Positions 1 to 64,000 of a stretch of 64,000 bases of DNA are shown here, one piece after another (the first letter of the stretch is position 1; every line of letters starts with the position of its first letter). The translations under genes and the position numbers were made by a program. The notes under the pieces were generated by a model. That model was given only the letters and a program-made list of their open reading frames with translations, was not told where the DNA came from and did not search any database. This DNA comes from Pseudomonadota bacterium (GTDB taxonomy: Bacteria > Pseudomonadota > Alphaproteobacteria > GCA-2746255). Where the stretch lies: assembly GCA_040752895.1 (NCBI GenBank), contig JBFMHN010000003.1, positions 1 through 64,000 of the forward strand. Direction: 5' to 3'.

Positions 1-61
1 CCGGCGCCGACGCCGGCAAGAAAAACGGCGCGGGCTTTGGGCTGCTGAACAAACCAGCCAT
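1..61 (-). CDS. 5' fragment of a phage-like structural gene
   Basis: Only the first 20 codons are inside the window; they read MAGLFSSPKPAPFLPASAP and run off the left edge. An AGGAGGA ribosome-binding site at 72-78 lies ten bases before the ATG (59-61), which makes a real start likely. An opening of the type M-G/A-G-L-F-S-x-P-K-P followed by proline/alanine-rich sequence is common in small tail or head-associated phage proteins. That, and the two unknown genes upstream on the same strand, suggest a phage-like cluster continuing to the left. Function cannot be assigned from this fragment. Confidence 0.5.
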   Translation of the reverse strand, partial: MAGLFSSPKPAPFFLPASAP

Positions 62-80
62 TATGGAAACGTCCTCCTGA

Positions 81-115
81 AAAAAAGGCGCCTCCCGAGG
101 GGGACGGGAGGCGCC
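81..115 (-). terminator. Rho-independent terminator
   Basis: An 11-bp perfect GC-rich stem (87-97 with 105-115) closes a 7-base loop. On the minus strand it is followed by six T (81-86). It ends the two coupled minus-strand genes at 153-991 and separates them from the gene starting at 61. Confidence 0.85.
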
Positions 116-152
116 GGGCAGATGGGTTGCGATGATAAAAAGGATTATATTC

Positions 153-629
153 CTAGTTCAGACCGCCGTCAAGAGAAAAAAGACGCGCCGCCGGGGTGCG
201 ACCTTGCCGGCGCAGGTGCCGATAAAGCTGCCACGGCGTGAAGACATGAGCCGCCTCGATGCCGAGAACGCGCTTCACCGCTTCGACGCATGTGAATGGA
301 CGAAGCGGAAAATATATCCAACCTGCCTTTTTCCCTCGCAAGGCTGACGGCGGCCGGATCTCGGTTGCGAGCACACCAAACCCGTGTGTCCGATACCAGC
401 CGGCAAGATCGAAATCGCTTGGTAGGTCCAAGGTCGAAATTTCAGTCCGGTGGACGAGGGAGTCATAGATGACCCAGTTGGACTCCTGAAGAAAGGCAAG
501 AAAGCAATGGCGATACCCGCGCCGCAGGAAACGCAACCAAGGAAGATCCGCTTGGTCTGAAAAAACGACGAGAGCCGGAAGCGCGCGCCCTTTTCCCTTG
601 CTATGCTTAGGAAAAACACGCCCCCTCAT
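153..629 (-). CDS. Unknown 158-aa protein of a phage-like cluster
   Basis: I do not recognise a domain. The product is soluble-looking, basic and rich in aromatic residues, with a WIYFPLRPFTC stretch near the middle and no membrane segment. The start chosen is the ATG at 627-629, which overlaps the stop of the upstream gene as ATGA (626-629), so translation is probably coupled. A strong terminator follows at 81-115. The pairing with the upstream gene and the phage-like start at position 61 suggest a structural or packaging accessory role, but this is inference. A longer start at 686 would overlap the upstream gene and is less likely. Confidence 0.6.
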   Translation of the reverse strand: MRGRVFPKHSKGKGRALPALVVFSDQADLPWLRFLRRGYRHCFLAFLQESNWVIYDSLVHRTEISTLDLPSDFDLAGWYRTHGFGVLATEIRPPSALRGKKAGWIYFPLRPFTCVEAVKRVLGIEAAHVFTPWQLYRHLRRQGRTPAARLFSLDGGLN

Positions 630-991
630 CGGACGATGCCTTTCGCCCGCAGAGTGCCAGTCAGGCGTTCGATCGCCTCGTGCCATAACGTGGCTGCCTT
701 CCCCTCGTGCGCGCGCCTTTCGTCGGGTGGCAGCAATCGCTTGCCGTATTCCGCTAATACGCCGAGATGCAGTTGGTTGAGACGGCGTTGCCGGTAGAGA
801 CGATAGATGGCGGCAACCACATCATCGGGGTCACACGGCCTAAGTGTTTCGCCGCGCCCGGCGCCGACCCGCGCCCCTTCGCGCCGTGCCTGTAAACATT
901 GCACGGACCAGAACCAGGCCTCTTCGACCGACTCAAAGGGCTCGGCCGCCAAGGTAAGGAACGGCTTTGGCGCATAACGTTCACGAGGCAT
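626..991 (-). CDS. Unknown 121-aa alphaproteobacterial protein, phage-like context
   Basis: The protein reads as a compact helical domain with PFESVEEAWFW near the N-terminus, a PCDPDDV motif in the middle and a basic C-terminus ending KGIVR. From memory, similar short proteins with the AWFW and PCDP features occur beside phage-like head genes in Rhodospirillales; this needs a search. The ATG at 989-991 is preceded by AGGGAGA. A longer form from 1093 would run through the operator-like repeats and is rejected. It overlaps the next gene by four bases and lies divergent to the S24 repressor, whose operators could control it. Confidence 0.6.
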   Translation of the reverse strand: MPRERYAPKPFLTLAAEPFESVEEAWFWSVQCLQARREGARVGAGRGETLRPCDPDDVVAAIYRLYRQRRLNQLHLGVLAEYGKRLLPPDERRAHEGKAATLWHEAIERLTGTLRAKGIVR

Positions 992-1057
992 GTTGGGTTG
1001 GATCTCCCTGGGCAAAAATCCGGTTCGGAAAGCGACCCGGAAGACGGCTAAAAAAGC

Positions 1058-1138
1058 AGGAAAATATTCCCTTGTCAATAATATTAGGAACATTTTCCTG
1101 ATGTGAACAGGGGATTAAGTATAAGAAAATCTTCTTAT
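1058..1138. promoter_or_regulatory. Three matching inverted repeats, likely operators of the S24 regulator
   Basis: Three 14-bp sites share the pattern A(G/A)GAA-N4-TTC(C/T): 1058-1071 (last base imperfect), 1086-1099 (perfect) and 1123-1136 (perfect, extending to an 18-bp palindrome 1121-1138). Centres are 28 and 37 bp apart. The third covers the start codon of the divergent S24-family gene, so autoregulation is likely. The others lie where the promoter for the minus-strand genes should be. Binding is inferred, not shown. Confidence 0.55.
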
Positions 1139-1769
1139 GCTTCGACACGCCGACATCTGGAGCGCCATCGACAGCTTCGCGAGGGCCCGCGGCCTTTCAC
1201 CGTCGGGGCTCGCACGCCGCTCGGGCCTCGATCCGACAACCTTCAACAAGAGCAAGCGGATTACGCGTGAGGGAAAGCCGCGTTGGCCAAGCACCGAAAG
1301 CCTCGCAAAAATTATCGAGGCGACAGGCAGCACGTTTGGCGACTTCATCGTGCATTTGGGGGGCGAAGCCGCGCAGGGCCTGGCCCAGCGCGTTCCGGTG
1401 ATTGGTTTCGCCCAGGCTGGCGATCACGGCTTCTTCGACGACGCCGGTTTTCCAACAGGAAGTGGTTGGGATGAAACGATTTTTCCGCACGTCGGGGATC
1501 CGCACGCCTACGCGCTCGAAATCAGCGGTGACAGCATGCAGCCGATTTATCGGGACGGCGATCTCGTTCTTGTTTCGCCGGAAGCGAGCGTTCGTCGGAG
1601 CGATCGCGTTGTCGTAAAAACGAAAGGCGGCGAAGTGATGGCGAAGGAACTAAAACGCCAGAGCAGCAAGCGGATCGAACTTCTCTCCTTGAACCGCGCC
1701 TATCAGGATCGCACGCTCGCTATCGAAGATGTTGAATGGATGGCGCGCATCGTCTGGGTGAGCCAGTAG
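1137..1769 (+). CDS. HTH / S24 peptidase-domain repressor (LexA/CI-like)
   Basis: A 210-aa transcription regulator. Residues about 15-70 form an XRE-type helix-turn-helix; about 85-200 form a LexA/S24 autopeptidase domain. The catalytic serine is S133 in SGDSMQP and the general-base lysine is probably K170. An Ala-Gly pair at 94-95 in FAQAGD is in the position of the LexA/CI cleavage site, so self-cleavage under DNA damage is plausible. It is divergent from the phage-like genes and has three inverted repeats in front, the last over its own start codon. No strong ribosome-binding site is visible. Family role is well established; the DNA-damage link here is inference. Confidence 0.85.
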   Translation: MLRHADIWSAIDSFARARGLSPSGLARRSGLDPTTFNKSKRITREGKPRWPSTESLAKIIEATGSTFGDFIVHLGGEAAQGLAQRVPVIGFAQAGDHGFFDDAGFPTGSGWDETIFPHVGDPHAYALEISGDSMQPIYRDGDLVLVSPEASVRRSDRVVVKTKGGEVMAKELKRQSSKRIELLSLNRAYQDRTLAIEDVEWMARIVWVSQ

Positions 1770-1836
1770 GGCGGGTTCGGCCGCGGCGTTTCCGGCCTAG
1801 GCTGTCGTTCCTATTCCTCAAAAAAGGCCTTTTTTC

Positions 1837-3447
1837 CTATTTTCCGGCCGTTTCTTGGACAAGTTCGCCGGCCAGCGCCCGCCGGATCAATCGGACCGAT
1901 TCCGGGAGCCCATAGAGGGCGAAGAAGGACCCCATCCGCGGCCCCTGCGGTTGGCCGAGAAGGGTCTCGTAAAGGGCCTTGAACCATGTCCGAAGGTCCG
2001 GGAAGGGATGACGCTTGCCGACCTCGTACACCTCCGTCTGAATGGTCTCCATGTTCGCTTTTGGCGGGCACGCGTCCAGCGCGTTAGCCAAGTCTTCGAG
2101 CGCCGCTCGCTCCATCTCGCTCGGCGCCCGGTAGCGCTGTAAGGGTTTCACGAAGTCCTGGTAATAGTGGACGGCGCATTGGGCAAGCTTGTCCAGAAAG
2201 GGTGCCGTCTTCGGGTTTGCCTTTGGCGCGTAACGCGAAAGATATCCCCAAAGGACGGAACTGTCCTCTGCGTGGCAGACATTTGCCAGGTTGAGAAGGA
2301 TCGTATAGGTGAGGTGGAATTCCTCCTGCGGCGGGTTTCCTTCATGGATGTGCCAGACCGCATTTTCCGGGCGGTCGTTTGCATCCTGTTCTTCATACTT
2401 GTTGAGGAAATTCAGATATTCATCGACGGTTCGAGGAATCACGTCAAAGCTAAGACGCTTTGCCTTCTTCGGCGCCTGGTACATGAAAAGCTTAAGACTT
2501 TCCGGCGGCGCGTAGCGCAGCCATTCCTCGACGCTTAGGCCGTTTCCCTTCGACTTCGAGATTTTTTCTCCGTTCTCGTCGAGAAAAAGTTCGTATGTAA
2601 ATCCCTCCGGCGGCTTGCCGCCCAGGAGGCGGCAGATCTGGTTGCCGAGGTGGACCGAGTCGATCAGATCCTTCCCCGACATTTCATAATCGACGTCGAA
2701 CGCCGTCCAGCGCATGGCCCAATCAACCCGCCATTGCAGCTTGCAATTGCCACCCGTTACGGGAAGCTCCGTATGTGTACCGTCTTCGTCCTCGAAGGTG
2801 ATTGTGCCGGCCGCGGCGTCCCATGCCAGCACCGGGGTTTGCAGAACGCGCCCCGTCTTCGGCGAGATAGGCAGGAAAGGGCTATAGGTCGCCCGGCGTT
2901 CCTTACCCAAGATCGGTAACACGATCGCGCAGATTGCGGCATAGTTCTCAAGGATCTTGCGCAGCACGGTGTCGAACTGGCCAGCCTTGTAGCATTCCGT
3001 TGCGCTTCGAAATTCGTAGTCAAAGCCGAAGGAATCAAGGAAAGCGTGCAGCCTCGCATTGTTGTGGTGGCCGAAGCTTTCGTGAGTTCCGAAAGGATCC
3101 GGGATCGCCGTCAGAGGCTTGCCGAGATGCTTCGTCAGCATCTCCCGATTGGGGACGTTATCCGGCACCTTGCGCAGCCCGTCCATGTCGTCAGAAAAAG
3201 CGAAAAGCCGGGTCGGTATGTCGGTCAGGGTCGAGAAGGCGTGGCGGACCATGGTGGTGCGAACCACTTCCCCAAAAGTTCCGATGTGGGGAAGCCCGGA
3301 TGGGCCATAGCCGGTCTCGAAGAGAACATACCCTTTCTTGGGTGTGTTGCCCTTAATGCGCGCGACAAGGCGGCTTGCTTCCTGGAACGGCCAGGCTTTA
3401 CGCGCTGCGGCGGCTTCACGATAAGAGGTGGTTCGACCCGTTTCCAC
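1837..3447 (-). CDS. lysS: Lysyl-tRNA synthetase, class I
   Basis: Charges tRNA-Lys with lysine in the cytoplasm. The 536-aa protein has class I signatures: the HIGH-type motif PHIGT at residues 53-57 and KISKS at 295-299, followed by an alpha-helical anticodon-binding region. This is the archaeal-type class I LysRS that replaces the class II enzyme in alphaproteobacteria. The start codon is GTG at 3445-3447; no strong ribosome-binding site is seen, so the start is approximate. It converges on the S24 regulator gene. A near-symmetric A6-GGCC-T6 sequence at 1820-1835 lies between the two ends. Confidence 0.95.
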
Positions 3448-3555
3448 GGCGCTCGATTTCTCGGATTTTTTCGGGCAGTGACGAGGAACCTAGGCGGCGG
3501 GAAAACTTCCGTCAACCAAAGCAGTTCTTTCCCGGCAATACGGGTTTCGGCTGGA

Positions 3556-3948
3556 TCAAGCGCGGACGCTTCGGAAAGCGTCCGCATCGAAGAATCCAGG
3601 TTCCGCTTCCTCGACCTTTTGGTAGGCCGTGGTCGCGTGGCGGTAGTCGTGCGCTCCCCTGGCGAGGCGGGTGAAGGGCAGTTCCTGCGCAAGTTTTTGT
3701 GCGGCAAAGGGAAGCGAGGTGTGTGGCGTATAGGCCTCCCGGTAGATAAAGACCGAGAGCGCTCGCGAGGCGTTTCTGCCCGCCGCTGGTGCGAGGGGTG
3801 TGCCTTCCGGCTCACCCGTGACCCGTTCAGCCCAGCTTTGCCTTTCCGCCGACCGGACAGAAGTATCTTCTTTTTCCGGCGGCCGGTGTGAAAGGTATGA
3901 AGCCGCGACCGATTGAATCGGTCTTCTTTCTATTTTGGACGTTTCCAT
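3556..3948 (-). CDS. Possible small hypothetical protein
   Basis: The 825-bp space between lysS and the GGDEF-EAL gene holds one minus-strand reading frame with plausible amino-acid composition, about 130 aa. Its C-terminal half contains FIYREAYTP and ARGAHDYRHATTAY stretches and looks more protein-like than the overlapping frames. The ATG at 3946-3948 has only a weak GGGA upstream. It would lie 108 bases upstream of lysS on the same strand. No family is recognised, and it could be a chance frame in GC-rich DNA. Confidence 0.35.
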   Translation of the reverse strand: METSKIERRPIQSVAASYLSHRPPEKEDTSVRSAERQSWAERVTGEPEGTPLAPAAGRNASRALSVFIYREAYTPHTSLPFAAQKLAQELPFTRLARGAHDYRHATTAYQKVEEAEPGFFDADAFRSVRA

Positions 3949-4102
3949 CTTCCCGCGTGGCCGTTCCACAACAGCCGTTTGTATTTTTATGTTCTTTAAC
4001 TACACAGTGCCGCGACGGATTTCTTGCTCGCGTCACTCGCCCCACTGTCTGCAAAGGAAAATATATTTCATTTAGGTTGCATACTCAAAAATATTCTATT
4101 CG

Positions 4103-4135
4103 TTAACCATACTAAAGCGTTTGCACGTTAACCAA
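4103..4135 (+). promoter_or_regulatory. Two CtrA-like boxes
   Basis: TTAACCAT at 4103-4110 and TTAACCAA at 4128-4135 match the TTAACCAT half-site of the alphaproteobacterial cell-cycle regulator CtrA. They are 25 bp apart in the AT-rich segment before the GGDEF-EAL gene. Regulation by CtrA is inferred from the motif alone. Confidence 0.45.
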
Positions 4136-4272
4136 GCGCCAGCAAAGGGGCGGGCGGAGCGGCGATTCGCGCCTCGCCATTGTATGCAAAATCCCCCAGC
4201 TTAAGCTTTTGTAAAGGGCCTTTTCTTACCGTAGGCGCTTCAATAGAACGAGGGGGCCTTTAGGTAGAAGGC

Positions 4273-6012
4273 ATGCAATTGCAGGATGCAGAAAAAGGCA
4301 AGGAAACCAAGGAACGCGACGAATTAGGCTGGTTACAAACGGCCGTAGCTGCCTTGGGTGAGGTTGTCTTCGAGTGGGATCTCGCGACGGACGTGATTCA
4401 TTGGTCGAATCTCGCGCCGGCGATTCTCAACCTACCCGAACTGCGCTTGGTTGCCACGCGCAGCGCCTATAATGCGCTGATCAACACGGATGACTTGACC
4501 CGCCTCCAGGAAACTCTCGCCACTCGTTACACCTCCAGCGAACCCTTCGAATGTGAATACCGGACGCACTCGGCCGATGGGCAAATGCGCTGGATTCGGG
4601 AACGCTCGGCCGTCGAGTTCAACAAAGCCAACGAGCCGGTGAAAGTCCGCGGCGTTCTCCGTCCGGTCGTGCCGCCAAAGCCAACTGTGAGAGCGCCAGC
4701 CGACACAGACTACAATGAAAGCGCCGGCCAGTACGGACGCGCCAAGCTTGTGGATTCGCTGAGCGAAGCGATCAATCGCTGCCGCCGGGACGAGGGCTCG
4801 GGAGGCTATCTTGCCGTCGGCATCGATCAGCTGATGGATGCCGGTGAGGAATGGAGCGAACCGACCATTGATGCGATCATCTTTACTGTTGGCCAGCGCT
4901 TGGAAGGCTGTTTGCGGTCTACGGATGCAATTCGTCGCGTCAGCCGCGACCGCTTTGGCGTCGTGCTGACACACTGCCCGGAAGAGGATGTCCCGATCGT
5001 CGCCGAAACCTTGCTTCAGTCCGTTCGCGGCGCAACCGTTGAAACGGCGCGCGGTTCGATTTCAATCACGGTTTCGATCGGCGGCGCGGTCTTCCCGGAC
5101 GTCGCGCAGACCGCCCACGATGCCATCGCCAAGGCCGATATGGCGCTGGGAAAGGCGCGGCGCATGGGATACAACTGCTATATTCCCTTTCATCAGGCAA
5201 AGATGCGGCGCCGCAGCCAACGACGGAATCTGGCTATTCTCCACGAAATTCAGGAAGCGATTCAGGAAAAACGGCTGGTTTTTGCCTTCCAGCCTATTAT
5301 GGACTGCGCGACGAACGAGATTCCCTATTACGAATGTCTGCTACGCCTGAAACGTGACGCGAACACGGTCGTGGCGGCAGCGGCGTTCGTGCCGGCGCTT
5401 GAACAGCTTGGCTATGCGCGGCTGATCGATCACTACGCACTCGGCCTCGTGCTGGAGGAACTCAAGGAGAACTCGGATATCTCCTTTGCCCTCAACGTTT
5501 CCAGCCTGACCGCGACGGATCCCACCTGGCTCAGCAAGTTCGTCATGGCGCTCAAGAATCAATCCAGCCTCGCCAAGCGCCTCGTCGTCGAGATCACCGA
5601 AACCGCCGCCCTTCAGGACATCGCCGAATCCGCCCGTTTCGTGTCCACCTTGCGGGGCTTGGGCTGCCGCGTGGCGCTGGACGATTTCGGCGCCGGCTTT
5701 ACATCCTTCCACCACCTGAAGGCGCTGCCGGTCGATATTTTGAAAATTGACGGCTCTTTTGTCTCCGGTGTGGCGCAAAACCGTGAGAATCGATTGCTGG
5801 TGAGAACGCTGGTCGATCTTGCAAATGGATTTCATATGAACACGGTCGCGGAATGCGTCGAGACGAAAGAAGACGTCGAAATGCTTCTCCAGCAGGGCGT
5901 CCATCATATGCAAGGGTACTATTTCGGCAGGCCCGAGATCGAGCGGCCCTGGCTTAAGAGAAGCAAGGTCGTACCGATACCGATTTGGAGAGAAGCAAAA
6001 AATCGCGCCTGA
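4273..6012 (+). CDS. PAS-GGDEF-EAL protein, probable c-di-GMP phosphodiesterase
   Basis: A 579-aa cytoplasmic signalling protein with no membrane segment. A PAS-like sensor fills residues about 20-130, a GGDEF domain about 155-310 and an EAL domain about 320-560. The GGDEF signature is replaced by SRDRF (224-228), so cyclase activity is unlikely. The EAL domain keeps its hallmarks: ECLLRL (354-359), the DDFG pair (470-473) and KIDGSFV (491-497). The likely output is hydrolysis of c-di-GMP, with the GGDEF domain perhaps sensing GTP. GGTAGAAGG precedes the ATG. Two CtrA-like boxes sit 140-170 bases upstream. Confidence 0.88.
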   Translation: MQLQDAEKGKETKERDELGWLQTAVAALGEVVFEWDLATDVIHWSNLAPAILNLPELRLVATRSAYNALINTDDLTRLQETLATRYTSSEPFECEYRTHSADGQMRWIRERSAVEFNKANEPVKVRGVLRPVVPPKPTVRAPADTDYNESAGQYGRAKLVDSLSEAINRCRRDEGSGGYLAVGIDQLMDAGEEWSEPTIDAIIFTVGQRLEGCLRSTDAIRRVSRDRFGVVLTHCPEEDVPIVAETLLQSVRGATVETARGSISITVSIGGAVFPDVAQTAHDAIAKADMALGKARRMGYNCYIPFHQAKMRRRSQRRNLAILHEIQEAIQEKRLVFAFQPIMDCATNEIPYYECLLRLKRDANTVVAAAAFVPALEQLGYARLIDHYALGLVLEELKENSDISFALNVSSLTATDPTWLSKFVMALKNQSSLAKRLVVEITETAALQDIAESARFVSTLRGLGCRVALDDFGAGFTSFHHLKALPVDILKIDGSFVSGVAQNRENRLLVRTLVDLANGFHMNTVAECVETKEDVEMLLQQGVHHMQGYYFGRPEIERPWLKRSKVVPIPIWREAKNRA

Positions 6013-6032
6013 CGACGGGTGTGCGGCGGCGT

Positions 6033-6647
6033 TTACTCTCGCGACTTCTTGGCAATTTCCTCAAGCCGCCGCTGCATGACTTCCACCTGCTGCCGGAGGT
6101 CGCGAAGCGCCTGTTCGCTTGGTTTGGCCTCTTTTGCGGCACCGCCTTCTTCCTCAGATTCCTTTTCCGATTTGGTATCCGCGAAAGGCACGAAAAGCTC
6201 CATCATGTGCTCGAAGATGGCAAGGTTCTGCTTGCCGATTTCTTCAAACGGGCTGAACGGCTTGGGTGTGCCGAACGCGGTCATCAGATACTTACGCAGC
6301 CGTTCTTGGTTTTGCGTGAAGGTGTGCATCGAGCTTTCGAGGTAGCGCGGCAAGATGTCCTGAAGGCTTCCTCCGTAGAAGCCGATTAACTGGCGAAGAA
6401 ATTTGATGGGAAGGAGGTTTTGGCCTTTTGATTCTTCTTCAACGATGATTTGGGTAAGCACGGATCGGGTCAGGTCTTCGCCGGTTTTGGCATCGTAGAC
6501 AACGAAATCCGTTCCCTCTTTTACCATTTGGCATAAGTCCTCCAGCGTCACATAGCTGCTGGTTGCCGTGTTATAGAGCCGCCGGTTGGCGTATTTTTTA
6601 ATGGTAATGGGCGTAGCGTCGGCGCCGGCGGCTTTTTTTCTACTCAT
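6033..6647 (-). CDS. phaR: Polyhydroxyalkanoate synthesis regulator PhaR
   Basis: A 204-aa DNA- and PHA-binding repressor that controls phasin and PHA genes. The N-terminal domain (about 15-75) carries the family pattern KKYANRRLYNT...YVTLEDL...V; a second conserved stretch follows (about 85-130), and the C-terminus (about 175-200) is predicted coiled coil. It is divergent from the PHA synthase-like genes and shares the 6648-6792 intergenic region with them, so control of those genes and of itself is likely. No clear CTGC-type operator pair was recognised there. Confidence 0.93.
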   Translation of the reverse strand: MSRKKAAGADATPITIKKYANRRLYNTATSSYVTLEDLCQMVKEGTDFVVYDAKTGEDLTRSVLTQIIVEEESKGQNLLPIKFLRQLIGFYGGSLQDILPRYLESSMHTFTQNQERLRKYLMTAFGTPKPFSPFEEIGKQNLAIFEHMMELFVPFADTKSEKESEEEGGAAKEAKPSEQALRDLRQQVEVMQRRLEEIAKKSRE

Positions 6648-6792
6648 CGGGATTTAGATCCTGCATGGCCGCGGACAATCTTACTGCAACACAGCATAAC
6701 AGAACTTTCCAGGGTAGGCATAGGGTTGGAAAAGCTTCCCCCGCGCCATCACGGCGTTGGCATTGGATGGCGCGCTGCATTATGATCCGCCC

Positions 6793-7164
6793 ATGTCGGA
6801 ATCCCCTGACCTTGAGGTCTTGGCCGCTCGTTTTCTTGAGCTCTGGCAAGACCAGCTGGCGGCGATGGCACAGGATTCGGCCAATGTCGAGATCATCACC
6901 CGCCTCTACCGTCACTTTGCGGAAATCACTCTCCCCACCGTGCTAGGAGCGGCCTATTCCAACGAATTCCAAAACAACCGAAAAGACGGAGCCGCTGGGT
7001 CGGCTGCTCGGCCCGAGACCGTTGCCGCTTCATCTGGCGGCGCCGATGCTCGCTTGGCTAAGCTCGCAAGGCGTCTTGCCGCCGTTGAAAAACGATTGGC
7101 TGCGCTGGAATCGGGACCTTCTACCCGCCGCCGAAGCCCTGCAAAAAAAACTCGCCGAGGTTGA
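6793..7164 (+). CDS. Coiled-coil protein overlapping the PhaC-type gene, possible synthase partner
   Basis: A 123-aa protein beginning MSESPDLEVLAARF, with a helical N-terminal half (LWQDQLAAMAQ). The C-terminal part from about residue 85 is a heptad-like coiled coil (LAKLARRLAAVEKRLAALE) ending in a basic tail. This layout, directly before a PhaC-type enzyme and divergent from phaR, suggests a PHA granule or synthase-associated protein, comparable in role to PhaE or PhaM. That is inference. The last 209 bases (6956-7164) also encode the N-terminus of the next gene in another frame. The ATG at 6793 lacks a clear ribosome-binding site. Confidence 0.65.
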   Translation: MSESPDLEVLAARFLELWQDQLAAMAQDSANVEIITRLYRHFAEITLPTVLGAAYSNEFQNNRKDGAAGSAARPETVAASSGGADARLAKLARRLAAVEKRLAALESGPSTRRRSPAKKTRRG

Positions 7165-8227
7165 TCCGGCGGTTTTTCGAAGTGCTGTTGATAGAGTCGC
7201 CCGCCGCCAGTTCTCGGAAACGATGGCGGGTGTCGTCGCTTACCGTCGCCATCCTTATCACCGTACGCTGCCCTCGCCGCCGGTCGTTTGGCGTTCCGGC
7301 GCGGCGCGGCTGCTTGATTATGGGACGGAAGCGACGGCAAAGGCGAAGGGCGTTCCGGTTCTTTTCGTGCCATCGCTGATCAACCGTTCCTACGTACTGG
7401 ATCTTTCGGAGCGTACCAGTATGCTTCGTCACTTGGCGAACCTGGGCGTTTGGCCGTTCCTTGTGGATTGGGGAGAGCCTGGCGCCGCTGAACGCAACTT
7501 CACGCTTACGGACTACGTCGCGACTGTTTTGGAAGGGGCTTACCGGGCGACGCAAAGTCTGGCCGGCGCGCGCGTCGCCATTGTCGGCTACTGTATGGGC
7601 GGCCTGCTCGCCCTTGCCTTGGCCATCCGCCAACGCGCGCACGTGCCCGGTTTGGCCCTGTTGGCGACGCCTTGGGATTTTCACGCCGGCGAGAACGGGA
7701 AGAATCAGGGCCGGATCGCTAGGTTGGCGTTCGAATCTCTAGCACCCCTCATCGAAGTATTGGGCGAAATGCCGATTGACCTCGTGCAGAGTTTCTTTTT
7801 CTTCCTGAGCCCGTTCCAGGCTTCGCGAAAATTCCGTAATTTTGCCAATCTCGATCCGAGCTCCGCCCGGGCGCAGGATTTTGTGGCGCTCGAGGACTGG
7901 CTGAACGATGGGACGCCGTTGGTGGCGGGGGTCGCCCGCGAGTGTTTGCTGGATTGGTACGGCGCCAATGCGCCCGCCCGGGGGGAATGGAAAATCGCCG
8001 GCCAGGACGTGCGGCCGGAGATGTTCGATCGTCCGGCGCTGGTCCTCGTGCCTGGCCAAGACTACATCGTGCCGCCGGAATCCGCGCACGCCCTTGCGGC
8101 AGCCCTCCCCAAGGTTGAAAGCCGGACCCTCGCCACCGGCCATATCGGCATGGCCATTGGTGCCCGGGCGCCGCATGTGCTTTGGCATCCCCTCGCCGAA
8201 TGGTTGCGCAGCGTTTACGCCGGCTGA
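6956..8227 (+). CDS. PhaC-type alpha/beta hydrolase (poly-hydroxyalkanoate synthase family)
   Basis: About 423 aa. The PHA synthase fold is shown by the nucleophile motif GYCMGG, with Cys replacing Ser as in PhaC, by VPSLINRSYVLDL and VDWGEPG in the core, and by a C-terminal GHIGMAIG His motif. It is shorter than typical class I PhaC (about 580 aa) and nearer class III length. No ATG is available: the frame opens at a TAG at 6944-6946. An AGGAG at 6945-6949 is six bases before an ATT codon at 6956, my preferred start; TTG at 7022 is the fallback and gives 401 aa. Synthase versus depolymerase activity is not settled by sequence. Confidence 0.8.
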   Translation: MPTNSKTTEKTEPLGRLLGPRPLPLHLAAPMLAWLSSQGVLPPLKNDWLRWNRDLLPAAEALQKKLAEVDPAVFRSAVDRVARRQFSETMAGVVAYRRHPYHRTLPSPPVVWRSGAARLLDYGTEATAKAKGVPVLFVPSLINRSYVLDLSERTSMLRHLANLGVWPFLVDWGEPGAAERNFTLTDYVATVLEGAYRATQSLAGARVAIVGYCMGGLLALALAIRQRAHVPGLALLATPWDFHAGENGKNQGRIARLAFESLAPLIEVLGEMPIDLVQSFFFFLSPFQASRKFRNFANLDPSSARAQDFVALEDWLNDGTPLVAGVARECLLDWYGANAPARGEWKIAGQDVRPEMFDRPALVLVPGQDYIVPPESAHALAAALPKVESRTLATGHIGMAIGARAPHVLWHPLAEWLRSVYAG

Positions 8228-8352
8228 TTGAAAAGACTCTAGAGGACCTAATTTTGGAGGAAACGCCGGGGGGGGGGCGTCATCGTCACCCGGTTGACTG
8301 CTTTCGCCTTTATGGATTTACGGCTAGTCTTTAGTCAGGCGGTGCCGGAGGC

Positions 8353-8381
8353 TTGCATGGAGCAAAAATAAGAAATAATAT
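8353..8381 (+). promoter_or_regulatory. Sigma-70-like promoter of phaB
   Basis: TTGCAT (8353-8358) and TAATAT (8376-8381) are separated by 17 bases. They lie in an AT-rich island (about 8365-8455) that contrasts with the surrounding GC-rich genes and ends just before the phaB ribosome-binding site (AGGGGGG). This implies phaB has its own transcript. Confidence 0.55.
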
Positions 8382-8462
8382 TTCTATTCATATAATAAAT
8401 ATATTATATAGATGCTTAAAACATATATTTAATATAATTTTATTATAAAAATAGGGGGGCTC

Positions 8463-9185
8463 ATGAAGCGCGTAGCATTGGTGACGGGGGGCATCCGGGG
8501 AATCGGGGCGGCCATCGCGAAGGCGTTGCAACAGGCCGGCCACAAGGTTGCCGTCAATTATCACCGGGACGAGGCGACGGCGGCCAAGTTCAAAACGGAG
8601 ACCGGTATTCCCGCCTACAAATGGGACGTCGGCGATTTTGCCGCTTGCCAGGCAGGCCTCGCCGAGATGACAGTTGATCTGGGCCCGGTTGAAATTCTGG
8701 TCAACAACGCCGGCGTCACGCGCGACGCCGTCCTTCACAGGATGACGGTCGAGGAGTGGAATGCTGTCCTTCGAACGAACCTTACCTCTTGCTTCAACAT
8801 GTGCCGGTGCGTGATCGAATCGATGCGTGAGCGAGGGTTCGGCCGCATCATCAACATCGGGTCCATCAACGGCCAGGCGGGTCAGTATGGGCAGGTGAAT
8901 TACGCAGCCTCGAAGTCCGGGATTCACGGCTTCACGAAGGCGCTCGCCATGGAATCGGCTGCAAAGGGTATTACCGTGAACACCATCGCACCCGGTTATG
9001 TCGACACGGAGATGGTCCGCTCGGTGCCCGAGAAGGTCTTGGAAAAGATCGTTTCGAAAATCCCGGTTGGCCGGCTCGGCCAGGCGAAAGAAATTGCGCG
9101 TGGGGTCCTTTTCCTGGCGTCCGATGAGGGCGGCTTCGTCACCGGCTCGACGATATCGATCAACGGCGGCCAGCACATGTACTGA
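8463..9185 (+). CDS. phaB: Acetoacetyl-CoA reductase
   Basis: NADPH-dependent reduction of acetoacetyl-CoA to (R)-3-hydroxybutyryl-CoA, the monomer step of PHB synthesis. The 240-aa short-chain dehydrogenase has the cofactor motif TGGIRGIG (8-15), NNAG near residue 80, and the catalytic Ser-Tyr-Lys set in GSINGQAGQYGQVNYAASK. Length and sequence fit PhaB better than FabG (ISINGGQHMY end). It lies downstream of phaR and the PhaC-type gene but behind its own AT-rich promoter. It converges on gloB. Confidence 0.92.
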   Translation: MKRVALVTGGIRGIGAAIAKALQQAGHKVAVNYHRDEATAAKFKTETGIPAYKWDVGDFAACQAGLAEMTVDLGPVEILVNNAGVTRDAVLHRMTVEEWNAVLRTNLTSCFNMCRCVIESMRERGFGRIINIGSINGQAGQYGQVNYAASKSGIHGFTKALAMESAAKGITVNTIAPGYVDTEMVRSVPEKVLEKIVSKIPVGRLGQAKEIARGVLFLASDEGGFVTGSTISINGGQHMY

Positions 9186-9257
9186 CGGTTAGTCGGGGTG
9201 CTGGTACGTGGTTGCCGGTATTGCCGCCAGCATGGCCCTTCGAGACGGGCGGTGCCC

Positions 9258-10028
9258 TCAAAAGACATCCTTACGGCGACGGAGCTCCGCAAAAATCTGG
9301 GCGGGAGGCTCTCCTTCCATGCCGATGGTGCGGGCGATCGTTCGGGTGTCGGCCCGCAGGAACGGGTTGGTGCGCCGCTCCATCTCCATCGTCGAGGGAA
9401 CAGTTGATTCACCGTTTGCGCGTTTTCTTTTGACCTCTTCGGCGCGCGCCAATAGATCCGGGTTGTCGGGGTCGACGCTCAACGCAAAACGGGCGTTTGC
9501 CAGCGTGTACTCGTGGCCGCAAAGGACAAGCGTTTCATCCGGTAGCGCGCGCAGACGCTCCAGCGACCCCCACATTTCCTCCGGCTTGCCCTCGAACAAC
9601 CGTCCGCAGCCCAGGGAAAACAGAGTGTCCCCGCAGAAAAGAGCGCGGCTTTCGCGGAACCAATAGGCGATGTGGCCGTGCGTATGGCCATTCACCGCGA
9701 TGACCTCGCCTTCGGCTTCCCCGATTCGCACCGTGTCCCCATCCGCAACGCCTAAGTCAATGCCGGGAATGCGCTCGCTGTCGTACCGGGCGCCGATGAC
9801 CTTGCAGTCGGTCGCCTGTTTGAGATCGAGGTTACCGCCCGTATGGTCATAATGGTGGTGAGTATTCAGGATATAATCTAGGCCCCAATGCCGTTTCGCA
9901 AGCGCCCGCAGAATCGGTTCCGCGACAGCCGGATCGACGATGGCCGTAGCGTTTCCCTTCGGGTCACGGATTAGATAGCCGTAATTGTCCTGCAGCAACG
10001 GAATCTGGTGAATAACCAGCTGACTCAT
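9258..10028 (-). CDS. gloB: Hydroxyacylglutathione hydrolase (glyoxalase II)
   Basis: Hydrolyses S-lactoylglutathione to lactate and glutathione, completing methylglyoxal detoxification. The 256-aa metallo-beta-lactamase-fold protein has the metal motif THHHYDH (56-62), further ligands H115/H117 in NGHTHG, D134 in GDTLF and a GHEYT histidine. The C-terminal substrate-binding helices are present (NPFLRAD near 225). It is divergent from a methyltransferase gene, a pairing I recall as usual in alphaproteobacteria. Confidence 0.95.
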   Translation of the reverse strand: MSQLVIHQIPLLQDNYGYLIRDPKGNATAIVDPAVAEPILRALAKRHWGLDYILNTHHHYDHTGGNLDLKQATDCKVIGARYDSERIPGIDLGVADGDTVRIGEAEGEVIAVNGHTHGHIAYWFRESRALFCGDTLFSLGCGRLFEGKPEEMWGSLERLRALPDETLVLCGHEYTLANARFALSVDPDNPDLLARAEEVKRKRANGESTVPSTMEMERRTNPFLRADTRTIARTIGMEGEPPAQIFAELRRRKDVF

Positions 10029-10153
10029 CGAATTTCCAAAAACCTCAATCGTTCCGTGAAATCTAACACCATCCCTGGGCAGAGACTATGCCCCTGGCTT
10101 GGCGTCCAAATCCTCAAAGCTAACTTCGCCTTCTATGGTAAATTCGTTGAATC

Positions 10154-10879
10154 ATGTGGCGGGACGTTGTCGACTTAAGGGATTTCTATGCAACCGGGCT
10201 CGGCCAAGTTGCCCGCCGGATGATTGGGACGCGTCTGCGTCAGTTATGGCCAAGCGTGGCGAATGAATCCGTCTTGGGAATTGGCTATGCGATACCCTAT
10301 CTCGAATCCTTTCGACAGGAGGCGTATCGCACGCTTTCGGTCATGCCGGCCTCGCAGGGTGCGCTTCCCTGGCTTTCGGGGGGGGCGGGGCTAACGACGC
10401 TTGCGAACGAATCCGAATTGCCGTTTCCGGATCTCTCCATGGATCGCATCCTGCTTGTCCATGGGCTGGAGTTTTGCGATCATTTGCGTTCGATGCTGCG
10501 TGAAACCTGGCGCGTTCTAGCGGATAGGGGGCGCCTGCTTATCGTCGTGCCGAACCGGCGCGGCATCTGGGCGCGATTCGAACGAACGCCCTTCGGTCAC
10601 GGCAGCCCTTATACGGCCTCTCAACTGTCACGGCTGCTTCGCGAGAATCTGTTTACGCCGATCGAAACAAGCGGCGCGCTTTTTGTGCCGCCCACCTCTT
10701 CAAAGATTCTGTTGAGTTCGGCAACGGCTTGGGAGCGGGCAGGGCTTCGCTGGTTTCCGACCTTTGCGGGCGTCATCGTGATGGAGGCCAGCAAGCAGAT
10801 TTATACCGTGGCCGCCGCGACGCCGAAACAGCGGCGCGTCTATGTCGCCGTTTCCGGCGGCGTTTCTCAGCGGACCTAG
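10154..10879 (+). CDS. SAM-dependent methyltransferase, class I
   Basis: A 241-aa Rossmann-fold methyltransferase. A weak motif I (VLGIGYAIPYL, residues about 38-48) and the post-motif LPFPDLSMDRILLVHGLE are those of the Methyltransf_11 group; WRVLADRGRLLIVVPN follows. The C-terminal half is specific to the family found next to gloB in alphaproteobacteria. The substrate is unknown. Divergent from gloB (125 bases apart) and abutting the end of metW tail to tail. Confidence 0.8.
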   Translation: MWRDVVDLRDFYATGLGQVARRMIGTRLRQLWPSVANESVLGIGYAIPYLESFRQEAYRTLSVMPASQGALPWLSGGAGLTTLANESELPFPDLSMDRILLVHGLEFCDHLRSMLRETWRVLADRGRLLIVVPNRRGIWARFERTPFGHGSPYTASQLSRLLRENLFTPIETSGALFVPPTSSKILLSSATAWERAGLRWFPTFAGVIVMEASKQIYTVAAATPKQRRVYVAVSGGVSQRT

Positions 10880-11521
10880 TCAGAAAGTAACCCGGCGCAT
10901 CAGGAAGACGGCCTGTTCTCCCCACAAATTCGGGAAGAAATTGGCAAGGCTGAATCGGCTGGCCAGGCCGACAGGACCGAGCCAGGCTCGTTTTTCGATA
11001 ACGATGCCGAATTCATCACACAGATCGATAAAGTCGCGAATGGTGCAATTGTGAATGTTCGGGGTTTCGTACCATGGGCGGTTGAAGGCGCCGCCGGTCG
11101 GCATTCTGCCGCGCGAAAGCAGATGCCAACGCACGCGCCAGTAGCCGAAATTGTGAAACGAAACGATCGCCCGATGCCCGATGCGGAGCATATCCAGAAG
11201 CACGCTTTTTGGTGCCCGCATCGCCTGCAGCGTCTGGCTTAGGATAACGTAGTCGAAAGATTTCTCCGGGTAATCCTTGAGGTCCGTCTCCGCATCTCCC
11301 TGGATGACGGAAAGCCCGCGGCTTACGCAAAGATGGACGCGTTCTTGCTTAATCTCGATTCCGCGGCCGTCCACGCGCTTTTCGTGCACGAGGTAGTCAA
11401 GCAGGCTGCCGTCTCCGCAGCCGACGTCGAGGACACGGCTTCCGGGGGCGACCATCTTGGCGATGTGTTGCAGGTCTACGCGGGTGGCCGACAAGTCTCG
11501 ATGCGGGGGTGCTTCGTTCAT
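10880..11521 (-). CDS. metW: Methionine biosynthesis protein MetW
   Basis: A 213-aa SAM-binding-fold protein that in alphaproteobacteria partners MetX in homoserine acylation. The motif [14 protein letters not shown] starts at residue 31; [11 protein letters not shown] and the C-terminal LFGxQAVF-type region ([11 protein letters not shown]) are typical. The start ATG overlaps the metX stop as ATGA (11518-11521), so translation is coupled. Its exact biochemical role in the family is still debated. Confidence 0.93.
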
Positions 11522-12669
11522 CGCAGTGGCAACCCCCGATGTTCGGCCGCGCCGTTCAGGAAGCCTTGAAGGGTCTCGGTGAATTTGGGCTCGTCCAGAA
11601 GAAAGGCGTCATGGCCCATGTCGGTATCGATCTCCACAAAGCTGACATTGGCGGCCGCCCCGTTTAGGGCGTGGACGATTTGACGGCTTTCGCTTGTCGG
11701 AAAAAGCCAGTCGCTGGTGAAGGAGATGATGCAGAAACGAGTCTTCGTGCCATGGAACGCGTTCACCAACGTACCGCCATGTTCTCCCGCAAGATCAAAA
11801 TAGTCCATAGCCCGCGTGATATAGAGATAGGAATTTGCGTCGAAGCGGTCGACGAACGTGCTTCCTTGGTGGCGGAGATAGCTCTCGACTTGGAAGTCCG
11901 CGTCGAAACCGTAGGTCACGACTTTCCTATCCTGTAAGGCGCGTCCGAATTTTCGTGTCAACGCCACTTCCGATAAATAGGTGATATGGGCGGCCATCCG
12001 CGCCACCGCGAGTCCGCGGGTCGGTCGCTTATTGTGGGCCAGATAGTCTCCGCCGCACCAATCGGGGTCCGCGATGATGGCCTGGCGCCCGACCTCGTGA
12101 AAGGCGATGTTCTGGGCGGAATGTCGCGCCGCCGCCGCGATGGGAACGGCGGCAAAGACGCGTTCCGGAAAACTCACCGCCCATTGCAGAACCTGCATGC
12201 CGCCCATGGAACCGCCGATGACGCAGAACAGCTGCTCGACGTTTAGATGATCGAGCAGCAACGCCTGCGCGCGGACCATGTCGGCGATCGTGATCACCGG
12301 GAAATCAAGGCTATAGGGTTTGCCGGTGGCGGGGTTCGTTTCCTTCGGCCCGCTTGTGCCCATGCAGCCGCCCAGCACGTTCGAGCAGATGATATAGAAC
12401 CGTTCCGTATCCAATGGCCGCCCTGGTCCCACCACGCGATCCCACCAGCCGGGCTTCGCCTGCGCCGGATGCGGGCCCGCGACGTACTGGTCGCCCGTGA
12501 GCGCGTGACAGACCAGGATCGCGTTCGAACGATCGGCGTTCAGCCTTCCGTAGGTTTGGTAGGCGACGGTGAAGGAGCCAAGGTCGACCCCGCAGTCCAG
12601 CCGGAGCGGCTTTTCTTTCCCCAGCTCGACTTCCCCCCCCTCGCCGACGATTTTACCGACCTCTGCCAT
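11518..12669 (-). CDS. metX: Homoserine O-acetyltransferase
   Basis: Transfers an acyl group (acetyl, or succinyl in some members) from acyl-CoA to homoserine, the first committed step to methionine. An alpha/beta hydrolase fold of 383 aa from the ATG at 12667-12669, with nucleophile S154 in GGSMGG and a GHDAFLLD histidine near the C-terminus. A longer frame reaches 12777, but a TTGACA at 12749-12754 would place the promoter inside it, and 383 aa is the usual length, so the shorter form is chosen. No SAM-II riboswitch was recognised upstream. Coupled to metW. Confidence 0.93.
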
Positions 12670-12831
12670 GGCTGCGTTTACGGGCCGACCCCGTTCTTCG
12701 AAAGGTGAGCTTGGAAAGCTTGCATAGCTAGGTTCCGGGCGGCGGACTGTCAATGTTTTCTTTGATTTTCCAAACATCTCCGACTACTACTAACGCCTAC
12801 TAACGCCTTGCGAAATTTGGTTCGGATCGGG

Positions 12832-13737
12832 ATGACGGACGGAAAATCCCTTGAAGAGTTGCGCCACGATATCGATCGGATCGACGACGCCATCCAAGAG
12901 CTTCTGTGGCAGCGTTCGGCCATTGTCGAGAAAGTTCGAGCGTACAAACTCACGCAACGCGTCTTTCGGCGCGGCGGATTCTTTCGGCCTGGTCGCGAAG
13001 CCGAAATCTTAAGACGGCTCGTTCGCCGTCATCGCGGCCGGTTTCCGAAATTAGGCCTGGTCCAGGTGTGGCGGGCGATTGTGGCGTCGCACCTGGCGCA
13101 TCAGGAACATTTTTCGCTTGCCGTCTACCGCCCGAAGTTAAAGAACGCTTGCTGGGAGTTGGCCCGTGAGCAATATGGACCTCTCGTGCCGATGGTGGCG
13201 GAATCGTCCGTGGCGGCGGTTCTTCGAAAAGTTTCGGAACGGTCCGCTTCGGCCGGCGTTCTCCCCCTGCCGAAAAAGAAAGACGAGGCTTGGTGGCGGC
13301 ATCTCGTCGGCCGTTTCGCGGACTTGCGAATCGTCGCTGGCCTGCCGTTCGCCAATTTCGAAAGCGAGAAAGGGGAAGTCGAAGCCTTGATCGTGGCGCC
13401 CATGCCGGCGGAACACACCGGCAAGGATCGCAGCTTTCTCGCGATCGAATCGAACGGCGGAATCAGTGCGGTGCGGCTTGCCACGGCGCTTGCCCAGGAA
13501 AAAATCCGGGGCCGTTCGGTTCTTGCATGGCGAAGCTCGGCGCGGTCGAGCCGAAGCTTTTCGCTCATCGAGGTAGAGGGTTTCTTCGGCGAAGACGCGC
13601 CGATCCTTAACCGGGTGCGGACGCGACTCGGTCGTTCGGTCCGGCGGATTGCCGTGGTCGGAAGCTATGCCGTGCCGCTGCATGGAGCGAAAGGCAAGCG
13701 AAACAGGAAATCCCCCCGTGGACAATCTAAAAGTTAG
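12832..13737 (+). CDS. Chorismate mutase-domain protein
   Basis: Converts chorismate to prephenate, the branch point to phenylalanine and tyrosine. The N-terminal 90 residues are an AroQ-type mutase (LEELRHDIDRIDDAIQELLWQR, then KVRAYK and the RPGREAEILRRL segment). The remaining 210 residues are a poorly conserved region seen in alphaproteobacterial homologues, of unknown function. The ATG at 12832 follows GGATCGG; a TTG at 12808 is possible. It is the first of four overlapping genes (mutase, hisC, tyrA, chaC) divergent from metX. Confidence 0.85.
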   Translation: MTDGKSLEELRHDIDRIDDAIQELLWQRSAIVEKVRAYKLTQRVFRRGGFFRPGREAEILRRLVRRHRGRFPKLGLVQVWRAIVASHLAHQEHFSLAVYRPKLKNACWELAREQYGPLVPMVAESSVAAVLRKVSERSASAGVLPLPKKKDEAWWRHLVGRFADLRIVAGLPFANFESEKGEVEALIVAPMPAEHTGKDRSFLAIESNGGISAVRLATALAQEKIRGRSVLAWRSSARSSRSFSLIEVEGFFGEDAPILNRVRTRLGRSVRRIAVVGSYAVPLHGAKGKRNRKSPRGQSKS

Positions 13738-14806
13738 GCCAGGCATTCTCGAGATCGAACCTTATGTCGGCGGCCGGTCGCATCTTCCGGGCATGCGGGA
13801 TGCGATCAAGCTGTCGTCGAACGAGGGCGCTCTCGGGCCAAGCCCGAAGGCGATCGCGGCCTATCTGGAAGCGGCGGATGCGTTGCACCGCTACCCGGAC
13901 GGGGCCTCGGAGGCGCTGAGAGAAGCCATCGGCGCGCGTTTCGGCCTCGATCCCAAGCGGATCGTATGCGGCAACGGATCGGACGATCTGTTGACCTTGC
14001 TTGCCCGAGCCTATGCCGGGCCGGAAGACGAGGTTCTCTACAGCGCGCACGGCTTTCTCCTGTTCCCGATCCTGACCCGCGGCGTCGGCGCGCGACCGAT
14101 CGCCGTGCCCGAACGCAACCTCACGGCCGACGTGGAAGGGTTCCTTGCGCGGGTGACCTCGCGTACCCGGATCGTTTTTCTCGCCAACCCGAACAACCCG
14201 ACGGGAAGCTGCCTGAACGCGGCGGCCGTCCGCCGCTTGCGGGCGGGGCTGCCGGCGAACGTGCTTCTGGTTCTCGATTCGGCCTATGCGGAATTCGTGA
14301 CGGAAGGCGATTACTCGCCGGGCGCGGATGTGGTGGACGAAAACGAAAACGTCGTCATGACGCGGACGTTTTCGAAAATCTTCGCGCTTGGCGGGCTGCG
14401 GCTAGGCTGGGCCTACTGTCCGCCGGCGATCGCCGACGTGCTCAACCGGCTGCGGGCCCCCTTCAACGTCGTGCGGCCGGCCCAGGTGGCCGGCGTCGCG
14501 GCTCTGGAAGACGTCGCGTTCTTCGACCGTGCCCGGACACACAATACGCTATGGCGGACATGGCTTGCCGAGGCGTTGGCCAAGACCGGCCTCCAGGTTT
14601 ACCCGAGTGCGACGAATTTTCTTCTCGTGCGTTTTCCGGACGATTCACTGCACAATGCCGAAGCGGCCAACCGCTTTCTGAACGAACGGTTGATCATCCC
14701 AAGGGCGGTGGCGAATTACGGCCTGCCGGATTGCCTTCGGATCACGGTTGGCAAGGAGGATGAAATGCGCGCGGTTGCAAAAGCCCTTGCCGAATTTATG
14801 AGTTAA
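13718..14806 (+). CDS. hisC: Histidinol-phosphate / aromatic aminotransferase
   Basis: A class I/II PLP aminotransferase of 362 aa. Features include LSSNEGALGPSP near the N-terminus, NPNNPTG in the middle, the PLP lysine in RTFSKIFALGGLRLGW and a C-terminal LRITVGKEDE arginine motif. The start is GTG at 13718, seven bases after AGGAAA, and overlaps the mutase gene by 20 bases. Placement between chorismate mutase and prephenate dehydrogenase suggests it serves aromatic transamination, perhaps besides histidine synthesis. A longer in-frame start at 13649 is less likely. Confidence 0.9.
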   Translation: MDNLKVRPGILEIEPYVGGRSHLPGMRDAIKLSSNEGALGPSPKAIAAYLEAADALHRYPDGASEALREAIGARFGLDPKRIVCGNGSDDLLTLLARAYAGPEDEVLYSAHGFLLFPILTRGVGARPIAVPERNLTADVEGFLARVTSRTRIVFLANPNNPTGSCLNAAAVRRLRAGLPANVLLVLDSAYAEFVTEGDYSPGADVVDENENVVMTRTFSKIFALGGLRLGWAYCPPAIADVLNRLRAPFNVVRPAQVAGVAALEDVAFFDRARTHNTLWRTWLAEALAKTGLQVYPSATNFLLVRFPDDSLHNAEAANRFLNERLIIPRAVANYGLPDCLRITVGKEDEMRAVAKALAEFMS

Positions 14807-14809
14807 GCC

Positions 14810-15697
14810 ATGGCGTCATCGTCTTTGTTCGAAAGGGTTGCGCTGATCGGCCTTGGGCTGATCGGGTCGTCGATCGCCCGCGTCATGAAGCGTGACGGTT
14901 TGGCCGATGAGATCGTCGGCTGTGCGCGCTCCGAGGAAACGCGCAAGAAGGCGATGGAGCTTGGCTTCCTTGACCGTGTTACGGCGGAGGCGGGAGAAGC
15001 GGCGGAAGGGGCGGACCTCGTCATCCTCTGCACCCCCCTCGGCACCTACAAGGTCTTGGGCGAAGCGGTAGCGCCGCATCTGAAGAAGGGGGCGATCTTA
15101 AGCGACGTGGGTTCGGTTAAGGGGGCCGTCCTCAAGGTGTTGGGGCCTCTTGTCCCGGAAGGCGTTCATTTCGTGCCGGCCCACCCGGTCGCCGGCACCG
15201 AGCATTCCGGGCCGGAGGCGGGCTTTGATACCCTTTTTGATGGGCGCTGGTGCGTGCTGACGCCACCCGCGGGCACGCCAAAGGAGGTCGTCGCGCGCGT
15301 TGCCGAGTTCTGGCGGCGGGCTGGCAGCCAAGTCGAAATCATGGACGCCGCTCATCACGACAAGGTGATGGCGATCACCTCCCATCTGCCGCACCTGATT
15401 GCCTACACGATCGTCGGAACGGCGACCGATTTGGAGGAATTGGAACGCACCGAAGTCATCAAGTTTTCGGCCTCCGGCTTTCGTGACTTCACGCGCATCG
15501 CCGCCTCCGACCCGATCATGTGGCGCGATATTTTCCTGAATAATCAGGAAGCGGTTCTTGAGATGCTCGGCCGTTTCACGGAGGATTTGACCGCGCTACA
15601 GCGCGCCATCCGCTGGGGCGACAGCAAGACACTTGAGGATCTGTTTACGCGAACGCGCGCCATTCGCCGCCGGATCATCGACGCGAAGCAGGCTTGA
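14810..15697 (+). CDS. tyrA: Prephenate/arogenate dehydrogenase
   Basis: Oxidative decarboxylation of prephenate or arogenate to the tyrosine precursor. The 295-aa protein has the NAD(P) motif GLGLIG (14-19), SDVGSVKG, HPVAGTEHSG in the active-site region and the helical dimer domain from about 180 (SHLPHLIAYTIV). No ACT domain is present, as is usual for the alphaproteobacterial TyrC-like form. It starts three bases after hisC and overlaps the next gene by TTGA. Confidence 0.92.
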   Translation: MASSSLFERVALIGLGLIGSSIARVMKRDGLADEIVGCARSEETRKKAMELGFLDRVTAEAGEAAEGADLVILCTPLGTYKVLGEAVAPHLKKGAILSDVGSVKGAVLKVLGPLVPEGVHFVPAHPVAGTEHSGPEAGFDTLFDGRWCVLTPPAGTPKEVVARVAEFWRRAGSQVEIMDAAHHDKVMAITSHLPHLIAYTIVGTATDLEELERTEVIKFSASGFRDFTRIAASDPIMWRDIFLNNQEAVLEMLGRFTEDLTALQRAIRWGDSKTLEDLFTRTRAIRRRIIDAKQA

Positions 15698-16245
15698 ACG
15701 ATACCGACGCAAGCGCTTGGATTTTTGCCTACGGTTCCCTGATGTGGAACCCCGGCTTCGCGTACCTTGAGGAACGTCCGGCCCTTCTCCGCGGTTACCA
15801 TCGGGCGTTCTGCATCTTCTCCCATGTGTACCGGGGCTCCGAGAAAAAGCCGGGCCTCGTCTTAGGCCTTGATCGGGGCGGCGCTTGTCGGGGGCGGGCT
15901 TTCCGCGTCCTGCGCGCCCGCGAGGCGGAAGTCCTCGCCTATCTCGATGGCCGCGAAAGGGTGACGGGCGTCTACCGGCGAAGACGGCTTATGGTCCGCG
16001 TGCCGGAAGGGCGTGCCCCGGCCCACGCCTATGTGGCGGACCCAACCCACGACCAGTACGCGGGCAGGGTGACGCCGGAAGCGGCGGCCCGTCTTATTGC
16101 CGAATGCGCAGGGTCGGCCGGAACGAATCGCGAATATTTTGAGGCCACCCTTGCCCATCTAGAGACACTCGGCATTTCCGACGATGGTCTTCGCCGGATA
16201 CGGGCCCGCCTCGAAACCCACGCGTCTCAGGCACAGCGCGAATAA
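15694..16245 (+). CDS. chaC: Gamma-glutamylcyclotransferase, ChaC-like
   Basis: Probable cleavage of glutathione to 5-oxoproline and Cys-Gly. The 183-aa protein has the substrate-binding motif YGSLMWNPG (13-21), GYHRAFC, and the acidic residue region YLDGRERVTGVYRR expected for catalysis. The start is TTG at 15694, sharing TTGA with the tyrA stop; no ATG with a better context exists. Its 3' end overlaps the convergent nrdJ end by 19 bases. Why it sits in the aromatic operon is not evident. Confidence 0.88.
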   Translation: MNDTDASAWIFAYGSLMWNPGFAYLEERPALLRGYHRAFCIFSHVYRGSEKKPGLVLGLDRGGACRGRAFRVLRAREAEVLAYLDGRERVTGVYRRRRLMVRVPEGRAPAHAYVADPTHDQYAGRVTPEAAARLIAECAGSAGTNREYFEATLAHLETLGISDDGLRRIRARLETHASQAQRE

Positions 16246-18545
16246 TCGCACGCCGTGCAACGGTCGCAGCCTTCCTGGTGGATGACGCTTGCCTGGCCGC
16301 ATTTCGGGCACTGGGACAGGCGCGACCTGGGCAGTCCGACGACCTGTTTTTCCGCCTTCGCCTTCGGCCTTTCTTCGGTTGCCGGCTTCGCGAGGAAGCC
16401 GATCGCGATCATATGCCGTTCGATGACTTCGCCGATGGCCGCCAGAAGCGAAGGAATGTAACGTCCGCCCATCCATTGGCCGCCGCGCGGGTCGAAGACG
16501 GCCTTCAGCTCTTCGACGACGAAGGAAACATCTCCGCCGCGGCGGAAAACGGCGCTGATCATTCGTGTCAACGCGACCGTCCAGGCGTAATGCTCCATGT
16601 TTTTCGAGTTGACGAAAATTTCGAAAGGCCGGCGCCTGCCGTCCTGGATAACATCGTTGAGCGTGATGTAAAGGGCGTGGTCGCTGTCCGGCCACTTCAA
16701 CTTGTAGGTCTGTCCGGGAAGCTCGCCGGGGCGGTCGAGGGGGCGTGTCATGTAGACCACCCCGCCCGCCTCAAGCGCGTCCTCCGGCCGCGGCCCGGCT
16801 CGGTGCGGATCGAGCGGCAGTTCGGCCTGGGTCGTTTCCGCCGCTTCGCTTTTTTCGGCGACCAGAACCGCGCCGGTGATCGCGTTCGGGCGGTAGGTCG
16901 TGCAGCCTTTGCACCCCATCGCGTGGGCATCGAGGTAGATGTTCTTGAAGTCCTCGAAGGGCAGGTTTTCCGGGCAGTTGATTGTCTTTGAGATCGAGCT
17001 GTCCACGTAGGCCTGGACGGTGGCCTGCATCTCGAGATGTTCGTGGGGAAGAAGGTGTTGGGTATCGACGAAGTAATCCGGCAGGGGCGCCTTCTCTCCC
17101 TTCATCTTGCGATAGAGACGGTAGGCGTAATCGCTGACCTCTTCCTCCCGCCGTCTGCCGTCCGCCATCAGGATGCGCCGCTTATAGGTGTAGCTGAAGA
17201 CCGGCTCGAGCCCGGAGGAGACGTTGTCGGCGAAGAGCGAGATCGTTCCTGTCGGCGCGACCGAAGTGAGGAGGGCGTTCCGAATCCCCTTCTTGCGGAT
17301 CGCTTCCCTTACGTCGGCATCGAATTCCAGGACGGTTTGTCCGGCGAGGTAGGCTTCCGAATCGTAGAGCGGGAAACAGCCCTTTTCTTCCGCCAGTTCC
17401 GTCGAGGCGAGATAGGCGCTCCGTTGGATGGCGTGCATCCATTCCCGGGTAAGCGCAATCGCCCGTTTGCCGCCGTAGCGGGCCTTGCAGAGGATAAGCG
17501 CGTCCGCAAGTCCGGTGACGCCAAGGCCGATTCGGCGTTTCGCCTGCGCCTCCTGTCTTTGTTGGGGCAGCGGGAACTTCGAAACGTCGATCACATTATC
17601 GAGCAGGCGAACAGCCACGGCGACGATGCGGGAAAGTTCCTCCACATTGATCCGCGCCTGATCGGAAAAGGAATCCTGCACCAAGCGCGCCAGATTGATG
17701 GACCCTAGCAGGCAGGCGCCATAAGGCGGCAGCGGCTGTTCGCCGCAAGGGTTCGTTGCGTAGATTTCCTCGCAGTAATGGAGGTTATTCCGCTGGTTGA
17801 TGCGGTCTATGAAGATGACGCCCGGCTCTGCATAGGCGTAAGTCGCCTGCATGATTTTGTTCCACAGCTCGCGCGCCGGCAGGCTCTTGTAGCAAACGCC
17901 GTTGAAGACAAGTTCCCAGGCGCCGTCCTCTTTCACTGCCTGCATGAAGGCGTCCGTTGCCAGGACGGAGAGGTTGAACATGCGCAGCCGTCCGGCTTCT
18001 CGTTTCGCTTCGACGAAAGCCTCGATGTCGGGGTGGTCGCAACGCATCGTCGCCATCATGGCGCCGCGTCGGGAGCCGGCGCTCATGATCGTCCGGCACA
18101 TCGCATCCCACACGTCCATGAAGGAAAGCGGCCCGGAGGCGTCGGCGCCCACCCCGTGAACCGGCGCCCCTTTCGGGCGCAGCGTGGAAAAATCGTACCC
18201 GATACCGCCGCCCTGCTGCATCGTGAGAGCGGCTTCCTTCAAATGTTCGAAGATGCCGCCCATGGCGTCGGGGATGGTCCCCATGACGAAGCAATTGAAA
18301 AGCGTTACGTCCCGCTTGGTGCCGGCGCCCGCCAGGACGCGGCCGGCCGGCAGGAAGCGGAAATCCGCCAGGATCTCGTAGAAACGGTCTGCCCAATGGG
18401 CGGGGTCTTTTTCTGGCTGTGCCAGGGCGTCGGCGACCCGCCGCCAGCTGTCCTCGATCGTCTTGTCCACAGGCTCGCCGGTGGCGGTTTTTAGGCGGTA
18501 TTTCATGTCCCAGATCTGCTGGGAGATAGGCGAAATGGGCACCAT
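16227..18545 (-). CDS. nrdJ: Adenosylcobalamin-dependent ribonucleotide reductase (class II)
   Basis: Reduces ribonucleotides to deoxyribonucleotides using B12, so it works with or without oxygen. The 772-aa protein has LFNCFVMG (C85), the catalytic NPCGEQ (N265, C267, E269) and YGACLLGSINL, the PTGTISLFADN segment, and a C-terminal zinc-type cysteine cluster (746-772, CPKC...CDRCTACDYSRC) that probably relays electrons. The AT-rich 18600-18640 segment is the likely promoter. No cobalamin-riboswitch core and no NrdR box were seen upstream. It pairs functionally with thyX in this window. Confidence 0.95.
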   Translation of the reverse strand: MVPISPISQQIWDMKYRLKTATGEPVDKTIEDSWRRVADALAQPEKDPAHWADRFYEILADFRFLPAGRVLAGAGTKRDVTLFNCFVMGTIPDAMGGIFEHLKEAALTMQQGGGIGYDFSTLRPKGAPVHGVGADASGPLSFMDVWDAMCRTIMSAGSRRGAMMATMRCDHPDIEAFVEAKREAGRLRMFNLSVLATDAFMQAVKEDGAWELVFNGVCYKSLPARELWNKIMQATYAYAEPGVIFIDRINQRNNLHYCEEIYATNPCGEQPLPPYGACLLGSINLARLVQDSFSDQARINVEELSRIVAVAVRLLDNVIDVSKFPLPQQRQEAQAKRRIGLGVTGLADALILCKARYGGKRAIALTREWMHAIQRSAYLASTELAEEKGCFPLYDSEAYLAGQTVLEFDADVREAIRKKGIRNALLTSVAPTGTISLFADNVSSGLEPVFSYTYKRRILMADGRRREEEVSDYAYRLYRKMKGEKAPLPDYFVDTQHLLPHEHLEMQATVQAYVDSSISKTINCPENLPFEDFKNIYLDAHAMGCKGCTTYRPNAITGAVLVAEKSEAAETTQAELPLDPHRAGPRPEDALEAGGVVYMTRPLDRPGELPGQTYKLKWPDSDHALYITLNDVIQDGRRRPFEIFVNSKNMEHYAWTVALTRMISAVFRRGGDVSFVVEELKAVFDPRGGQWMGGRYIPSLLAAIGEVIERHMIAIGFLAKPATEERPKAKAEKQVVGLPRSRLSQCPKCGQASVIHQEGCDRCTACDYSRCA

Positions 18546-18756
18546 GGTGACGTTTTTTCTCTATGGGTGAAGACTCCGCCGGGCGGCCGAGAATAGCCTG
18601 TAACTTATTCTAATATAATATTATTTTTAAATTTTGAAGCGTTATCCTAGGTCGCCGGCAGCAGCGCGTCAAGGGAATGTTCTTGTTCTGTTTCCACACG
18701 AGAGGTATCCATCAACCGTATGTTTCAAAGCCATTTTTTTTAATTATCCCGATCTT

Positions 18757-19527
18757 TCACGGTAAGATTTCCTTCTTATCCACAGTTTCATCCACGCCGC
18801 CCGTTGTCGGGTTTTCCTTCGCCGCAAGAAGGCGGGCGCTTGCCGTCTCGATCTGTTTCTCGAGGGCGGCAAGGAAGTTTCTTTTGTTCAGCCCCGGCGA
18901 GATCGGCGGCAGGAATTCAAGCGCGATCCGGCCCGGCCGCTTGACGAAACTGCGGCGGCTCCAGAAAAGACCGGAATTTAATGCCACCGGCACGACCGGC
19001 AAATTCAAGTGCTGATAAAGCGCTGCAATGCCGGCCTGATAGGAGCGGCGGCACCCCGGTGCCACGCGCGTTCCTTCCGGGAAAATCACGATCGGCCGTG
19101 CCTCCCTGGCCGCCTCGCTTGCGCTTCGCAACATCCGCCGAAGGGCCTTCGCGCCGGCCTGGCGGTTAATCGGCACGAGGCGGGCCTTCCACACGTAAAG
19201 ACCAAAAATTGGGATGAAGAGAATTTCACGTTTCAGGACAAAACTTGGTTCGCGAAGGATGGTGACGTAGGCCACCGTTTCCCATGCGGACTGATGTTTC
19301 GAGGCGATCAGGCAGGCGCCGTCCGGCAGATGCTCGCGGCCGTGAATTTCGGTTGTGATTCCGACGACATGCTTCAGCAGCCAGAGCATGCTGCGCGACC
19401 AGAACCGTTGCAGGAAGCCCAGGTATTTCCGTGGGAGCAGGAGAATCGGCAGGCAAACGATCGCAAGGATCGCCGTCCAACCGAAAAACAGGAGGTTGAA
19501 AAGAGCGGAACGCAGAAAGAGCGTCAT
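18757..19527 (-). CDS. plsC: 1-acyl-glycerol-3-phosphate acyltransferase-like protein
   Basis: Likely transfers an acyl chain to lysophosphatidic acid in membrane phospholipid synthesis. The 256-aa protein has one or two N-terminal membrane helices (about 5-32). The acyltransferase box here is HQSAWE (78-83), HX4E instead of HX4D, and FPEGTR lies at 149-154. The HX4E form with KHQSAWET is common in alphaproteobacterial members, so it is probably active. The ATG at 19525-19527 overlaps the ydcF-like stop as ATGA. Promoter probably upstream of the HAD gene. Confidence 0.88.
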   Translation of the reverse strand: MTLFLRSALFNLLFFGWTAILAIVCLPILLLPRKYLGFLQRFWSRSMLWLLKHVVGITTEIHGREHLPDGACLIASKHQSAWETVAYVTILREPSFVLKREILFIPIFGLYVWKARLVPINRQAGAKALRRMLRSASEAAREARPIVIFPEGTRVAPGCRRSYQAGIAALYQHLNLPVVPVALNSGLFWSRRSFVKRPGRIALEFLPPISPGLNKRNFLAALEKQIETASARLLAAKENPTTGGVDETVDKKEILP

Positions 19528-20162
19528 GCTGCGAAACGGCCGGCGGCTGTCATCACGAAGATACGCAGGTGCACCAGCAGAAACTTGTGGTACTCGACCA
19601 GTACAAGTCTCGCCGACCCGGGCCAGCGCCACCAGTGGTTGCGATGGAAAGTTTTCGGAAAAACGGAGTGGGGAATAATCTTCACCTCCGGGATCGCGTA
19701 ATGGAACTCGAGCAGGCTTCGCGGCATGTGGTAACTCGCCGTCACGAGCCGCAGGGACCGAAAACCCTTCTCCGCCATCCATTGTGCCGTTTCGCGGGCG
19801 TTTCCGATCGTATCATTCGCGTGGTAGCCAAGCTCAATGCCGCCGCCGGCGTTATCGGTGCCGGTCGCCTCCGCTGGCAGGATGTCCTGCACCTGGACCC
19901 GTTCGTTCACTCCTGAAATAAAAAGTTTTGTACCCATCGCAGAACGGTAGAGGGTGATGCCAGCCTCCAGGCGTTCGCTGCCGCCGGTCAGTACGACGAT
20001 GGCGTCCGTGGGCGTCTCCGTATCCGTAATCTCCCCCGGGATTTGGCCACTGAATTGTGCGAGCCCATAGCCCCATGCAAGCGAGCCCAAGGCGAGCAGG
20101 GGCCAGACGACGAACCGGTGGTTTCGCGTGCGGCGTGTGCGGAAAATAGGCGCCCGTCTCAT
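19524..20162 (-). CDS. YdcF/ElyC-family (DUF218) protein
   Basis: A 212-aa protein with one N-terminal membrane helix (about 18-37). The DUF218 domain follows, with DAIVVLTGGSERLEAG and the ARETAQWM ... LVTASYHMPRS signature. In Enterobacteria related proteins (ElyC, SanA) affect envelope integrity, but the activity is undefined. It is coupled by 4-base overlaps to the upstream HAD phosphatase and the downstream acyltransferase, which points to an envelope or lipid role. Confidence 0.85.
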   Translation of the reverse strand: MRRAPIFRTRRTRNHRFVVWPLLALGSLAWGYGLAQFSGQIPGEITDTETPTDAIVVLTGGSERLEAGITLYRSAMGTKLFISGVNERVQVQDILPAEATGTDNAGGGIELGYHANDTIGNARETAQWMAEKGFRSLRLVTASYHMPRSLLEFHYAIPEVKIIPHSVFPKTFHRNHWWRWPGSARLVLVEYHKFLLVHLRIFVMTAAGRFAA

Positions 20163-20707
20163 CCCCGTTCCTTGAGCAAGGCATCCACGGCTTCCGCAAG
20201 GTTCTCATAGATCGCAACGGGAAGCACGCGTTCCGGGAGGCCCGCCGCCTGGGTCGTCGCACCCTTGCCGGTGCGGACGAGGATGCGCTGGCAACCCGCC
20301 GCCGCCGCCGCCTCCAGGTCCCCGAGCGTGTCTCCGACCATTGGCGTCGTCCGCGGCTCGGCCGCGAACCGCGCGAGCGCTTCTTTGAGCATGCCGGGGT
20401 TCGGTTTCCGCCGCGGTCCCGCCGCGTCGGGCGAATCCGTTGCGTAGTAGATGGCGTCGAGGAAAGCGCCCTCCCGGTGAAGTTGGCTTCGCAAATGGTC
20501 ATGGATGCGGTGCAGCATCGATTCATTGATGATGCCACGGCCGACCACGGACTGATTTGTCACAAGCGCAACCGGAACCCCCGCCCGATTGAGGCGAGCC
20601 AAAGCTTCTCCCACCCCCGGCAACAGGACCAGTTCACCCGGATGCTTGACATAGTCCGGCCGGTCCTCGACCAGGACGCCGTCACGATCGAGAAGAACGA
20701 GCCGCAT
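20159..20707 (-). CDS. HAD-superfamily IIIA phosphatase, GmhB-like
   Basis: A 182-aa HAD phosphatase. The nucleophile pair is in LDRDGV (D7, D9), motif II is VALVTNQ, and motif III/IV is RRKPNPGML ... VGDTLGDLEAA. It resembles D-glycero-D-manno-heptose-1,7-bisphosphate phosphatase or histidinol phosphatase, but the zinc-loop cysteines of GmhB are absent (YYATDSPDAAG instead of CPH...CxC). The substrate is therefore uncertain. It begins three bases after ftsX and overlaps the YdcF-like gene. Confidence 0.8.
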   Translation of the reverse strand: MRLVLLDRDGVLVEDRPDYVKHPGELVLLPGVGEALARLNRAGVPVALVTNQSVVGRGIINESMLHRIHDHLRSQLHREGAFLDAIYYATDSPDAAGPRRKPNPGMLKEALARFAAEPRTTPMVGDTLGDLEAAAAAGCQRILVRTGKGATTQAAGLPERVLPVAIYENLAEAVDALLKERG

Positions 20708-20710
20708 GGC

Positions 20711-21604
20711 TCAGACCATCCGGGCAAGTTTTCGGAGCACCGTAACCCGAGCGGTTCCCATTGCAATGATGGCCGTCGCGAAGGGCAGCAAAGAGATCGC
20801 TATCCAGTGTCGGGGCGTTAAGAAAAATCCGCTTAAGACGGCAAGATCGAGCCGTTCGACCAGCAGGCCGGCCGCCGCAAGCAAGAGGGCGGCAAGCGCA
20901 GTGCCCGCAAGCCCGCCGCGAAACCCGAGGCCCATGGCGTTGGTTTGAAACTGGTTGGCGATGTAGCCATCGCGGGCACCGAAAATATGCAGCAGCTCAA
21001 TTGTATTGAAGTGAATGGCAAGTCCAGTACGGGTCGTGAAGGCAATCATAGCGATGGCGGCAAGTCCGATTAAAAGAACAATTCCGGCGGCGGCGATTTC
21101 GCCGGCCCGCGTGAGAAAAACCAGCCGGTCAATCCATTGCCGATGGTCGTCCAGCAACGCGTTCGGCACTTCTGCGGCGAGTCGCGCCTCCAATTCCGCC
21201 ATGTTTACCCGCTTCTTCGTGTCCAGGGTGACGTCGACCAGCTTTGGCAAAGGCAGTTCCGGGAAAATCTCGCCTTCGCCAAGCCAGGGTGCGAGAAGGG
21301 CGGCAACCTCCGCATCCGTCAGGGCCACGGCGCGCTGCACGCCGGGCGTGTTGCGCAGGATTTCAAGGGTCCGGGCGAGGCGATCGCCGAACGTACCGGG
21401 CATCGTCTCGCCTGAATCGGGGGGCAACAACTGGACGGTAAGGGTTCCGGAAAGTCCTTGGCTCCACCGTTCGAGCGCCGAGCCGAGCGAGAACATGCCG
21501 CCAAGGGCAAGCCCCGCCAGGAAAACCATTAAAGCGATGATCCAGGGGAGTGTCCGCGCCGATGGATCGCGGCGAAGCTGAAGCTCAACGGGCCTAGAAA
21601 ACAT
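20711..21604 (-). CDS. ftsX: Cell division protein FtsX
   Basis: Membrane subunit of the FtsEX ABC-type complex that controls septal peptidoglycan hydrolases. The 297-aa protein has a cytoplasmic N-terminus, four membrane helices (about 23-43, 165-190, 215-240 and 265-285) and the periplasmic loop between the first two, the usual FtsX layout. Its ATG directly follows the ftsE stop. Confidence 0.92.
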   Translation of the reverse strand: MFSRPVELQLRRDPSARTLPWIIALMVFLAGLALGGMFSLGSALERWSQGLSGTLTVQLLPPDSGETMPGTFGDRLARTLEILRNTPGVQRAVALTDAEVAALLAPWLGEGEIFPELPLPKLVDVTLDTKKRVNMAELEARLAAEVPNALLDDHRQWIDRLVFLTRAGEIAAAGIVLLIGLAAIAMIAFTTRTGLAIHFNTIELLHIFGARDGYIANQFQTNAMGLGFRGGLAGTALAALLLAAAGLLVERLDLAVLSGFFLTPRHWIAISLLPFATAIIAMGTARVTVLRKLARMV

Positions 21605-22324
21605 TCAAGCGATTTCCCTTACCGTGCCGGCTGCTTGCGGTGCCGCGTTCCGGGGGCGATGAAAAAGCTCGCCGTTCGAAAGGCGCAGTTGTGGATACTG
21701 GAAGCGTCCCACCAGCCCCTCGTTGTGGGTGGCGATAACGACTGTCGTGCCTATCTTGTTCAACTCCTCGAACAGATGCAGAATTCGCATGGCGCTTTGC
21801 TCGTCAACGTTGCCGGTGGGTTCGTCCGCCAGCAAGAGACTCGGCCGTGAAATGACGGCGCGGGCAATGGCCACGCGCTGCTTCTGCCCTCCCGAGAGGG
21901 TGGGAGGGCAGGCATCGATGTGGTCGGCAAGCCCGACCCATTCGAGCAATTCCGTAACGTGCGCCGCGATTTGTTTCTTCTTTGCGCCAGCAAGGCGCAA
22001 AGGTAAGGCCACGTTTTCGAGCGTGGAAAGGTGGTCGAGCAGGCGAAAGTCCTGAAAAACGATCCCGACCCGCCGCCTAAGGGCCGGCAGCGCCCGGCGA
22101 GGGAGCGTCGTAACGTCCTGGCCGAACAAGCGTATCCAACCGCGCGTAGGCCGTTCCGCCAGATACATCAGCTTCAAAAGAGTCGATTTTCCGGCGCCGC
22201 TGGGGCCGGTCAGGAAGTGAAAGGAGCCGGCGGCCAGTTCGAACGAGATGTCACGCAGGATCTCCTCTCCCGTGCCATAGCGCATGCCGACATTCTGAAA
22301 TCGCGCTGTGTGGGTGATGTCCAC
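21605..22324 (-). CDS. ftsE: Cell division ATP-binding protein FtsE
   Basis: ATPase of FtsEX. The 239-aa ABC protein has Walker A GPSGAGKST (40-48), the Q-loop in VFQDFRLL, the signature LSGGQ (143-147) and Walker B LADEPT (165-170). The start chosen is GTG at 22322-22324 with GGAGAG nine bases before; the longer frame to 22423 overlaps the divergent zinc-ribbon gene region and lacks a site. Expressed with ftsX. Confidence 0.94.
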   Translation of the reverse strand: MDITHTARFQNVGMRYGTGEEILRDISFELAAGSFHFLTGPSGAGKSTLLKLMYLAERPTRGWIRLFGQDVTTLPRRALPALRRRVGIVFQDFRLLDHLSTLENVALPLRLAGAKKKQIAAHVTELLEWVGLADHIDACPPTLSGGQKQRVAIARAVISRPSLLLADEPTGNVDEQSAMRILHLFEELNKIGTTVVIATHNEGLVGRFQYPQLRLSNGELFHRPRNAAPQAAGTVREIA

Positions 22325-22473
22325 GCTCGTTCGCTCTCCAAAAAGGCGAGGGAATTCCAGTGAGGAAGGATCGCATAGAGCGCTTAACCGCGTCCAGCCT
22401 TGCGCTCCCGCCTTGCCTTTCAAAGGCGCCTCTGCCTATAAAATCAGTCGGTTCCTCCTTGGGCGATCGGTGG

Positions 22474-23124
22474 ATGATTCTCAGCTGCAGCGCCTGTTCC
22501 ACGCGTTATTTGATTGACCACACACAGCTTGGCCTGGATGGCCGGCGCGTGCGTTGTGCCAAGTGCGGCCATAGCTGGTACCAGGAGCCGCCCGCAATGG
22601 CGCCGCAGCGGGTGGACCCGATTCTCGCCGAACCGTGGCCGATTCCCAAGGGCTCGAATCTGCCAAGCGTTCGAAAAGTCCAGGCCGGCGGGCGGAATTT
22701 CCTGGGCTGGGCGACGCTGGCGCTCTTCGTTCTGGGCACCGTCGCCATTGGCCTTCTCGCCCGTCAGCAAGTCATCGCGGCTTGGCCGCCGATCGAACGG
22801 CTTTACATGCTTGTCGGCCTCGCGCCGGAGGCCGTCGGTGCCGGGCTGGAGATTCGCAACGTAACCTCGGAACACGTGTTCGAGGGGAACAGCCGGCGGC
22901 TCGTCATAAAAGGCGAAGTAATGAACGTATCCAAAGACGTGCTGTCGGTGCCGGTTCTTTCCGGTGCGCTTCACGGTTCCGGCGAAGAGGCCGTTTACGA
23001 ATGGGAGTTTACCGCAACGGAAGCGCGTCTCCTTCCGGGCGAAGCCATGCTCTTTGAAACGCGCGTTGAAAGCCCCCCCGCGTCGGCAGAGACCGTGGCT
23101 ATTCGTTTCGCGGAACACGATTGA
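22474..23124 (+). CDS. MJ0042-type zinc-ribbon membrane protein
   Basis: A 216-aa protein. Residues 4-35 hold a zinc ribbon (CSACSTRYLI ... VRCAKCGHSW) of the MJ0042 family. A single membrane helix follows at about 77-97 and the C-terminal half (about 120-215) resembles a DUF3426-like beta domain. Such proteins sit beside ftsE and cpdR in alphaproteobacteria; their function is unknown. Divergent from ftsE with about 150 bases between starts. Confidence 0.82.
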   Translation: MILSCSACSTRYLIDHTQLGLDGRRVRCAKCGHSWYQEPPAMAPQRVDPILAEPWPIPKGSNLPSVRKVQAGGRNFLGWATLALFVLGTVAIGLLARQQVIAAWPPIERLYMLVGLAPEAVGAGLEIRNVTSEHVFEGNSRRLVIKGEVMNVSKDVLSVPVLSGALHGSGEEAVYEWEFTATEARLLPGEAMLFETRVESPPASAETVAIRFAEHD

Positions 23125-23182
23125 GAAAATCCTTCGTGGTTTCGTTCTTCTCTTTCCTGAGCTTATCGCGGTAATTGGAAAA

Positions 23183-23560
23183 ATGGCTCGCGTTCTCATA
23201 GCCGAAGATGAAGAATCCGTTCGGCAGTTCGTTGCTCGCGCCTTGACGCATGGCGGTCACGAAGTCACCGCCGTCGAGAATGGCCTGCTTGCCCTTGATC
23301 GCTTGATGGCGGAACCTTTTGATTTGCTGCTTACGGATATTCTGATGCCGGGGATGGACGGTATTGCCCTTGCCCTTAAGGTCGCAAAGGAGAATCCCGA
23401 AGTGAAGGTCGTGCTGATGACCGGCTACGCGGCGGAGAGGCAGCGCGCCCATAACCTCGATGCCCTCATTCACCAGGTCGTTTCAAAGCCTTTTACGCTT
23501 CAGGAAATCTGCCGTATCGTTGAAGAAACGCTAGCCGCCCCCAGCCGGCCGGACCGGTGA
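23183..23560 (+). CDS. cpdR: Response regulator CpdR
   Basis: A 125-aa single-domain receiver that, in Caulobacter, is phosphorylated through CckA-ChpT and, when unphosphorylated, recruits ClpXP substrates such as PdeA and helps CtrA turnover. Seen here are the acidic pocket EDE (8-10), the phosphorylation site D52 in LTDILMP, T/S in LMTGYA and the KPFTLQE lysine motif. The N-terminus MARVLIAEDEESVRQFVARAL closely matches CpdR proteins. It follows the zinc-ribbon gene by 58 bases. Confidence 0.92.
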   Translation: MARVLIAEDEESVRQFVARALTHGGHEVTAVENGLLALDRLMAEPFDLLLTDILMPGMDGIALALKVAKENPEVKVVLMTGYAAERQRAHNLDALIHQVVSKPFTLQEICRIVEETLAAPSRPDR

Positions 23561-23660
23561 TCGGCGGAGTGGGGGGCAAACGCCTTCCGTCGGTTCTCCG
23601 GGTTCGAGGGTTGGGCCAAAAATCGGGTCGTCTTTCCATGCAAGTGAGATTTCGCGCGGA

Positions 23661-26600
23661 ATGAGAAAGAAAAACCATAAAACGGTGGGTTATGTCGTTG
23701 CCGGATTTCTGGCTCTCCTCATTCTTTTTGCCCTGATTGTTCCAAGCTTCGTTGATGCGAACAAATACAAAGGCGTGATCGAAGAGCAGGCGCGTTCGGC
23801 AACGGGCCGCGCCCTTACGATCGAGGGCGACATCCGTCTTACGATCCTTCCGGCGCCGGCTTTATCCGTTTCCAAAATAAAATTTGCCAACGCCGAGGGG
23901 GCATCCTCTCCCGACATGGTGCAGCTTTCCGCGCTTCGCGTGCGGGTTGCGCTTCTTCCTCTTTTCATGGGCCGCGTCGAGGTTGACAGCCTCTCGCTGG
24001 TGGACCCGGTCATCGAGCTTGAGCGGCTTCCAGATGGCAAGGGAAACTGGGAATTCACCCCCGCGGTGGAGAAGGAAGCCGCCGCATCGGAAGAAAAAAC
24101 GAACGCAAAACCGGGCGGCGCCGGACCGGCCGTTCAGATTGATCGCTTTGCCATTGAGAACGGAACGCTTGTCTATCGGGATGCAAAGGCGGGAACGCGC
24201 GAGCGCCTCGAGCGAATCAATGCCGATATCCGCGCCGAATCCTTGGTCGGTCCGTTCCGGGTGAAGGGGAATCTCCTTGCGCGGGGCATGCCGGTTGCTT
24301 TTACTTTCGGCACGGGTCGCTTCGTCGAGGGGCCCGGCACGCCTATCAATCTGGAGGTTACCCTCACGGAGGCGGCGTCCGCCCTTAAATTTTCCGGAAC
24401 CCTCTCCGCCCCCAATCCGACCGGGGTTCTGACCGGGACATTGGCGATAAAAAGCAAGAACGTCGCCACCCTGATCGGGGGGTTTGGCGACGGCGAAGAA
24501 AAAGCGCCACCGCCCCGGTTTCTGACCCAGGAACTGTCCTATGAATCGTCGATCATCGGTTCATCCACGGGAGTTGAGCTTCGGGAAATCGCGCTTGGCT
24601 TCGGTAAAACCACCGCCACCGGCAGCGCGAAGGTGAATCTTGGCGAGATCGCCGACGTCGAGGCGAATCTTCAGATTCCGAAGATCGATTTCGACGATTG
24701 GTTGGCGATGCTGTCGGAAAATACGAAACAAGAAAAAGAAAAAGGCGGAACGAAAGGCCCGGCCGCGGCAAGCGGCGGGCCGGCCGAGGTGCAAGCGAAT
24801 TTCGCGCTGCCGCAAGACCTCAACGTCACCCTTAACCTTGCCGCCGATTCGATCGTCTTTCAGGGAGGGGAAATACGGCAAAGCCGTGTTAACGCCTCGC
24901 TTGCAGACGGCGAGCTTATGCTCAACCAGGCCACGGCCCAGCTGCCGGGCGAGACGAACTTTTCCCTTTTCGGGTTTCTATCCGCTGTGGAAGGAAAGCC
25001 GCGTTTCGAAGGCGATCTCGATTTCCGTTCAGATAACCTGCGAAGCCTGCTGAGCTGGCTTCGGGTTGATATCGCAAACGTGCCGACGAATCGCGCGCGG
25101 AAAACGTCGCTGGCGGCAAAGCTTGTTGCCTCGCCGGAAAAGGCAACGGCAAAGTCGGTGGATTTCAAGCTCGATGAATCCCGCTTGACCGGGACGGTTG
25201 CGGCGGACTTTGCCGCGCGCCCGTCCCTGCGGGCGGAAGTGGCCGTGACCGGGCTCAATCTTGATTCCTATCTTTTGCCGCCAGCCCCGCCTTCTTCCAA
25301 GCCTGCGGCCTCGAAACCATCCGCCCCCGCCGGCAAGGCAGTAAAAAACGATGCTGCGGCTCTGGATGCCTTGGATAGTTTCGACGTTGACCTAAGCTTG
25401 ACGCTCGACCGCCTCGTTTTTCGGAAACAACCCATCTCCGGTGTCCGGCTGGTTGGCACACTTGCGAGCGGTGCCCTTACGGTGCGGGAGGCCAGCGTTC
25501 AGGATCTCGTCGGCACTCGCCTGCAAGCTTCCGGCACGGCAAGCGCATTGACGAAGACCCCAAAATTTGACGCGCAATTCGACCTGCGTTCAAACGACAT
25601 CGGGCGGCTCTTTCTTCTTACTGGCGATGAGCCGCTGGCCCAACTGGGCAAGCTGGGAGAGACAACCGTAAAGGCGCAACTGCATGGCGGCCTCGATCGT
25701 TTTGACCTGGACGCCAAGCTGGACGCCGCCAAGGGGTCCGTTCGGGCGAAGGGCGAGATCGGTGGCCTGCCTGATTCGCCGGCTTTCAACCTGCGAATCG
25801 TCGCCGAGCATCCTGACCTCGCCGCGCTTCTGGAAACACTTGGCGGTTACAAGCCGAAGTCGAAATTGGGTGAACTAAGCCTGCAGACCCAACTAAAGGG
25901 GACGTCCGCTGCGTTTGACCTTGTGAATCTTGCCGGCCGGGTCGGGCCGGTGACATTGAACGGCAATGCGGGCGCGAAACTTGATGGGTCACGTCCCGCC
26001 ATCACAGCGAAATTCGAAGCCAGCGAAATCCCGGTGCACCGCTTCTTGCCGGCCGAAGCTGCCTCCCAGCCTGCCGCCGCCAAAGGGCCGGGCAAGGGGC
26101 AAGGCAAGGCGGCCTCCCCGGCCGGGGGCGAGCGTTGGTCAAAGGAACCGCTTGACCTTTCCGCCCTGCGGCTTGCGGATGCCGAAATCGGGCTCACGGC
26201 GACAGCACTTCTTTACGACAATCTTCGTATCGACCGGCCCGAGTTGCGGATCGTTCTGAAAGACGGCGTTCTCGAACTTCACAAACTGTCGGGCAACTTG
26301 TTCGACGGCGCGTTCAATCTGGTGGCGCGGGTTGCGGATGGAAACCCGGCGTCGGCCGGGGGCACCCTCGCGGTGCGAAACGCGAATATACGGAAAGCCC
26401 TCTTTGCTTCTTCCGGCCTTGACCTGGGCGAAGGCAATCTCAATTTTGACCTTGATCTCAAGACGGCCGGGAAAAGCACGTATGAGTTCGTTTCCGGCCT
26501 GAACGGCGTGGCGAACGTCGTCGTTCAAAACGGTGTTGTAAGAGGCTTTGATCTCGATGCCGTCAGCGCGCGGCTCAACAATTTGAATAATGTGGATGCC

Positions 26601-27059
26601 TTTCTGGGCCTTCTCGATACGGCCCTTTCAGGGGGCGAAACGCGTTTTCAGGACTTGCGCGGCAAGGTCCGTATTGCGAACGGGATAGCGAAGATGGAGG
26701 ACGTCCGGATGCAGGCGCAATCCGGCGCCGCGCTCCTCACCGGAAAGGTCGATTTGCCGGCCTGGAACATGGATATGAAAGCCGATTTCCGTCTCGCCGC
26801 TCACCCGGATGCGCCGGTTTTTGCCATGCTGCTCGATGGCCCGCCGGACAACCCCCGTCGCCGTTTCGACACGAAACAGTTCCAGAGCTACCTCGTTCAA
26901 AAGGGAATTGGCAGTCTGTTGAAGAAGGTGTTGCCGTTGAAGCGACAGGAAGCACCAGCTGACCAACCGCCGGCCGGAACGGAAGGTGGTAAAGAATCTC
27001 CGCCTCCGCCGAAACCGGAAAAGGTCATTCAGGATATTTTCAAAGGCCTTGGGCTTTAG
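23661..27059 (+). CDS. AsmA-family envelope protein
   Basis: A 1132-aa protein with one N-terminal membrane helix (about 9-28) and a very long periplasmic part rich in beta-strand repeats. The AsmA N-terminal domain (IEGDIRLTILPAPALSVSKIKFANAEGA...) and the C-terminal AsmA_2 region (VSARLNNLNNVDAFLGLLDTALSGGETRF) are clear. Family members are bridge-like lipid-transfer proteins of the inner-to-outer membrane space. Ala/Pro/Lys-rich linkers occur near 550 and 800. Its stop overlaps the stop of the convergent RHH gene by three to four bases. Confidence 0.9.
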   Translation: MRKKNHKTVGYVVAGFLALLILFALIVPSFVDANKYKGVIEEQARSATGRALTIEGDIRLTILPAPALSVSKIKFANAEGASSPDMVQLSALRVRVALLPLFMGRVEVDSLSLVDPVIELERLPDGKGNWEFTPAVEKEAAASEEKTNAKPGGAGPAVQIDRFAIENGTLVYRDAKAGTRERLERINADIRAESLVGPFRVKGNLLARGMPVAFTFGTGRFVEGPGTPINLEVTLTEAASALKFSGTLSAPNPTGVLTGTLAIKSKNVATLIGGFGDGEEKAPPPRFLTQELSYESSIIGSSTGVELREIALGFGKTTATGSAKVNLGEIADVEANLQIPKIDFDDWLAMLSENTKQEKEKGGTKGPAAASGGPAEVQANFALPQDLNVTLNLAADSIVFQGGEIRQSRVNASLADGELMLNQATAQLPGETNFSLFGFLSAVEGKPRFEGDLDFRSDNLRSLLSWLRVDIANVPTNRARKTSLAAKLVASPEKATAKSVDFKLDESRLTGTVAADFAARPSLRAEVAVTGLNLDSYLLPPAPPSSKPAASKPSAPAGKAVKNDAAALDALDSFDVDLSLTLDRLVFRKQPISGVRLVGTLASGALTVREASVQDLVGTRLQASGTASALTKTPKFDAQFDLRSNDIGRLFLLTGDEPLAQLGKLGETTVKAQLHGGLDRFDLDAKLDAAKGSVRAKGEIGGLPDSPAFNLRIVAEHPDLAALLETLGGYKPKSKLGELSLQTQLKGTSAAFDLVNLAGRVGPVTLNGNAGAKLDGSRPAITAKFEASEIPVHRFLPAEAASQPAAAKGPGKGQGKAASPAGGERWSKEPLDLSALRLADAEIGLTATALLYDNLRIDRPELRIVLKDGVLELHKLSGNLFDGAFNLVARVADGNPASAGGTLAVRNANIRKALFASSGLDLGEGNLNFDLDLKTAGKSTYEFVSGLNGVANVVVQNGVVRGFDLDAVSARLNNLNNVDAFLGLLDTALSGGETRFQDLRGKVRIANGIAKMEDVRMQAQSGAALLTGKVDLPAWNMDMKADFRLAAHPDAPVFAMLLDGPPDNPRRRFDTKQFQSYLVQKGIGSLLKKVLPLKRQEAPADQPPAGTEGGKESPPPPKPEKVIQDIFKGLGL

Positions 27060-27298
27060 GAAGGTTCCCGCAAGACCGAGCGGGATAGGCGCTCCCGAAA
27101 CGTTTGCAGGACGTAAACGCGGATCGCGCTCGACAAGTTGTTCGGATTCTCGCGGTCGATTTCGGTGACAAGCTGGTTGATTGAGAGGCCGCGCTCTGTG
27201 GCGATCTCGGCCATGGCCCCCCAGAATATTCCCTCAAGCGAAACGCTGGTGCGATGGCCCGATACGATCACGGATCGCTTGCGAATCCGATCCGGCAT
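27056..27298 (-). CDS. Ribbon-helix-helix protein
   Basis: An 80-aa protein: RKRSVIVSGHRTSVSLEGIFW forms the ribbon and first helix and the RGLSINQLVTEID helix follows. Alphaproteobacterial members are often mislabelled aryl-sulfate sulfotransferase; DNA binding is likely. Start is the ATG at 27296-27298, five bases after GGAGG and just downstream of the tfoX-like stop. Last gene of the tmRNA-sspB-tfoX cluster. Confidence 0.82.
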   Translation of the reverse strand: MPDRIRKRSVIVSGHRTSVSLEGIFWGAMAEIATERGLSINQLVTEIDRENPNNLSSAIRVYVLQTFRERLSRSVLREPS

Positions 27299-27315
27299 AG
27301 GAACCTCCGTTGGTT

Positions 27316-27681
27316 TCATCGTTTCGTAGGCGTCCCTATTCTTGTCCTCTTTTTTGTCTGCGCGCGCAACGCGACCTCGAAGGCCTTGCGCGCCCAACTG
27401 TGGAGTTCTTCCCGATCCTCCAGGATATCAGGGGGAACTTCATAGTAAGAAATAGTCAGGCTTCGGTTCTTCTCGAAGGCGCGGATCGAATCGTGAACTC
27501 CATGGGCCTGAAAATCCGTCAGATTTGAATCGTCGACCTTGAGGTAAAGCGTGTCGTCAAAAACAATCGCAAAGGGGATTCCATCCAGGTAAAGACAATG
27601 GCCTCCAAACATTCGCCGCCGACCAAGCGGCCCCAGAGGATTTAGCAAGTCAAGGACGTGCTCGACGAAGTGGCCCGTCAC
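27316..27681 (-). CDS. TfoX/Sxy N-terminal domain protein
   Basis: A 121-aa protein made of the TfoX N-terminal domain only: RRRMFGGHCLYLDGIPFAIVFDDTLYLKVD is the family core, followed by YYEVPPDILEDREEL and a basic tail. Gamma-proteobacterial Sxy/TfoX activates competence genes with CRP, but the single-domain alphaproteobacterial versions have no proven role. It lies nine bases after sspB and 17 before the RHH gene, so a common transcript is likely. Confidence 0.85.
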   Translation of the reverse strand: MTGHFVEHVLDLLNPLGPLGRRRMFGGHCLYLDGIPFAIVFDDTLYLKVDDSNLTDFQAHGVHDSIRAFEKNRSLTISYYEVPPDILEDREELHSWARKAFEVALRAQTKKRTRIGTPTKR

Positions 27682-27690
27682 TTTGCATTC

Positions 27691-28209
27691 CTATTTTCTG
27701 CGGAAAGTATCCAGCGGGATCACGTCCGCCGTTCTATCTCCCTCCGCTTGCGGGGCGGTTTCCGCGCCGCGATTTTTGTCAGGGGCGACGGCAGGTTGCG
27801 AAGACGAGTTGGATTTCTTTTTCTGCCGCGCGGGCGCCATCGGCGCGGACCGATCCTTTCCGCCTCGAAATTGCAGACCGAAGCGTAGGGATGGGTCCAC
27901 AAAGCTCGTGATGGCCGCAAAGGGCACACGCACTTGCTCCTGGGCGTCGTTGAAACTCAAGGTGACCTCGAAAGAATCTTCCCCGACTTTTAGCCCCCAG
28001 AACTGATGCTGGAGGACGATCGTCATCTCGTCGGGGTATCGGGTGCGCAGGTGGTCCGGGACAACAACGCCGGACGCGCCGGTTCGGAACGAGATGTAAA
28101 AATGGTGTTCTCCAGGCAGGCCCTCTTCGGCAATACGCTGCAAGACCGTTCGGATTACGCCATAAAGCGCTTCCTCGAACAATTGATCGTAATCCAGCGG
28201 GCTCATCAT
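27691..28209 (-). CDS. sspB: ClpXP adaptor SspB (alpha type)
   Basis: Delivers ssrA-tagged proteins to ClpXP. The 172-aa protein has the SspB fold in residues 1-115 (DYDQLFEEALYGVIR, HHFYISFRT, LQHQFWGLKVGEDSFEVTLSF) and a flexible linker ending in the ClpX-binding tail DVIPLDTFRRK. Two ATG codons in a row (28204-28209) leave the exact start open; AAGG lies upstream. The gene begins within about 30 bases of the tmRNA 3' end on the same strand, so the tag and its adaptor are adjacent. Confidence 0.93.
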   Translation of the reverse strand: MMSPLDYDQLFEEALYGVIRTVLQRIAEEGLPGEHHFYISFRTGASGVVVPDHLRTRYPDEMTIVLQHQFWGLKVGEDSFEVTLSFNDAQEQVRVPFAAITSFVDPSLRFGLQFRGGKDRSAPMAPARQKKKSNSSSQPAVAPDKNRGAETAPQAEGDRTADVIPLDTFRRK

Positions 28210-28235
28210 GGCGTGACCTTGGATCCTGGCACCCT

Positions 28236-28500
28236 AAAAATGTGGGGGGCTTCTGTTGCCCGGTGCCCCCCGGACCGCGCTTGCTTAGGTCTTAAGCAGC
28301 GAGTGCATAACGATTGTTGTCATTGGCACTTGTAAATCGACCCGATAACGGCGGTATCATACCGGGCAAAAGTTAAGCCTTTACCACGCGCGTCGATCCT
28401 GGTTCGCCCCCCACAAAAGGCATCGGGTAACTTGGTGGAGGCGCCGGGCACTGCCCCCGGGTCCGCTACGTTTATTCCACTTAACGTTTATCGCCATAGT
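28236..28500 (-). ncRNA. ssrA: tmRNA, two-piece (circularly permuted)
   Basis: Rescues stalled ribosomes and adds a degradation tag. On the minus strand the acceptor piece comes first (about 28500-28433, ending CGCCTCCACCA at 28433), then a short intervening loop (28412-28432), then the coding piece starting GGGGGGCGAACCAGG at 28411. The first seven bases GGGGGCG pair with CGCCTCC of the acceptor piece. The tag frame at 28292-28327 reads A-NDNNRYALAA then TAA. This gene order is the permuted form typical of alphaproteobacteria. Outer ends are approximate; a TATATT (28519-28524) could be the -10 box. Confidence 0.93.
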
Positions 28501-28632
28501 CGGAAATCCGACACTGCTAATATAGGTGCTTCGGAGGGATATGAAAAGGCCGGCCGAGAAGCGGATTCCGCATTTAGGAGCAGGCTGGCGCTGGGCGGGG
28601 GCGCGCGCTAAAGTGCCCGCCCGATCGATCGC

Positions 28633-29598
28633 ATGGAGCATCGAATGCGCCTTACTCCTGAACAGCTTCAGGAAATCGAAGACCTTCGTGCGGATCAGCG
28701 GACCACTTGCCGAGCAACTGTACCCGCCCTCGAAGAAATCCTTTATCAGCCGATCCCCGTCCTGGATCACGGCTTCGTTCGCGTCGTCGACTACATGGGG
28801 GACGACGGCGCCATCGTTCAGGCGGCCCGCGTGTCATACGGCAAAGGCACCCGGAAGCTTCGGGAAGACCATGGGTTGATCAGCTACCTGATGCGTCACC
28901 GGCACACGACGCCGTTTGAGATGTGCGAAATCAAATACCATGTGAAATTGCCAATTTTTGTTGCCCGACAATGGATCCGGCACCGGACGGCAAACGTGAA
29001 CGAATACTCCGCCCGGTACTCCATTCTGGATCGGGAATTCTACATACCGGCGCCGGAGCAGCTCGGTGCGCAGTCCTCGGGCAATCGCCAGGGGCGGGGA
29101 GACGTCCTGAAAGGCGAGGAGGCGGCCCACGTTCTCAGGCTGCTGCGCGAGGATTCGGAGCAAGCATATACGCACTACCGGGAGATGCTAAACGCGGATG
29201 AAGAGGGAAACGCTCTTGACCCGAATCGTGCCGGGCTTGCCCGCGAGCTGGCCCGCATGAACCTTCCCCTGAACCTCTACACGCAGTGGTACTGGAAGAT
29301 CGACCTGCATAATTTGATGCACTTCGTATCCCTGCGCGCGGATCCGCATGCCCAGTACGAAATCCGGGCCTATGCCGACGCTCTGCTCGACACGCTTAAG
29401 CGTTGGGTCCCGATGGCGCACGCGGCCTTTCTGGAATACCGGATGGGTGGCGCTCAGTTATCGGCCGAGGCGCTTCGCGTCGTTCGCCGCATGGTGGCGG
29501 GGGAAAAGCTCTTCCAGGAAGAAACCAGCCTGAGCGCTCGCGAATGGCGCGAACTGATGGCGCTCCTGGAAGACAACGCTGGAACGCAGAGGGGTTAG
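28633..29598 (+). CDS. thyX: Flavin-dependent thymidylate synthase
   Basis: Makes dTMP from dUMP using methylene-THF and FAD/NADPH, without consuming tetrahydrofolate. The 321-aa protein has the ThyX motif [21 protein letters not shown] before it, and HTTPFE, with [19 protein letters not shown] in the C-terminal half. An ATG at 28645 (MRLTPEQ) is also possible. Its stop faces the apbC stop one base apart. Together with nrdJ it gives a dNTP route that needs neither class I RNR nor ThyA. Confidence 0.95.
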
Positions 29599-29599
29599 C

Positions 29600-30697
29600 C
29601 TAGTTCAAGCGAAGCGCCGGCCGGTCGGCCGCTTGCGCCGCAAGTTTTTTCCACAACCGTTCCGCAATCGTCCGATAGGCCTTGGCGTGTTCGCCGTCGG
29701 GCTCCGCCACCGTGATGGGAAGGCCTTCGTCCGCCCGCGTGCGGATCGCAACCGCAAGGGGAATTTCACCCAGGAAATCGACTCCCAGCCGCTTCGCTTC
29801 CTCGCGTGCGCCGCCATGGCCGAAAATTGAAGCGCGGTCGCCGCAGTGGGGGCAAATGAAGTAACTCATGTTCTCCAGGATGCCGAGGACCGGCACGTGC
29901 ACCTCGCGGAACATGTTGAGGCCCCGCCGGGTGTCCAGCAAGGCAAGATCCTGCGGTGTCGAGACGATGATGGCGCCGGTAAGCGGTGCGCTTTGCGAAA
30001 GGGTAAGCTGGACATCCCCCGTCCCCGGCGGCAAATCCAGCACAAGCACATCGAGCTCTCCCCACCGCACCTGGCGCAGCATCTGCTCGACCGCCCGCAT
30101 GACGATCGGTCCGCGCCAGATAACGGGCGAATCCGGGTCAACCAGGAAACCGACGGACATGCACACAACCCCGTGATTCTTTAGCGGCGTGATCGAGGTG
30201 CCATCCGCGGAATCCGGCTTGCCGGTGATCCCCATCATGCGCGGGACCGAAGGCCCGAACACGTCCGTGTCCAGGATGCCGACGCGAAGACCGTTCGCCG
30301 CGAACGCCAGCGCCAGATTGACGGCGGTCGTCGATTTGCCGACGCCGCCCTTGCCGGAGGCAACCGCAAGCAAGGTTCGCACGCCTGGCACCGGCTGCGG
30401 GCCGCTTGGTTTCGGGGTTGCCGGCGGGTGCGCGCTTTCTTGGCCGGCCGCCTCGGCGGTCAGGACGACGGTCGTCGAGACGACGCCAGCCATGCTTTGC
30501 ACGGCTTCCTCGGCGGCTTTTCGGGTCGCCTCCATTTCCTTAGCGCGATTCGCGGGAATTTCGATGACGATGGCGACGTTGCCATCCTTGTTGACGACGT
30601 TCGTCACAAGCCCGCTCGTCACAATATCCTTCCCGCTGGCCGGATCGGCGATTGTCCGAAGGGTATCTAGGATTGCCTGCTGATTCGTCGCTGCCAT
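29600..30697 (-). CDS. apbC: Mrp/NBP35-family Fe-S cluster carrier ATPase
   Basis: Scaffold or carrier for Fe-S clusters. The 365-aa protein has an N-terminal MIP18/DUF59 domain (1-85), a Pro-rich linker, the P-loop GKGGVGKST (115-123), LDTDVFGPS, DLPPGTGD and the cluster cysteines in CPHCGD. The ATG at 30695-30697 is chosen because the domain begins there; longer frames lack support. Divergent from hflK, with about 170 bases of shared upstream DNA. Confidence 0.93.
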   Translation of the reverse strand: MAATNQQAILDTLRTIADPASGKDIVTSGLVTNVVNKDGNVAIVIEIPANRAKEMEATRKAAEEAVQSMAGVVSTTVVLTAEAAGQESAHPPATPKPSGPQPVPGVRTLLAVASGKGGVGKSTTAVNLALAFAANGLRVGILDTDVFGPSVPRMMGITGKPDSADGTSITPLKNHGVVCMSVGFLVDPDSPVIWRGPIVMRAVEQMLRQVRWGELDVLVLDLPPGTGDVQLTLSQSAPLTGAIIVSTPQDLALLDTRRGLNMFREVHVPVLGILENMSYFICPHCGDRASIFGHGGAREEAKRLGVDFLGEIPLAVAIRTRADEGLPITVAEPDGEHAKAYRTIAERLWKKLAAQAADRPALRLN

Positions 30698-30866
30698 GTC
30701 GTCTGGCTTTCCGTTTCGCTTGCGGAGGAGTTTCTCACAAGAAACGGCATTATCCGCTGTAAGGTTATTTAGGGGCCCATGTTGCGCGGCAGCCCAGGCC
30801 GTCATATAAGACCAAGAGAACGCCTTGGAAAGGCGGAACCTGCCAAAGACCGCGGAGAAACGTCAT

Positions 30867-31970
30867 ATGCCTTGGACCAGTCAGGGGAAGAATGGAGGTC
30901 GCGGCGGTCCTTGGGGCCGCGGGCCGGATGGCCCGCAGCCGCCGAATATCGAGGATCTGCTGCGTCAGGGAAAAGACCGTTTCCGAAGCCTCTTTCCGGG
31001 AGGCGGCGCGCGGGGATTTCTGCTTGCCCTCCTCGTTTTGTTCGCGATTTGGCTGGCCAGCGGGTTTTACAGGGTGCTGCCGGACGAGCAGGGTATCGTT
31101 CTCCGGTTCGGCGCATGGGTCCAGCCGACGCGCCCGCCTGGGCTGCACTACCATCTTCCCTATCCGATCGAGCGGGTTGAGACGCCGAAGATAACGCGGG
31201 TGAACCGGGTCGAGATTGGTTTCCACTCGGTTTCCGATCTCGGCAGCGGCGGCGCCTTGCGAGACGTACCGGAAGAAAGCCTGATGCTGACAGGCGACGA
31301 GAACATCGTCAGCGTCAACTTCACAACTTTTTGGCTTATCAACGATGCTGGAAAGTTTCTTTTCAACGTTCGAAGCCCAGCCGAGACGATAAAAGCCGCT
31401 TCCGAGAGCGCCATGCGCGAAATCATCGGACAGACCCCCATCGCCCAGGCTTTCGCGGAAGGGCGTCAAAAGATCGAACGGGAAACGCACGCGCTTCTGC
31501 AGACGATTCTGGATTCCTACGATTCCGGCATCGAGATTACGCAGGTTCAGCTCCAAAAAGTGGATCCCCCCGCGGAAGTCATTGATGGCTTCCGGGACGT
31601 TCAGCGTGCCCGCGCCGATCTCGAACGGCAACGAAACGAAGCCGAGGCATACCGGAACGACATTCTTCCGAGAGCGCGTGGCGAAGCGGAACGGAACATT
31701 CAAGAGGCTGAAGCCTATAAGCAAGAAGTCGTCGCCCGCGCCGAAGGGGATGCGAGCCGGTTTCTCGCCGTCTATAACGAGTACCGAAAGGCGGAACAGG
31801 TCACGGAGCAACGGCTGTATTTGGAAACGATGGAAGGAATTCTCCAAAACGTCGAAAAGATTATCGTGGATTCGAACATCGGGGGCGGTTCGGGGGTTGT
31901 TCCCTACCTGCCGTTGCCGGAAGTGAAGAAACAGGCCAAAAAACAAGCCGAGGAGGAGAAAAAGCCATGA
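30867..31970 (+). CDS. hflK: FtsH modulator HflK
   Basis: With HflC forms a membrane SPFH cage around the FtsH protease. The 367-aa protein has a Gly/Pro-rich cytoplasmic N-terminus (1-45), one membrane helix (50-68), an SPFH domain (70-270) and a long coiled coil (RARADLERQRNEAEAYRNDILPRARGEAERNIQEAEA region). GGAG lies nine bases before the ATG at 30867. The stop overlaps hflC as ATGA. Confidence 0.95.
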   Translation: MPWTSQGKNGGRGGPWGRGPDGPQPPNIEDLLRQGKDRFRSLFPGGGARGFLLALLVLFAIWLASGFYRVLPDEQGIVLRFGAWVQPTRPPGLHYHLPYPIERVETPKITRVNRVEIGFHSVSDLGSGGALRDVPEESLMLTGDENIVSVNFTTFWLINDAGKFLFNVRSPAETIKAASESAMREIIGQTPIAQAFAEGRQKIERETHALLQTILDSYDSGIEITQVQLQKVDPPAEVIDGFRDVQRARADLERQRNEAEAYRNDILPRARGEAERNIQEAEAYKQEVVARAEGDASRFLAVYNEYRKAEQVTEQRLYLETMEGILQNVEKIIVDSNIGGGSGVVPYLPLPEVKKQAKKQAEEEKKP

Positions 31971-32845
31971 GGCGGAATGCCCCCCTTTGGATTGCCGGTG
32001 GCATTCTCGCCGCCGCCGTCGTGGCGTTGAACGCGTTCTTCACGGTGCACCAGACCCAGCAGGCGATCGTGCTTCAGTTCGGCGAGCCGAAGCGGGTGAT
32101 TACAAGCCCGGGCTTGAAGTTCAAAATCCCCTTCATTCAGGACGTCACCTACTACGACAATCGGTTGCTGGATTTTCCGCACGCCGCGGAAGAGGTTATT
32201 GCCGCCGATCAGAAGCGCATGGTGGTGGATAGCTTCGCGCGCTGGCGAATCGTGGACCCGTTGCAGTTCTACCAGACGGTGGCAAACGAAATAGGTGCCC
32301 GCGCCCGGCTGAATTCGCAGATGAGCGCAAGCCTAAGGCGGGTGATTGGCAGTGTGCCGTTGAGCGCCGTCCTCACCGAACAGCGCATGACCATCCGGCA
32401 GGAAATCCGCGATCAGGTGGACGCCGAAGCGCAGCGTTTCGGCATCCGTGTGATGGACGTGCGCATTCGCCGCGCCGATCTGCCCGCCGAGAACAACCAA
32501 GCCATCTACGCCCGGATGAAAAGCGAACGCGAACGCGAAGCGAAGGAATTCCGTGCCCAAGGTGCGGAAATCGGCCAGCGAATCCGCTCCCGTGCCGACC
32601 GCGATCGCATCGTGCTCTTGGCCGAATCGCGGAAACAGGCGCAAATCCTGCGCGGGGCAGGCGATGCTCAATCCGTTCAGCTTTACGCCGACGCCTTCGG
32701 CAAGGCCCCGGATTTCTTTATTTTCTATCGATCCTTGCAAGCTTATCGTCTGGCTTTGCAGGGCGACAACACGACGCTGGTGCTTTCGCCGGACAGTTCT
32801 TTTTTCCGTTTTTTCAAAGAGTTGAGTGGAAAAAAATCGAGGTAA
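31967..32845 (+). CDS. hflC: FtsH modulator HflC
   Basis: Partner of HflK. The 292-aa protein has an N-terminal membrane helix (7-25), the SPFH domain with QQAIVLQFGEPKRVITSPGLKFKIPF, and a coiled coil with SERERAKEFRAQGAE-like repeats. Translation is coupled to hflK. The AP-specific DUF2065 gene often seen after hflC is missing, and degP follows after 257 bases. Confidence 0.95.
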   Translation: MRRNAPLWIAGGILAAAVVALNAFFTVHQTQQAIVLQFGEPKRVITSPGLKFKIPFIQDVTYYDNRLLDFPHAAEEVIAADQKRMVVDSFARWRIVDPLQFYQTVANEIGARARLNSQMSASLRRVIGSVPLSAVLTEQRMTIRQEIRDQVDAEAQRFGIRVMDVRIRRADLPAENNQAIYARMKSEREREAKEFRAQGAEIGQRIRSRADRDRIVLLAESRKQAQILRGAGDAQSVQLYADAFGKAPDFFIFYRSLQAYRLALQGDNTTLVLSPDSSFFRFFKELSGKKSR

Positions 32846-33102
32846 AGTAGAAGCGGCGACCGGTTGCCTTGCCCCGCTCCCGATCTTGTGATCGGACGCT
32901 GGCGGACGGGTGCTTGACTTTCTGCGGCGGGCGCTAAATCTATCGAGGGTTCCATCCGAAGGCATGCGGAACGGTCTTAAACACAAGGCTCTTAGGGCGC
33001 CGATGTGCGTGTCGGCGAATCCGACATTTCCGGAGGGCTGCTTCAGGGGCTTACCCTTGCAGCACGAATCAAAGGCTAAAGGAAAGGTAAGAGGAGACCC
33101 TA

Positions 33103-34611
33103 ATGAGGCTTCGCAAATCCCCGGCGATTAAGCCGCGTAACCCAAGTTTCGAAAATGCGTTTTTTATGAGCTGTCGGCGGCCATTCCTTTTATTGTTTTT
33201 AGTTGTGGCAGGCTTTTTGAGCGTTGCCTCGGCCCAGGCCAAGCAAGGGCCGGATGGGTTTTCCGAGTTGGCGAAGGATCTGGTGCCGACGGTTGTCAAT
33301 ATCTCGACGACTCAGATCATCAAACGCCAAGCAGAGGAAATGCCGCAGTTTCCTCCAGGTTCGCCGTTTGAGGAATTTTTTCGCGAATTCACGCCACAAA
33401 ACCGCGCGCCCCGTAAGGCAACTTCCTTGGGCTCGGGCTTTATCATAAGCCCGGATGGCTACATTGTGACGAACAACCACGTTATTGCCGATGCGGACGA
33501 GATCACCGTCATCCTGCACGACGATACGAACCTGAAAGCAAAAATTGTTGGTCGCGATCCAAAAACGGATTTAGCGCTTCTCAAGGTCGATACGAAGAAG
33601 CCGCTCCCGGCTACGCGTTGGGGCGATTCGGACACGGCCAAGGTCGGCGACTGGATCATCGCCATCGGCAACCCTTTCGGTTTGGGCAGTTCGGTGACGG
33701 CGGGCATCATCTCGGCCCGCGCGCGGGTGATCCAGGCTGGTCCCTATGACGATTTCATTCAAACCGATGCGCCTATCAATCGCGGCAATTCCGGTGGCCC
33801 GATGTTCAACATGTTGGGACAGGTCATTGGCATTAATGCGGCGATTTTTTCTCCAACCGGCGGCAACATCGGCATCGGTTTCGCCATCCCCGCGGCTTTG
33901 GCCAAACCCGTCCTTGATCAGCTGGGGAAATTCGGCCACACGCGTCGCGGGTGGCTCGGCGTCCGTATTCAGGAGGTTACGCCGGAAATTGCGGAAAGCC
34001 TCGGCATGGGCCGCCCGCGCGGTGCGATGGTTGCCAGCGTTGTCGAAGGCAGCCCGGCCGAAAAGGCAAAACTACAGCCGGGCGATGTCATCCTTCGTTT
34101 CGGTGAGGCGGAAATCGACAAGGTTCAACGGCTTTCTCGTGTCGTTGCGGAAACGCCCGTCGGCGAGAAGATCAACGTCGAGATTTGGCGGAAAGGCAAG
34201 AAACAGACGGAGAAAGTCGAGATCGGTCTTATGGAAGAGACCGATGTCGTCGAGATGTCGGGCGAACCTTCTTTGGAAGAGCCTGGCGAGGTAATAGCCA
34301 GCGAGAAAGTGCTCGGGCTTTCGCTTGCCTCCGTCAACGCCGAAACCCGTCGCCGGTTCAACCTTCCGGCTAACGCGAAAGGCGTCGTCATCGTGGACGT
34401 GAATGAGGCCAGCGCCGCGGCGGAAAAAGGGGTGCGACCTGGTGATGTCATCGTTCTTGTCGGACAGGACCATGAAGCAGTCGGCTCCCCGAAGGACGTG
34501 CTGGAAAAGGTGAAGAAGGCCCGGAAGGCTGGCCAGAAGTTCCTTCTTTTGCAGATCGTGCGGGGCGGCGATCAACCGCTGTTTATTACGCTTCGGATAG
34601 AGGAAGAATAA
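33103..34611 (+). CDS. degP: Periplasmic serine protease, DegP/HtrA family
   Basis: Protease/chaperone for misfolded envelope proteins. The 502-aa precursor has a signal peptide (positive region, then LLLFLVVAGFL, cleaved near ASAQA about residue 46). The trypsin-like domain has the triad H126, D156, S230 (GNSGGP), followed by two PDZ domains (about 285-370 and 410-495). AGAGGAG before the ATG at 33103 supports the long start, which leaves an unusually long, 26-residue n-region. Placement after hflKC links it to membrane protein quality control. Confidence 0.93.
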   Translation: MRLRKSPAIKPRNPSFENAFFMSCRRPFLLLFLVVAGFLSVASAQAKQGPDGFSELAKDLVPTVVNISTTQIIKRQAEEMPQFPPGSPFEEFFREFTPQNRAPRKATSLGSGFIISPDGYIVTNNHVIADADEITVILHDDTNLKAKIVGRDPKTDLALLKVDTKKPLPATRWGDSDTAKVGDWIIAIGNPFGLGSSVTAGIISARARVIQAGPYDDFIQTDAPINRGNSGGPMFNMLGQVIGINAAIFSPTGGNIGIGFAIPAALAKPVLDQLGKFGHTRRGWLGVRIQEVTPEIAESLGMGRPRGAMVASVVEGSPAEKAKLQPGDVILRFGEAEIDKVQRLSRVVAETPVGEKINVEIWRKGKKQTEKVEIGLMEETDVVEMSGEPSLEEPGEVIASEKVLGLSLASVNAETRRRFNLPANAKGVVIVDVNEASAAAEKGVRPGDVIVLVGQDHEAVGSPKDVLEKVKKARKAGQKFLLLQIVRGGDQPLFITLRIEEE

Positions 34612-34628
34612 TTCCCGTTTTGTTTTTT

Positions 34629-34667
34629 CCCCGGCCGCGTTTCTTGCTCGCGGCCGGGAATTTCTTG
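34629..34667 (+). terminator. GC-rich hairpin after degP
   Basis: A 10-bp perfect stem (34630-34639 with 34649-34658) closes a 9-base loop and is followed by a short T-rich stretch (AATTTCTT). It is likely the degP terminator, though the T tract is weak. It lies upstream of the ATG chosen for the next gene. Confidence 0.65.
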
Positions 34668-34697
34668 CTTGGAAAGGGATGGGGGGGACGGTTTGGC

Positions 34698-35939
34698 ATG
34701 TCGCTGGTAACGCCTTTTGCCGGTCTTCGGCCCTTGCCTGCGCACGCCGCCGATGTGCTGGCGCCCCCTTACGACGTGCTTTCAAGCGAAGAGGCAAGGC
34801 GCCGAGCGAAAAATCGCCCGTGGAGCTTCCTTCACGTCTCGAAAGCGGAAATCGACTTGCCGCCGGAAACGAACGCCTATGCCCCCGAGGTGTATGCGAA
34901 GGCAAAGGCAAATCTGAAAGCGATGGTGGGGGGCGGTATTCTGCGCGGCGACCCGGCGCCCTATTACTACGTGTACCGCCTGCGCATGGGCACCCACGTG
35001 CAGACGGGCATTGCGCTTGCCGCTTCCGTTGCGGCCTATGACGCAGGGCGTATCCGTCGTCATGAATTCACGCGCCCCGAGAAAGAGGATGACCGCGTTC
35101 GGCAGATCGAGGCGTTGGACGCCCAGACCGGACCGGTTTTGCTGACCCACCGGCCGTCACCGGCGTTGACGGCCATGGTTTCCGGCGTGACGCAAACGGC
35201 ACCGGAATATGATCTGGTGGCCGATGATGGAATCGGCCACGCCTTTTGGGTAGTGCGCGATCCGGCGTATATCGCGGGCATCTCGGAAGCCTTTGAGGCG
35301 ATGCCGGCGCTTTACATCGCCGATGGCCATCACCGGTCGGCCGCCGCTTCGCGGGTAGCGGCGACACGGCGCGTTGCGAATCCAAGTCCGACCAGCGAGG
35401 AACCGTATGAGTATTTCCTGGCGGTCGCCTTCCCGTCTGACGCGATGCAGGTGCTCGATTACAACCGGGTCGTGCAGGATTTGAACGGACTGACGGCGGA
35501 AACCTTTCTCGCGCGCGTGGGCAAGGCGTTCACCGTTTCGGAAAACAACGGCCCCGTGAGGCCCGCCCACCCCCACGCGTTCGGCATGTACCTCGAAGGA
35601 AAATGGTACCGGCTTGCCATTCGTCCAGCCCTCGTGCCGGAGACCGACCCCGTCGCCAGGCTCGACGTCAGCCTGTTGGCCGACCACTTGATCGCGCCGA
35701 TACTCGGCGTTCAGGATCCCCGTCGGGACAAGCGGATCGATTTCGTAGGCGGCATTCGGGGGCTGCAGGCGCTTGCCGAGCGTGTCGATTCGGGTTCGAT
35801 GAAGGTTGCCTTTTCGCTCTGCCCAACTCGCCTCGACGACATGATGGCCGTGGCCGACGCCGGGCAGGTCATGCCTCCAAAATCCACGTGGTTCGAACCG
35901 AAGCTCGCCGACGGTCTGGTCTCGCATATGCTATCGTGA
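34698..35939 (+). CDS. DUF1015 family protein
   Basis: A 413-aa soluble protein of the DUF1015 (SerB-cluster) family. Conserved parts are PFAGLRPLP...APPYDVLSSEEA at the start, RHEFTRPEKEDDR near 120-135, IADGHHRSAAA near 235-245 and the C-terminal region with DFVGG. Function is not established; the family is often linked to serine synthesis genes. Here it is instead followed by miaA. The ATG at 34698 is preferred because homology starts there, and the degP hairpin lies just upstream. Confidence 0.9.
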   Translation: MSLVTPFAGLRPLPAHAADVLAPPYDVLSSEEARRRAKNRPWSFLHVSKAEIDLPPETNAYAPEVYAKAKANLKAMVGGGILRGDPAPYYYVYRLRMGTHVQTGIALAASVAAYDAGRIRRHEFTRPEKEDDRVRQIEALDAQTGPVLLTHRPSPALTAMVSGVTQTAPEYDLVADDGIGHAFWVVRDPAYIAGISEAFEAMPALYIADGHHRSAAASRVAATRRVANPSPTSEEPYEYFLAVAFPSDAMQVLDYNRVVQDLNGLTAETFLARVGKAFTVSENNGPVRPAHPHAFGMYLEGKWYRLAIRPALVPETDPVARLDVSLLADHLIAPILGVQDPRRDKRIDFVGGIRGLQALAERVDSGSMKVAFSLCPTRLDDMMAVADAGQVMPPKSTWFEPKLADGLVSHMLS

Positions 35940-35980
35940 TTCCGGAACGTGTCCTTCGCCCAAACGACGGGTCGAACGGT

Positions 35981-36913
35981 ATGACGGAACGTGTTCTAGC
36001 CATCTGCGGGCCGACCGCAAGCGGCAAATCGGCGCTCGCCCTGAAGCTTGCCGAAGTCTTTGATGGCGTCGTCATCAACGCGGACAGCATGCAGCTATAC
36101 CGCGAGCTTCGCATTTTGACGGCCAGGCCCGATGCGGCGGTGCTTACTCGCGCCCCCCATCGTCTTTATGGCGTTCTGCCGGCCGCCACACCGGCCTCCG
36201 CCGCCTTGTGGCGAAAAATGGCGCTCGAGGAATTGGGAGAGGCAAGAAAGGCGGGCAAGCTTCCCATCTTGGTTGGCGGTACCGGCCTTTACTTGCAGGC
36301 GCTTGCTTCCGGCCTGGCGCCGATCCCGGCGATCCCGCCGGAAGTGCGGATGGAAGCTGCCGACCGCCTGCGTCGGCTTGGAAACGCCGGGCTTCATGGG
36401 GAGCTTCAGACGCGCGATCCGGTCATGGCGGCGCGTCTCAAGCCTGGCGATCGCCAGCGGCTTCTTCGGGCTTGGGAAGTGCTTGAGGCGACCGGCCGTT
36501 CGCTAGCTGACTGGCAAGCCGAAGGGGGCGGGGGGGCGACGGTCAAGCTTCTCCCCATTCTCCTGGCCCCGCCCAGGGCAGCCCTCTATGCGGCCTGTGA
36601 CGGGCGCTTTCTTGACATGCTCAAGGCCGGCGCGCTGGCCGAGGCCGCAGCGCTCGCCGGGTTCGATCCGGGACTTCCCCTGATGAAGGCGGTCGGTGTT
36701 CGGGAACTGCTCCGCCACCTCCGGGGGGAGGCGACCCTCGAGGAGGTCACCGCTCAAGCCCAGCAGGCCACCCGGCGCTATGCGAAGCGCCAACTTACTT
36801 GGTTCCGCCATCGGATGGCGGAAGGGCACTGGCTTCATGAGCAATATTCGGAAAGTTTAGATAACGAAATCTTTTCGTTTATTCGTCACTTTCGATTGAC
36901 CACGGTAGGCTGA
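35981..36913 (+). CDS. miaA: tRNA dimethylallyltransferase
   Basis: Adds a dimethylallyl group to A37 of tRNAs that read codons starting with U. The 310-aa protein has the P-loop GPTASGKSA (10-18), the INADSMQLYRELRILTARP DSQxYR-type motif, VGGTGLYLQAL, and the C-terminal QQATRRYAKRQLTWFR motif. The ATG at 35981 fits the family start. It is 41 bases after the DUF1015 gene. Confidence 0.94.
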   Translation: MTERVLAICGPTASGKSALALKLAEVFDGVVINADSMQLYRELRILTARPDAAVLTRAPHRLYGVLPAATPASAALWRKMALEELGEARKAGKLPILVGGTGLYLQALASGLAPIPAIPPEVRMEAADRLRRLGNAGLHGELQTRDPVMAARLKPGDRQRLLRAWEVLEATGRSLADWQAEGGGGATVKLLPILLAPPRAALYAACDGRFLDMLKAGALAEAAALAGFDPGLPLMKAVGVRELLRHLRGEATLEEVTAQAQQATRRYAKRQLTWFRHRMAEGHWLHEQYSESLDNEIFSFIRHFRLTTVG

Positions 36914-37008
36914 CCGACTAGGTTGTGCCCCTTATTCGGAGAATTCGGGGGATTCCGGCCCCTTCCAAACCGCAAACCACGCTTCGTTTGCGCCCGAGAG
37001 GACGCGGG

Positions 37009-38766
37009 ATGAATCAAGATCGGATGCTGGGATCGGAGATTGTCCTTAAAGCCCTGGTAAATCAGGGGGTTGAGGTCATATTCGGCTACCCGGGCGGGGC
37101 CGTGCTGCCGATTTATGACGCGCTCTTTCAACAGAAGGAGCTCAAGCACATCCTTGTCCGCCATGAACAGGCCGCGGTGCACGCGGCGGAGGGCTATGCG
37201 CGTTCGACCGGCAAGGTCGGTGTCGTCCTGGTGACGTCCGGCCCCGGCGCCACGAACGCGGTCACCGGGCTGACGGACGCCCTGATGGACAGCGTGCCCG
37301 TCGTTTGCTTGACCGGCCAGGTGCCGACCCATCTCATCGGCAGCGACGCCTTTCAGGAAGCGGATACGACGGGCATCACCCGGCAGTGCACGAAACACAA
37401 TTACCTCGTGCGCGATGTGGATCGGCTTGCGCGTACCATCCATGAAGCCTTTTACATCGCAAGAAGCGGGCGTCCAGGGCCGGTTGTGGTCGACTTGCCC
37501 AAAGATATTCTGATGGCGCATGGCACCTATTACGGCGCGCGGAACGTCGAACACAAAACGTACAAGCCGCGGATAAAGGGCGACACGGCTGCGATCCGCG
37601 CAGCGGTGGAGCTGATGGGTTCGGCGAAATGCCCCCTCATCTATTACGGTGGCGGTGTCGTCAATTCCGGCCTGGCGGCGTGTCAGCTTTTGACGCAGTT
37701 CGTCGAGATGACGGGTTTTCCATGCACGAGCACGCTCATGGGGCTCGGTGGCCTCGCGGCTTCGCACCCGCAGTTTCTTGGCATGGTCGGCATGCATGGC
37801 ACCTGCGAATCGAACTGGGCGATGCATGGCTGCGACGTCATGGTCAATATCGGGGCCCGCTTCGACGACCGTGTAACGGGCCGCCTGGATGCGTTTTCGC
37901 CGGGCTCGAAGAAGATCCATGTCGACATCGATCCGTCTTCCATCAACAAGAACGTTCCGGTCGATATCGCCATCGTTGGGGACGTTGCGCATGTTTTGGA
38001 GGACATGATCAAGCTCTGGAAGGCGGCGCAAGACAGGCCGGACAAGAAAGCCCTGAAGAAATGGTGGGCGCAGATTGACGCGTGGCGGGCGAGGGATTCC
38101 TTTCGTTATCAGCAGTCCGGCCCGCTGATCAAGCCGCAATACGCCATTCAGCGGCTATACGAGCTGACGAAGGACCGAGGCGCCTATATCACGACGGAAG
38201 TCGGCCAGCACCAGATGTGGGCGGCCCAGTTCTACAAGTTTGAAAAACCGTACCACTGGATGACGTCCGGCGGGCTCGGAACGATGGGCTATGGCTTGCC
38301 GGCCGCCGTCGGGGTCCAGGTGGCCCATCCGGATGCGCTCGTCATCGATATTGCCGGCGAGGCGTCCATCCTGATGAATATTCAGGAGATGTCGACGGTC
38401 GCTCAGCATCGGTTGCCGGTGAAGGTCTTCATCATCAACAACGAATATATGGGAATGGTTCGTCAATGGCAGGAATTGCTGCACGGCGGGCGTTATTCCG
38501 AAAGCTATTCGGCCGCACTGCCGGATTTTGTGAAACTGGCGGAATCCTTTGGCGCGACAGGCTTGCGCGTGACGAAGCCGGAAGAGGTTGACCGGGTCAT
38601 TCAGGAAATGTTGGCCGTGGACGGGCCGGTCATCGTGGACGTTCGCGTGGATCCGGCGGAGAATTGCTTCCCGATGATTCCTTCCGGCAAGGCGCACAAC
38701 GAGATGCTGTTCGGCCCGGAAGATAATTTGGGCGAAATGTCAGAAGAAAGCATGGGCCTCATTTGA
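37009..38766 (+). CDS. ilvB: Acetolactate synthase, large subunit
   Basis: Condenses pyruvate with pyruvate or 2-ketobutyrate, the first step to valine, leucine and isoleucine. The 585-aa ThDP enzyme has the catalytic glutamate E53 in RHEQAAVHAAEGYAR, GxGATN (SGPGATNAVTG), FDDRVTG, the ThDP-binding GLGTMGYGLPAAVG and IAGEASILMNIQE. AGAGGA lies eight bases before the ATG. It heads ilvB-ilvN-ilvC. The 95-base leader shows no branched-chain leader peptide I would defend. Confidence 0.96.
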   Translation: MNQDRMLGSEIVLKALVNQGVEVIFGYPGGAVLPIYDALFQQKELKHILVRHEQAAVHAAEGYARSTGKVGVVLVTSGPGATNAVTGLTDALMDSVPVVCLTGQVPTHLIGSDAFQEADTTGITRQCTKHNYLVRDVDRLARTIHEAFYIARSGRPGPVVVDLPKDILMAHGTYYGARNVEHKTYKPRIKGDTAAIRAAVELMGSAKCPLIYYGGGVVNSGLAACQLLTQFVEMTGFPCTSTLMGLGGLAASHPQFLGMVGMHGTCESNWAMHGCDVMVNIGARFDDRVTGRLDAFSPGSKKIHVDIDPSSINKNVPVDIAIVGDVAHVLEDMIKLWKAAQDRPDKKALKKWWAQIDAWRARDSFRYQQSGPLIKPQYAIQRLYELTKDRGAYITTEVGQHQMWAAQFYKFEKPYHWMTSGGLGTMGYGLPAAVGVQVAHPDALVIDIAGEASILMNIQEMSTVAQHRLPVKVFIINNEYMGMVRQWQELLHGGRYSESYSAALPDFVKLAESFGATGLRVTKPEEVDRVIQEMLAVDGPVIVDVRVDPAENCFPMIPSGKAHNEMLFGPEDNLGEMSEESMGLI

Positions 38767-38791
38767 GAGGCCGGCGGTTGCCGGTAGTAGG

Positions 38792-39304
38792 ATGAAAAGC
38801 GCGGATACGATCGCAAAGCATACGATCGCGGTGCTCGTGGATAACGAGGCGGGCGTGCTGGCGCGCGTCATCGGACTTTTTTCCGGCCGCGGTTATAACA
38901 TCGAAAGTCTGACGGTTGCCGAGGTGGACGCCGAAAAAGGGCTTTCCCGGGTTACGGCCGTGACATCGGGTACGCCAATGGTGATCGAGCAGATCAAGGC
39001 GCAGCTCAGCCGGCTCGTGCCCGTGCACAAGGTCAGCGATCTGACGACGAACGGGCCGTCGGTCGAGCGCGAGCTTGCCCTTATCAAGGTGGAAGGTACC
39101 GGCGAGAAACGAGTCGAATCTTTGCGGATTGCGGACATTTTTCGGGCGCGCGTCGTCGACAGCACAAGCCACTCCTTCGTCTTCGAGATGACTGGCTCGA
39201 CGGACAAGCTGAATGCCTTTATCAATCTGATGGCTCCGTTGGGGCTGGTTGACGTTTCGCGTACCGGCGTCGTCGCGATTTCCAGAGGATCGAAGCCGTT
39301 CTAG
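38792..39304 (+). CDS. ilvN: Acetolactate synthase, small (regulatory) subunit
   Basis: Regulatory subunit that activates IlvB and gives valine feedback. The 170-aa protein has an ACT domain (HTIAVLVDNEAGVLARVIGLFSGRGYNIESLTV, about 10-42) and the ALS_ss C-terminal domain (ADIFRARVVDSTSHSFVFEMTG). It lies 25 bases after ilvB. Confidence 0.95.
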   Translation: MKSADTIAKHTIAVLVDNEAGVLARVIGLFSGRGYNIESLTVAEVDAEKGLSRVTAVTSGTPMVIEQIKAQLSRLVPVHKVSDLTTNGPSVERELALIKVEGTGEKRVESLRIADIFRARVVDSTSHSFVFEMTGSTDKLNAFINLMAPLGLVDVSRTGVVAISRGSKPF

Positions 39305-39343
39305 CTTCTCGGATTAACCTGCATTTGACAGCAGAAGGAATAA

Positions 39344-40366
<1,023 letters not shown>

Positions 40367-40416
40367 TCTACTGTGCGCCCGCGTCGCTTGGGGCGGCCTT
40401 GGGGCTGCAATTTTAA

Positions 40417-40432
40417 TGGACCAATAAGTCCA
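40417..40432. promoter_or_regulatory. Operator-like palindrome before the TetR gene
   Basis: A 16-bp inverted repeat, TGGAC-N6-GTCCA, lies 43 bases before the TetR-family start codon. Location and symmetry fit an autoregulatory TetR operator. A 13/16 match occurs at 41071-41086. Confidence 0.6.
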
Positions 40433-40474
40433 AAAACCTTAGGCTCGCCCGGCTTTAAAAATAAGGAATAGCTA

Positions 40475-41062
40475 ATGGCGCGGCCGCGGGAATTCAGTGA
40501 GGAAGACGTGCTCGAACGGGCGATGCACGTCTTCTGGTCGAAGGGTTATGCCGCGACGTCGCTTCAGGATCTCGTCGCGGCGATGGGCATCAGCAAAAGC
40601 AGTTTCTACGACACCTTTCACGGCAAGCGCGAACTCTTCCTCATCACCCTCGGCCTTTATGGCGAGAGGTTGGTGCGGGCAACCGCCACCGCTCTCGAAG
40701 CCAAGGTCTCGCCGCGTCAGGCGATCGAGGATATTTTTGGCGACGCCATTGATGGTCTCTTCACGCAGGGCGGCCGATTCGGGTGTCTCGCGGTAAACAC
40801 GGCGGCCGAATTGGCGGCAAACGATCTCGAAATTGCCGCCCGGGTGCAGGCGATTTTTGTCCGGCTGGAGGATACCATTCAGCAGGGGGTCGCCCGCGGC
40901 CAGTCGGCCGGCGATATCCGGGCCGACCGAAGTGCCCGGGTGTTGGCTCGCTATCTCGTCGGCATTCTTACCGGCCTTCGCGTCATGGGTAAGGCTAATC
41001 CGGATCGCGGCGTTTTGAACGATTTCGTACGTGTCGCGCTGACCGCCCTTGACGGTGGGTAA
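40475..41062 (+). CDS. TetR/AcrR-family transcriptional regulator
   Basis: A 195-aa repressor. The helix-turn-helix is in residues 8-55 (EEDVLERAMHVFWSKGYAATSLQDLVAAMGISKSSFYDTFHGKRELF). The C-terminal ligand domain carries GCLAVNTAAELA, typical of the subgroup that responds to small electrophiles or aromatic ligands. The ligand and targets are unknown. Palindromes of the same pattern flank the gene, one 5' and one just after the stop. There is no efflux or oxidoreductase gene next to it, which is unusual for this group. Confidence 0.88.
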   Translation: MARPREFSEEDVLERAMHVFWSKGYAATSLQDLVAAMGISKSSFYDTFHGKRELFLITLGLYGERLVRATATALEAKVSPRQAIEDIFGDAIDGLFTQGGRFGCLAVNTAAELAANDLEIAARVQAIFVRLEDTIQQGVARGQSAGDIRADRSARVLARYLVGILTGLRVMGKANPDRGVLNDFVRVALTALDGG

Positions 41063-41070
41063 ATATATTT

Positions 41071-41086
41071 TGAACCAATTAGTACA
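41071..41086. promoter_or_regulatory. Second TetR-operator-like site
   Basis: TGAAC-N6-GTACA, identical at 13 of 16 positions to the site before the TetR gene, begins nine bases after the TetR stop. It lies in AT-rich DNA that could hold a promoter for the 41117 peptide or leuA. Binding is inferred. Confidence 0.45.
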
Positions 41087-41626
41087 AAACAACCATTTGT
41101 TAATATTGAAATATTCATGTTATCAAAATATAAGGCGCTGATGATCCTTGGTTTCATACTTTTCGGTACAAAATAATCTCGCGCAACAACTGTTCGGTCC
41201 GGAAAATTTGAAAATTATCCTAGGAAGATTGCAAAAATGGCTTAAGAGGCGCACATTTCCAGGGTAAACAAAGAAAGCGTTAACCACTTTTGTTCAGAAT
41301 CCCCTTCGGTGAAAGGCCTTAACCGTAAGGGATGGAAGGCGATTTGGGCGGCCCGATTCAATAGCTTGCCGCCCGGGAAATGGTAACCATGCACGGGCAA
41401 TCGGCGACAACGTATCTGACGATAACCTGCGGGGCGAAACATCCGCAAGGGATCGTTGCGTTTACCATTCCCTTGACCTTTTCGCCGACTTCCACCGCCG
41501 CGGAAGGTTGTGCGGCGATTCTTCGACTTAGGCACCCTGGGCACCGCTGCCATGTCAAGGCGGGTGTTCAGGGAATCTCCGTTTAGAGAACCTAAGTGAC
41601 GACGAAGAATCGGAAGGGGTATCCCG
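41087..41626 (+). other. Long non-coding stretch / leader before leuA, with a possible 19-codon peptide
   Basis: About 540 bases without a convincing gene. It starts with an AT-rich part (to about 41220) containing a possible 19-codon frame at 41117-41176 (MLSKYKALMILGFILFGTK), with four Leu and two Ile codons. Several hairpins follow: 41302-41331 (one bulge), 41346-41374 (6-bp GC stem) and one near 41487-41505. This could be a structured leuA leader with an attenuator peptide or a short membrane peptide, but evidence is weak. Other frames here look like chance. Confidence 0.35.
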
Positions 41627-43192
41627 ATGAGTAAAAGCGCAGACGCAGACGCAGACAAGAATCGAATCTTTATTTTCGATACAACCTTGCGCGACGGCGA
41701 ACAATCGCCGGGCGCGTCGATGAATCTGGAAGAGAAGCTTCGCATCGCCAATGCTCTCGCCGAACTTGGCGTTGATGTCATTGAAGCGGGCTTCCCGATC
41801 GCCTCGAAAGGCGATTTCGAAGCCGTACAGGAAATCGCAAAAAAAGTTACCGGGCCGGTAATTTGTGCGCTGGCGCGTTCGGCTCGCGACGATATTGACC
41901 GGGCGGCGGAAGCGTTGAAACCGGCCAAACGAAAGCGCATCCATACGTTCATTTCGACCAGCCCGCTCCATATGAAGCACAAGCTCCAGATGGAGCCCGC
42001 CGCGGTTCATCAGGCGGTGATCGAAAGCGTAACCTATGCCCGGAATCTGACGGACGATGTTGAGTGGTCCTGCGAGGACGGGTCGCGCAGCGAGCGCGAT
42101 TTCCTCTATCGCTGCATCGAAAGCGCCATTAAGGCCGGCGCCACGACGATTAATGTGCCGGACACGGTCGGCTACAGCGTACCCGATGAATTCGCGGACC
42201 TGATCGCTTCGATCATGAACCGGGTGCCCAACATCGACAGCGCGGTTCTTTCGGTGCATTGCCATAACGACCTGGGCCTTGCCGTTGCGAATTCGCTGGC
42301 GGCGATCCGACAAGGTGCCCGCCAGGTCGAATGTACGGTGAACGGGCTTGGGGAGCGGGCCGGAAATGCCGCGATGGAGGAAATCGTCATGGCGCTTCGG
42401 ACGCGGCCGGACGTGCTTGGCTATACGACGGGCATCGTGACGGAAAACATCACGAAGGTCTCGCGGCTTGTCTCCACGATCACCGGCTTCACAATCCAGC
42501 CGAACAAAGCCATCGTCGGTGCGAACGCGTTTGCCCATGAATCCGGCATCCATCAGGACGGCATGCTGAAGCACGCCGGCACTTACGAGATCATGACGCC
42601 GGAATCCGTCGGCCTCGCCCAGTCGAAGCTCGTGATGGGCAAACATTCCGGCCGGCATGCGTTCCGGGTGAAATTGAAAGATCTTGGGTACGAGCTGGGC
42701 GACAACGCCGTCGAAGACGCCTTCCGCCGATTCAAGGACTTGGCCGACAAGAAGAAGGATATCTATGACGAAGATATTGTCGCTCTCGTGGACGATGCGC
42801 TTATGCAGGTGGACAGCCGCATACAGTTCGTCTCGCTGCTTGTGGTGTGCGGATCCACCGGTCCGCAGACGGCGGAGCTCGCACTCAAGATTGATGGCGA
42901 GGTGCGCAAAACCAAGGCGTCCGGCGATGGGCCGGTCGACGCAACGTTTAACGCTATCCGTGAACTGTTTCCCCACGATGCCCGCTTGCAGCTTTACCAG
43001 GTGCACGCGGTAACGGAAGGAACGGATGCCCAGGCCGAGGTGACGGTACGGCTTGAAGAAAATGGCAAGACCGTGAATGGCCAGGGGGCGAACACCGATA
43101 CGTTGGTGGCTTCCGCGCGTGCCTATCTCAACGCGCTGAACAAGCTCCTCGTCAAACGGGAGAAAACCGCTCCGGCGGCGCTCTCTGCGTAA
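41627..43192 (+). CDS. leuA: 2-isopropylmalate synthase
   Basis: First committed step to leucine: condenses acetyl-CoA with 2-ketoisovalerate. The 521-aa protein has the catalytic-barrel start [16 protein letters not shown] (17-32), the metal motif [14 protein letters not shown], the linker [10 protein letters not shown] and the C-terminal leucine-sensing domain (about 395-510). GGAAGGGG lies upstream of the ATG. It follows the ilv genes with the TetR gene in between. Confidence 0.96.
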
Positions 43193-43205
43193 GCAAGAAA
43201 CCGCG

Positions 43206-43238
43206 GCGGCGAGCGGCGGGTGAACCGTCGCTCGCCGC
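43206..43238. terminator. Strong hairpin between leuA and mreB
   Basis: A perfect 10-bp stem (43206-43215 with 43229-43238) closes a 13-base loop that can pair further. No T-tract follows, so it may stop transcription with Rho or protect the leuA 3' end. Confidence 0.5.
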
Positions 43239-43242
43239 ATAA

Positions 43243-44304
<1,062 letters not shown>

Positions 44305-44359
44305 TCAGGCTCACGATGCAAATTTCCGGGGCATAGCCGGGGGGTCAAGGAGAAGGGGT

Positions 44360-45253
44360 ATGGCAAGACTCCGCGCCAGTTCGTTCTTGCGTTTTACGAC
44401 GCCGGTGCGGTCCCTTGCCCATCGCTTTCCGTTCCTTTTTCTCATCGTTGTTGCGTTCACGCTCATCGTTGTTGGCCGGATGGAGAGCGCCTTTACGGAA
44501 CGGTTGCGTGCAAATATCGCAGATATTGCCACACCGATCGTCGGCCTTATCTCGCAACCGATAACGGCCGCGAGAAAACTGCTTGGTGAAATATCGACTC
44601 TCACCACCTTCCGTGAAGAGAATAATGCGCTCCGCGCCGAACTTGCCGTGCTTCGCCATTCGAAACTGGCGATGGAGCAATTGGCGATGGAGAACGCGCG
44701 TTTGAAGGCGCTCTTGAATTCGGTTCCCGACGCGGCGGTTCACTTTGTGACGGCGCGCACGCTCGCGGATTCCGGCAGCGCCTTCGTCCGAAGCGTTCTC
44801 GTCAATGCTGGAGCGGGGGACGGACTAAAGAAAGGAGATCCGGTCATAAATGGGGAAGGCGTGGTGGGTCGCGTCGTGCTCGTCGGTGAACATGTTTCCC
44901 GCGTGCTTCTGATTACGGATTGGAATTCGCGAATTCCCGTTGTTGTCGAATCGTCTCGAGAAAAGGCGATTATGGCCGGAGACAATTCGAGCAATCCGCG
45001 CCTGCTTTATCTGTCGAAGGAAGCGGTGATAGCTCTCGGCGACCGGATCGTTACCTCGGGCGATGGCGGTGTCTTTCCCCCAGGCCTGCCCATTGGCACG
45101 GTGGGTTCCATCAGCGAAGAGGGGGCGCGCATACAACCCTTCGTCACGTGGAGCCGTCTCGAGCTTGTCCGCATCGTTGATTACAGCTTGGAAGGGGCGT
45201 TGCCGCCGTCGCCGCTTCACCCGTCAACCGTTCAAGGAGAGCTTCCCAAGTGA
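44360..45253 (+). CDS. mreC: Rod-shape protein MreC
   Basis: Periplasmic scaffold linking MreB to PBP2 and RodA. The 297-aa protein has an N-terminal membrane helix (about 23-42), a coiled coil (about 75-115, FREENNALRAELAVL) and two beta domains with GVVGRVVLVG and ITSGDGGVFPPGLPIG. GGAGAAGGGG precedes the ATG. The stop overlaps mreD by ATGA-type coupling (45250-45253; mreD start GTG). Confidence 0.94.
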   Translation: MARLRASSFLRFTTPVRSLAHRFPFLFLIVVAFTLIVVGRMESAFTERLRANIADIATPIVGLISQPITAARKLLGEISTLTTFREENNALRAELAVLRHSKLAMEQLAMENARLKALLNSVPDAAVHFVTARTLADSGSAFVRSVLVNAGAGDGLKKGDPVINGEGVVGRVVLVGEHVSRVLLITDWNSRIPVVVESSREKAIMAGDNSSNPRLLYLSKEAVIALGDRIVTSGDGGVFPPGLPIGTVGSISEEGARIQPFVTWSRLELVRIVDYSLEGALPPSPLHPSTVQGELPK

Positions 45254-45765
45254 CGCCTTCCCTGTGGCAGAACCTGGAGCACCATATGCGAAACTTGGCG
45301 CCGTTTGTCACCGCGCTCCTCCTCCTGTTCCTAAGCCTTGTTCCGTTTCGCTTGCCGGGCTATGCCGTCATTGCCCCCATGCTTACCCTGACGGCCATTT
45401 ATTACTGGGGACTCTATCGGCCCGACCTGATGCCGGCGACGGCTGTGTTCTTCATCGGCCTACTTCAGGACCTGCTTTCCGGCGTGCCGATCGGGCTCAA
45501 CACTGGCATCTTTCTCCTTGTTTATGGGATTGTTGTTACCCAGCGGCGCTATTTTCTCCACGAATCCTTTTCCATCACATGGGTTAGTTTTATGATGGTG
45601 GCGGCCGCGGCCTCCATCCTTCAATGGGCCGCGTTTTCGCTTCTGGACTGGACGGTTCACGACCCCAGCCCGGGCGTTTTCCAATACCTCCTCACCCTCG
45701 TGCTTTATCCTTGCCTTGCCTGGGTTTATGCCCAAACCCAGCAAATCGTTCTGCGTCAGGCCTGA
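45250..45765 (+). CDS. mreD: Rod-shape protein MreD
   Basis: Small integral membrane member of the elongasome. The 171-aa protein has about five membrane helices (starting near 17, 38, 62, 95 and 130) and the conserved QDLLSGVPIGLNTG loop. The start is GTG at 45250, overlapping mreC. Its stop overlaps the mrdA start as TGATG. Confidence 0.9.
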   Translation: MTPSLWQNLEHHMRNLAPFVTALLLLFLSLVPFRLPGYAVIAPMLTLTAIYYWGLYRPDLMPATAVFFIGLLQDLLSGVPIGLNTGIFLLVYGIVVTQRRYFLHESFSITWVSFMMVAAAASILQWAAFSLLDWTVHDPSPGVFQYLLTLVLYPCLAWVYAQTQQIVLRQA

Positions 45766-47621
45766 TGTATCGGGAAGGGGACCGCTACCGGGTGTTCAGC
45801 CGCCGGACGGTGCTTCTGGCGGGAGGCAAATTGGTCCTCGCTACGATTCTCGTTGGGCGGATGTATTACCTGCAGGTTTTGGAATCGAGCCGGTATAAAA
45901 CGCTGGCCGATGAAAACCGGATCAGCCTTCGTCTGATTCAACCGCCGCGGGGCTCGATCGTTGACCGCTTCGGAAATCCGCTGGCGGAAAACCGGAAGAA
46001 TTACCGCGTTGTGGTGATCCCAGAGCAAACGGTGGACATCGAGGCGACCCTTGGCCGGCTCGATCGCATCCTGCCGATCGGGACGGCCGAACGCCGACGG
46101 GTGTTCCACGAGATGAGGCGCCAACGCGGCTTCATTCCGGTCGTTGTCCGGGAGAATCTCAACTGGGACGAAGTCTCACGCGTCGAGGTGAATATGCCGG
46201 ACTTGCCGGGCGTGCTGATCACCGTCGGCCAAAGCCGTTATTATCCCTTGGGGGCTTCGGCGGCCCACGTGATCGGGTATGTCGCCGCCGTGGCGGAAGG
46301 CGAGCGCACGGAAGATCCCTTGCTTCAACTCCCCGACTTCCGTATCGGCAAAAGCGGGATCGAAAAAATTTACGATCTGGATCTGCGTGGAAAGGCCGGC
46401 AACAGCCGGGTCGAGGTCAACGCGTTTGGCCGCGTCGTTCGCGAGCTTTCGCTGGAGGAGGGAAAGTCCGGTCACCAGGTGACGTTGACGTTGGATTCTT
46501 ACTTGCAGGATTTCACCAATAAACAATTCGACCACCAAAGTGGCGCCGCCGTCGCCATGGACATCCATAGCGGAGAAGTTCTGCTGATGTCTTCTACGCC
46601 GGGGTTCGATCCGAACGAGTTCGTCGTAGGCCTTAGCGAGGAAAGTTGGAATCGCCTGCTTGGCGATCGGCAAGCGCCCTTGACGAACAAATGCATTGCA
46701 GGCCAGTACGCGCCCGGCTCGACCTATAAGATGATAGTGGCGATCGCCGCGCTTGAAGCCGGCCTTGTCATGCCGGAACAACGGGTTTTCTGTCAGGGCC
46801 ATATCGATCTTGGCCGATACCGGTTTCATTGCTGGAAGCCCAAGGGGCATGGCCATGTGGGTCTGGTCGAGGCAATCCAGCAGTCTTGTGACGTCTACTT
46901 TTACGAACTTGCCCGCCGCTGCGGGATTGACCGGATTTCCGAGATGGCCCGCCGGTTCGGCTTTGGCAAAGTCTTGATCAAAGATCTGCCCGGGGAACGG
47001 GCAGGTCTTGTTCCGGATCCCGAATGGAAGCGGGCGGCTTTCGGTACGCCGTGGCAGGGCGGTGAGACCCTCATCACCGGGATCGGCCAAGGCTATGTGT
47101 TGGCCACACCCTTGCAACTTGCCGTCATGATGGCCCGCCTCGTGAACGGTGGGTATGAAGTCTTTCCGCATGTCACGAAGGCCATTGCGTCTGCGAGGGG
47201 CTCGGCTGCCCGGCTCGCAACCGCCCTCTCTTCCTTGGGCATCGGGCAAAACACCCTTTCCCTCGTTCGGGAGGGCATGGTTGCCGTGACGAACGAACCG
47301 GGGGGGACGGCCTATGGCTCCCGGATTTCCAACAAAGCGATGGCGATGGGTGGCAAAACGGGCACTTCCCAGGTGATGCGGATCACGAAAAGAGAACGCG
47401 ACGAAGGCATCCCAAAGAACGCAGATCGGCCCTGGCATGAACGCGACCATGCGCTTTTCGTCGGCTTTGCACCGATTGCTGCTCCAAGATACGCCGTCGC
47501 TGTCCTGGTTGAGCACGGCGGCAGCGGTTCGGCCGTCGCGGCTCCGATCGCGCGGGACATTCTGCTCGCAATCCAGCAACGAAATTCAGCGCCGCAAGAC
47601 GGACAGCCTGTCGAATCATGA
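45765..47621 (+). CDS. mrdA: Penicillin-binding protein 2
   Basis: Transpeptidase of cell elongation. The 618-aa protein has an N-terminal membrane helix (about 15-35), a pedestal domain with PPRGSIVDRFGNPLAENR, and a transpeptidase domain with active-site S319 in STYK (319-322), the SCD motif, and KTGT in the C-terminal part. The ATG at 45765 shares bases with the mreD stop. It overlaps rodA by four bases. Confidence 0.95.
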   Translation: MYREGDRYRVFSRRTVLLAGGKLVLATILVGRMYYLQVLESSRYKTLADENRISLRLIQPPRGSIVDRFGNPLAENRKNYRVVVIPEQTVDIEATLGRLDRILPIGTAERRRVFHEMRRQRGFIPVVVRENLNWDEVSRVEVNMPDLPGVLITVGQSRYYPLGASAAHVIGYVAAVAEGERTEDPLLQLPDFRIGKSGIEKIYDLDLRGKAGNSRVEVNAFGRVVRELSLEEGKSGHQVTLTLDSYLQDFTNKQFDHQSGAAVAMDIHSGEVLLMSSTPGFDPNEFVVGLSEESWNRLLGDRQAPLTNKCIAGQYAPGSTYKMIVAIAALEAGLVMPEQRVFCQGHIDLGRYRFHCWKPKGHGHVGLVEAIQQSCDVYFYELARRCGIDRISEMARRFGFGKVLIKDLPGERAGLVPDPEWKRAAFGTPWQGGETLITGIGQGYVLATPLQLAVMMARLVNGGYEVFPHVTKAIASARGSAARLATALSSLGIGQNTLSLVREGMVAVTNEPGGTAYGSRISNKAMAMGGKTGTSQVMRITKRERDEGIPKNADRPWHERDHALFVGFAPIAAPRYAVAVLVEHGGSGSAVAAPIARDILLAIQQRNSAPQDGQPVES

Positions 47622-48769
47622 TCGAAATGGGCGATTTTTCTGGGCAGGAACTTAGTCTGTCGGACAAGATTCGGCAGGTGCACTGGGGCATGATCTTGCT
47701 CCTCTGCCTTATCGCCAGTATCGCGATTGCCATGCTCTATTCTGCCGGTGGCGCCAGCTTTACGCCTTGGGCTGGCCGGCAAGCGGTGCGTTTTGCTGTT
47801 GGAATGATGGTTCTCTTTGTGGTTGGGCTTACGGATATCCGCTTCTGGCTCCGTCACGCCTATACGCTTTATGGGGCGTCTCTTGTCTTTCTCATCGCCG
47901 TCGAGTTTGCCGGCGCCATCGGCATGGGGGCGCAGCGGTGGCTAGATCTCGGCTATGTTCAATTCCAGCCGTCCGAGGTCATGAAAATCGCCATTATCCT
48001 CGCGCTGGCCCGCTATTTTCATGGGGCCAGTCTTGAAGATGTTTCCCGCCCGGCTTTTTTGGCTGCCCCCTTTCTCCTGTTGGCGCTGCCTGGTCTCCTT
48101 GTCTTGCGCCAGCCGGATTTGGGAACGGCGGTCACGTTGGCCACCGGAGGGCTTTCGATCTTTTTTCTGGCTGGGGTGCGGGTTTGGAAATTTGTGTCTC
48201 TGATCGGTATTGGGCTTGTTGCGATGCCGCTTCTCTGGATGGGGCTGCATGGGTATCAACGCCGCCGCGTCCTTATTTTCCTCGACCCCGAGAGCGACCC
48301 CTTGGGGGCCGGGTATCACATCCTGCAATCCCAGATCGCGCTTGGTTCTGGCGGGCTCTTTGGCAAAGGGTTCCTTCAGGGAACCCAGGCGCATCTCAAT
48401 TTTTTGCCGGAGAAACAAACCGATTTTATTTTCACGATGCTGGCGGAGGAATTCGGCCTTGCAGGCAGCCTTATACTCCTCACGCTTTACCTGCTTCTCG
48501 CCTTCTGTGGCGTTACGATCAGCCTGCGCAGCCGCAACCAGTTTGGCCGCCTGCTCGGCATGGGGATCACCGTGACTTTTGCGCTCTATTTCTTTATCAA
48601 TATCGCAATGGTGACCGGGCTAATTCCCGTCGTCGGTGTGCCGCTGCCGTTCATTTCTTATGGCGGTACGGCGATGCTTACCTTGCTTTTTGCTTTCGGC
48701 CTCATCATGAGCGTCCATATCCACCGCGACCTGCGAATGAGCCGCCGCGGAAGCATCGAAAACCTCTGA
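47618..48769 (+). CDS. rodA: Peptidoglycan glycosyltransferase RodA
   Basis: SEDS glycan-strand polymerase working with PBP2. The 383-aa protein has about ten membrane helices, the conserved PSEVMK motif, RQPDLGTAV, the YQRRRVLIFLDPESDPLGAGYHILQSQIALGSGGLFGKG segment and PFISYGGTAMLT near the end. Coupled to mrdA (ATGA). Last gene of the operon; tRNA-Lys follows 71 bases later. Confidence 0.95.
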   Translation: MIEMGDFSGQELSLSDKIRQVHWGMILLLCLIASIAIAMLYSAGGASFTPWAGRQAVRFAVGMMVLFVVGLTDIRFWLRHAYTLYGASLVFLIAVEFAGAIGMGAQRWLDLGYVQFQPSEVMKIAIILALARYFHGASLEDVSRPAFLAAPFLLLALPGLLVLRQPDLGTAVTLATGGLSIFFLAGVRVWKFVSLIGIGLVAMPLLWMGLHGYQRRRVLIFLDPESDPLGAGYHILQSQIALGSGGLFGKGFLQGTQAHLNFLPEKQTDFIFTMLAEEFGLAGSLILLTLYLLLAFCGVTISLRSRNQFGRLLGMGITVTFALYFFINIAMVTGLIPVVGVPLPFISYGGTAMLTLLFAFGLIMSVHIHRDLRMSRRGSIENL

Positions 48770-48840
48770 AGATGGACGGGCGCGACCTTTCAAGACACTC
48801 GACAGACCGGGATGCCTTTGCTATAGGGGCCACCCTTCCC

Positions 48841-48916
<76 letters not shown>

Positions 48917-49251
48917 TTTAATTAGCTGAAATAATTAGTAGTTTTTTGTGGTTGTTTTCCCGGCACGCAACCAACCTTTCGCAGAATAGCCGAAAATCGC
49001 CGTCTTGAACGGCATCGGCCTGCGCCGCCCGCGAAGCGACGCCCAAGACTCGCGCCCCTGGCCCTTGATTGCTTTCCATATCGGTGCTTTGGGGCAAGCC
49101 GCGAGATCGCGCCTAGATTCTGCGCTTTATCTTTATTTACTTTGCCGCCGGCCTGGGTATGTCGTTTGATAACGTGCTCCCGTCTCGGCATCTTTTTTTG
49201 CGCAGCGACCCACCGGAAAAACCCATGGTTGCCACACCGGGAGGAAGCCAA
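48917..49251. other. Intergenic region after tRNA-Lys
   Basis: About 335 bases. Apart from the TAATTA repeat and a run of six T near 48944-48949, I see no gene. A 117-codon minus-strand frame here is arginine-rich and lacks any family pattern. No integrase or direct repeat of the tRNA end was found. Confidence 0.5.
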
Positions 49252-50184
49252 GTGACAAACTCGATGAAAGGCCATTCGTCAACACGCGAACGAGCAAACG
49301 CTCCGCTGAGCATCAACCGCAGAGATGCGACGGTGCGTGCGGTGGTTCCGGGTAATGTCGGTCGCGTAACGGTCAGCGATGGCGTGAACCTTCATTATCT
49401 GGAAGCCGGCTCGGGCCAGCCGCTGCTGATGATTCCCGGCTGGTCGCAAACGGCCGAGCAGTTCAAGCATCAAATCGAGGGGCTGAGCGACCGGTACCGG
49501 GTGATCGCGCTCGACATGCGCGGTCATGGCGAATCCGACAAGCCAAACCATGGCTATAAAATTGACCGTCTCGCCAAGGACGTTCGCGACGTCATCCATG
49601 CGCTTGATTTGAAGGGCGTCAACATTCTCGGCCATTCGATGGGTTGTTCAGTGATCTGGAACTATTGGGATCTGTGGGGGGCGGATCGTCTGTCCAAGAT
49701 GCTTCTGATCGACCAGATGCCGATGGTCACCAGCAATCCGGCGTGGTCGGAGCAAGAGATCATCGACGCCGGCAGTGTCTTCACGCCGGAGACGCTCTAC
49801 GCCACGGTCAACGACCTGGCCGGGCCAAACGGTGTCGCGGTAACCCGCGGTTTGATCGGCGGCATGATCACCAAGACCGCCTCGGACGATGTCAAGAGCT
49901 GGATCATTGACCGCAACCTCAGGATGCCACGCCGGCATGCGGCGACCTTGCTCTACGACCACGGCACGGCCGATTGGCGTGACACGATCCCGCGTCTGGA
50001 TACGCCGTCTCTGGTGGTCGGCGGCCGGGTCAGCTTCGTGCCATGGCAATCGCAAGTCTGGATCAACCAGCAGATCGCCGGCTCGCGCCTCGAGGTCTTC
50101 GAGGAGGCCGATGGCGGCAGCCATTTTATGTTCATCGAGGGGTGCCAGAAGTTCAACGACATCGTCCGCGACTTCATCGGCTGA
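49252..50184 (+). CDS. Alpha/beta hydrolase
   Basis: A 310-aa alpha/beta hydrolase of the non-heme peroxidase/esterase group. Seen are the oxyanion region MIPGWSQTAEQF, the nucleophile motif GHSMG, LDMRGHGESDKP, and the late histidine in ADGGSHFMFIEG. No signal peptide. The GTG at 49252 follows GGAGGAAG by six bases and is preferred to the ATG at 49159. The substrate is unknown. It stands alone between tRNA-Lys and a cold-shock gene. Confidence 0.82.
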   Translation: MTNSMKGHSSTRERANAPLSINRRDATVRAVVPGNVGRVTVSDGVNLHYLEAGSGQPLLMIPGWSQTAEQFKHQIEGLSDRYRVIALDMRGHGESDKPNHGYKIDRLAKDVRDVIHALDLKGVNILGHSMGCSVIWNYWDLWGADRLSKMLLIDQMPMVTSNPAWSEQEIIDAGSVFTPETLYATVNDLAGPNGVAVTRGLIGGMITKTASDDVKSWIIDRNLRMPRRHAATLLYDHGTADWRDTIPRLDTPSLVVGGRVSFVPWQSQVWINQQIAGSRLEVFEEADGGSHFMFIEGCQKFNDIVRDFIG

Positions 50185-50510
50185 TCGTTCCGCCCGATCG
50201 GACGCGGGGCGTGCGGGTAAGGCCTTGAAAGGGGTCAAAACGGACCTCGGGATGAAGCCCGGAAGCCCAGAATTTGGCCGAATAGCGTGGGTAGGCGGGT
50301 TTCCGGTATCCCCGCTTGGTCTCACGGGGGATTGACTTTTTCGGGATATTCCCCACATATTTCCATATACGTATTGCATTTGTTGCGTGTTATCTAAATA
50401 ACCGGTACGCCGATTAGCTTAGTTATCCCCTGACAATGTGAACGTTAAACCGGCCGCGCGCTCATATGGTGTGAGACGCGGAATCAAGACTCCTGTTAGA
50501 GGAAATAACT
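50185..50510 (+). promoter_or_regulatory. Promoter and long leader of the cold-shock gene
   Basis: TTGACT (50332-50337) and CATATT (50356-50361) are 18 bases apart. This would give a 5' leader of about 140 bases before the cspA-type ATG, as is usual for cold-shock mRNAs. The ribosome-binding site is AGAGGA. The first 140 bases hold no recognisable gene. Confidence 0.45.
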
Positions 50511-50720
50511 ATGGCTACTGGTACTGTAAAATGGTTCAACCCGGCCAAGGGTTTCGGGTTCATCGCGCCGGAAGACGGCTCCAAAGACGCGTTCGTCCAC
50601 ATTTCGGCCGTCGAGCGCGCGGGATTGAGTTCGCTCAGCGAAGGGCAGAAGGTCTCCTATGAGCTTCAGCCTGGGCAGAACGGCAAGTCTTCCGCCGAGA
50701 ACCTGTCTATCATCGACTAA
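50511..50720 (+). CDS. cspA: Cold-shock protein, CspA family
   Basis: A 69-aa nucleic-acid chaperone. The CSD fold has RNP1 KGFGFI (13-18) and RNP2 DAFVHIS (26-32). AGAGGA is eight bases before the ATG. Many Csp paralogues exist per genome, so the symbol denotes the family only. Confidence 0.95.
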
Positions 50721-50731
50721 CTACGCAAGGC

Positions 50732-50759
50732 ACCGCCTCCAACTTCCGTTGGGGGCGGT
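50732..50759 (+). terminator. Hairpin after the cold-shock gene
   Basis: An 11-bp stem (50732-50742 with 50749-50759, one G-T pair) with a 6-base loop, 12 bases after the stop. No U-tract follows. Confidence 0.6.
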
Positions 50760-50989
50760 CGCCGCTTGCCGTCGGCGACAACCTTACGGTCGCCTGGCGG
50801 ACTGAAGGAGGTGGGCGGACCGCTCCGCGGCCACCTCTTCGACAACAATAAATACGACCGATAAATTAAACGGCGCGATGCGCCATGGCGCCGCCGATCT
50901 TACGCACCGGGCTGCGGGTGGAGTCGCTCGTGTTTCGTGGCGAAAATTTCCGACCGTGACACCCGAAACGGAAGCAAAGGATTACCGAA

Positions 50990-51217
50990 ATGTTGAAGTC
51001 AGTAAAATCGAAGGCGGAGGAACAGTTCGCCGCAACTCAGAAGAAGGACAAGCTGGCCCTGAAGGAGAAGGAAAAAGCGCAGCAGGAACTAACGGAACGC
51101 GTGGCGAAACAGCGCGCCCTTCGCCTGGCTAAAGAGGCGACCGATAAAGAAGCCGCCGAGAAAGCGTCCGCCAAGAACAAAAAGCCACCGCGTTTGTCCG
51201 AGGCTCACGGACGCTAA
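50990..51217 (+). CDS. Small lysine/alanine-rich helical protein
   Basis: A 75-aa protein that is almost entirely charged helix (Lys, Glu, Ala, Gln), with AAxQKKDKLALKEKEKAQQEL giving a coiled-coil pattern and a basic C-terminus. AAGGA is eight bases before the ATG. Similar short helical proteins occur near csp genes in alphaproteobacteria, but I cannot name a family. It follows the cold-shock gene by 270 bases. Confidence 0.65.
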   Translation: MLKSVKSKAEEQFAATQKKDKLALKEKEKAQQELTERVAKQRALRLAKEATDKEAAEKASAKNKKPPRLSEAHGR

Positions 51218-51468
51218 CCGTAACGGCCGCGAAGTCTGCAACCGAGCCCAACGGCAAACCGCAATCGGTATCTACCCCTACCTCTATCGTCACCGCTCCA
51301 CAGGCCGGCGGAATTTTTACACGTTCGATTAATTGGAAGGCGTGGCAGCTTACTATAATACCGCGACAGCCACGCGGTCGTGGGCCTTGACGCATCCGTT
51401 CTTTACGCGCTTGCTCTTTAATTGGCTTTTAATTCAAGGGCCCTAGCTTTAAGCCCTTGGAACCAGGC

Positions 51469-53805
51469 ATGAGAGCGAGTTCGCCAACGCCGATGGACGC
51501 CAGCGTAAAGCCAGATATCGAAAAAAGCTTTGCCATCAATAAATCGGCCTGCGCGTGGACCATGCGTGCCATGACCGCGCTGCAGGCGCGCGTGCGCGTG
51601 AACATTCGCCTGCACGATCTCGAACAGCGGCTGGAAAGCGGTCAAATATTTCTATTCAACCATTTTGCCCGTTTTGAAACCTTTATTCCCCAATATCTGA
51701 TTCATCAAAGAACGGGCGCCTATTGCCGTTCGGTCGCGGCCCGCGAATTTTTTTCGGAAGGCAACGTCTTCTCCAATTACCTGCTTGGCCTCGGTGCGGT
51801 CCCCAACAATTATCCAAATCTTCTCCCGTTTCTAGGGGCCGAAATCTTCCGGGGACGGAAAGTCATCGTCTTCCCGGAAGGTGGAATGGTGAAGGATAGA
51901 AGGGCAATCGACGACAAGGGGGAATTCAATATTTATTCAAGGGCGGCGAAGGAACGGCGGAAGCATCATACCGGTGCGGCCGTTCTGGCCTTGACCCTGG
52001 ACGCTTTCAAGACTGGCCTGTTGGAACTTGAAAAGGCAAACGCGGTAGACCATTTGTCGCGATGGGCGGCCAATTTCGGACTCGACGGTGTCGACGCGCT
52101 TTTGGCGGAAGCGCGTCGGCCCACCCTCGTCATACCCTCGAACATCACCTTCTATCCCATCCGGGTCAGCGACAACTTGTTCGGGAAACTTGCCGAATTT
52201 TTCAGCAAGGGGAAGGGAAAACTGAGGAACCTTTCCGAGGAATTCCTGATCGAAGGCAATATCTTGCTCAAGAATACCGACATGGATATTCGACTCGGAA
52301 TACCCGCTCGGGCGCACCAATCCTGGAGCTGGTGGGAAAGAAAAATACTTAGCCACTTGTTGCGGAAAACGGAATCGCTAGAGGAGTTTTTTCGGAAAGA
52401 GATCGTTGCTAGCACGCTGGAGGACCGTCTCCTGCATATTTGCGTCGGGCGGCACGTTTTCTCCGTTCGCGACGCCTATATGCGCGAGATGTATACGAAC
52501 GTCACCGTTAATTTATCCCATCTTGCTTCGCAGCTCATCCTGTCCCTGATTGGTGCCGGGAAAACGGAAATCGAGCGCAAGCGGTTTGACCGGATTCTCT
52601 ACCTCGCCGTTAAAGCGATGCAAAAACACGCCAACGTCCATCTCCACGACAGCTTGAGGAATCCGGATGCCTATGAAGGCATCCTGGAGGACTGGTGCGA
52701 AGGATTGGAGCAATTCATATCTTCGGCAACCATGGCCGGCCTGCTGGCGGTGGACGGCGAACAGTATTCTTTTCTTCCGAAACTCCGTGAGGAGCACGAT
52801 TTCGATAAGATTCGCATCGAGAACCCGATCGCCGTTTATGCGAACGAGGTGGCGCCTATCCCCCAGGTGAAGCAGGCCCTTGAGGGGGCGATGGAAAGGG
52901 CGGATCGCTTGTCCGAGCGCGAATGGGCCGAGGCAAGCTTTGATGACATGCTCTTGAGCTTTGCCTGGGGGAAAAAGCAGTTTACGGACCCGCGCTACGA
53001 CCAGATCAACAAGCAGGAAACCGCGACAGAAAACGCCGAGCCCTATCTCCTCTTGCCTGAAAACAGCAACGGCCTAGGCATCGTACTGGTTCATGGGTTT
53101 CTGGCGTCGCCGGCCGAACTGCGGGCGTTCGGCCAGCGCCTTTTCCAGGCCGGGCATCCGGTGATCGGCGTGCGCCTGAACGGGCATGGGACTTCTCCCT
53201 GGGACCTTCGGGGGCGGGCCTGGCAAAATTGGATGGAGCCGGTTCGTAAGGGCTATCGAATCCTCTCCGCTTTCGCCGACCGGGTTTGTCTGGTGGGGTT
53301 TTCCAGCGGTGGCGTTTTGTCGCTTATTCTAGCCTCCGAGGCGCCAGCCAAGCTGGCCGGCGTCGTTGCCGTCTCGGCGCCTCTGAAGTTCATGAACAGG
53401 AACATGATTTTCGTGCCGTTTGTTCATGGCGCCAACCGGGTTACTCGGTGGATGTCGACGATGGAAGGCATCATGCCTTTCCGGGAAAACGATTCCGAAC
53501 ACCCGCATATCAATTATCGGCACATGGCAATTCGCGGGTTATTCGAATTGCGCCGCATGGTTGACGAAATGGAACGCCGGCTACCTAAGATCGCCTGCCC
53601 CGTTACTCTCATCCAGGGGGACGAGGATCGCATCGTCAACCCGAAAAGCCTCGAATTGATGTATAAGAAGTTGGCGACGAAAGAAAAAACGGCGCGGAGA
53701 GTGCCTTCCACCCGGCACGGAATTCTCAATGAGAACATCGCAAACACCCAGGAGATCGTTCTCGGCATCCTGGCCGATCTCAGGGCTCGGCAGGCGGCCG
53801 GGTGA
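51469..53805 (+). CDS. Acyltransferase-alpha/beta hydrolase fusion
   Basis: A 778-aa protein with two enzyme modules. The N-terminal part (about 40-320) is PlsB/PlsC-like, with HFARFE (65-70, HX4E) and FPEG (135-138). A helical middle (about 330-500) shows no family I know. The C-terminal part (about 530-775) is an alpha/beta hydrolase with VLVHGFLASPAE, nucleophile S612 in GFSSGG, an acid in GDEDRIVN and H750 in STRHG. It may move acyl chains between glycerolipids and free acid pools. It precedes fadD by 150 bases and probably feeds the beta-oxidation genes. ATG at 51469 or TTG at 51457. Confidence 0.8.
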   Translation: MRASSPTPMDASVKPDIEKSFAINKSACAWTMRAMTALQARVRVNIRLHDLEQRLESGQIFLFNHFARFETFIPQYLIHQRTGAYCRSVAAREFFSEGNVFSNYLLGLGAVPNNYPNLLPFLGAEIFRGRKVIVFPEGGMVKDRRAIDDKGEFNIYSRAAKERRKHHTGAAVLALTLDAFKTGLLELEKANAVDHLSRWAANFGLDGVDALLAEARRPTLVIPSNITFYPIRVSDNLFGKLAEFFSKGKGKLRNLSEEFLIEGNILLKNTDMDIRLGIPARAHQSWSWWERKILSHLLRKTESLEEFFRKEIVASTLEDRLLHICVGRHVFSVRDAYMREMYTNVTVNLSHLASQLILSLIGAGKTEIERKRFDRILYLAVKAMQKHANVHLHDSLRNPDAYEGILEDWCEGLEQFISSATMAGLLAVDGEQYSFLPKLREEHDFDKIRIENPIAVYANEVAPIPQVKQALEGAMERADRLSEREWAEASFDDMLLSFAWGKKQFTDPRYDQINKQETATENAEPYLLLPENSNGLGIVLVHGFLASPAELRAFGQRLFQAGHPVIGVRLNGHGTSPWDLRGRAWQNWMEPVRKGYRILSAFADRVCLVGFSSGGVLSLILASEAPAKLAGVVAVSAPLKFMNRNMIFVPFVHGANRVTRWMSTMEGIMPFRENDSEHPHINYRHMAIRGLFELRRMVDEMERRLPKIACPVTLIQGDEDRIVNPKSLELMYKKLATKEKTARRVPSTRHGILNENIANTQEIVLGILADLRARQAAG

Positions 53806-53955
53806 AGTAGATTTTCCAATGCAATCAATGGCTTTCCATTTTCCATCCGGCCCGCTTGGCAGGGTCGACCAAAGCCGCATACGAACGTGATAATCCTTTC
53901 ATTAACGCCGGCCATCTTAAAATAGACTCAAACTGTCCGGATGGAATAACAGCCC

Positions 53956-55680
53956 ATGGGATCGGAAACACATACTCGAGACAATCGGCGCGGCAAAGTT
54001 GCCGGCAGGGAGGCCGACAGTGCTCCGCTTTTTTCCCTGATGGACGAGGCCGTTGCCGGGTTTCCCGATTGCCCTTGTCTCGACTTTCTCGGCAAGTCCT
54101 ATTCCTACCGTGAGGTTGGCGCGCTTGTTGACCGCGCCGCGAAAGGATTCCAGCGTCTCGGTGTGAAACGCGGCGTCAAGGTCGGCCTCTTCTTGCCGAA
54201 CACGCCCTATTTCGTCATCTGCTACTTCGCAATCCTGAAAGCGGGCGGGACGGTGGTCAATTTCAACCCGCTCTACGTCGAGCGGGAGATCATCCAGCAG
54301 ATCGAGGATTCGCAGACGGAGATCCTGGTGGTTCCCGATCTTCACCTGCTCTACGCCAAGGCGGCTAAAGCGCTGGAAGATTCCTGCCTTGCAAAGATCG
54401 TTTTTTGTCGCATGCAGGACATACTTCCTCCCTTGAAGGGTTTTTTGTTTTCACTCTTCAAGCGAAGCGCTATTGCGAAGATTCCATCGGACTTGAGGCA
54501 CATTTCCTTCGATGCGCTGATCCGGAACGACGGCAATTTCAAGCCGGTTGCGATCGAGCCCGATAAAGACGTCGCCGTCCTTCAATACACCGGCGGCACC
54601 ACAGGGTTGCCCAAGGGCGCCATGCTGACTCATCGCAACCTCATGGCGAACACCCGGCAGGTTGGGAAGGTGGTCGAGGGAATCCATGACGGGCCGGAAA
54701 AAATTCTGGCACTGCTGCCGTTTTTCCATGTTTTCGCCATGACGGTCGTCATGAACCACGGCATCGCCTCCGGCTCCGAAATTGTCCTTCTGCCGCGCTT
54801 TGACATAAAGCAGGTCTTGAAAACGATCGCCGCCAAACGGCCAACCGCCTTCCCGGGCGTTCCCACCGTCTATACGGCGATCAACCACCATGCGAAGACG
54901 TCGAAATACGACCTTTCGAGTCTCAAGGTCTGCATCTCCGGCGGCGCGCCCTTGCCCGTTCAGATCAAGAAGGATTTCGAGACGCTCACGGGCTGCAACC
55001 TGGTTGAAGGGTATGGCCTGACCGAAGCTTCCCCGGTGGTGACCTGCAACCCGATTGACGGCCTCATCAAGGCAGGCTCCATCGGCCTTCCTCTGGTCGA
55101 CACGGCGGTTGAAATCCGCTCGTTGGAATCACCGGAGAAGGAAGTCCCGGTGGGTGAGTCCGGCGAGATTTGCGTGCGCGGTCCCCAGGTCATGCTCGGC
55201 TATTGGCGGCGCCCGGAGGAAACGGCCGATGTCTTCCGTGGCGGTGTCCTACACACCGGCGACGTTGGCTATTTCGACGAGGACGGCTACATCTTCCTGA
55301 TTGACCGGCTGAAGGATGTCATCCTTTGCAGCGGCTACAACGTCTACCCGCGGGTGATCGAAGAGGCCATCCACCTCCATCCTGCCATCGACGAAGTAAC
55401 GGTGGTCGGCGTTCCGGACGATTACCGCGGGCAAAACCCGAAGGCGTTCGTCAAGTTGCGGGAAGGAGCAAGGCTGACCGAGCAAGAACTGCTCGATTTC
55501 CTTGCCGATAAGCTTTCGCCGATCGAAATGCCGAAGTTCGTCGAATTCCGGGATGAATTGCCGAAAACTATGGTCGGCAAGCTTTCCAAGAAGGAGTTGG
55601 CGGCCGACGAAATGGCGAAGTACGCCGCCAAGGCGGAAAATCGGGAAACCGGCCGGAAAACAGATAGGGAAACGTCATGA
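53956..55680 (+). CDS. fadD: Long-chain fatty acid-CoA ligase
   Basis: Activates fatty acids to acyl-CoA with ATP. The 574-aa ANL enzyme has the AMP motif YTGGTTGLPKGAMLTH (211-226), GYGLTEASPV, the D-G-Y-I-F-hinge LIDRLKDVI and the C-terminal lysine PKTMVGKLSKKEL. The stop overlaps the thiolase start as ATGA. First of four beta-oxidation genes in a row. Confidence 0.94.
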   Translation: MGSETHTRDNRRGKVAGREADSAPLFSLMDEAVAGFPDCPCLDFLGKSYSYREVGALVDRAAKGFQRLGVKRGVKVGLFLPNTPYFVICYFAILKAGGTVVNFNPLYVEREIIQQIEDSQTEILVVPDLHLLYAKAAKALEDSCLAKIVFCRMQDILPPLKGFLFSLFKRSAIAKIPSDLRHISFDALIRNDGNFKPVAIEPDKDVAVLQYTGGTTGLPKGAMLTHRNLMANTRQVGKVVEGIHDGPEKILALLPFFHVFAMTVVMNHGIASGSEIVLLPRFDIKQVLKTIAAKRPTAFPGVPTVYTAINHHAKTSKYDLSSLKVCISGGAPLPVQIKKDFETLTGCNLVEGYGLTEASPVVTCNPIDGLIKAGSIGLPLVDTAVEIRSLESPEKEVPVGESGEICVRGPQVMLGYWRRPEETADVFRGGVLHTGDVGYFDEDGYIFLIDRLKDVILCSGYNVYPRVIEEAIHLHPAIDEVTVVGVPDDYRGQNPKAFVKLREGARLTEQELLDFLADKLSPIEMPKFVEFRDELPKTMVGKLSKKELAADEMAKYAAKAENRETGRKTDRETS

Positions 55681-56816
55681 TCAACGTTGTCATCGCGGGG
55701 TATGTGCGGTCTCCCTTCGCTCTTGCAAACAAGGGCGCGCTCGGGAAAGTCCGACCGGACGATCTTCTCGCCCAGGTCATCAAGGGGCTGGTCGAAAAGA
55801 CAAAAATTCGCCCGGAAGACATTGAGGATCTGATCGTTGGGTGCGCCTTCCCGGAAGGTGAGCAGGGGCTGAACATCGCTCGTCTCGCCGTTTTCCTGGC
55901 GGGTCTTCCGATCACGGTTTCCGGCGTGACGGTGAACCGTTTCTGCGGCTCCTCGATGCAGGCCATTCACATGGCGGCGGGTGCTATCCAGATGAACGCG
56001 GGCGAGGCCTTCATCTGCGCCGGGGTCGAATCGATGACCCGTGTTCCCATGGGGGGCTTCAACCCGCTTCTTAATCCAGGCCTCTACGAATCCTATCCCC
56101 AGGCCTACATCTCGATGGGGGAAACGGCCGAAAAGGTCGCTGCCCTCTATCGGCTTTCCCGCCAGGAGCAGGACGCCTTTTCGGTTGCGAGCCAGAAGAA
56201 GGCCGCGGCCGCACAGGCCGCCGGCAAGTTTATCGACGAGATCGTGCCGATCCAAGGCAAGGAAGGCACGGTCGTGAAGGACGGCTGCATCCGGGCCGAG
56301 ACGACACTGGAAGCGCTCGCCGGTCTGAAACCCGCCTTCGACCAGGCCGGCACGGTGACCGCCGGCACCGCGTCCCCGCTAACGGATGGGGCTTCTGCCG
56401 TTCTCGTCTGCAGCGAGGCCTATGCCAACAAGGCGGGCCTCGCGCCGACCGCCAGGATCAAGAGCATCGCCACGTCCGGCTGCAAGCCGGAGATCATGGG
56501 CATCGGCCCGGTCGGCGCGACGAAGAAGGCGCTCCAGCGCGCGGGTCTTTCCGCCGGCGACCTCGACGTCATCGAGCTGAACGAAGCCTTCGCCTCCCAG
56601 GCGCTTGCCAGCATCCGGGATCTTGGCCTCGATGAGGCCCGGATCAACCTCGACGGCGGCGCCATCGCACTCGGTCATCCCCTGGGCGCCACCGGTGCGC
56701 GCATCACCGGCAAGGCGGCCCAGCTTCTGAAGCGGGAAGGGGGCCGCTACGCCCTTGCCACCCAATGCATCGGCGGCGGCCAGGGCATCGCCACCATTCT
56801 GGAGGCCATGCCATGA
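55677..56816 (+). CDS. fadA: Acetyl-CoA acyltransferase (thiolase)
   Basis: Last step of beta-oxidation: cleaves 3-ketoacyl-CoA to acetyl-CoA. The 379-aa thiolase has the nucleophile C90 in NRFCGSSMQA, NEAFA, GHPLGATGAR and the second cysteine in CIGGGQG. Coupled to fadD and to the next gene by 4-base overlaps. Confidence 0.95.
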   Translation: MINVVIAGYVRSPFALANKGALGKVRPDDLLAQVIKGLVEKTKIRPEDIEDLIVGCAFPEGEQGLNIARLAVFLAGLPITVSGVTVNRFCGSSMQAIHMAAGAIQMNAGEAFICAGVESMTRVPMGGFNPLLNPGLYESYPQAYISMGETAEKVAALYRLSRQEQDAFSVASQKKAAAAQAAGKFIDEIVPIQGKEGTVVKDGCIRAETTLEALAGLKPAFDQAGTVTAGTASPLTDGASAVLVCSEAYANKAGLAPTARIKSIATSGCKPEIMGIGPVGATKKALQRAGLSAGDLDVIELNEAFASQALASIRDLGLDEARINLDGGAIALGHPLGATGARITGKAAQLLKREGGRYALATQCIGGGQGIATILEAMP

Positions 56817-59140
56817 CGGCGATCGAAAGGGTCGCCGTCATCGGTGCCGGCGTCATGGGTTCCGGCATCGCCGCCCAGGTGGCGAACGCCGGGAAAGAAG
56901 TCTTGCTGCTCGACATTGTGCCGAAGGGGGCCGACAACCGGAACGCCATCGCCGAGGGGGCGATCGCCCGGATGCTCAAGACCGACCCCGCGCCCTTCAT
57001 GCACAAACAAAACGCGAAGCGGATCACGCCCGGCAACACGGAGGACCATCTCGACCGCTTGGCCGAATGCGATTGGATCATCGAGGCCGTCATCGAGAAG
57101 CTGGACATCAAGCAGGACCTCTACCGCCGGATCGAGAAGGTTCGAAAACTCGGCGCGATCGTTTCTTCGAACACTTCGACCATTCCGCTTTCCGTTCTCA
57201 CCCGCGACATGCCGGAAAGCTTCCGCCGCGATTTTCTGATCACCCATTTTTTCAACCCCCCTCGTTACATGCGTCTTCTCGAAGTCGTCGCCGGCAAGGA
57301 AACGCGGGCGGAAGCAGTTTCGGCCATGCGCGCCTTCGCGGATATCGCGCTTGGAAAAAGCGTTGTCGATTGCAGGGACACGCCGGGCTTCATCGCGAAC
57401 CGCATTGGTACTTTCTGGCTTCAGTGCAGTGTCGTGGAGGCGATGGATGGCGGGCTTGCGATCGAGGAGGCGGATGCCGTCGTAGGTCCACCCATGGGAT
57501 TCCCCAAGACCGGCGTCTTCGGGCTTCTCGATCTGGTCGGGCTCGACCTCATGCCCCACGTCCTGAACGGGCTGGCGGATGCACTGCCGAAGGAAGACGC
57601 CTTTCAGGCCATCTATCGCAAACCCGAGATGATCGAACGGATGATCGCCCAAGGCTATACCGGCCGGAAGGGAAAGGGCGGGTTCTACCGCATCGATAAA
57701 GCGTCCGGCAAAAAGGTCAAACAGGCGATGGACCTGCAAAGCGGCGAATACCGGCGGGCGGCGAAGCCGAAATTTACAAGCGTCAAGACGGCCCGCAAGC
57801 AAGGCTTGCGGGCAGTCGTCGAACACCCCGACAAGGGCGGCCGGTACGCCTGGCGCGTGCTTTCGCAAACCTTGAGCTACGCCGCTTCCCTGGTGCCGGA
57901 GATCGCCGACGACATCGCCGCTATCGATGAGGCCATGCGGCTTGGCTACAATTGGAAGCAAGGCCCCTTCGAGATGCTCGACAGGCTAGGCCCCGCCTGG
58001 TTTAGCGGAAGGCTTGCGGCCGAGGGTCTTCCGGTTCCGCCCTTTCTTGCGAAGGCGGGCCGCCGTTCCTTCTACCGGGTGGAGAACGGCCGGCGTCAAC
58101 GCCTGGCGCTGGACGGGACCTATCGCGACATGGTCCGGCCGGCCGGTGTCGTCATGCTGGCCGACATCAAGCTTCGTTCGAAGCCGATTGTTGCGAACCG
58201 CTCGGCGAGCCTCTGGGACATCGGCGATGGCGTGGCCTGCCTCGAATTCCATTCCAAGATGAATTCGCTCAACCTCGGGATACTCGCGATGGTTCGCAAG
58301 GTCGCGGCGCTGGTGCCGGGTCGTTACAAGGCGCTTGTCGTCTATAACGAAGGCAGCAATTTTTCGGTCGGCGCCAATCTGGCGTTGCTGCTGGTTCCCG
58401 CCATGCTGCGCTTGGCGCCCTTGATCGGTTGGATGGTCGGCCGGGGACAGCGGGCGTTCAAGGCGCTCAAATACGCGCCCTTCCCTGTCGTCGGCGCGCC
58501 CTCCGGCATGGCGCTCGGCGGGGGTTGCGAGGCGCTCCTGCATTGCGACACCATCCAGGCCCATGCCGAAACCTATATGGGTCTTGTTGAGCCCGCCGTC
58601 GGGCTTATCCCCGGCTGGGGCGGCTGCAAGGAGATGCTGACGCGCTGGTGGGTCAAGCCGCACCGTCCCGGCGGTCCGATGCCGCCGGTCGCCAAGGTCT
58701 TCGAGACGGTCAGCACGGCGACCGTCGCGAAATCGGCGGCGGAGGCGAAAGCGTACCTTTTCTTGCGGCCCGAGGATGGCATCACCATGAACCGCTATCG
58801 GCTGCTGGCCGACGCCAAGGCCAAGGCGCTCGCGTTGGTTGCCGGCTATCGGCCGCCACTGTCGGTTGCGCTTGCGCTGCCGGGGCCAAGTGCCCGGGCG
58901 GCGATGGAACTCGCCGTTCACGACTTTCGCCGGCGCGGGCTTGCGACCGCCTACGACACGGTGGTGGCCGGCGCTTTGGCCGGGGTCTTGAGCGGTGGCG
59001 CGACCGACGTTACGGAAACCCTAGGCGAGGACGACCTCTTGACGCTCGAACGCAGGGCCTTCACTCGCCTTGCCTGTCGCTCAGGCACCGTCGCGCGCAT
59101 CGTGCACATGCTGAAGACCGGGAAACCGCTGCGCAACTGA
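56813..59140 (+). CDS. fadB: 3-hydroxyacyl-CoA dehydrogenase / enoyl-CoA hydratase fusion
   Basis: Middle steps of beta-oxidation. In the 775-aa protein the dehydrogenase comes first: NAD motif GAGVMGSGIA (11-20), SSNTSTIPLS, HFFNPPRYM and two C-terminal HCDH domains (to about 420). A crotonase-type domain follows at about 480-700 (NSLNLGIL, NFSVGANL, ALGGGCEALLHCD). This order is opposite to E. coli FadB. Catalytic glutamates of the hydratase were not fully verified (EPAVGLIPGWGG is present). Confidence 0.92.
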   Translation: MTAIERVAVIGAGVMGSGIAAQVANAGKEVLLLDIVPKGADNRNAIAEGAIARMLKTDPAPFMHKQNAKRITPGNTEDHLDRLAECDWIIEAVIEKLDIKQDLYRRIEKVRKLGAIVSSNTSTIPLSVLTRDMPESFRRDFLITHFFNPPRYMRLLEVVAGKETRAEAVSAMRAFADIALGKSVVDCRDTPGFIANRIGTFWLQCSVVEAMDGGLAIEEADAVVGPPMGFPKTGVFGLLDLVGLDLMPHVLNGLADALPKEDAFQAIYRKPEMIERMIAQGYTGRKGKGGFYRIDKASGKKVKQAMDLQSGEYRRAAKPKFTSVKTARKQGLRAVVEHPDKGGRYAWRVLSQTLSYAASLVPEIADDIAAIDEAMRLGYNWKQGPFEMLDRLGPAWFSGRLAAEGLPVPPFLAKAGRRSFYRVENGRRQRLALDGTYRDMVRPAGVVMLADIKLRSKPIVANRSASLWDIGDGVACLEFHSKMNSLNLGILAMVRKVAALVPGRYKALVVYNEGSNFSVGANLALLLVPAMLRLAPLIGWMVGRGQRAFKALKYAPFPVVGAPSGMALGGGCEALLHCDTIQAHAETYMGLVEPAVGLIPGWGGCKEMLTRWWVKPHRPGGPMPPVAKVFETVSTATVAKSAAEAKAYLFLRPEDGITMNRYRLLADAKAKALALVAGYRPPLSVALALPGPSARAAMELAVHDFRRRGLATAYDTVVAGALAGVLSGGATDVTETLGEDDLLTLERRAFTRLACRSGTVARIVHMLKTGKPLRN

Positions 59141-59164
59141 ACCAATCACCAAAAGGACGCCGCC

Positions 59165-61582
59165 ATGGAAACCTTGCTGGTAGCATTCGGTATAACCCTG
59201 CTTTTAGGCTTTCTCTATGTCGGGAAAGGCTATTGGGCCTGGGTTTCCTTCGGCGCGGCGCTGTTGCTCGCCTGGTTTGCGGCAAGCCCGGAGCCCGCCA
59301 CCCCTTTCGGCATCGTCGCGGGCCTTTTCTTCGCCGTCGCCTTTCTTTTCGGGCGTTCCGCGCTCCGCCGTCCGGTCGTTTCGTTGCCTGTCATGCGGTT
59401 CATGGGAAAGGTGCTGCCCAAGGTGGGGGATACGGAACGCATCGCGCTCGAAGCGGGAACCGTGTGGTGGGATGGCGAGATCTTTTCCGGCAACCCCGAC
59501 TGGCAGAAGCTTATCCGTTTTCAGTCGCAACCGCTGACGGAGCGGGAGCGCGCTTTTCTCGACGGGCCGGTCGAAGAGCTTTGCGCCATGCTCGACGACT
59601 GGGAGATCGCTCAAGGGCGGGATGTCCCGCCGAAGGTTTGGGACTTCCTGAAGCAACACCGTTTTCTGGGCATGATCATCCCCGAGGCGTATGGCGGGCT
59701 CGGCTTCTCGGCCATTGCCCATTCCGCCGTCGTCACGAAGATTTCCAGCCGAAGCGGTGCCGCCGCCGTCGTCGTGATGGTGCCAAATTCCTTGGGCCCG
59801 GGTGAGCTTCTTCTCCATTACGGAACGGAAGAACAAAAGAACCATTACCTGCCGCGCCTGGCGCGGGGCGAGGAAATCCCCTGCTTCGCGTTAACCGAGC
59901 CGACGGCGGGAAGCGACGCCGCTTCCATGACCAGTTCCGGCACTGTCTGCCGCGGCACCTATGAGGGAAAGGAGGTGCTTGGCATCCGCTTGAACTGGCG
60001 AAAGCGCTATATCACGCTTGCTCCCATCGCCACGGTCGTCGGGCTTGCCTTCCGCTGTTACGACCCGGACGGCCTTCTCGGGAACGAAAAAGACCTCGGT
60101 ATCACCTGCGCCCTCATCCCCAGAAGCTTGCCGGGGATCGAAATCGGCGCCCGCCACGATCCGATGGGGGTGCCGTTCCCGAATGGGCCGGTCTTCGGGA
60201 GGGACGCGTTTATCCCGCTCGACTTCGTGATTGGCGGCCGGGACGGCATAGGCCATGGCTGGCGGATGCTGATGGAAAGTTTGGCGGCGGGGCGTTCGGT
60301 TTCGCTCCCTTCGCTTTCGATCGGCGCGGCCCAGATGGCGACCCGTGTCGCCGGCGCCTACGGGACCGTCCGCGAACAGTTCAACCTGCCCATCGGCCGT
60401 CTCGAGGGTATCGAGGAACCGCTCGCCCGGATCGCCGGCTTTACGTACCTGATGGATGCTGCGCGAAAATTAACCTGCGGCGCCGTGGATGCCGGCGAGA
60501 AGCCGGCCGTCCTTTCCGCCATCGTTAAGGCATATCTCACCAATGGCATGCGGGGTGTGCTCAACGACGCGATGGATATTCGGGCCGGTGCGGAAATTTG
60601 CCGTGGGCCGAAGAACATTCTGGGACGCGCTTTTACGGCCGTTCCCATCGCGATCACGGTCGAAGGGGCGAACATCCTGACCCGCTCGCTTATCGTCTAC
60701 GGCCAGGGTGCCGTGCGCGCCCACCCCTTCGTTCGCGAGGAGATGGAAGCCGTGGCGGGCCTAGACCTTGCTCGTTTCGACCGCGCCTTCTTCGGGCACG
60801 TCAATTTTGCGTTTCGGAATCTTGCTCGCGCCTTCTTGCTGGGCGTGACTGGCGCGCGCTTTATGGCGGCGCCGGTTTCCGGTCCCTCGGCCGATTACTA
60901 CCGTACGCTGACTCGCCTAAGCGCCGCCTTCGCCCTGATTTCGGATGCCGCCCTTGCCATATTCGGTGGCGACCTCAAGCGTCGCGAGAAGGTCGGCGGC
61001 CGTCTGGCCGATGCGTTGGCCTGGCAGTACCTGGCCGCGGCTACCCTCAAGCGCTTCGAGGACGAAGGGCAGCCCACCCGCGACACGGCGGTCATGCGCT
61101 GGTCGGCAGAGCTCGCTCTCGCCAAGATCGAGACGGCGTTGTGCGAGGTTCTCGATAACCTTCCCAGCAAACCGATAGCCGTGTTCTTGAGGCTTGCAAC
61201 CTTCCCGTGGGGGAGGACCCTGCGTCCGCCGCGGGATACTCTCGGCGGCGAGGTTGCGGCGGCCATTCTGGACGATGGCGAACTGCGCCGGCATTTGACA
61301 TCCGATATCTACATACCCTCCAGCCAGGAGGAAGGGCTGGGTGCGCTAGAGGCAGCGCTCGTTAAAATCGTCGCGGCGCAGCCGGCCAGGGCGAAACTCA
61401 AACGGGCGTTCCGCGAAGGCCGCCTGCAAGGCGATTCCGCCGTCGATCGTGAAGCGGCCGTCACGGCCGGAATCCTCACCGAGACCGAACGGCGAGAGCT
61501 GGATAAGGCCGACGCGGCGCGTGAAGCGGTCATCCAGGTCGACGTGTTCGCGCCCGGCGACTACGCCTCGCTCAAGGGGTAG
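59165..61582 (+). CDS. fadE: Acyl-CoA dehydrogenase, FadE type
   Basis: First oxidation of acyl-CoA in beta-oxidation. The 805-aa protein has two N-terminal hydrophobic segments (about 3-60), an ACAD domain (about 110-520) with TEPTAGSDAASM and GAYGTVREQFNLPIG, and a C-terminal DUF1974-type region, the large FadE form. It starts 24 bases after the fadB stop with AAGGA upstream. The inner-membrane location is inferred from the N-terminus. Confidence 0.93.
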   Translation: METLLVAFGITLLLGFLYVGKGYWAWVSFGAALLLAWFAASPEPATPFGIVAGLFFAVAFLFGRSALRRPVVSLPVMRFMGKVLPKVGDTERIALEAGTVWWDGEIFSGNPDWQKLIRFQSQPLTERERAFLDGPVEELCAMLDDWEIAQGRDVPPKVWDFLKQHRFLGMIIPEAYGGLGFSAIAHSAVVTKISSRSGAAAVVVMVPNSLGPGELLLHYGTEEQKNHYLPRLARGEEIPCFALTEPTAGSDAASMTSSGTVCRGTYEGKEVLGIRLNWRKRYITLAPIATVVGLAFRCYDPDGLLGNEKDLGITCALIPRSLPGIEIGARHDPMGVPFPNGPVFGRDAFIPLDFVIGGRDGIGHGWRMLMESLAAGRSVSLPSLSIGAAQMATRVAGAYGTVREQFNLPIGRLEGIEEPLARIAGFTYLMDAARKLTCGAVDAGEKPAVLSAIVKAYLTNGMRGVLNDAMDIRAGAEICRGPKNILGRAFTAVPIAITVEGANILTRSLIVYGQGAVRAHPFVREEMEAVAGLDLARFDRAFFGHVNFAFRNLARAFLLGVTGARFMAAPVSGPSADYYRTLTRLSAAFALISDAALAIFGGDLKRREKVGGRLADALAWQYLAAATLKRFEDEGQPTRDTAVMRWSAELALAKIETALCEVLDNLPSKPIAVFLRLATFPWGRTLRPPRDTLGGEVAAAILDDGELRRHLTSDIYIPSSQEEGLGALEAALVKIVAAQPARAKLKRAFREGRLQGDSAVDREAAVTAGILTETERRELDKADAAREAVIQVDVFAPGDYASLKG

Positions 61583-61599
61583 GGGAAGGCTTCCCCGTC

Positions 61600-62151
61600 T
61601 CAGGCCACTTTCGACCACGCCGCCTTCGCGAAGGCGGCATCGAGAGGCGTCTTCGCCATGTGGTTGGTGTAGTTGGAAAGCGTCTTCATGCCGACGCCAA
61701 GGATCACCTCCAGGATCGTGGCCTGCGTGTAACCGGCCGCGAGAAAAGATCGAACCTCTTCCTCCGACGGCCATCCGCGCGAGCGAACGACGGAAACGGT
61801 GAAGGCGCGCAACGCCTCCAGTTTTTTATCGGGTATGGCAACCCCATTCCGGAGCGCTTCGATAACTTTACTTGGCACTTCCTTCATCTCGGCGATGACG
61901 CTATGGGCGGAAACGCAGTAGATGCAGGCGTTTTCCAGGCTCACCGAGAGCAGAACAACCTGTTGTTCGGTGGGGCTCAACGACGTTTCCGAGAAAAGCG
62001 ACCCAAGCGTTGTGTAAGCCTTCAATAGCGCCGGAGATTCCGCCATGATGCCAAGCAGATTCGGAACGAAACCATAGGCCTTCTTGGCCGTCTCCAAAAC
62101 CTCCCGCGCTTTCGCGGGGGCCGTTTCCGGTGTGTGCACCTTGTAGGCCAT
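61600..62151 (-). CDS. Carboxymuconolactone decarboxylase / AhpD-like protein
   Basis: A 183-aa protein of the CMD family. The redox motif CIYC (about 76-79) with VSAHS following gives the AhpD-type Cys-X2-Cys...His site, so peroxidase or disulfide activity is plausible. LEVILGVGMKTLSNYTNH is typical of the C-terminus. The ATG at 62149-62151 follows AAGGAG by eight bases, better than the GTG at 62160. It converges on fadE and may belong with the redox genes to its right. Confidence 0.88.
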   Translation of the reverse strand: MAYKVHTPETAPAKAREVLETAKKAYGFVPNLLGIMAESPALLKAYTTLGSLFSETSLSPTEQQVVLLSVSLENACIYCVSAHSVIAEMKEVPSKVIEALRNGVAIPDKKLEALRAFTVSVVRSRGWPSEEEVRSFLAAGYTQATILEVILGVGMKTLSNYTNHMAKTPLDAAFAKAAWSKVA

Positions 62152-62357
62152 CGTCCTCACTCCTTTGGGTTTATACGCGCCGGCCCTTTGCCGGGCTTCG
62201 ATTGGATATTGGATGCCGGTCGGGAAGCAGCCGTTTCAGATAAACGAAATCCACGTTCGACGCCGCGGACAATTTGTGGGTTCATCCTGAGACGCAAACC
62301 GAGCATGGGTGTGAAAAAAACAACCAGCCTCCATCGCGCCGGAAACTTGATGGGGGT

Positions 62358-62570
62358 CTAGAGCGAAAAAGCAGGGCTTTCCATGGCCGCTTCCTCGGCG
62401 GCCATCTCGTTCGCCTCGCAAGAGGCGCAAAGGTTGACCAGTCTTCCCCCGCAGGGGCAGTCCTCGATGTCGGGGTCTGGGTGGTGGGCCAGGATGCGCG
62501 CGGTCGAGGCTGCGACCTCGATTCCGCTCTGAAGGCAGATCTCACAGAGATCCTTTTTCTCCGGTGACAT
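62358..62570 (-). CDS. Small six-cysteine protein
   Basis: A 70-aa protein with three cysteine pairs: CEIC (9-12), CPC (38-40) and CASC (48-51), probably a metal-binding (zinc or Fe-S) fold. GGAGGA stands four to five bases before the ATG at 62568-62570. The acidic C-terminus (EANEMAAEEAAMES) is unstructured. No family is recognised. It lies on the same strand as the CMD gene, which starts about 200 bases downstream. Confidence 0.6.
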   Translation of the reverse strand: MSPEKKDLCEICLQSGIEVAASTARILAHHPDPDIEDCPCGGRLVNLCASCEANEMAAEEAAMESPAFSL

Positions 62571-62780
62571 GCGATCCTCCAATGTTGGTGTATCTTGTAA
62601 ATACACGCTTATCAGAATAGCGTAAGAAAAGAAGACGGGGAAGGGCCGGGTTGATTGGTACGGATTTTCGCCAAATCCCGCCGCATTTAAAAAGCTTGGC
62701 TAGCAACTCGGTTCGGGTTGCCATCTTTTGCTAGAGTAGGCTTCGGGAGCCTCGGTTTCCTGGAGGCGGCGAATGAAAGC

Positions 62781-62870
62781 ATGAGAAGTTTAATGATTTC
62801 CCGATTCAGATTTACGATTGTGGCGGCCATTTTCGCCATCCTGTGGTGGCTGGTGGCGAATTATTTTTAG
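62781..62870 (+). CDS. 29-residue membrane microprotein
   Basis: The frame ATG 62781 to TAG 62870 encodes MRSLMISRFRFT followed by a single hydrophobic helix (IVAAIFAILWWLVANYF). A GGAGG at 62762-62766 precedes a tiny frame ATG AAA GCA TGA at 62773-62784 whose stop overlaps this start as ATGA, so expression by coupling is possible. It lies 32 bases before the rhodanese start. Reality is supported by hydrophobicity and context only. Confidence 0.4.
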   Translation: MRSLMISRFRFTIVAAIFAILWWLVANYF

Positions 62871-62902
62871 AGTCCGTTTCAAGCGTTCTGGGAAGTAAGC
62901 TT

Positions 62903-63376
62903 GTGCCCAAGCGAAGGAAGAGATTTCTAAAAAAGGGAATTTTTTTGGTTTCCCTTTTTTTCGCGGTTACGGGCCTTGCCGCTGTCTATGCGGTGAAGAA
63001 CGAAATCGCGGGCTGGAGCATTGTTCCGAACATATCCCCCCAATCGCTGGCGCGGGAACTCGCCATTCGGCAGAAAGACATCGTGCTTTTTGACGTCAGG
63101 ACAGAGGCTGAATTTTTGGGAGGCCATCTAGCGAATGCAATTCGGGTTGATCCCGCCATCAAAGACGAGGCATTCCTGCGAAGGTATGGCGATCGACTTG
63201 CGGGAAAGACGGTGGTCTTTTATTGCAGAACAGGGGTGCGTAGCACGCGGCTTGCCTACCGCATCGAGGAAAATCTGAAGCGCATGCGCCTTGCGGAATT
63301 TTATAACCTTGCGGGAGGCGCCTACCGGTGGAAGGCCGAAGGGAATCCAATCGTGAAGGCAGATGTCGATGAATAA
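62903..63376 (+). CDS. Membrane-anchored rhodanese
   Basis: A 157-aa protein with a basic N-terminus, one membrane helix (about 10-32) and a rhodanese domain facing the periplasm. The active-site loop is CRTGVRS with a catalytic cysteine, and VLFDVRTEAEFLGGHLANAIRV is the entry motif. Start GTG at 62903, seven bases after GGAAG; a GTG at 62843 would add a segment overlapping the microprotein. It overlaps or abuts the methyltransferase gene (TAA 63374-63376, ribosome-binding site AAGGAA right behind). Sulfur transfer is likely, partner unknown. Confidence 0.8.
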   Translation: MPKRRKRFLKKGIFLVSLFFAVTGLAAVYAVKNEIAGWSIVPNISPQSLARELAIRQKDIVLFDVRTEAEFLGGHLANAIRVDPAIKDEAFLRRYGDRLAGKTVVFYCRTGVRSTRLAYRIEENLKRMRLAEFYNLAGGAYRWKAEGNPIVKADVDE

Positions 63377-63386
63377 GGAAAATGCC

Positions 63387-64000
63387 ATGAACGCCATAAA
63401 CGCGAACACAATGACGTTGGATAAAGACCGCGAGGTCTTGAGGCGTTACGCCGCTGCCTCGAAAGCCCGTGAGGAGGCGCTTTGCTGTCCGACGCAATAC
63501 GACACTGCTTACCTGAAGGTGCTGCCTCGGGAAATTCTCGAACGCGACTATGGCTGCGGCGATCCCACGCCTTACGTCCGCGAGGGCGAAACGGTCCTCG
63601 ATCTCGGCAGCGGCAGCGGCAAGACCTGCTACATACTTTCCCAGGTCGTGGGACCGAAGGGTTGCGTGATCGGCGTCGACTTCAACCCGGACATGTTGGC
63701 CTTGGCGGAAGGGTACCGGGCGGGAATCGCCCGGCGGATCGGGTGGGACAACGTCACCTTCCGAAGGGCGCGGATTCAGGATCTGCGGACGGACATCCCC
63801 CGTCTTGAGGCAAGAATCGCCGAGCATCCGATCGCAACCTATGCGGATTACGATGCCTTCGAGGCCTTTCGTCACCAGGCGATGGAAACGCCGTTGGTTG
63901 CGGACGACAGCGTGGACGTCATCGTTTCGAACTGCGTCCTGAATCTCGTCCATCCTGACGAGAAGAAAGACCTCTTTCGGGAAATGTACCGGGTTCTGAA
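63387..64000 (+). CDS. ArsM-like SAM methyltransferase (partial)
   Basis: Runs off the right edge; about 204 codons are seen. AAGGAA lies six bases before the ATG at 63387. Motif I is LDLGSGSGKTCY (near 74-85) and IGVDFNPDM follows. The N-terminus holds EALCCPTQYDTAYLKVLPREILERDYGCGDPTPY, a pattern I associate with arsenite-methyltransferase-like proteins in arsenosugar or seleno-type radical-SAM clusters. The arsenic link is from memory and needs a search. It is co-directional with the rhodanese gene. Confidence 0.78.
   Translation, partial: MNAINANTMTLDKDREVLRRYAAASKAREEALCCPTQYDTAYLKVLPREILERDYGCGDPTPYVREGETVLDLGSGSGKTCYILSQVVGPKGCVIGVDFNPDMLALAEGYRAGIARRIGWDNVTFRRARIQDLRTDIPRLEARIAEHPIATYADYDAFEAFRHQAMETPLVADDSVDVIVSNCVLNLVHPDEKKDLFREMYRVL

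Follow-up and report, generated by a model that had tools for sequence, protein, structure and literature searches.

A coiled-coil gene and a PHA synthase gene overlap out of frame across Alphaproteobacteria, with a probable ATT synthase start in one genus

We analyzed a window of 64,000 nt (GCA_040752895.1, contig JBFMHN010000003.1, positions 1 to 64,000 of the forward strand; genome code G000 in the comparisons) that contains a PHA gene cluster in which a small gene and a phaC-type synthase gene share the same DNA in different frames (Table 1). The phaC frame is open from a TAG stop at 6944-6946 to its terminal TGA, and its first ordinary start codons are TTG at 7022 and ATG at 7046, with no ATG, GTG or TTG before them. 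A sequence-only reading of this stretch had drawn attention to the overlap, to the lack of an ATG after the stop at 6944, and to an AGGAG placed six bases ahead of an ATT, all of which we confirmed from the coordinates of the two frames and from the sequence. The genome encodes a further PhaC-like gene on contig C1, with an open frame of 604 aa. Between phaC and phaB, a stretch of ~90 bases (8370-8455) is AT-rich in an otherwise GC-rich genome and is possibly a promoter or regulator site; the phaC-phaB gaps of the congeners G002 and G003 contain similar stretches, and G001 has none, with phaA directly 3' of phaC.

Table 1. Features of the small gene/phaC locus in the window.
Feature	Position	Strand	Details
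phaR, PHA synthesis repressor, divergent	6033..6647	-	TIGR01848 157.4 bits, cut-off 109
Small gene, unnamed family	6793..7164	+	ATG 6793, stop TGA 7162-7164, 123 aa, frame 1
Shine-Dalgarno AGGAG	6945..6949	+	six bases 5' of start codon; identical in 4 species of the genus
phaC start codon ATT (most likely)	6956..6958	+	aligned codon ATG in G001, ATT in G002 and G003
Out-of-frame overlap small gene/phaC	6956..7164	+	209 bases; phaC frame +1 with respect to the small gene
phaC-type PHA synthase	6956..8227	+	423 aa counted from ATT; stop TGA 8225-8227, frame 2
phaB, acetoacetyl-CoA reductase	8463..9185	+	TIGR01829 341 bits, cut-off 302

The downstream gene carries the residues of a PHA synthase in general, namely the Cys of the GxCxGG box (here GYCMGG, nucleophile codon 7592-7594) together with the conserved Asp (8060-8062) and His (8141-8143), and C195, D351 and H378 were invariant across relatives in alignment A1. 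Its best profile was the class III PhaC model TIGR01836 (E 4.7e-48), at 164 bits against a curated cut-off of 365.3 bits, a score that does not place it in class III; Pfam PhaC_N matched at 2.1e-6. The clade to which this PhaC belongs has its own N-terminus with a GPRPLxLH motif, which begins at 7010 in the window and of which G1, P2, R3, P4 and H8 were invariant in an 11-sequence alignment. The motif thus begins 5' of all ordinary starts in the frame, with TTG 7022 lying inside it and ATG 7046 past it.

The small protein consists of a conserved N-terminal helix with an LW-DQ motif (6811-6873), a second helix, a variable linker, a coiled coil at about residues 84-107 (7042-7113) and a basic tail. 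Across the family, L-A and L-W form the invariant core of the N-terminal helix and the coiled coil has an R-E-R heptad pattern, while the basic tail is present in most, not all, members. AlphaFold2 placed helices at residues 7-27, 29-55 and 84-107 with a mean pLDDT of 72.8, at low overall confidence (pTM 0.33). Searches with Pfam, NCBIfam, PhaE and PhaR-subunit models returned no match for the small protein. PhaE (PF09712) had no match in the genome and was listed by Pfam for 0 of 22 family members, hhalign against PhaE gave a probability of 3% and no sequence homology, the class IV PhaR subunit model TIGR02132 had no match in the genome at E up to 10, and searching the profile of the small protein against PDB sequences retrieved coiled-coil look-alikes only. 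We rejected a PhaE or class IV PhaR identity, as homology to either was not detectable; judged by sequence, the small protein falls outside every family tested. The small gene lacks annotation on seven Azospirillum plasmids, where it sits in the phbCAB operon region with phaR on one side and an 'alpha/beta fold hydrolase' on the other; this absence is suggestive rather than final because the PLSDB gene table is incomplete. In Azospirillum brasilense Sp7, the locus adjoins AMK58_RS26790. The PHA context at that locus is phaR, phaC, phaA and phbB, and the Azospirillum phbCAB operon has been described (PMC10383645).

We found the pair to be widespread. Among 130 alphaproteobacterial loci, some of which are duplicates, that we drew from named genome collections and from class-wide ones, the small family lay 5' of phaC in 129 and overlapped it in the same relative frame in 127. 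Where the PhaC motif was recognized, a small ORF was present at 106 of 107 loci, always in that frame, and a second pass over the other 24 loci added 21 in the same frame; of the remaining three, two had short forms and one had no small ORF. The minimum overlap, measured from the PhaC motif to the small-gene stop, had a median of 161 nt over 92 distinct loci. A search of 59 relatives gave a PhaC match in 38 and a small-protein match in 16, located at the phaC locus in all 16. Of 20 loci of greater divergence, including three fetched again from genomes already used, most likewise had the overlap, and within these 20 the small gene was not found in G342, G016, G148, G079, G083 and G319. In family f42 (G044, G170, G266), the small genes are short and free of the coiled coil and end ahead of the PhaC motif, so that small gene and phaC are separate and barely or not at all overlapping; at the f42 loci L176, L177 and L178, the small gene stops just before the motif. 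A short form without the coiled coil likewise occurs in G030. At one further locus, L169, a true PhaE gene precedes phaC, whose frame is open upstream through the basic C-terminal end of PhaE, and this pair may form a similar but shorter overlap. We found no report of a small gene/phaC overlap in the open-access literature. As far as the compared genomes show, the overlapping pair is a feature of the class and not a peculiarity of one genome, and the probable ATT start is a feature of the genus.

Both frames bear signs of selection. Using 19 independent pairs selected regardless of overlap identity, we found that changes silent in PhaC but altering the small frame stood at 0.431 downstream and at 0.300 in the overlap. 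The dNN/dNS of the small frame was 0.88 (0.79-1.00) compared to 1.14 (1.02-1.29) for the same frame downstream, a noncoding control, with wide intervals of which that around 0.88 reaches 1.00; an alternative pairing gave 0.79 versus 1.20, and the sole gap-free pair of the genus 1.02 versus 1.14. When we recoded phaC synonymously 100 times per locus and scored each half of the loci with an HMM trained on the other half, the real small frame outscored all 100 recodings in 87 of 92 distinct loci. It was open in 92/92 loci compared to ~52/92 by chance, for loci that had entered the set via a small-ORF match. Taken together, the comparison shows both frames to be conserved and under purifying selection across Alphaproteobacteria, neither being free of it over the overlap. 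The proposal that two proteins, a basic-tailed coiled coil and a PhaC-type N-terminus, are coded in one stretch is thereby borne out by class-wide homologues, by the lowered synonymous divergence and by the recoding test. Annotated long same-strand overlaps are frequently mistakes, and a sequencing indel or a chance open frame could in principle mimic such a pair; this carries a negligible probability here, as the same architecture recurs in more than 90 distinct loci from independent assemblies and the recoding test refutes it. We therefore rejected an indel or assembly error.

The four genomes of the genus point to where the synthase begins. An AGGAG lies six bases before the start site in all four, reading AGGAG-CGGCCT-ATT in the window, AGGAG-CAGGAG-ATG in G001 and AGGAG-CCGATC-ATT in G002 and G003, i.e., with ATT in three species and ATG in one. 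Searched on both strands, the 64 kb window contains a single AGGAG-N6-ATT. In the small frame, the residue before the glycine varies at this site (Leu, Ala, Leu, Ser), while the third position of its codon is A in every case and the glycine is invariably encoded by GGA, two choices that are rare in this genome, and this persistence under residue change indicates that AGGAG is kept for its own sake. With codon usage taken from 40 long ORFs of the window, the chance that the Leu, Leu, Ser and Ala codons preceding GGA all end in A is ~3.5e-9, assuming an independence that related genomes do not have. The 3' end of the 16S rRNA was looked for in the assembly and not found. In the phaC tree, the window's genome pairs with G001 and G002 with G003, such that ATT would most simply be ancestral with one change to ATG. 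Alternatively, PhaC could start downstream and the ATT stand there by chance, TTG 7022 and ATG 7046 being the first ordinary starts in frame. We consider this improbable, because a start at either codon would truncate or lose GPRPLxLH with its invariant residues, G002 lacks ATG 7046, and AGGAG-N6 is preserved ahead of the ATT/ATG site. In this genus, the very rare codon ATT is hence the most likely start of phaC, and the AGGAG-led start put forward earlier is well supported by the comparison within the genus.

Across the distinct loci, the synthase generally has an ordinary start of its own. An in-frame ATG or GTG was found within 100 nt 5' of the PhaC motif in 89 of 92 distinct loci, the exceptions being the window, G002 and L118. 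G000 and G002 have a stop just 5' of the site and no ordinary phaC start, and G003 has a further in-frame ATG 90 nt before the motif that lacks a Shine-Dalgarno sequence. At L118 (JAATGN010000167.1, 2866-3000), none of ATG, GTG and TTG occurs in the open 135-base stretch leading up to the motif of phaC, for which ATC or CTG is a possible start. The missing ordinary starts in G000 and G002, together with the +1 position of phaC, would also suit a +1 ribosomal frameshift in the overlap that fuses the N-terminus of the small protein to PhaC, in line with the earlier suggestion of a frameshift yielding a single synthase. This is very unlikely given the ATG or GTG in 89/92 loci, and it did not hold up in the wider comparison: no fused homologue was seen among homologous loci, the genes are separate in f42, the coiled-coil tail past any shift point is conserved too, and AGGAG with the aligned ATG of G001 explains initiation. 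Near-cognate initiation may extend to IF3 itself in this genus, as suggested by infC in all four genomes (L172-L175, from G002, G003, G000 and G001, respectively), in which a conserved ATA-GCT-AGG is preceded by no ordinary start; IF3 most likely starts at this ATA.

Overall, we favor, with a probability of about 0.72, a real overlapping gene pair in the PHA operon, with an internal ATT start of the synthase and a small protein that serves as an activating or granule-organizing subunit. The upstream gene would encode a small helical coiled-coil protein, and the synthase would start inside that gene, one frame on. Initiation by ribosomes at the internal site would not depend on the stop of the small gene, which at ~200 bases downstream of the phaC start is too far for ordinary stop-start coupling, while ATT, a codon of the class discriminated against by IF3, may hold down the output of synthase compared with that of the small protein. 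The N-terminal helices of the small protein could bind the synthase, the coiled coil could oligomerize it, and the basic tail could act on nucleic acid or on the granule. A subunit-like function, as for PhaE, class IV PhaR or PhaM, is suggested by the co-location with the PhaC clade and by the build of W-helix, linker, coiled coil and basic tail, so that this previously unlabelled gene product is probably a PhaC accessory subunit. Its basic tail and coiled coil, and the PHA operon context, would also suit a phasin-like granule protein or a DNA-binding protein encoded by a second real gene, a role that we regard as unlikely, since the small protein is found only beside this PhaC clade, suggesting a direct partnership. 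More tentatively, and at somewhat less than even odds, it may represent an overlooked, undescribed subunit family of a large clade of alphaproteobacterial PHA synthases, coded out of frame over the synthase N-terminus, with the ratio in this genus set by the IF3-sensitive ATT.

Bacteria rarely carry long overlaps in which selection acts on both proteins, and such cases are mostly written off as annotation errors; here the overlap is kept across a class, with a structured domain encoded in both frames. Concealed within it is a likely partner of an enzyme of biotechnological importance, in the well-studied genera Azospirillum, Magnetospirillum and Thalassospira, where phaC knock-outs or heterologous clones may unknowingly have changed or lost that partner. 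The ATT start furthermore offers a testable case of near-cognate initiation beyond infC and pcnB.

Among known systems, the pair resembles class III PhaC-PhaE in that TIGR01836 is the best match of the catalytic subunit and the partner gene lies upstream, and the small protein shares with PhaE its helices, C-terminal coiled coil and basic tail. It differs in the synthase (164 bits, with the cut-off at 365, and a different N-terminus), in the size of the partner (~90-200 aa versus 310-420 aa for the PhaE proteins seen here, with no detectable homology), and in the out-of-frame overlap of the genes. The class IV PhaR subunit of Bacillus is likewise a small helical partner of PhaC with a C-terminal coiled coil, as the small protein would be, but has no TIGR02132 match in this genome; the transcriptional repressor PhaR has its own gene at this locus. 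PhaM of Ralstonia, a small PhaC activator with a basic tail, may be similar in size and tail, whereas no family match was returned for the small protein. E. coli infC and pcnB also use an AUU start codon, read under IF3 discrimination, and the infC of the present genus probably uses ATA, but here the gene is that of a metabolic synthase and its start lies inside another gene. Finally, among same-strand bacterial overlaps, the phase with a +1 shift has been reported to be more numerous among long ones (PMC2542354); the present pair shares this shift and differs in being very long, kept across a class, and coding for a structured domain in both frames.
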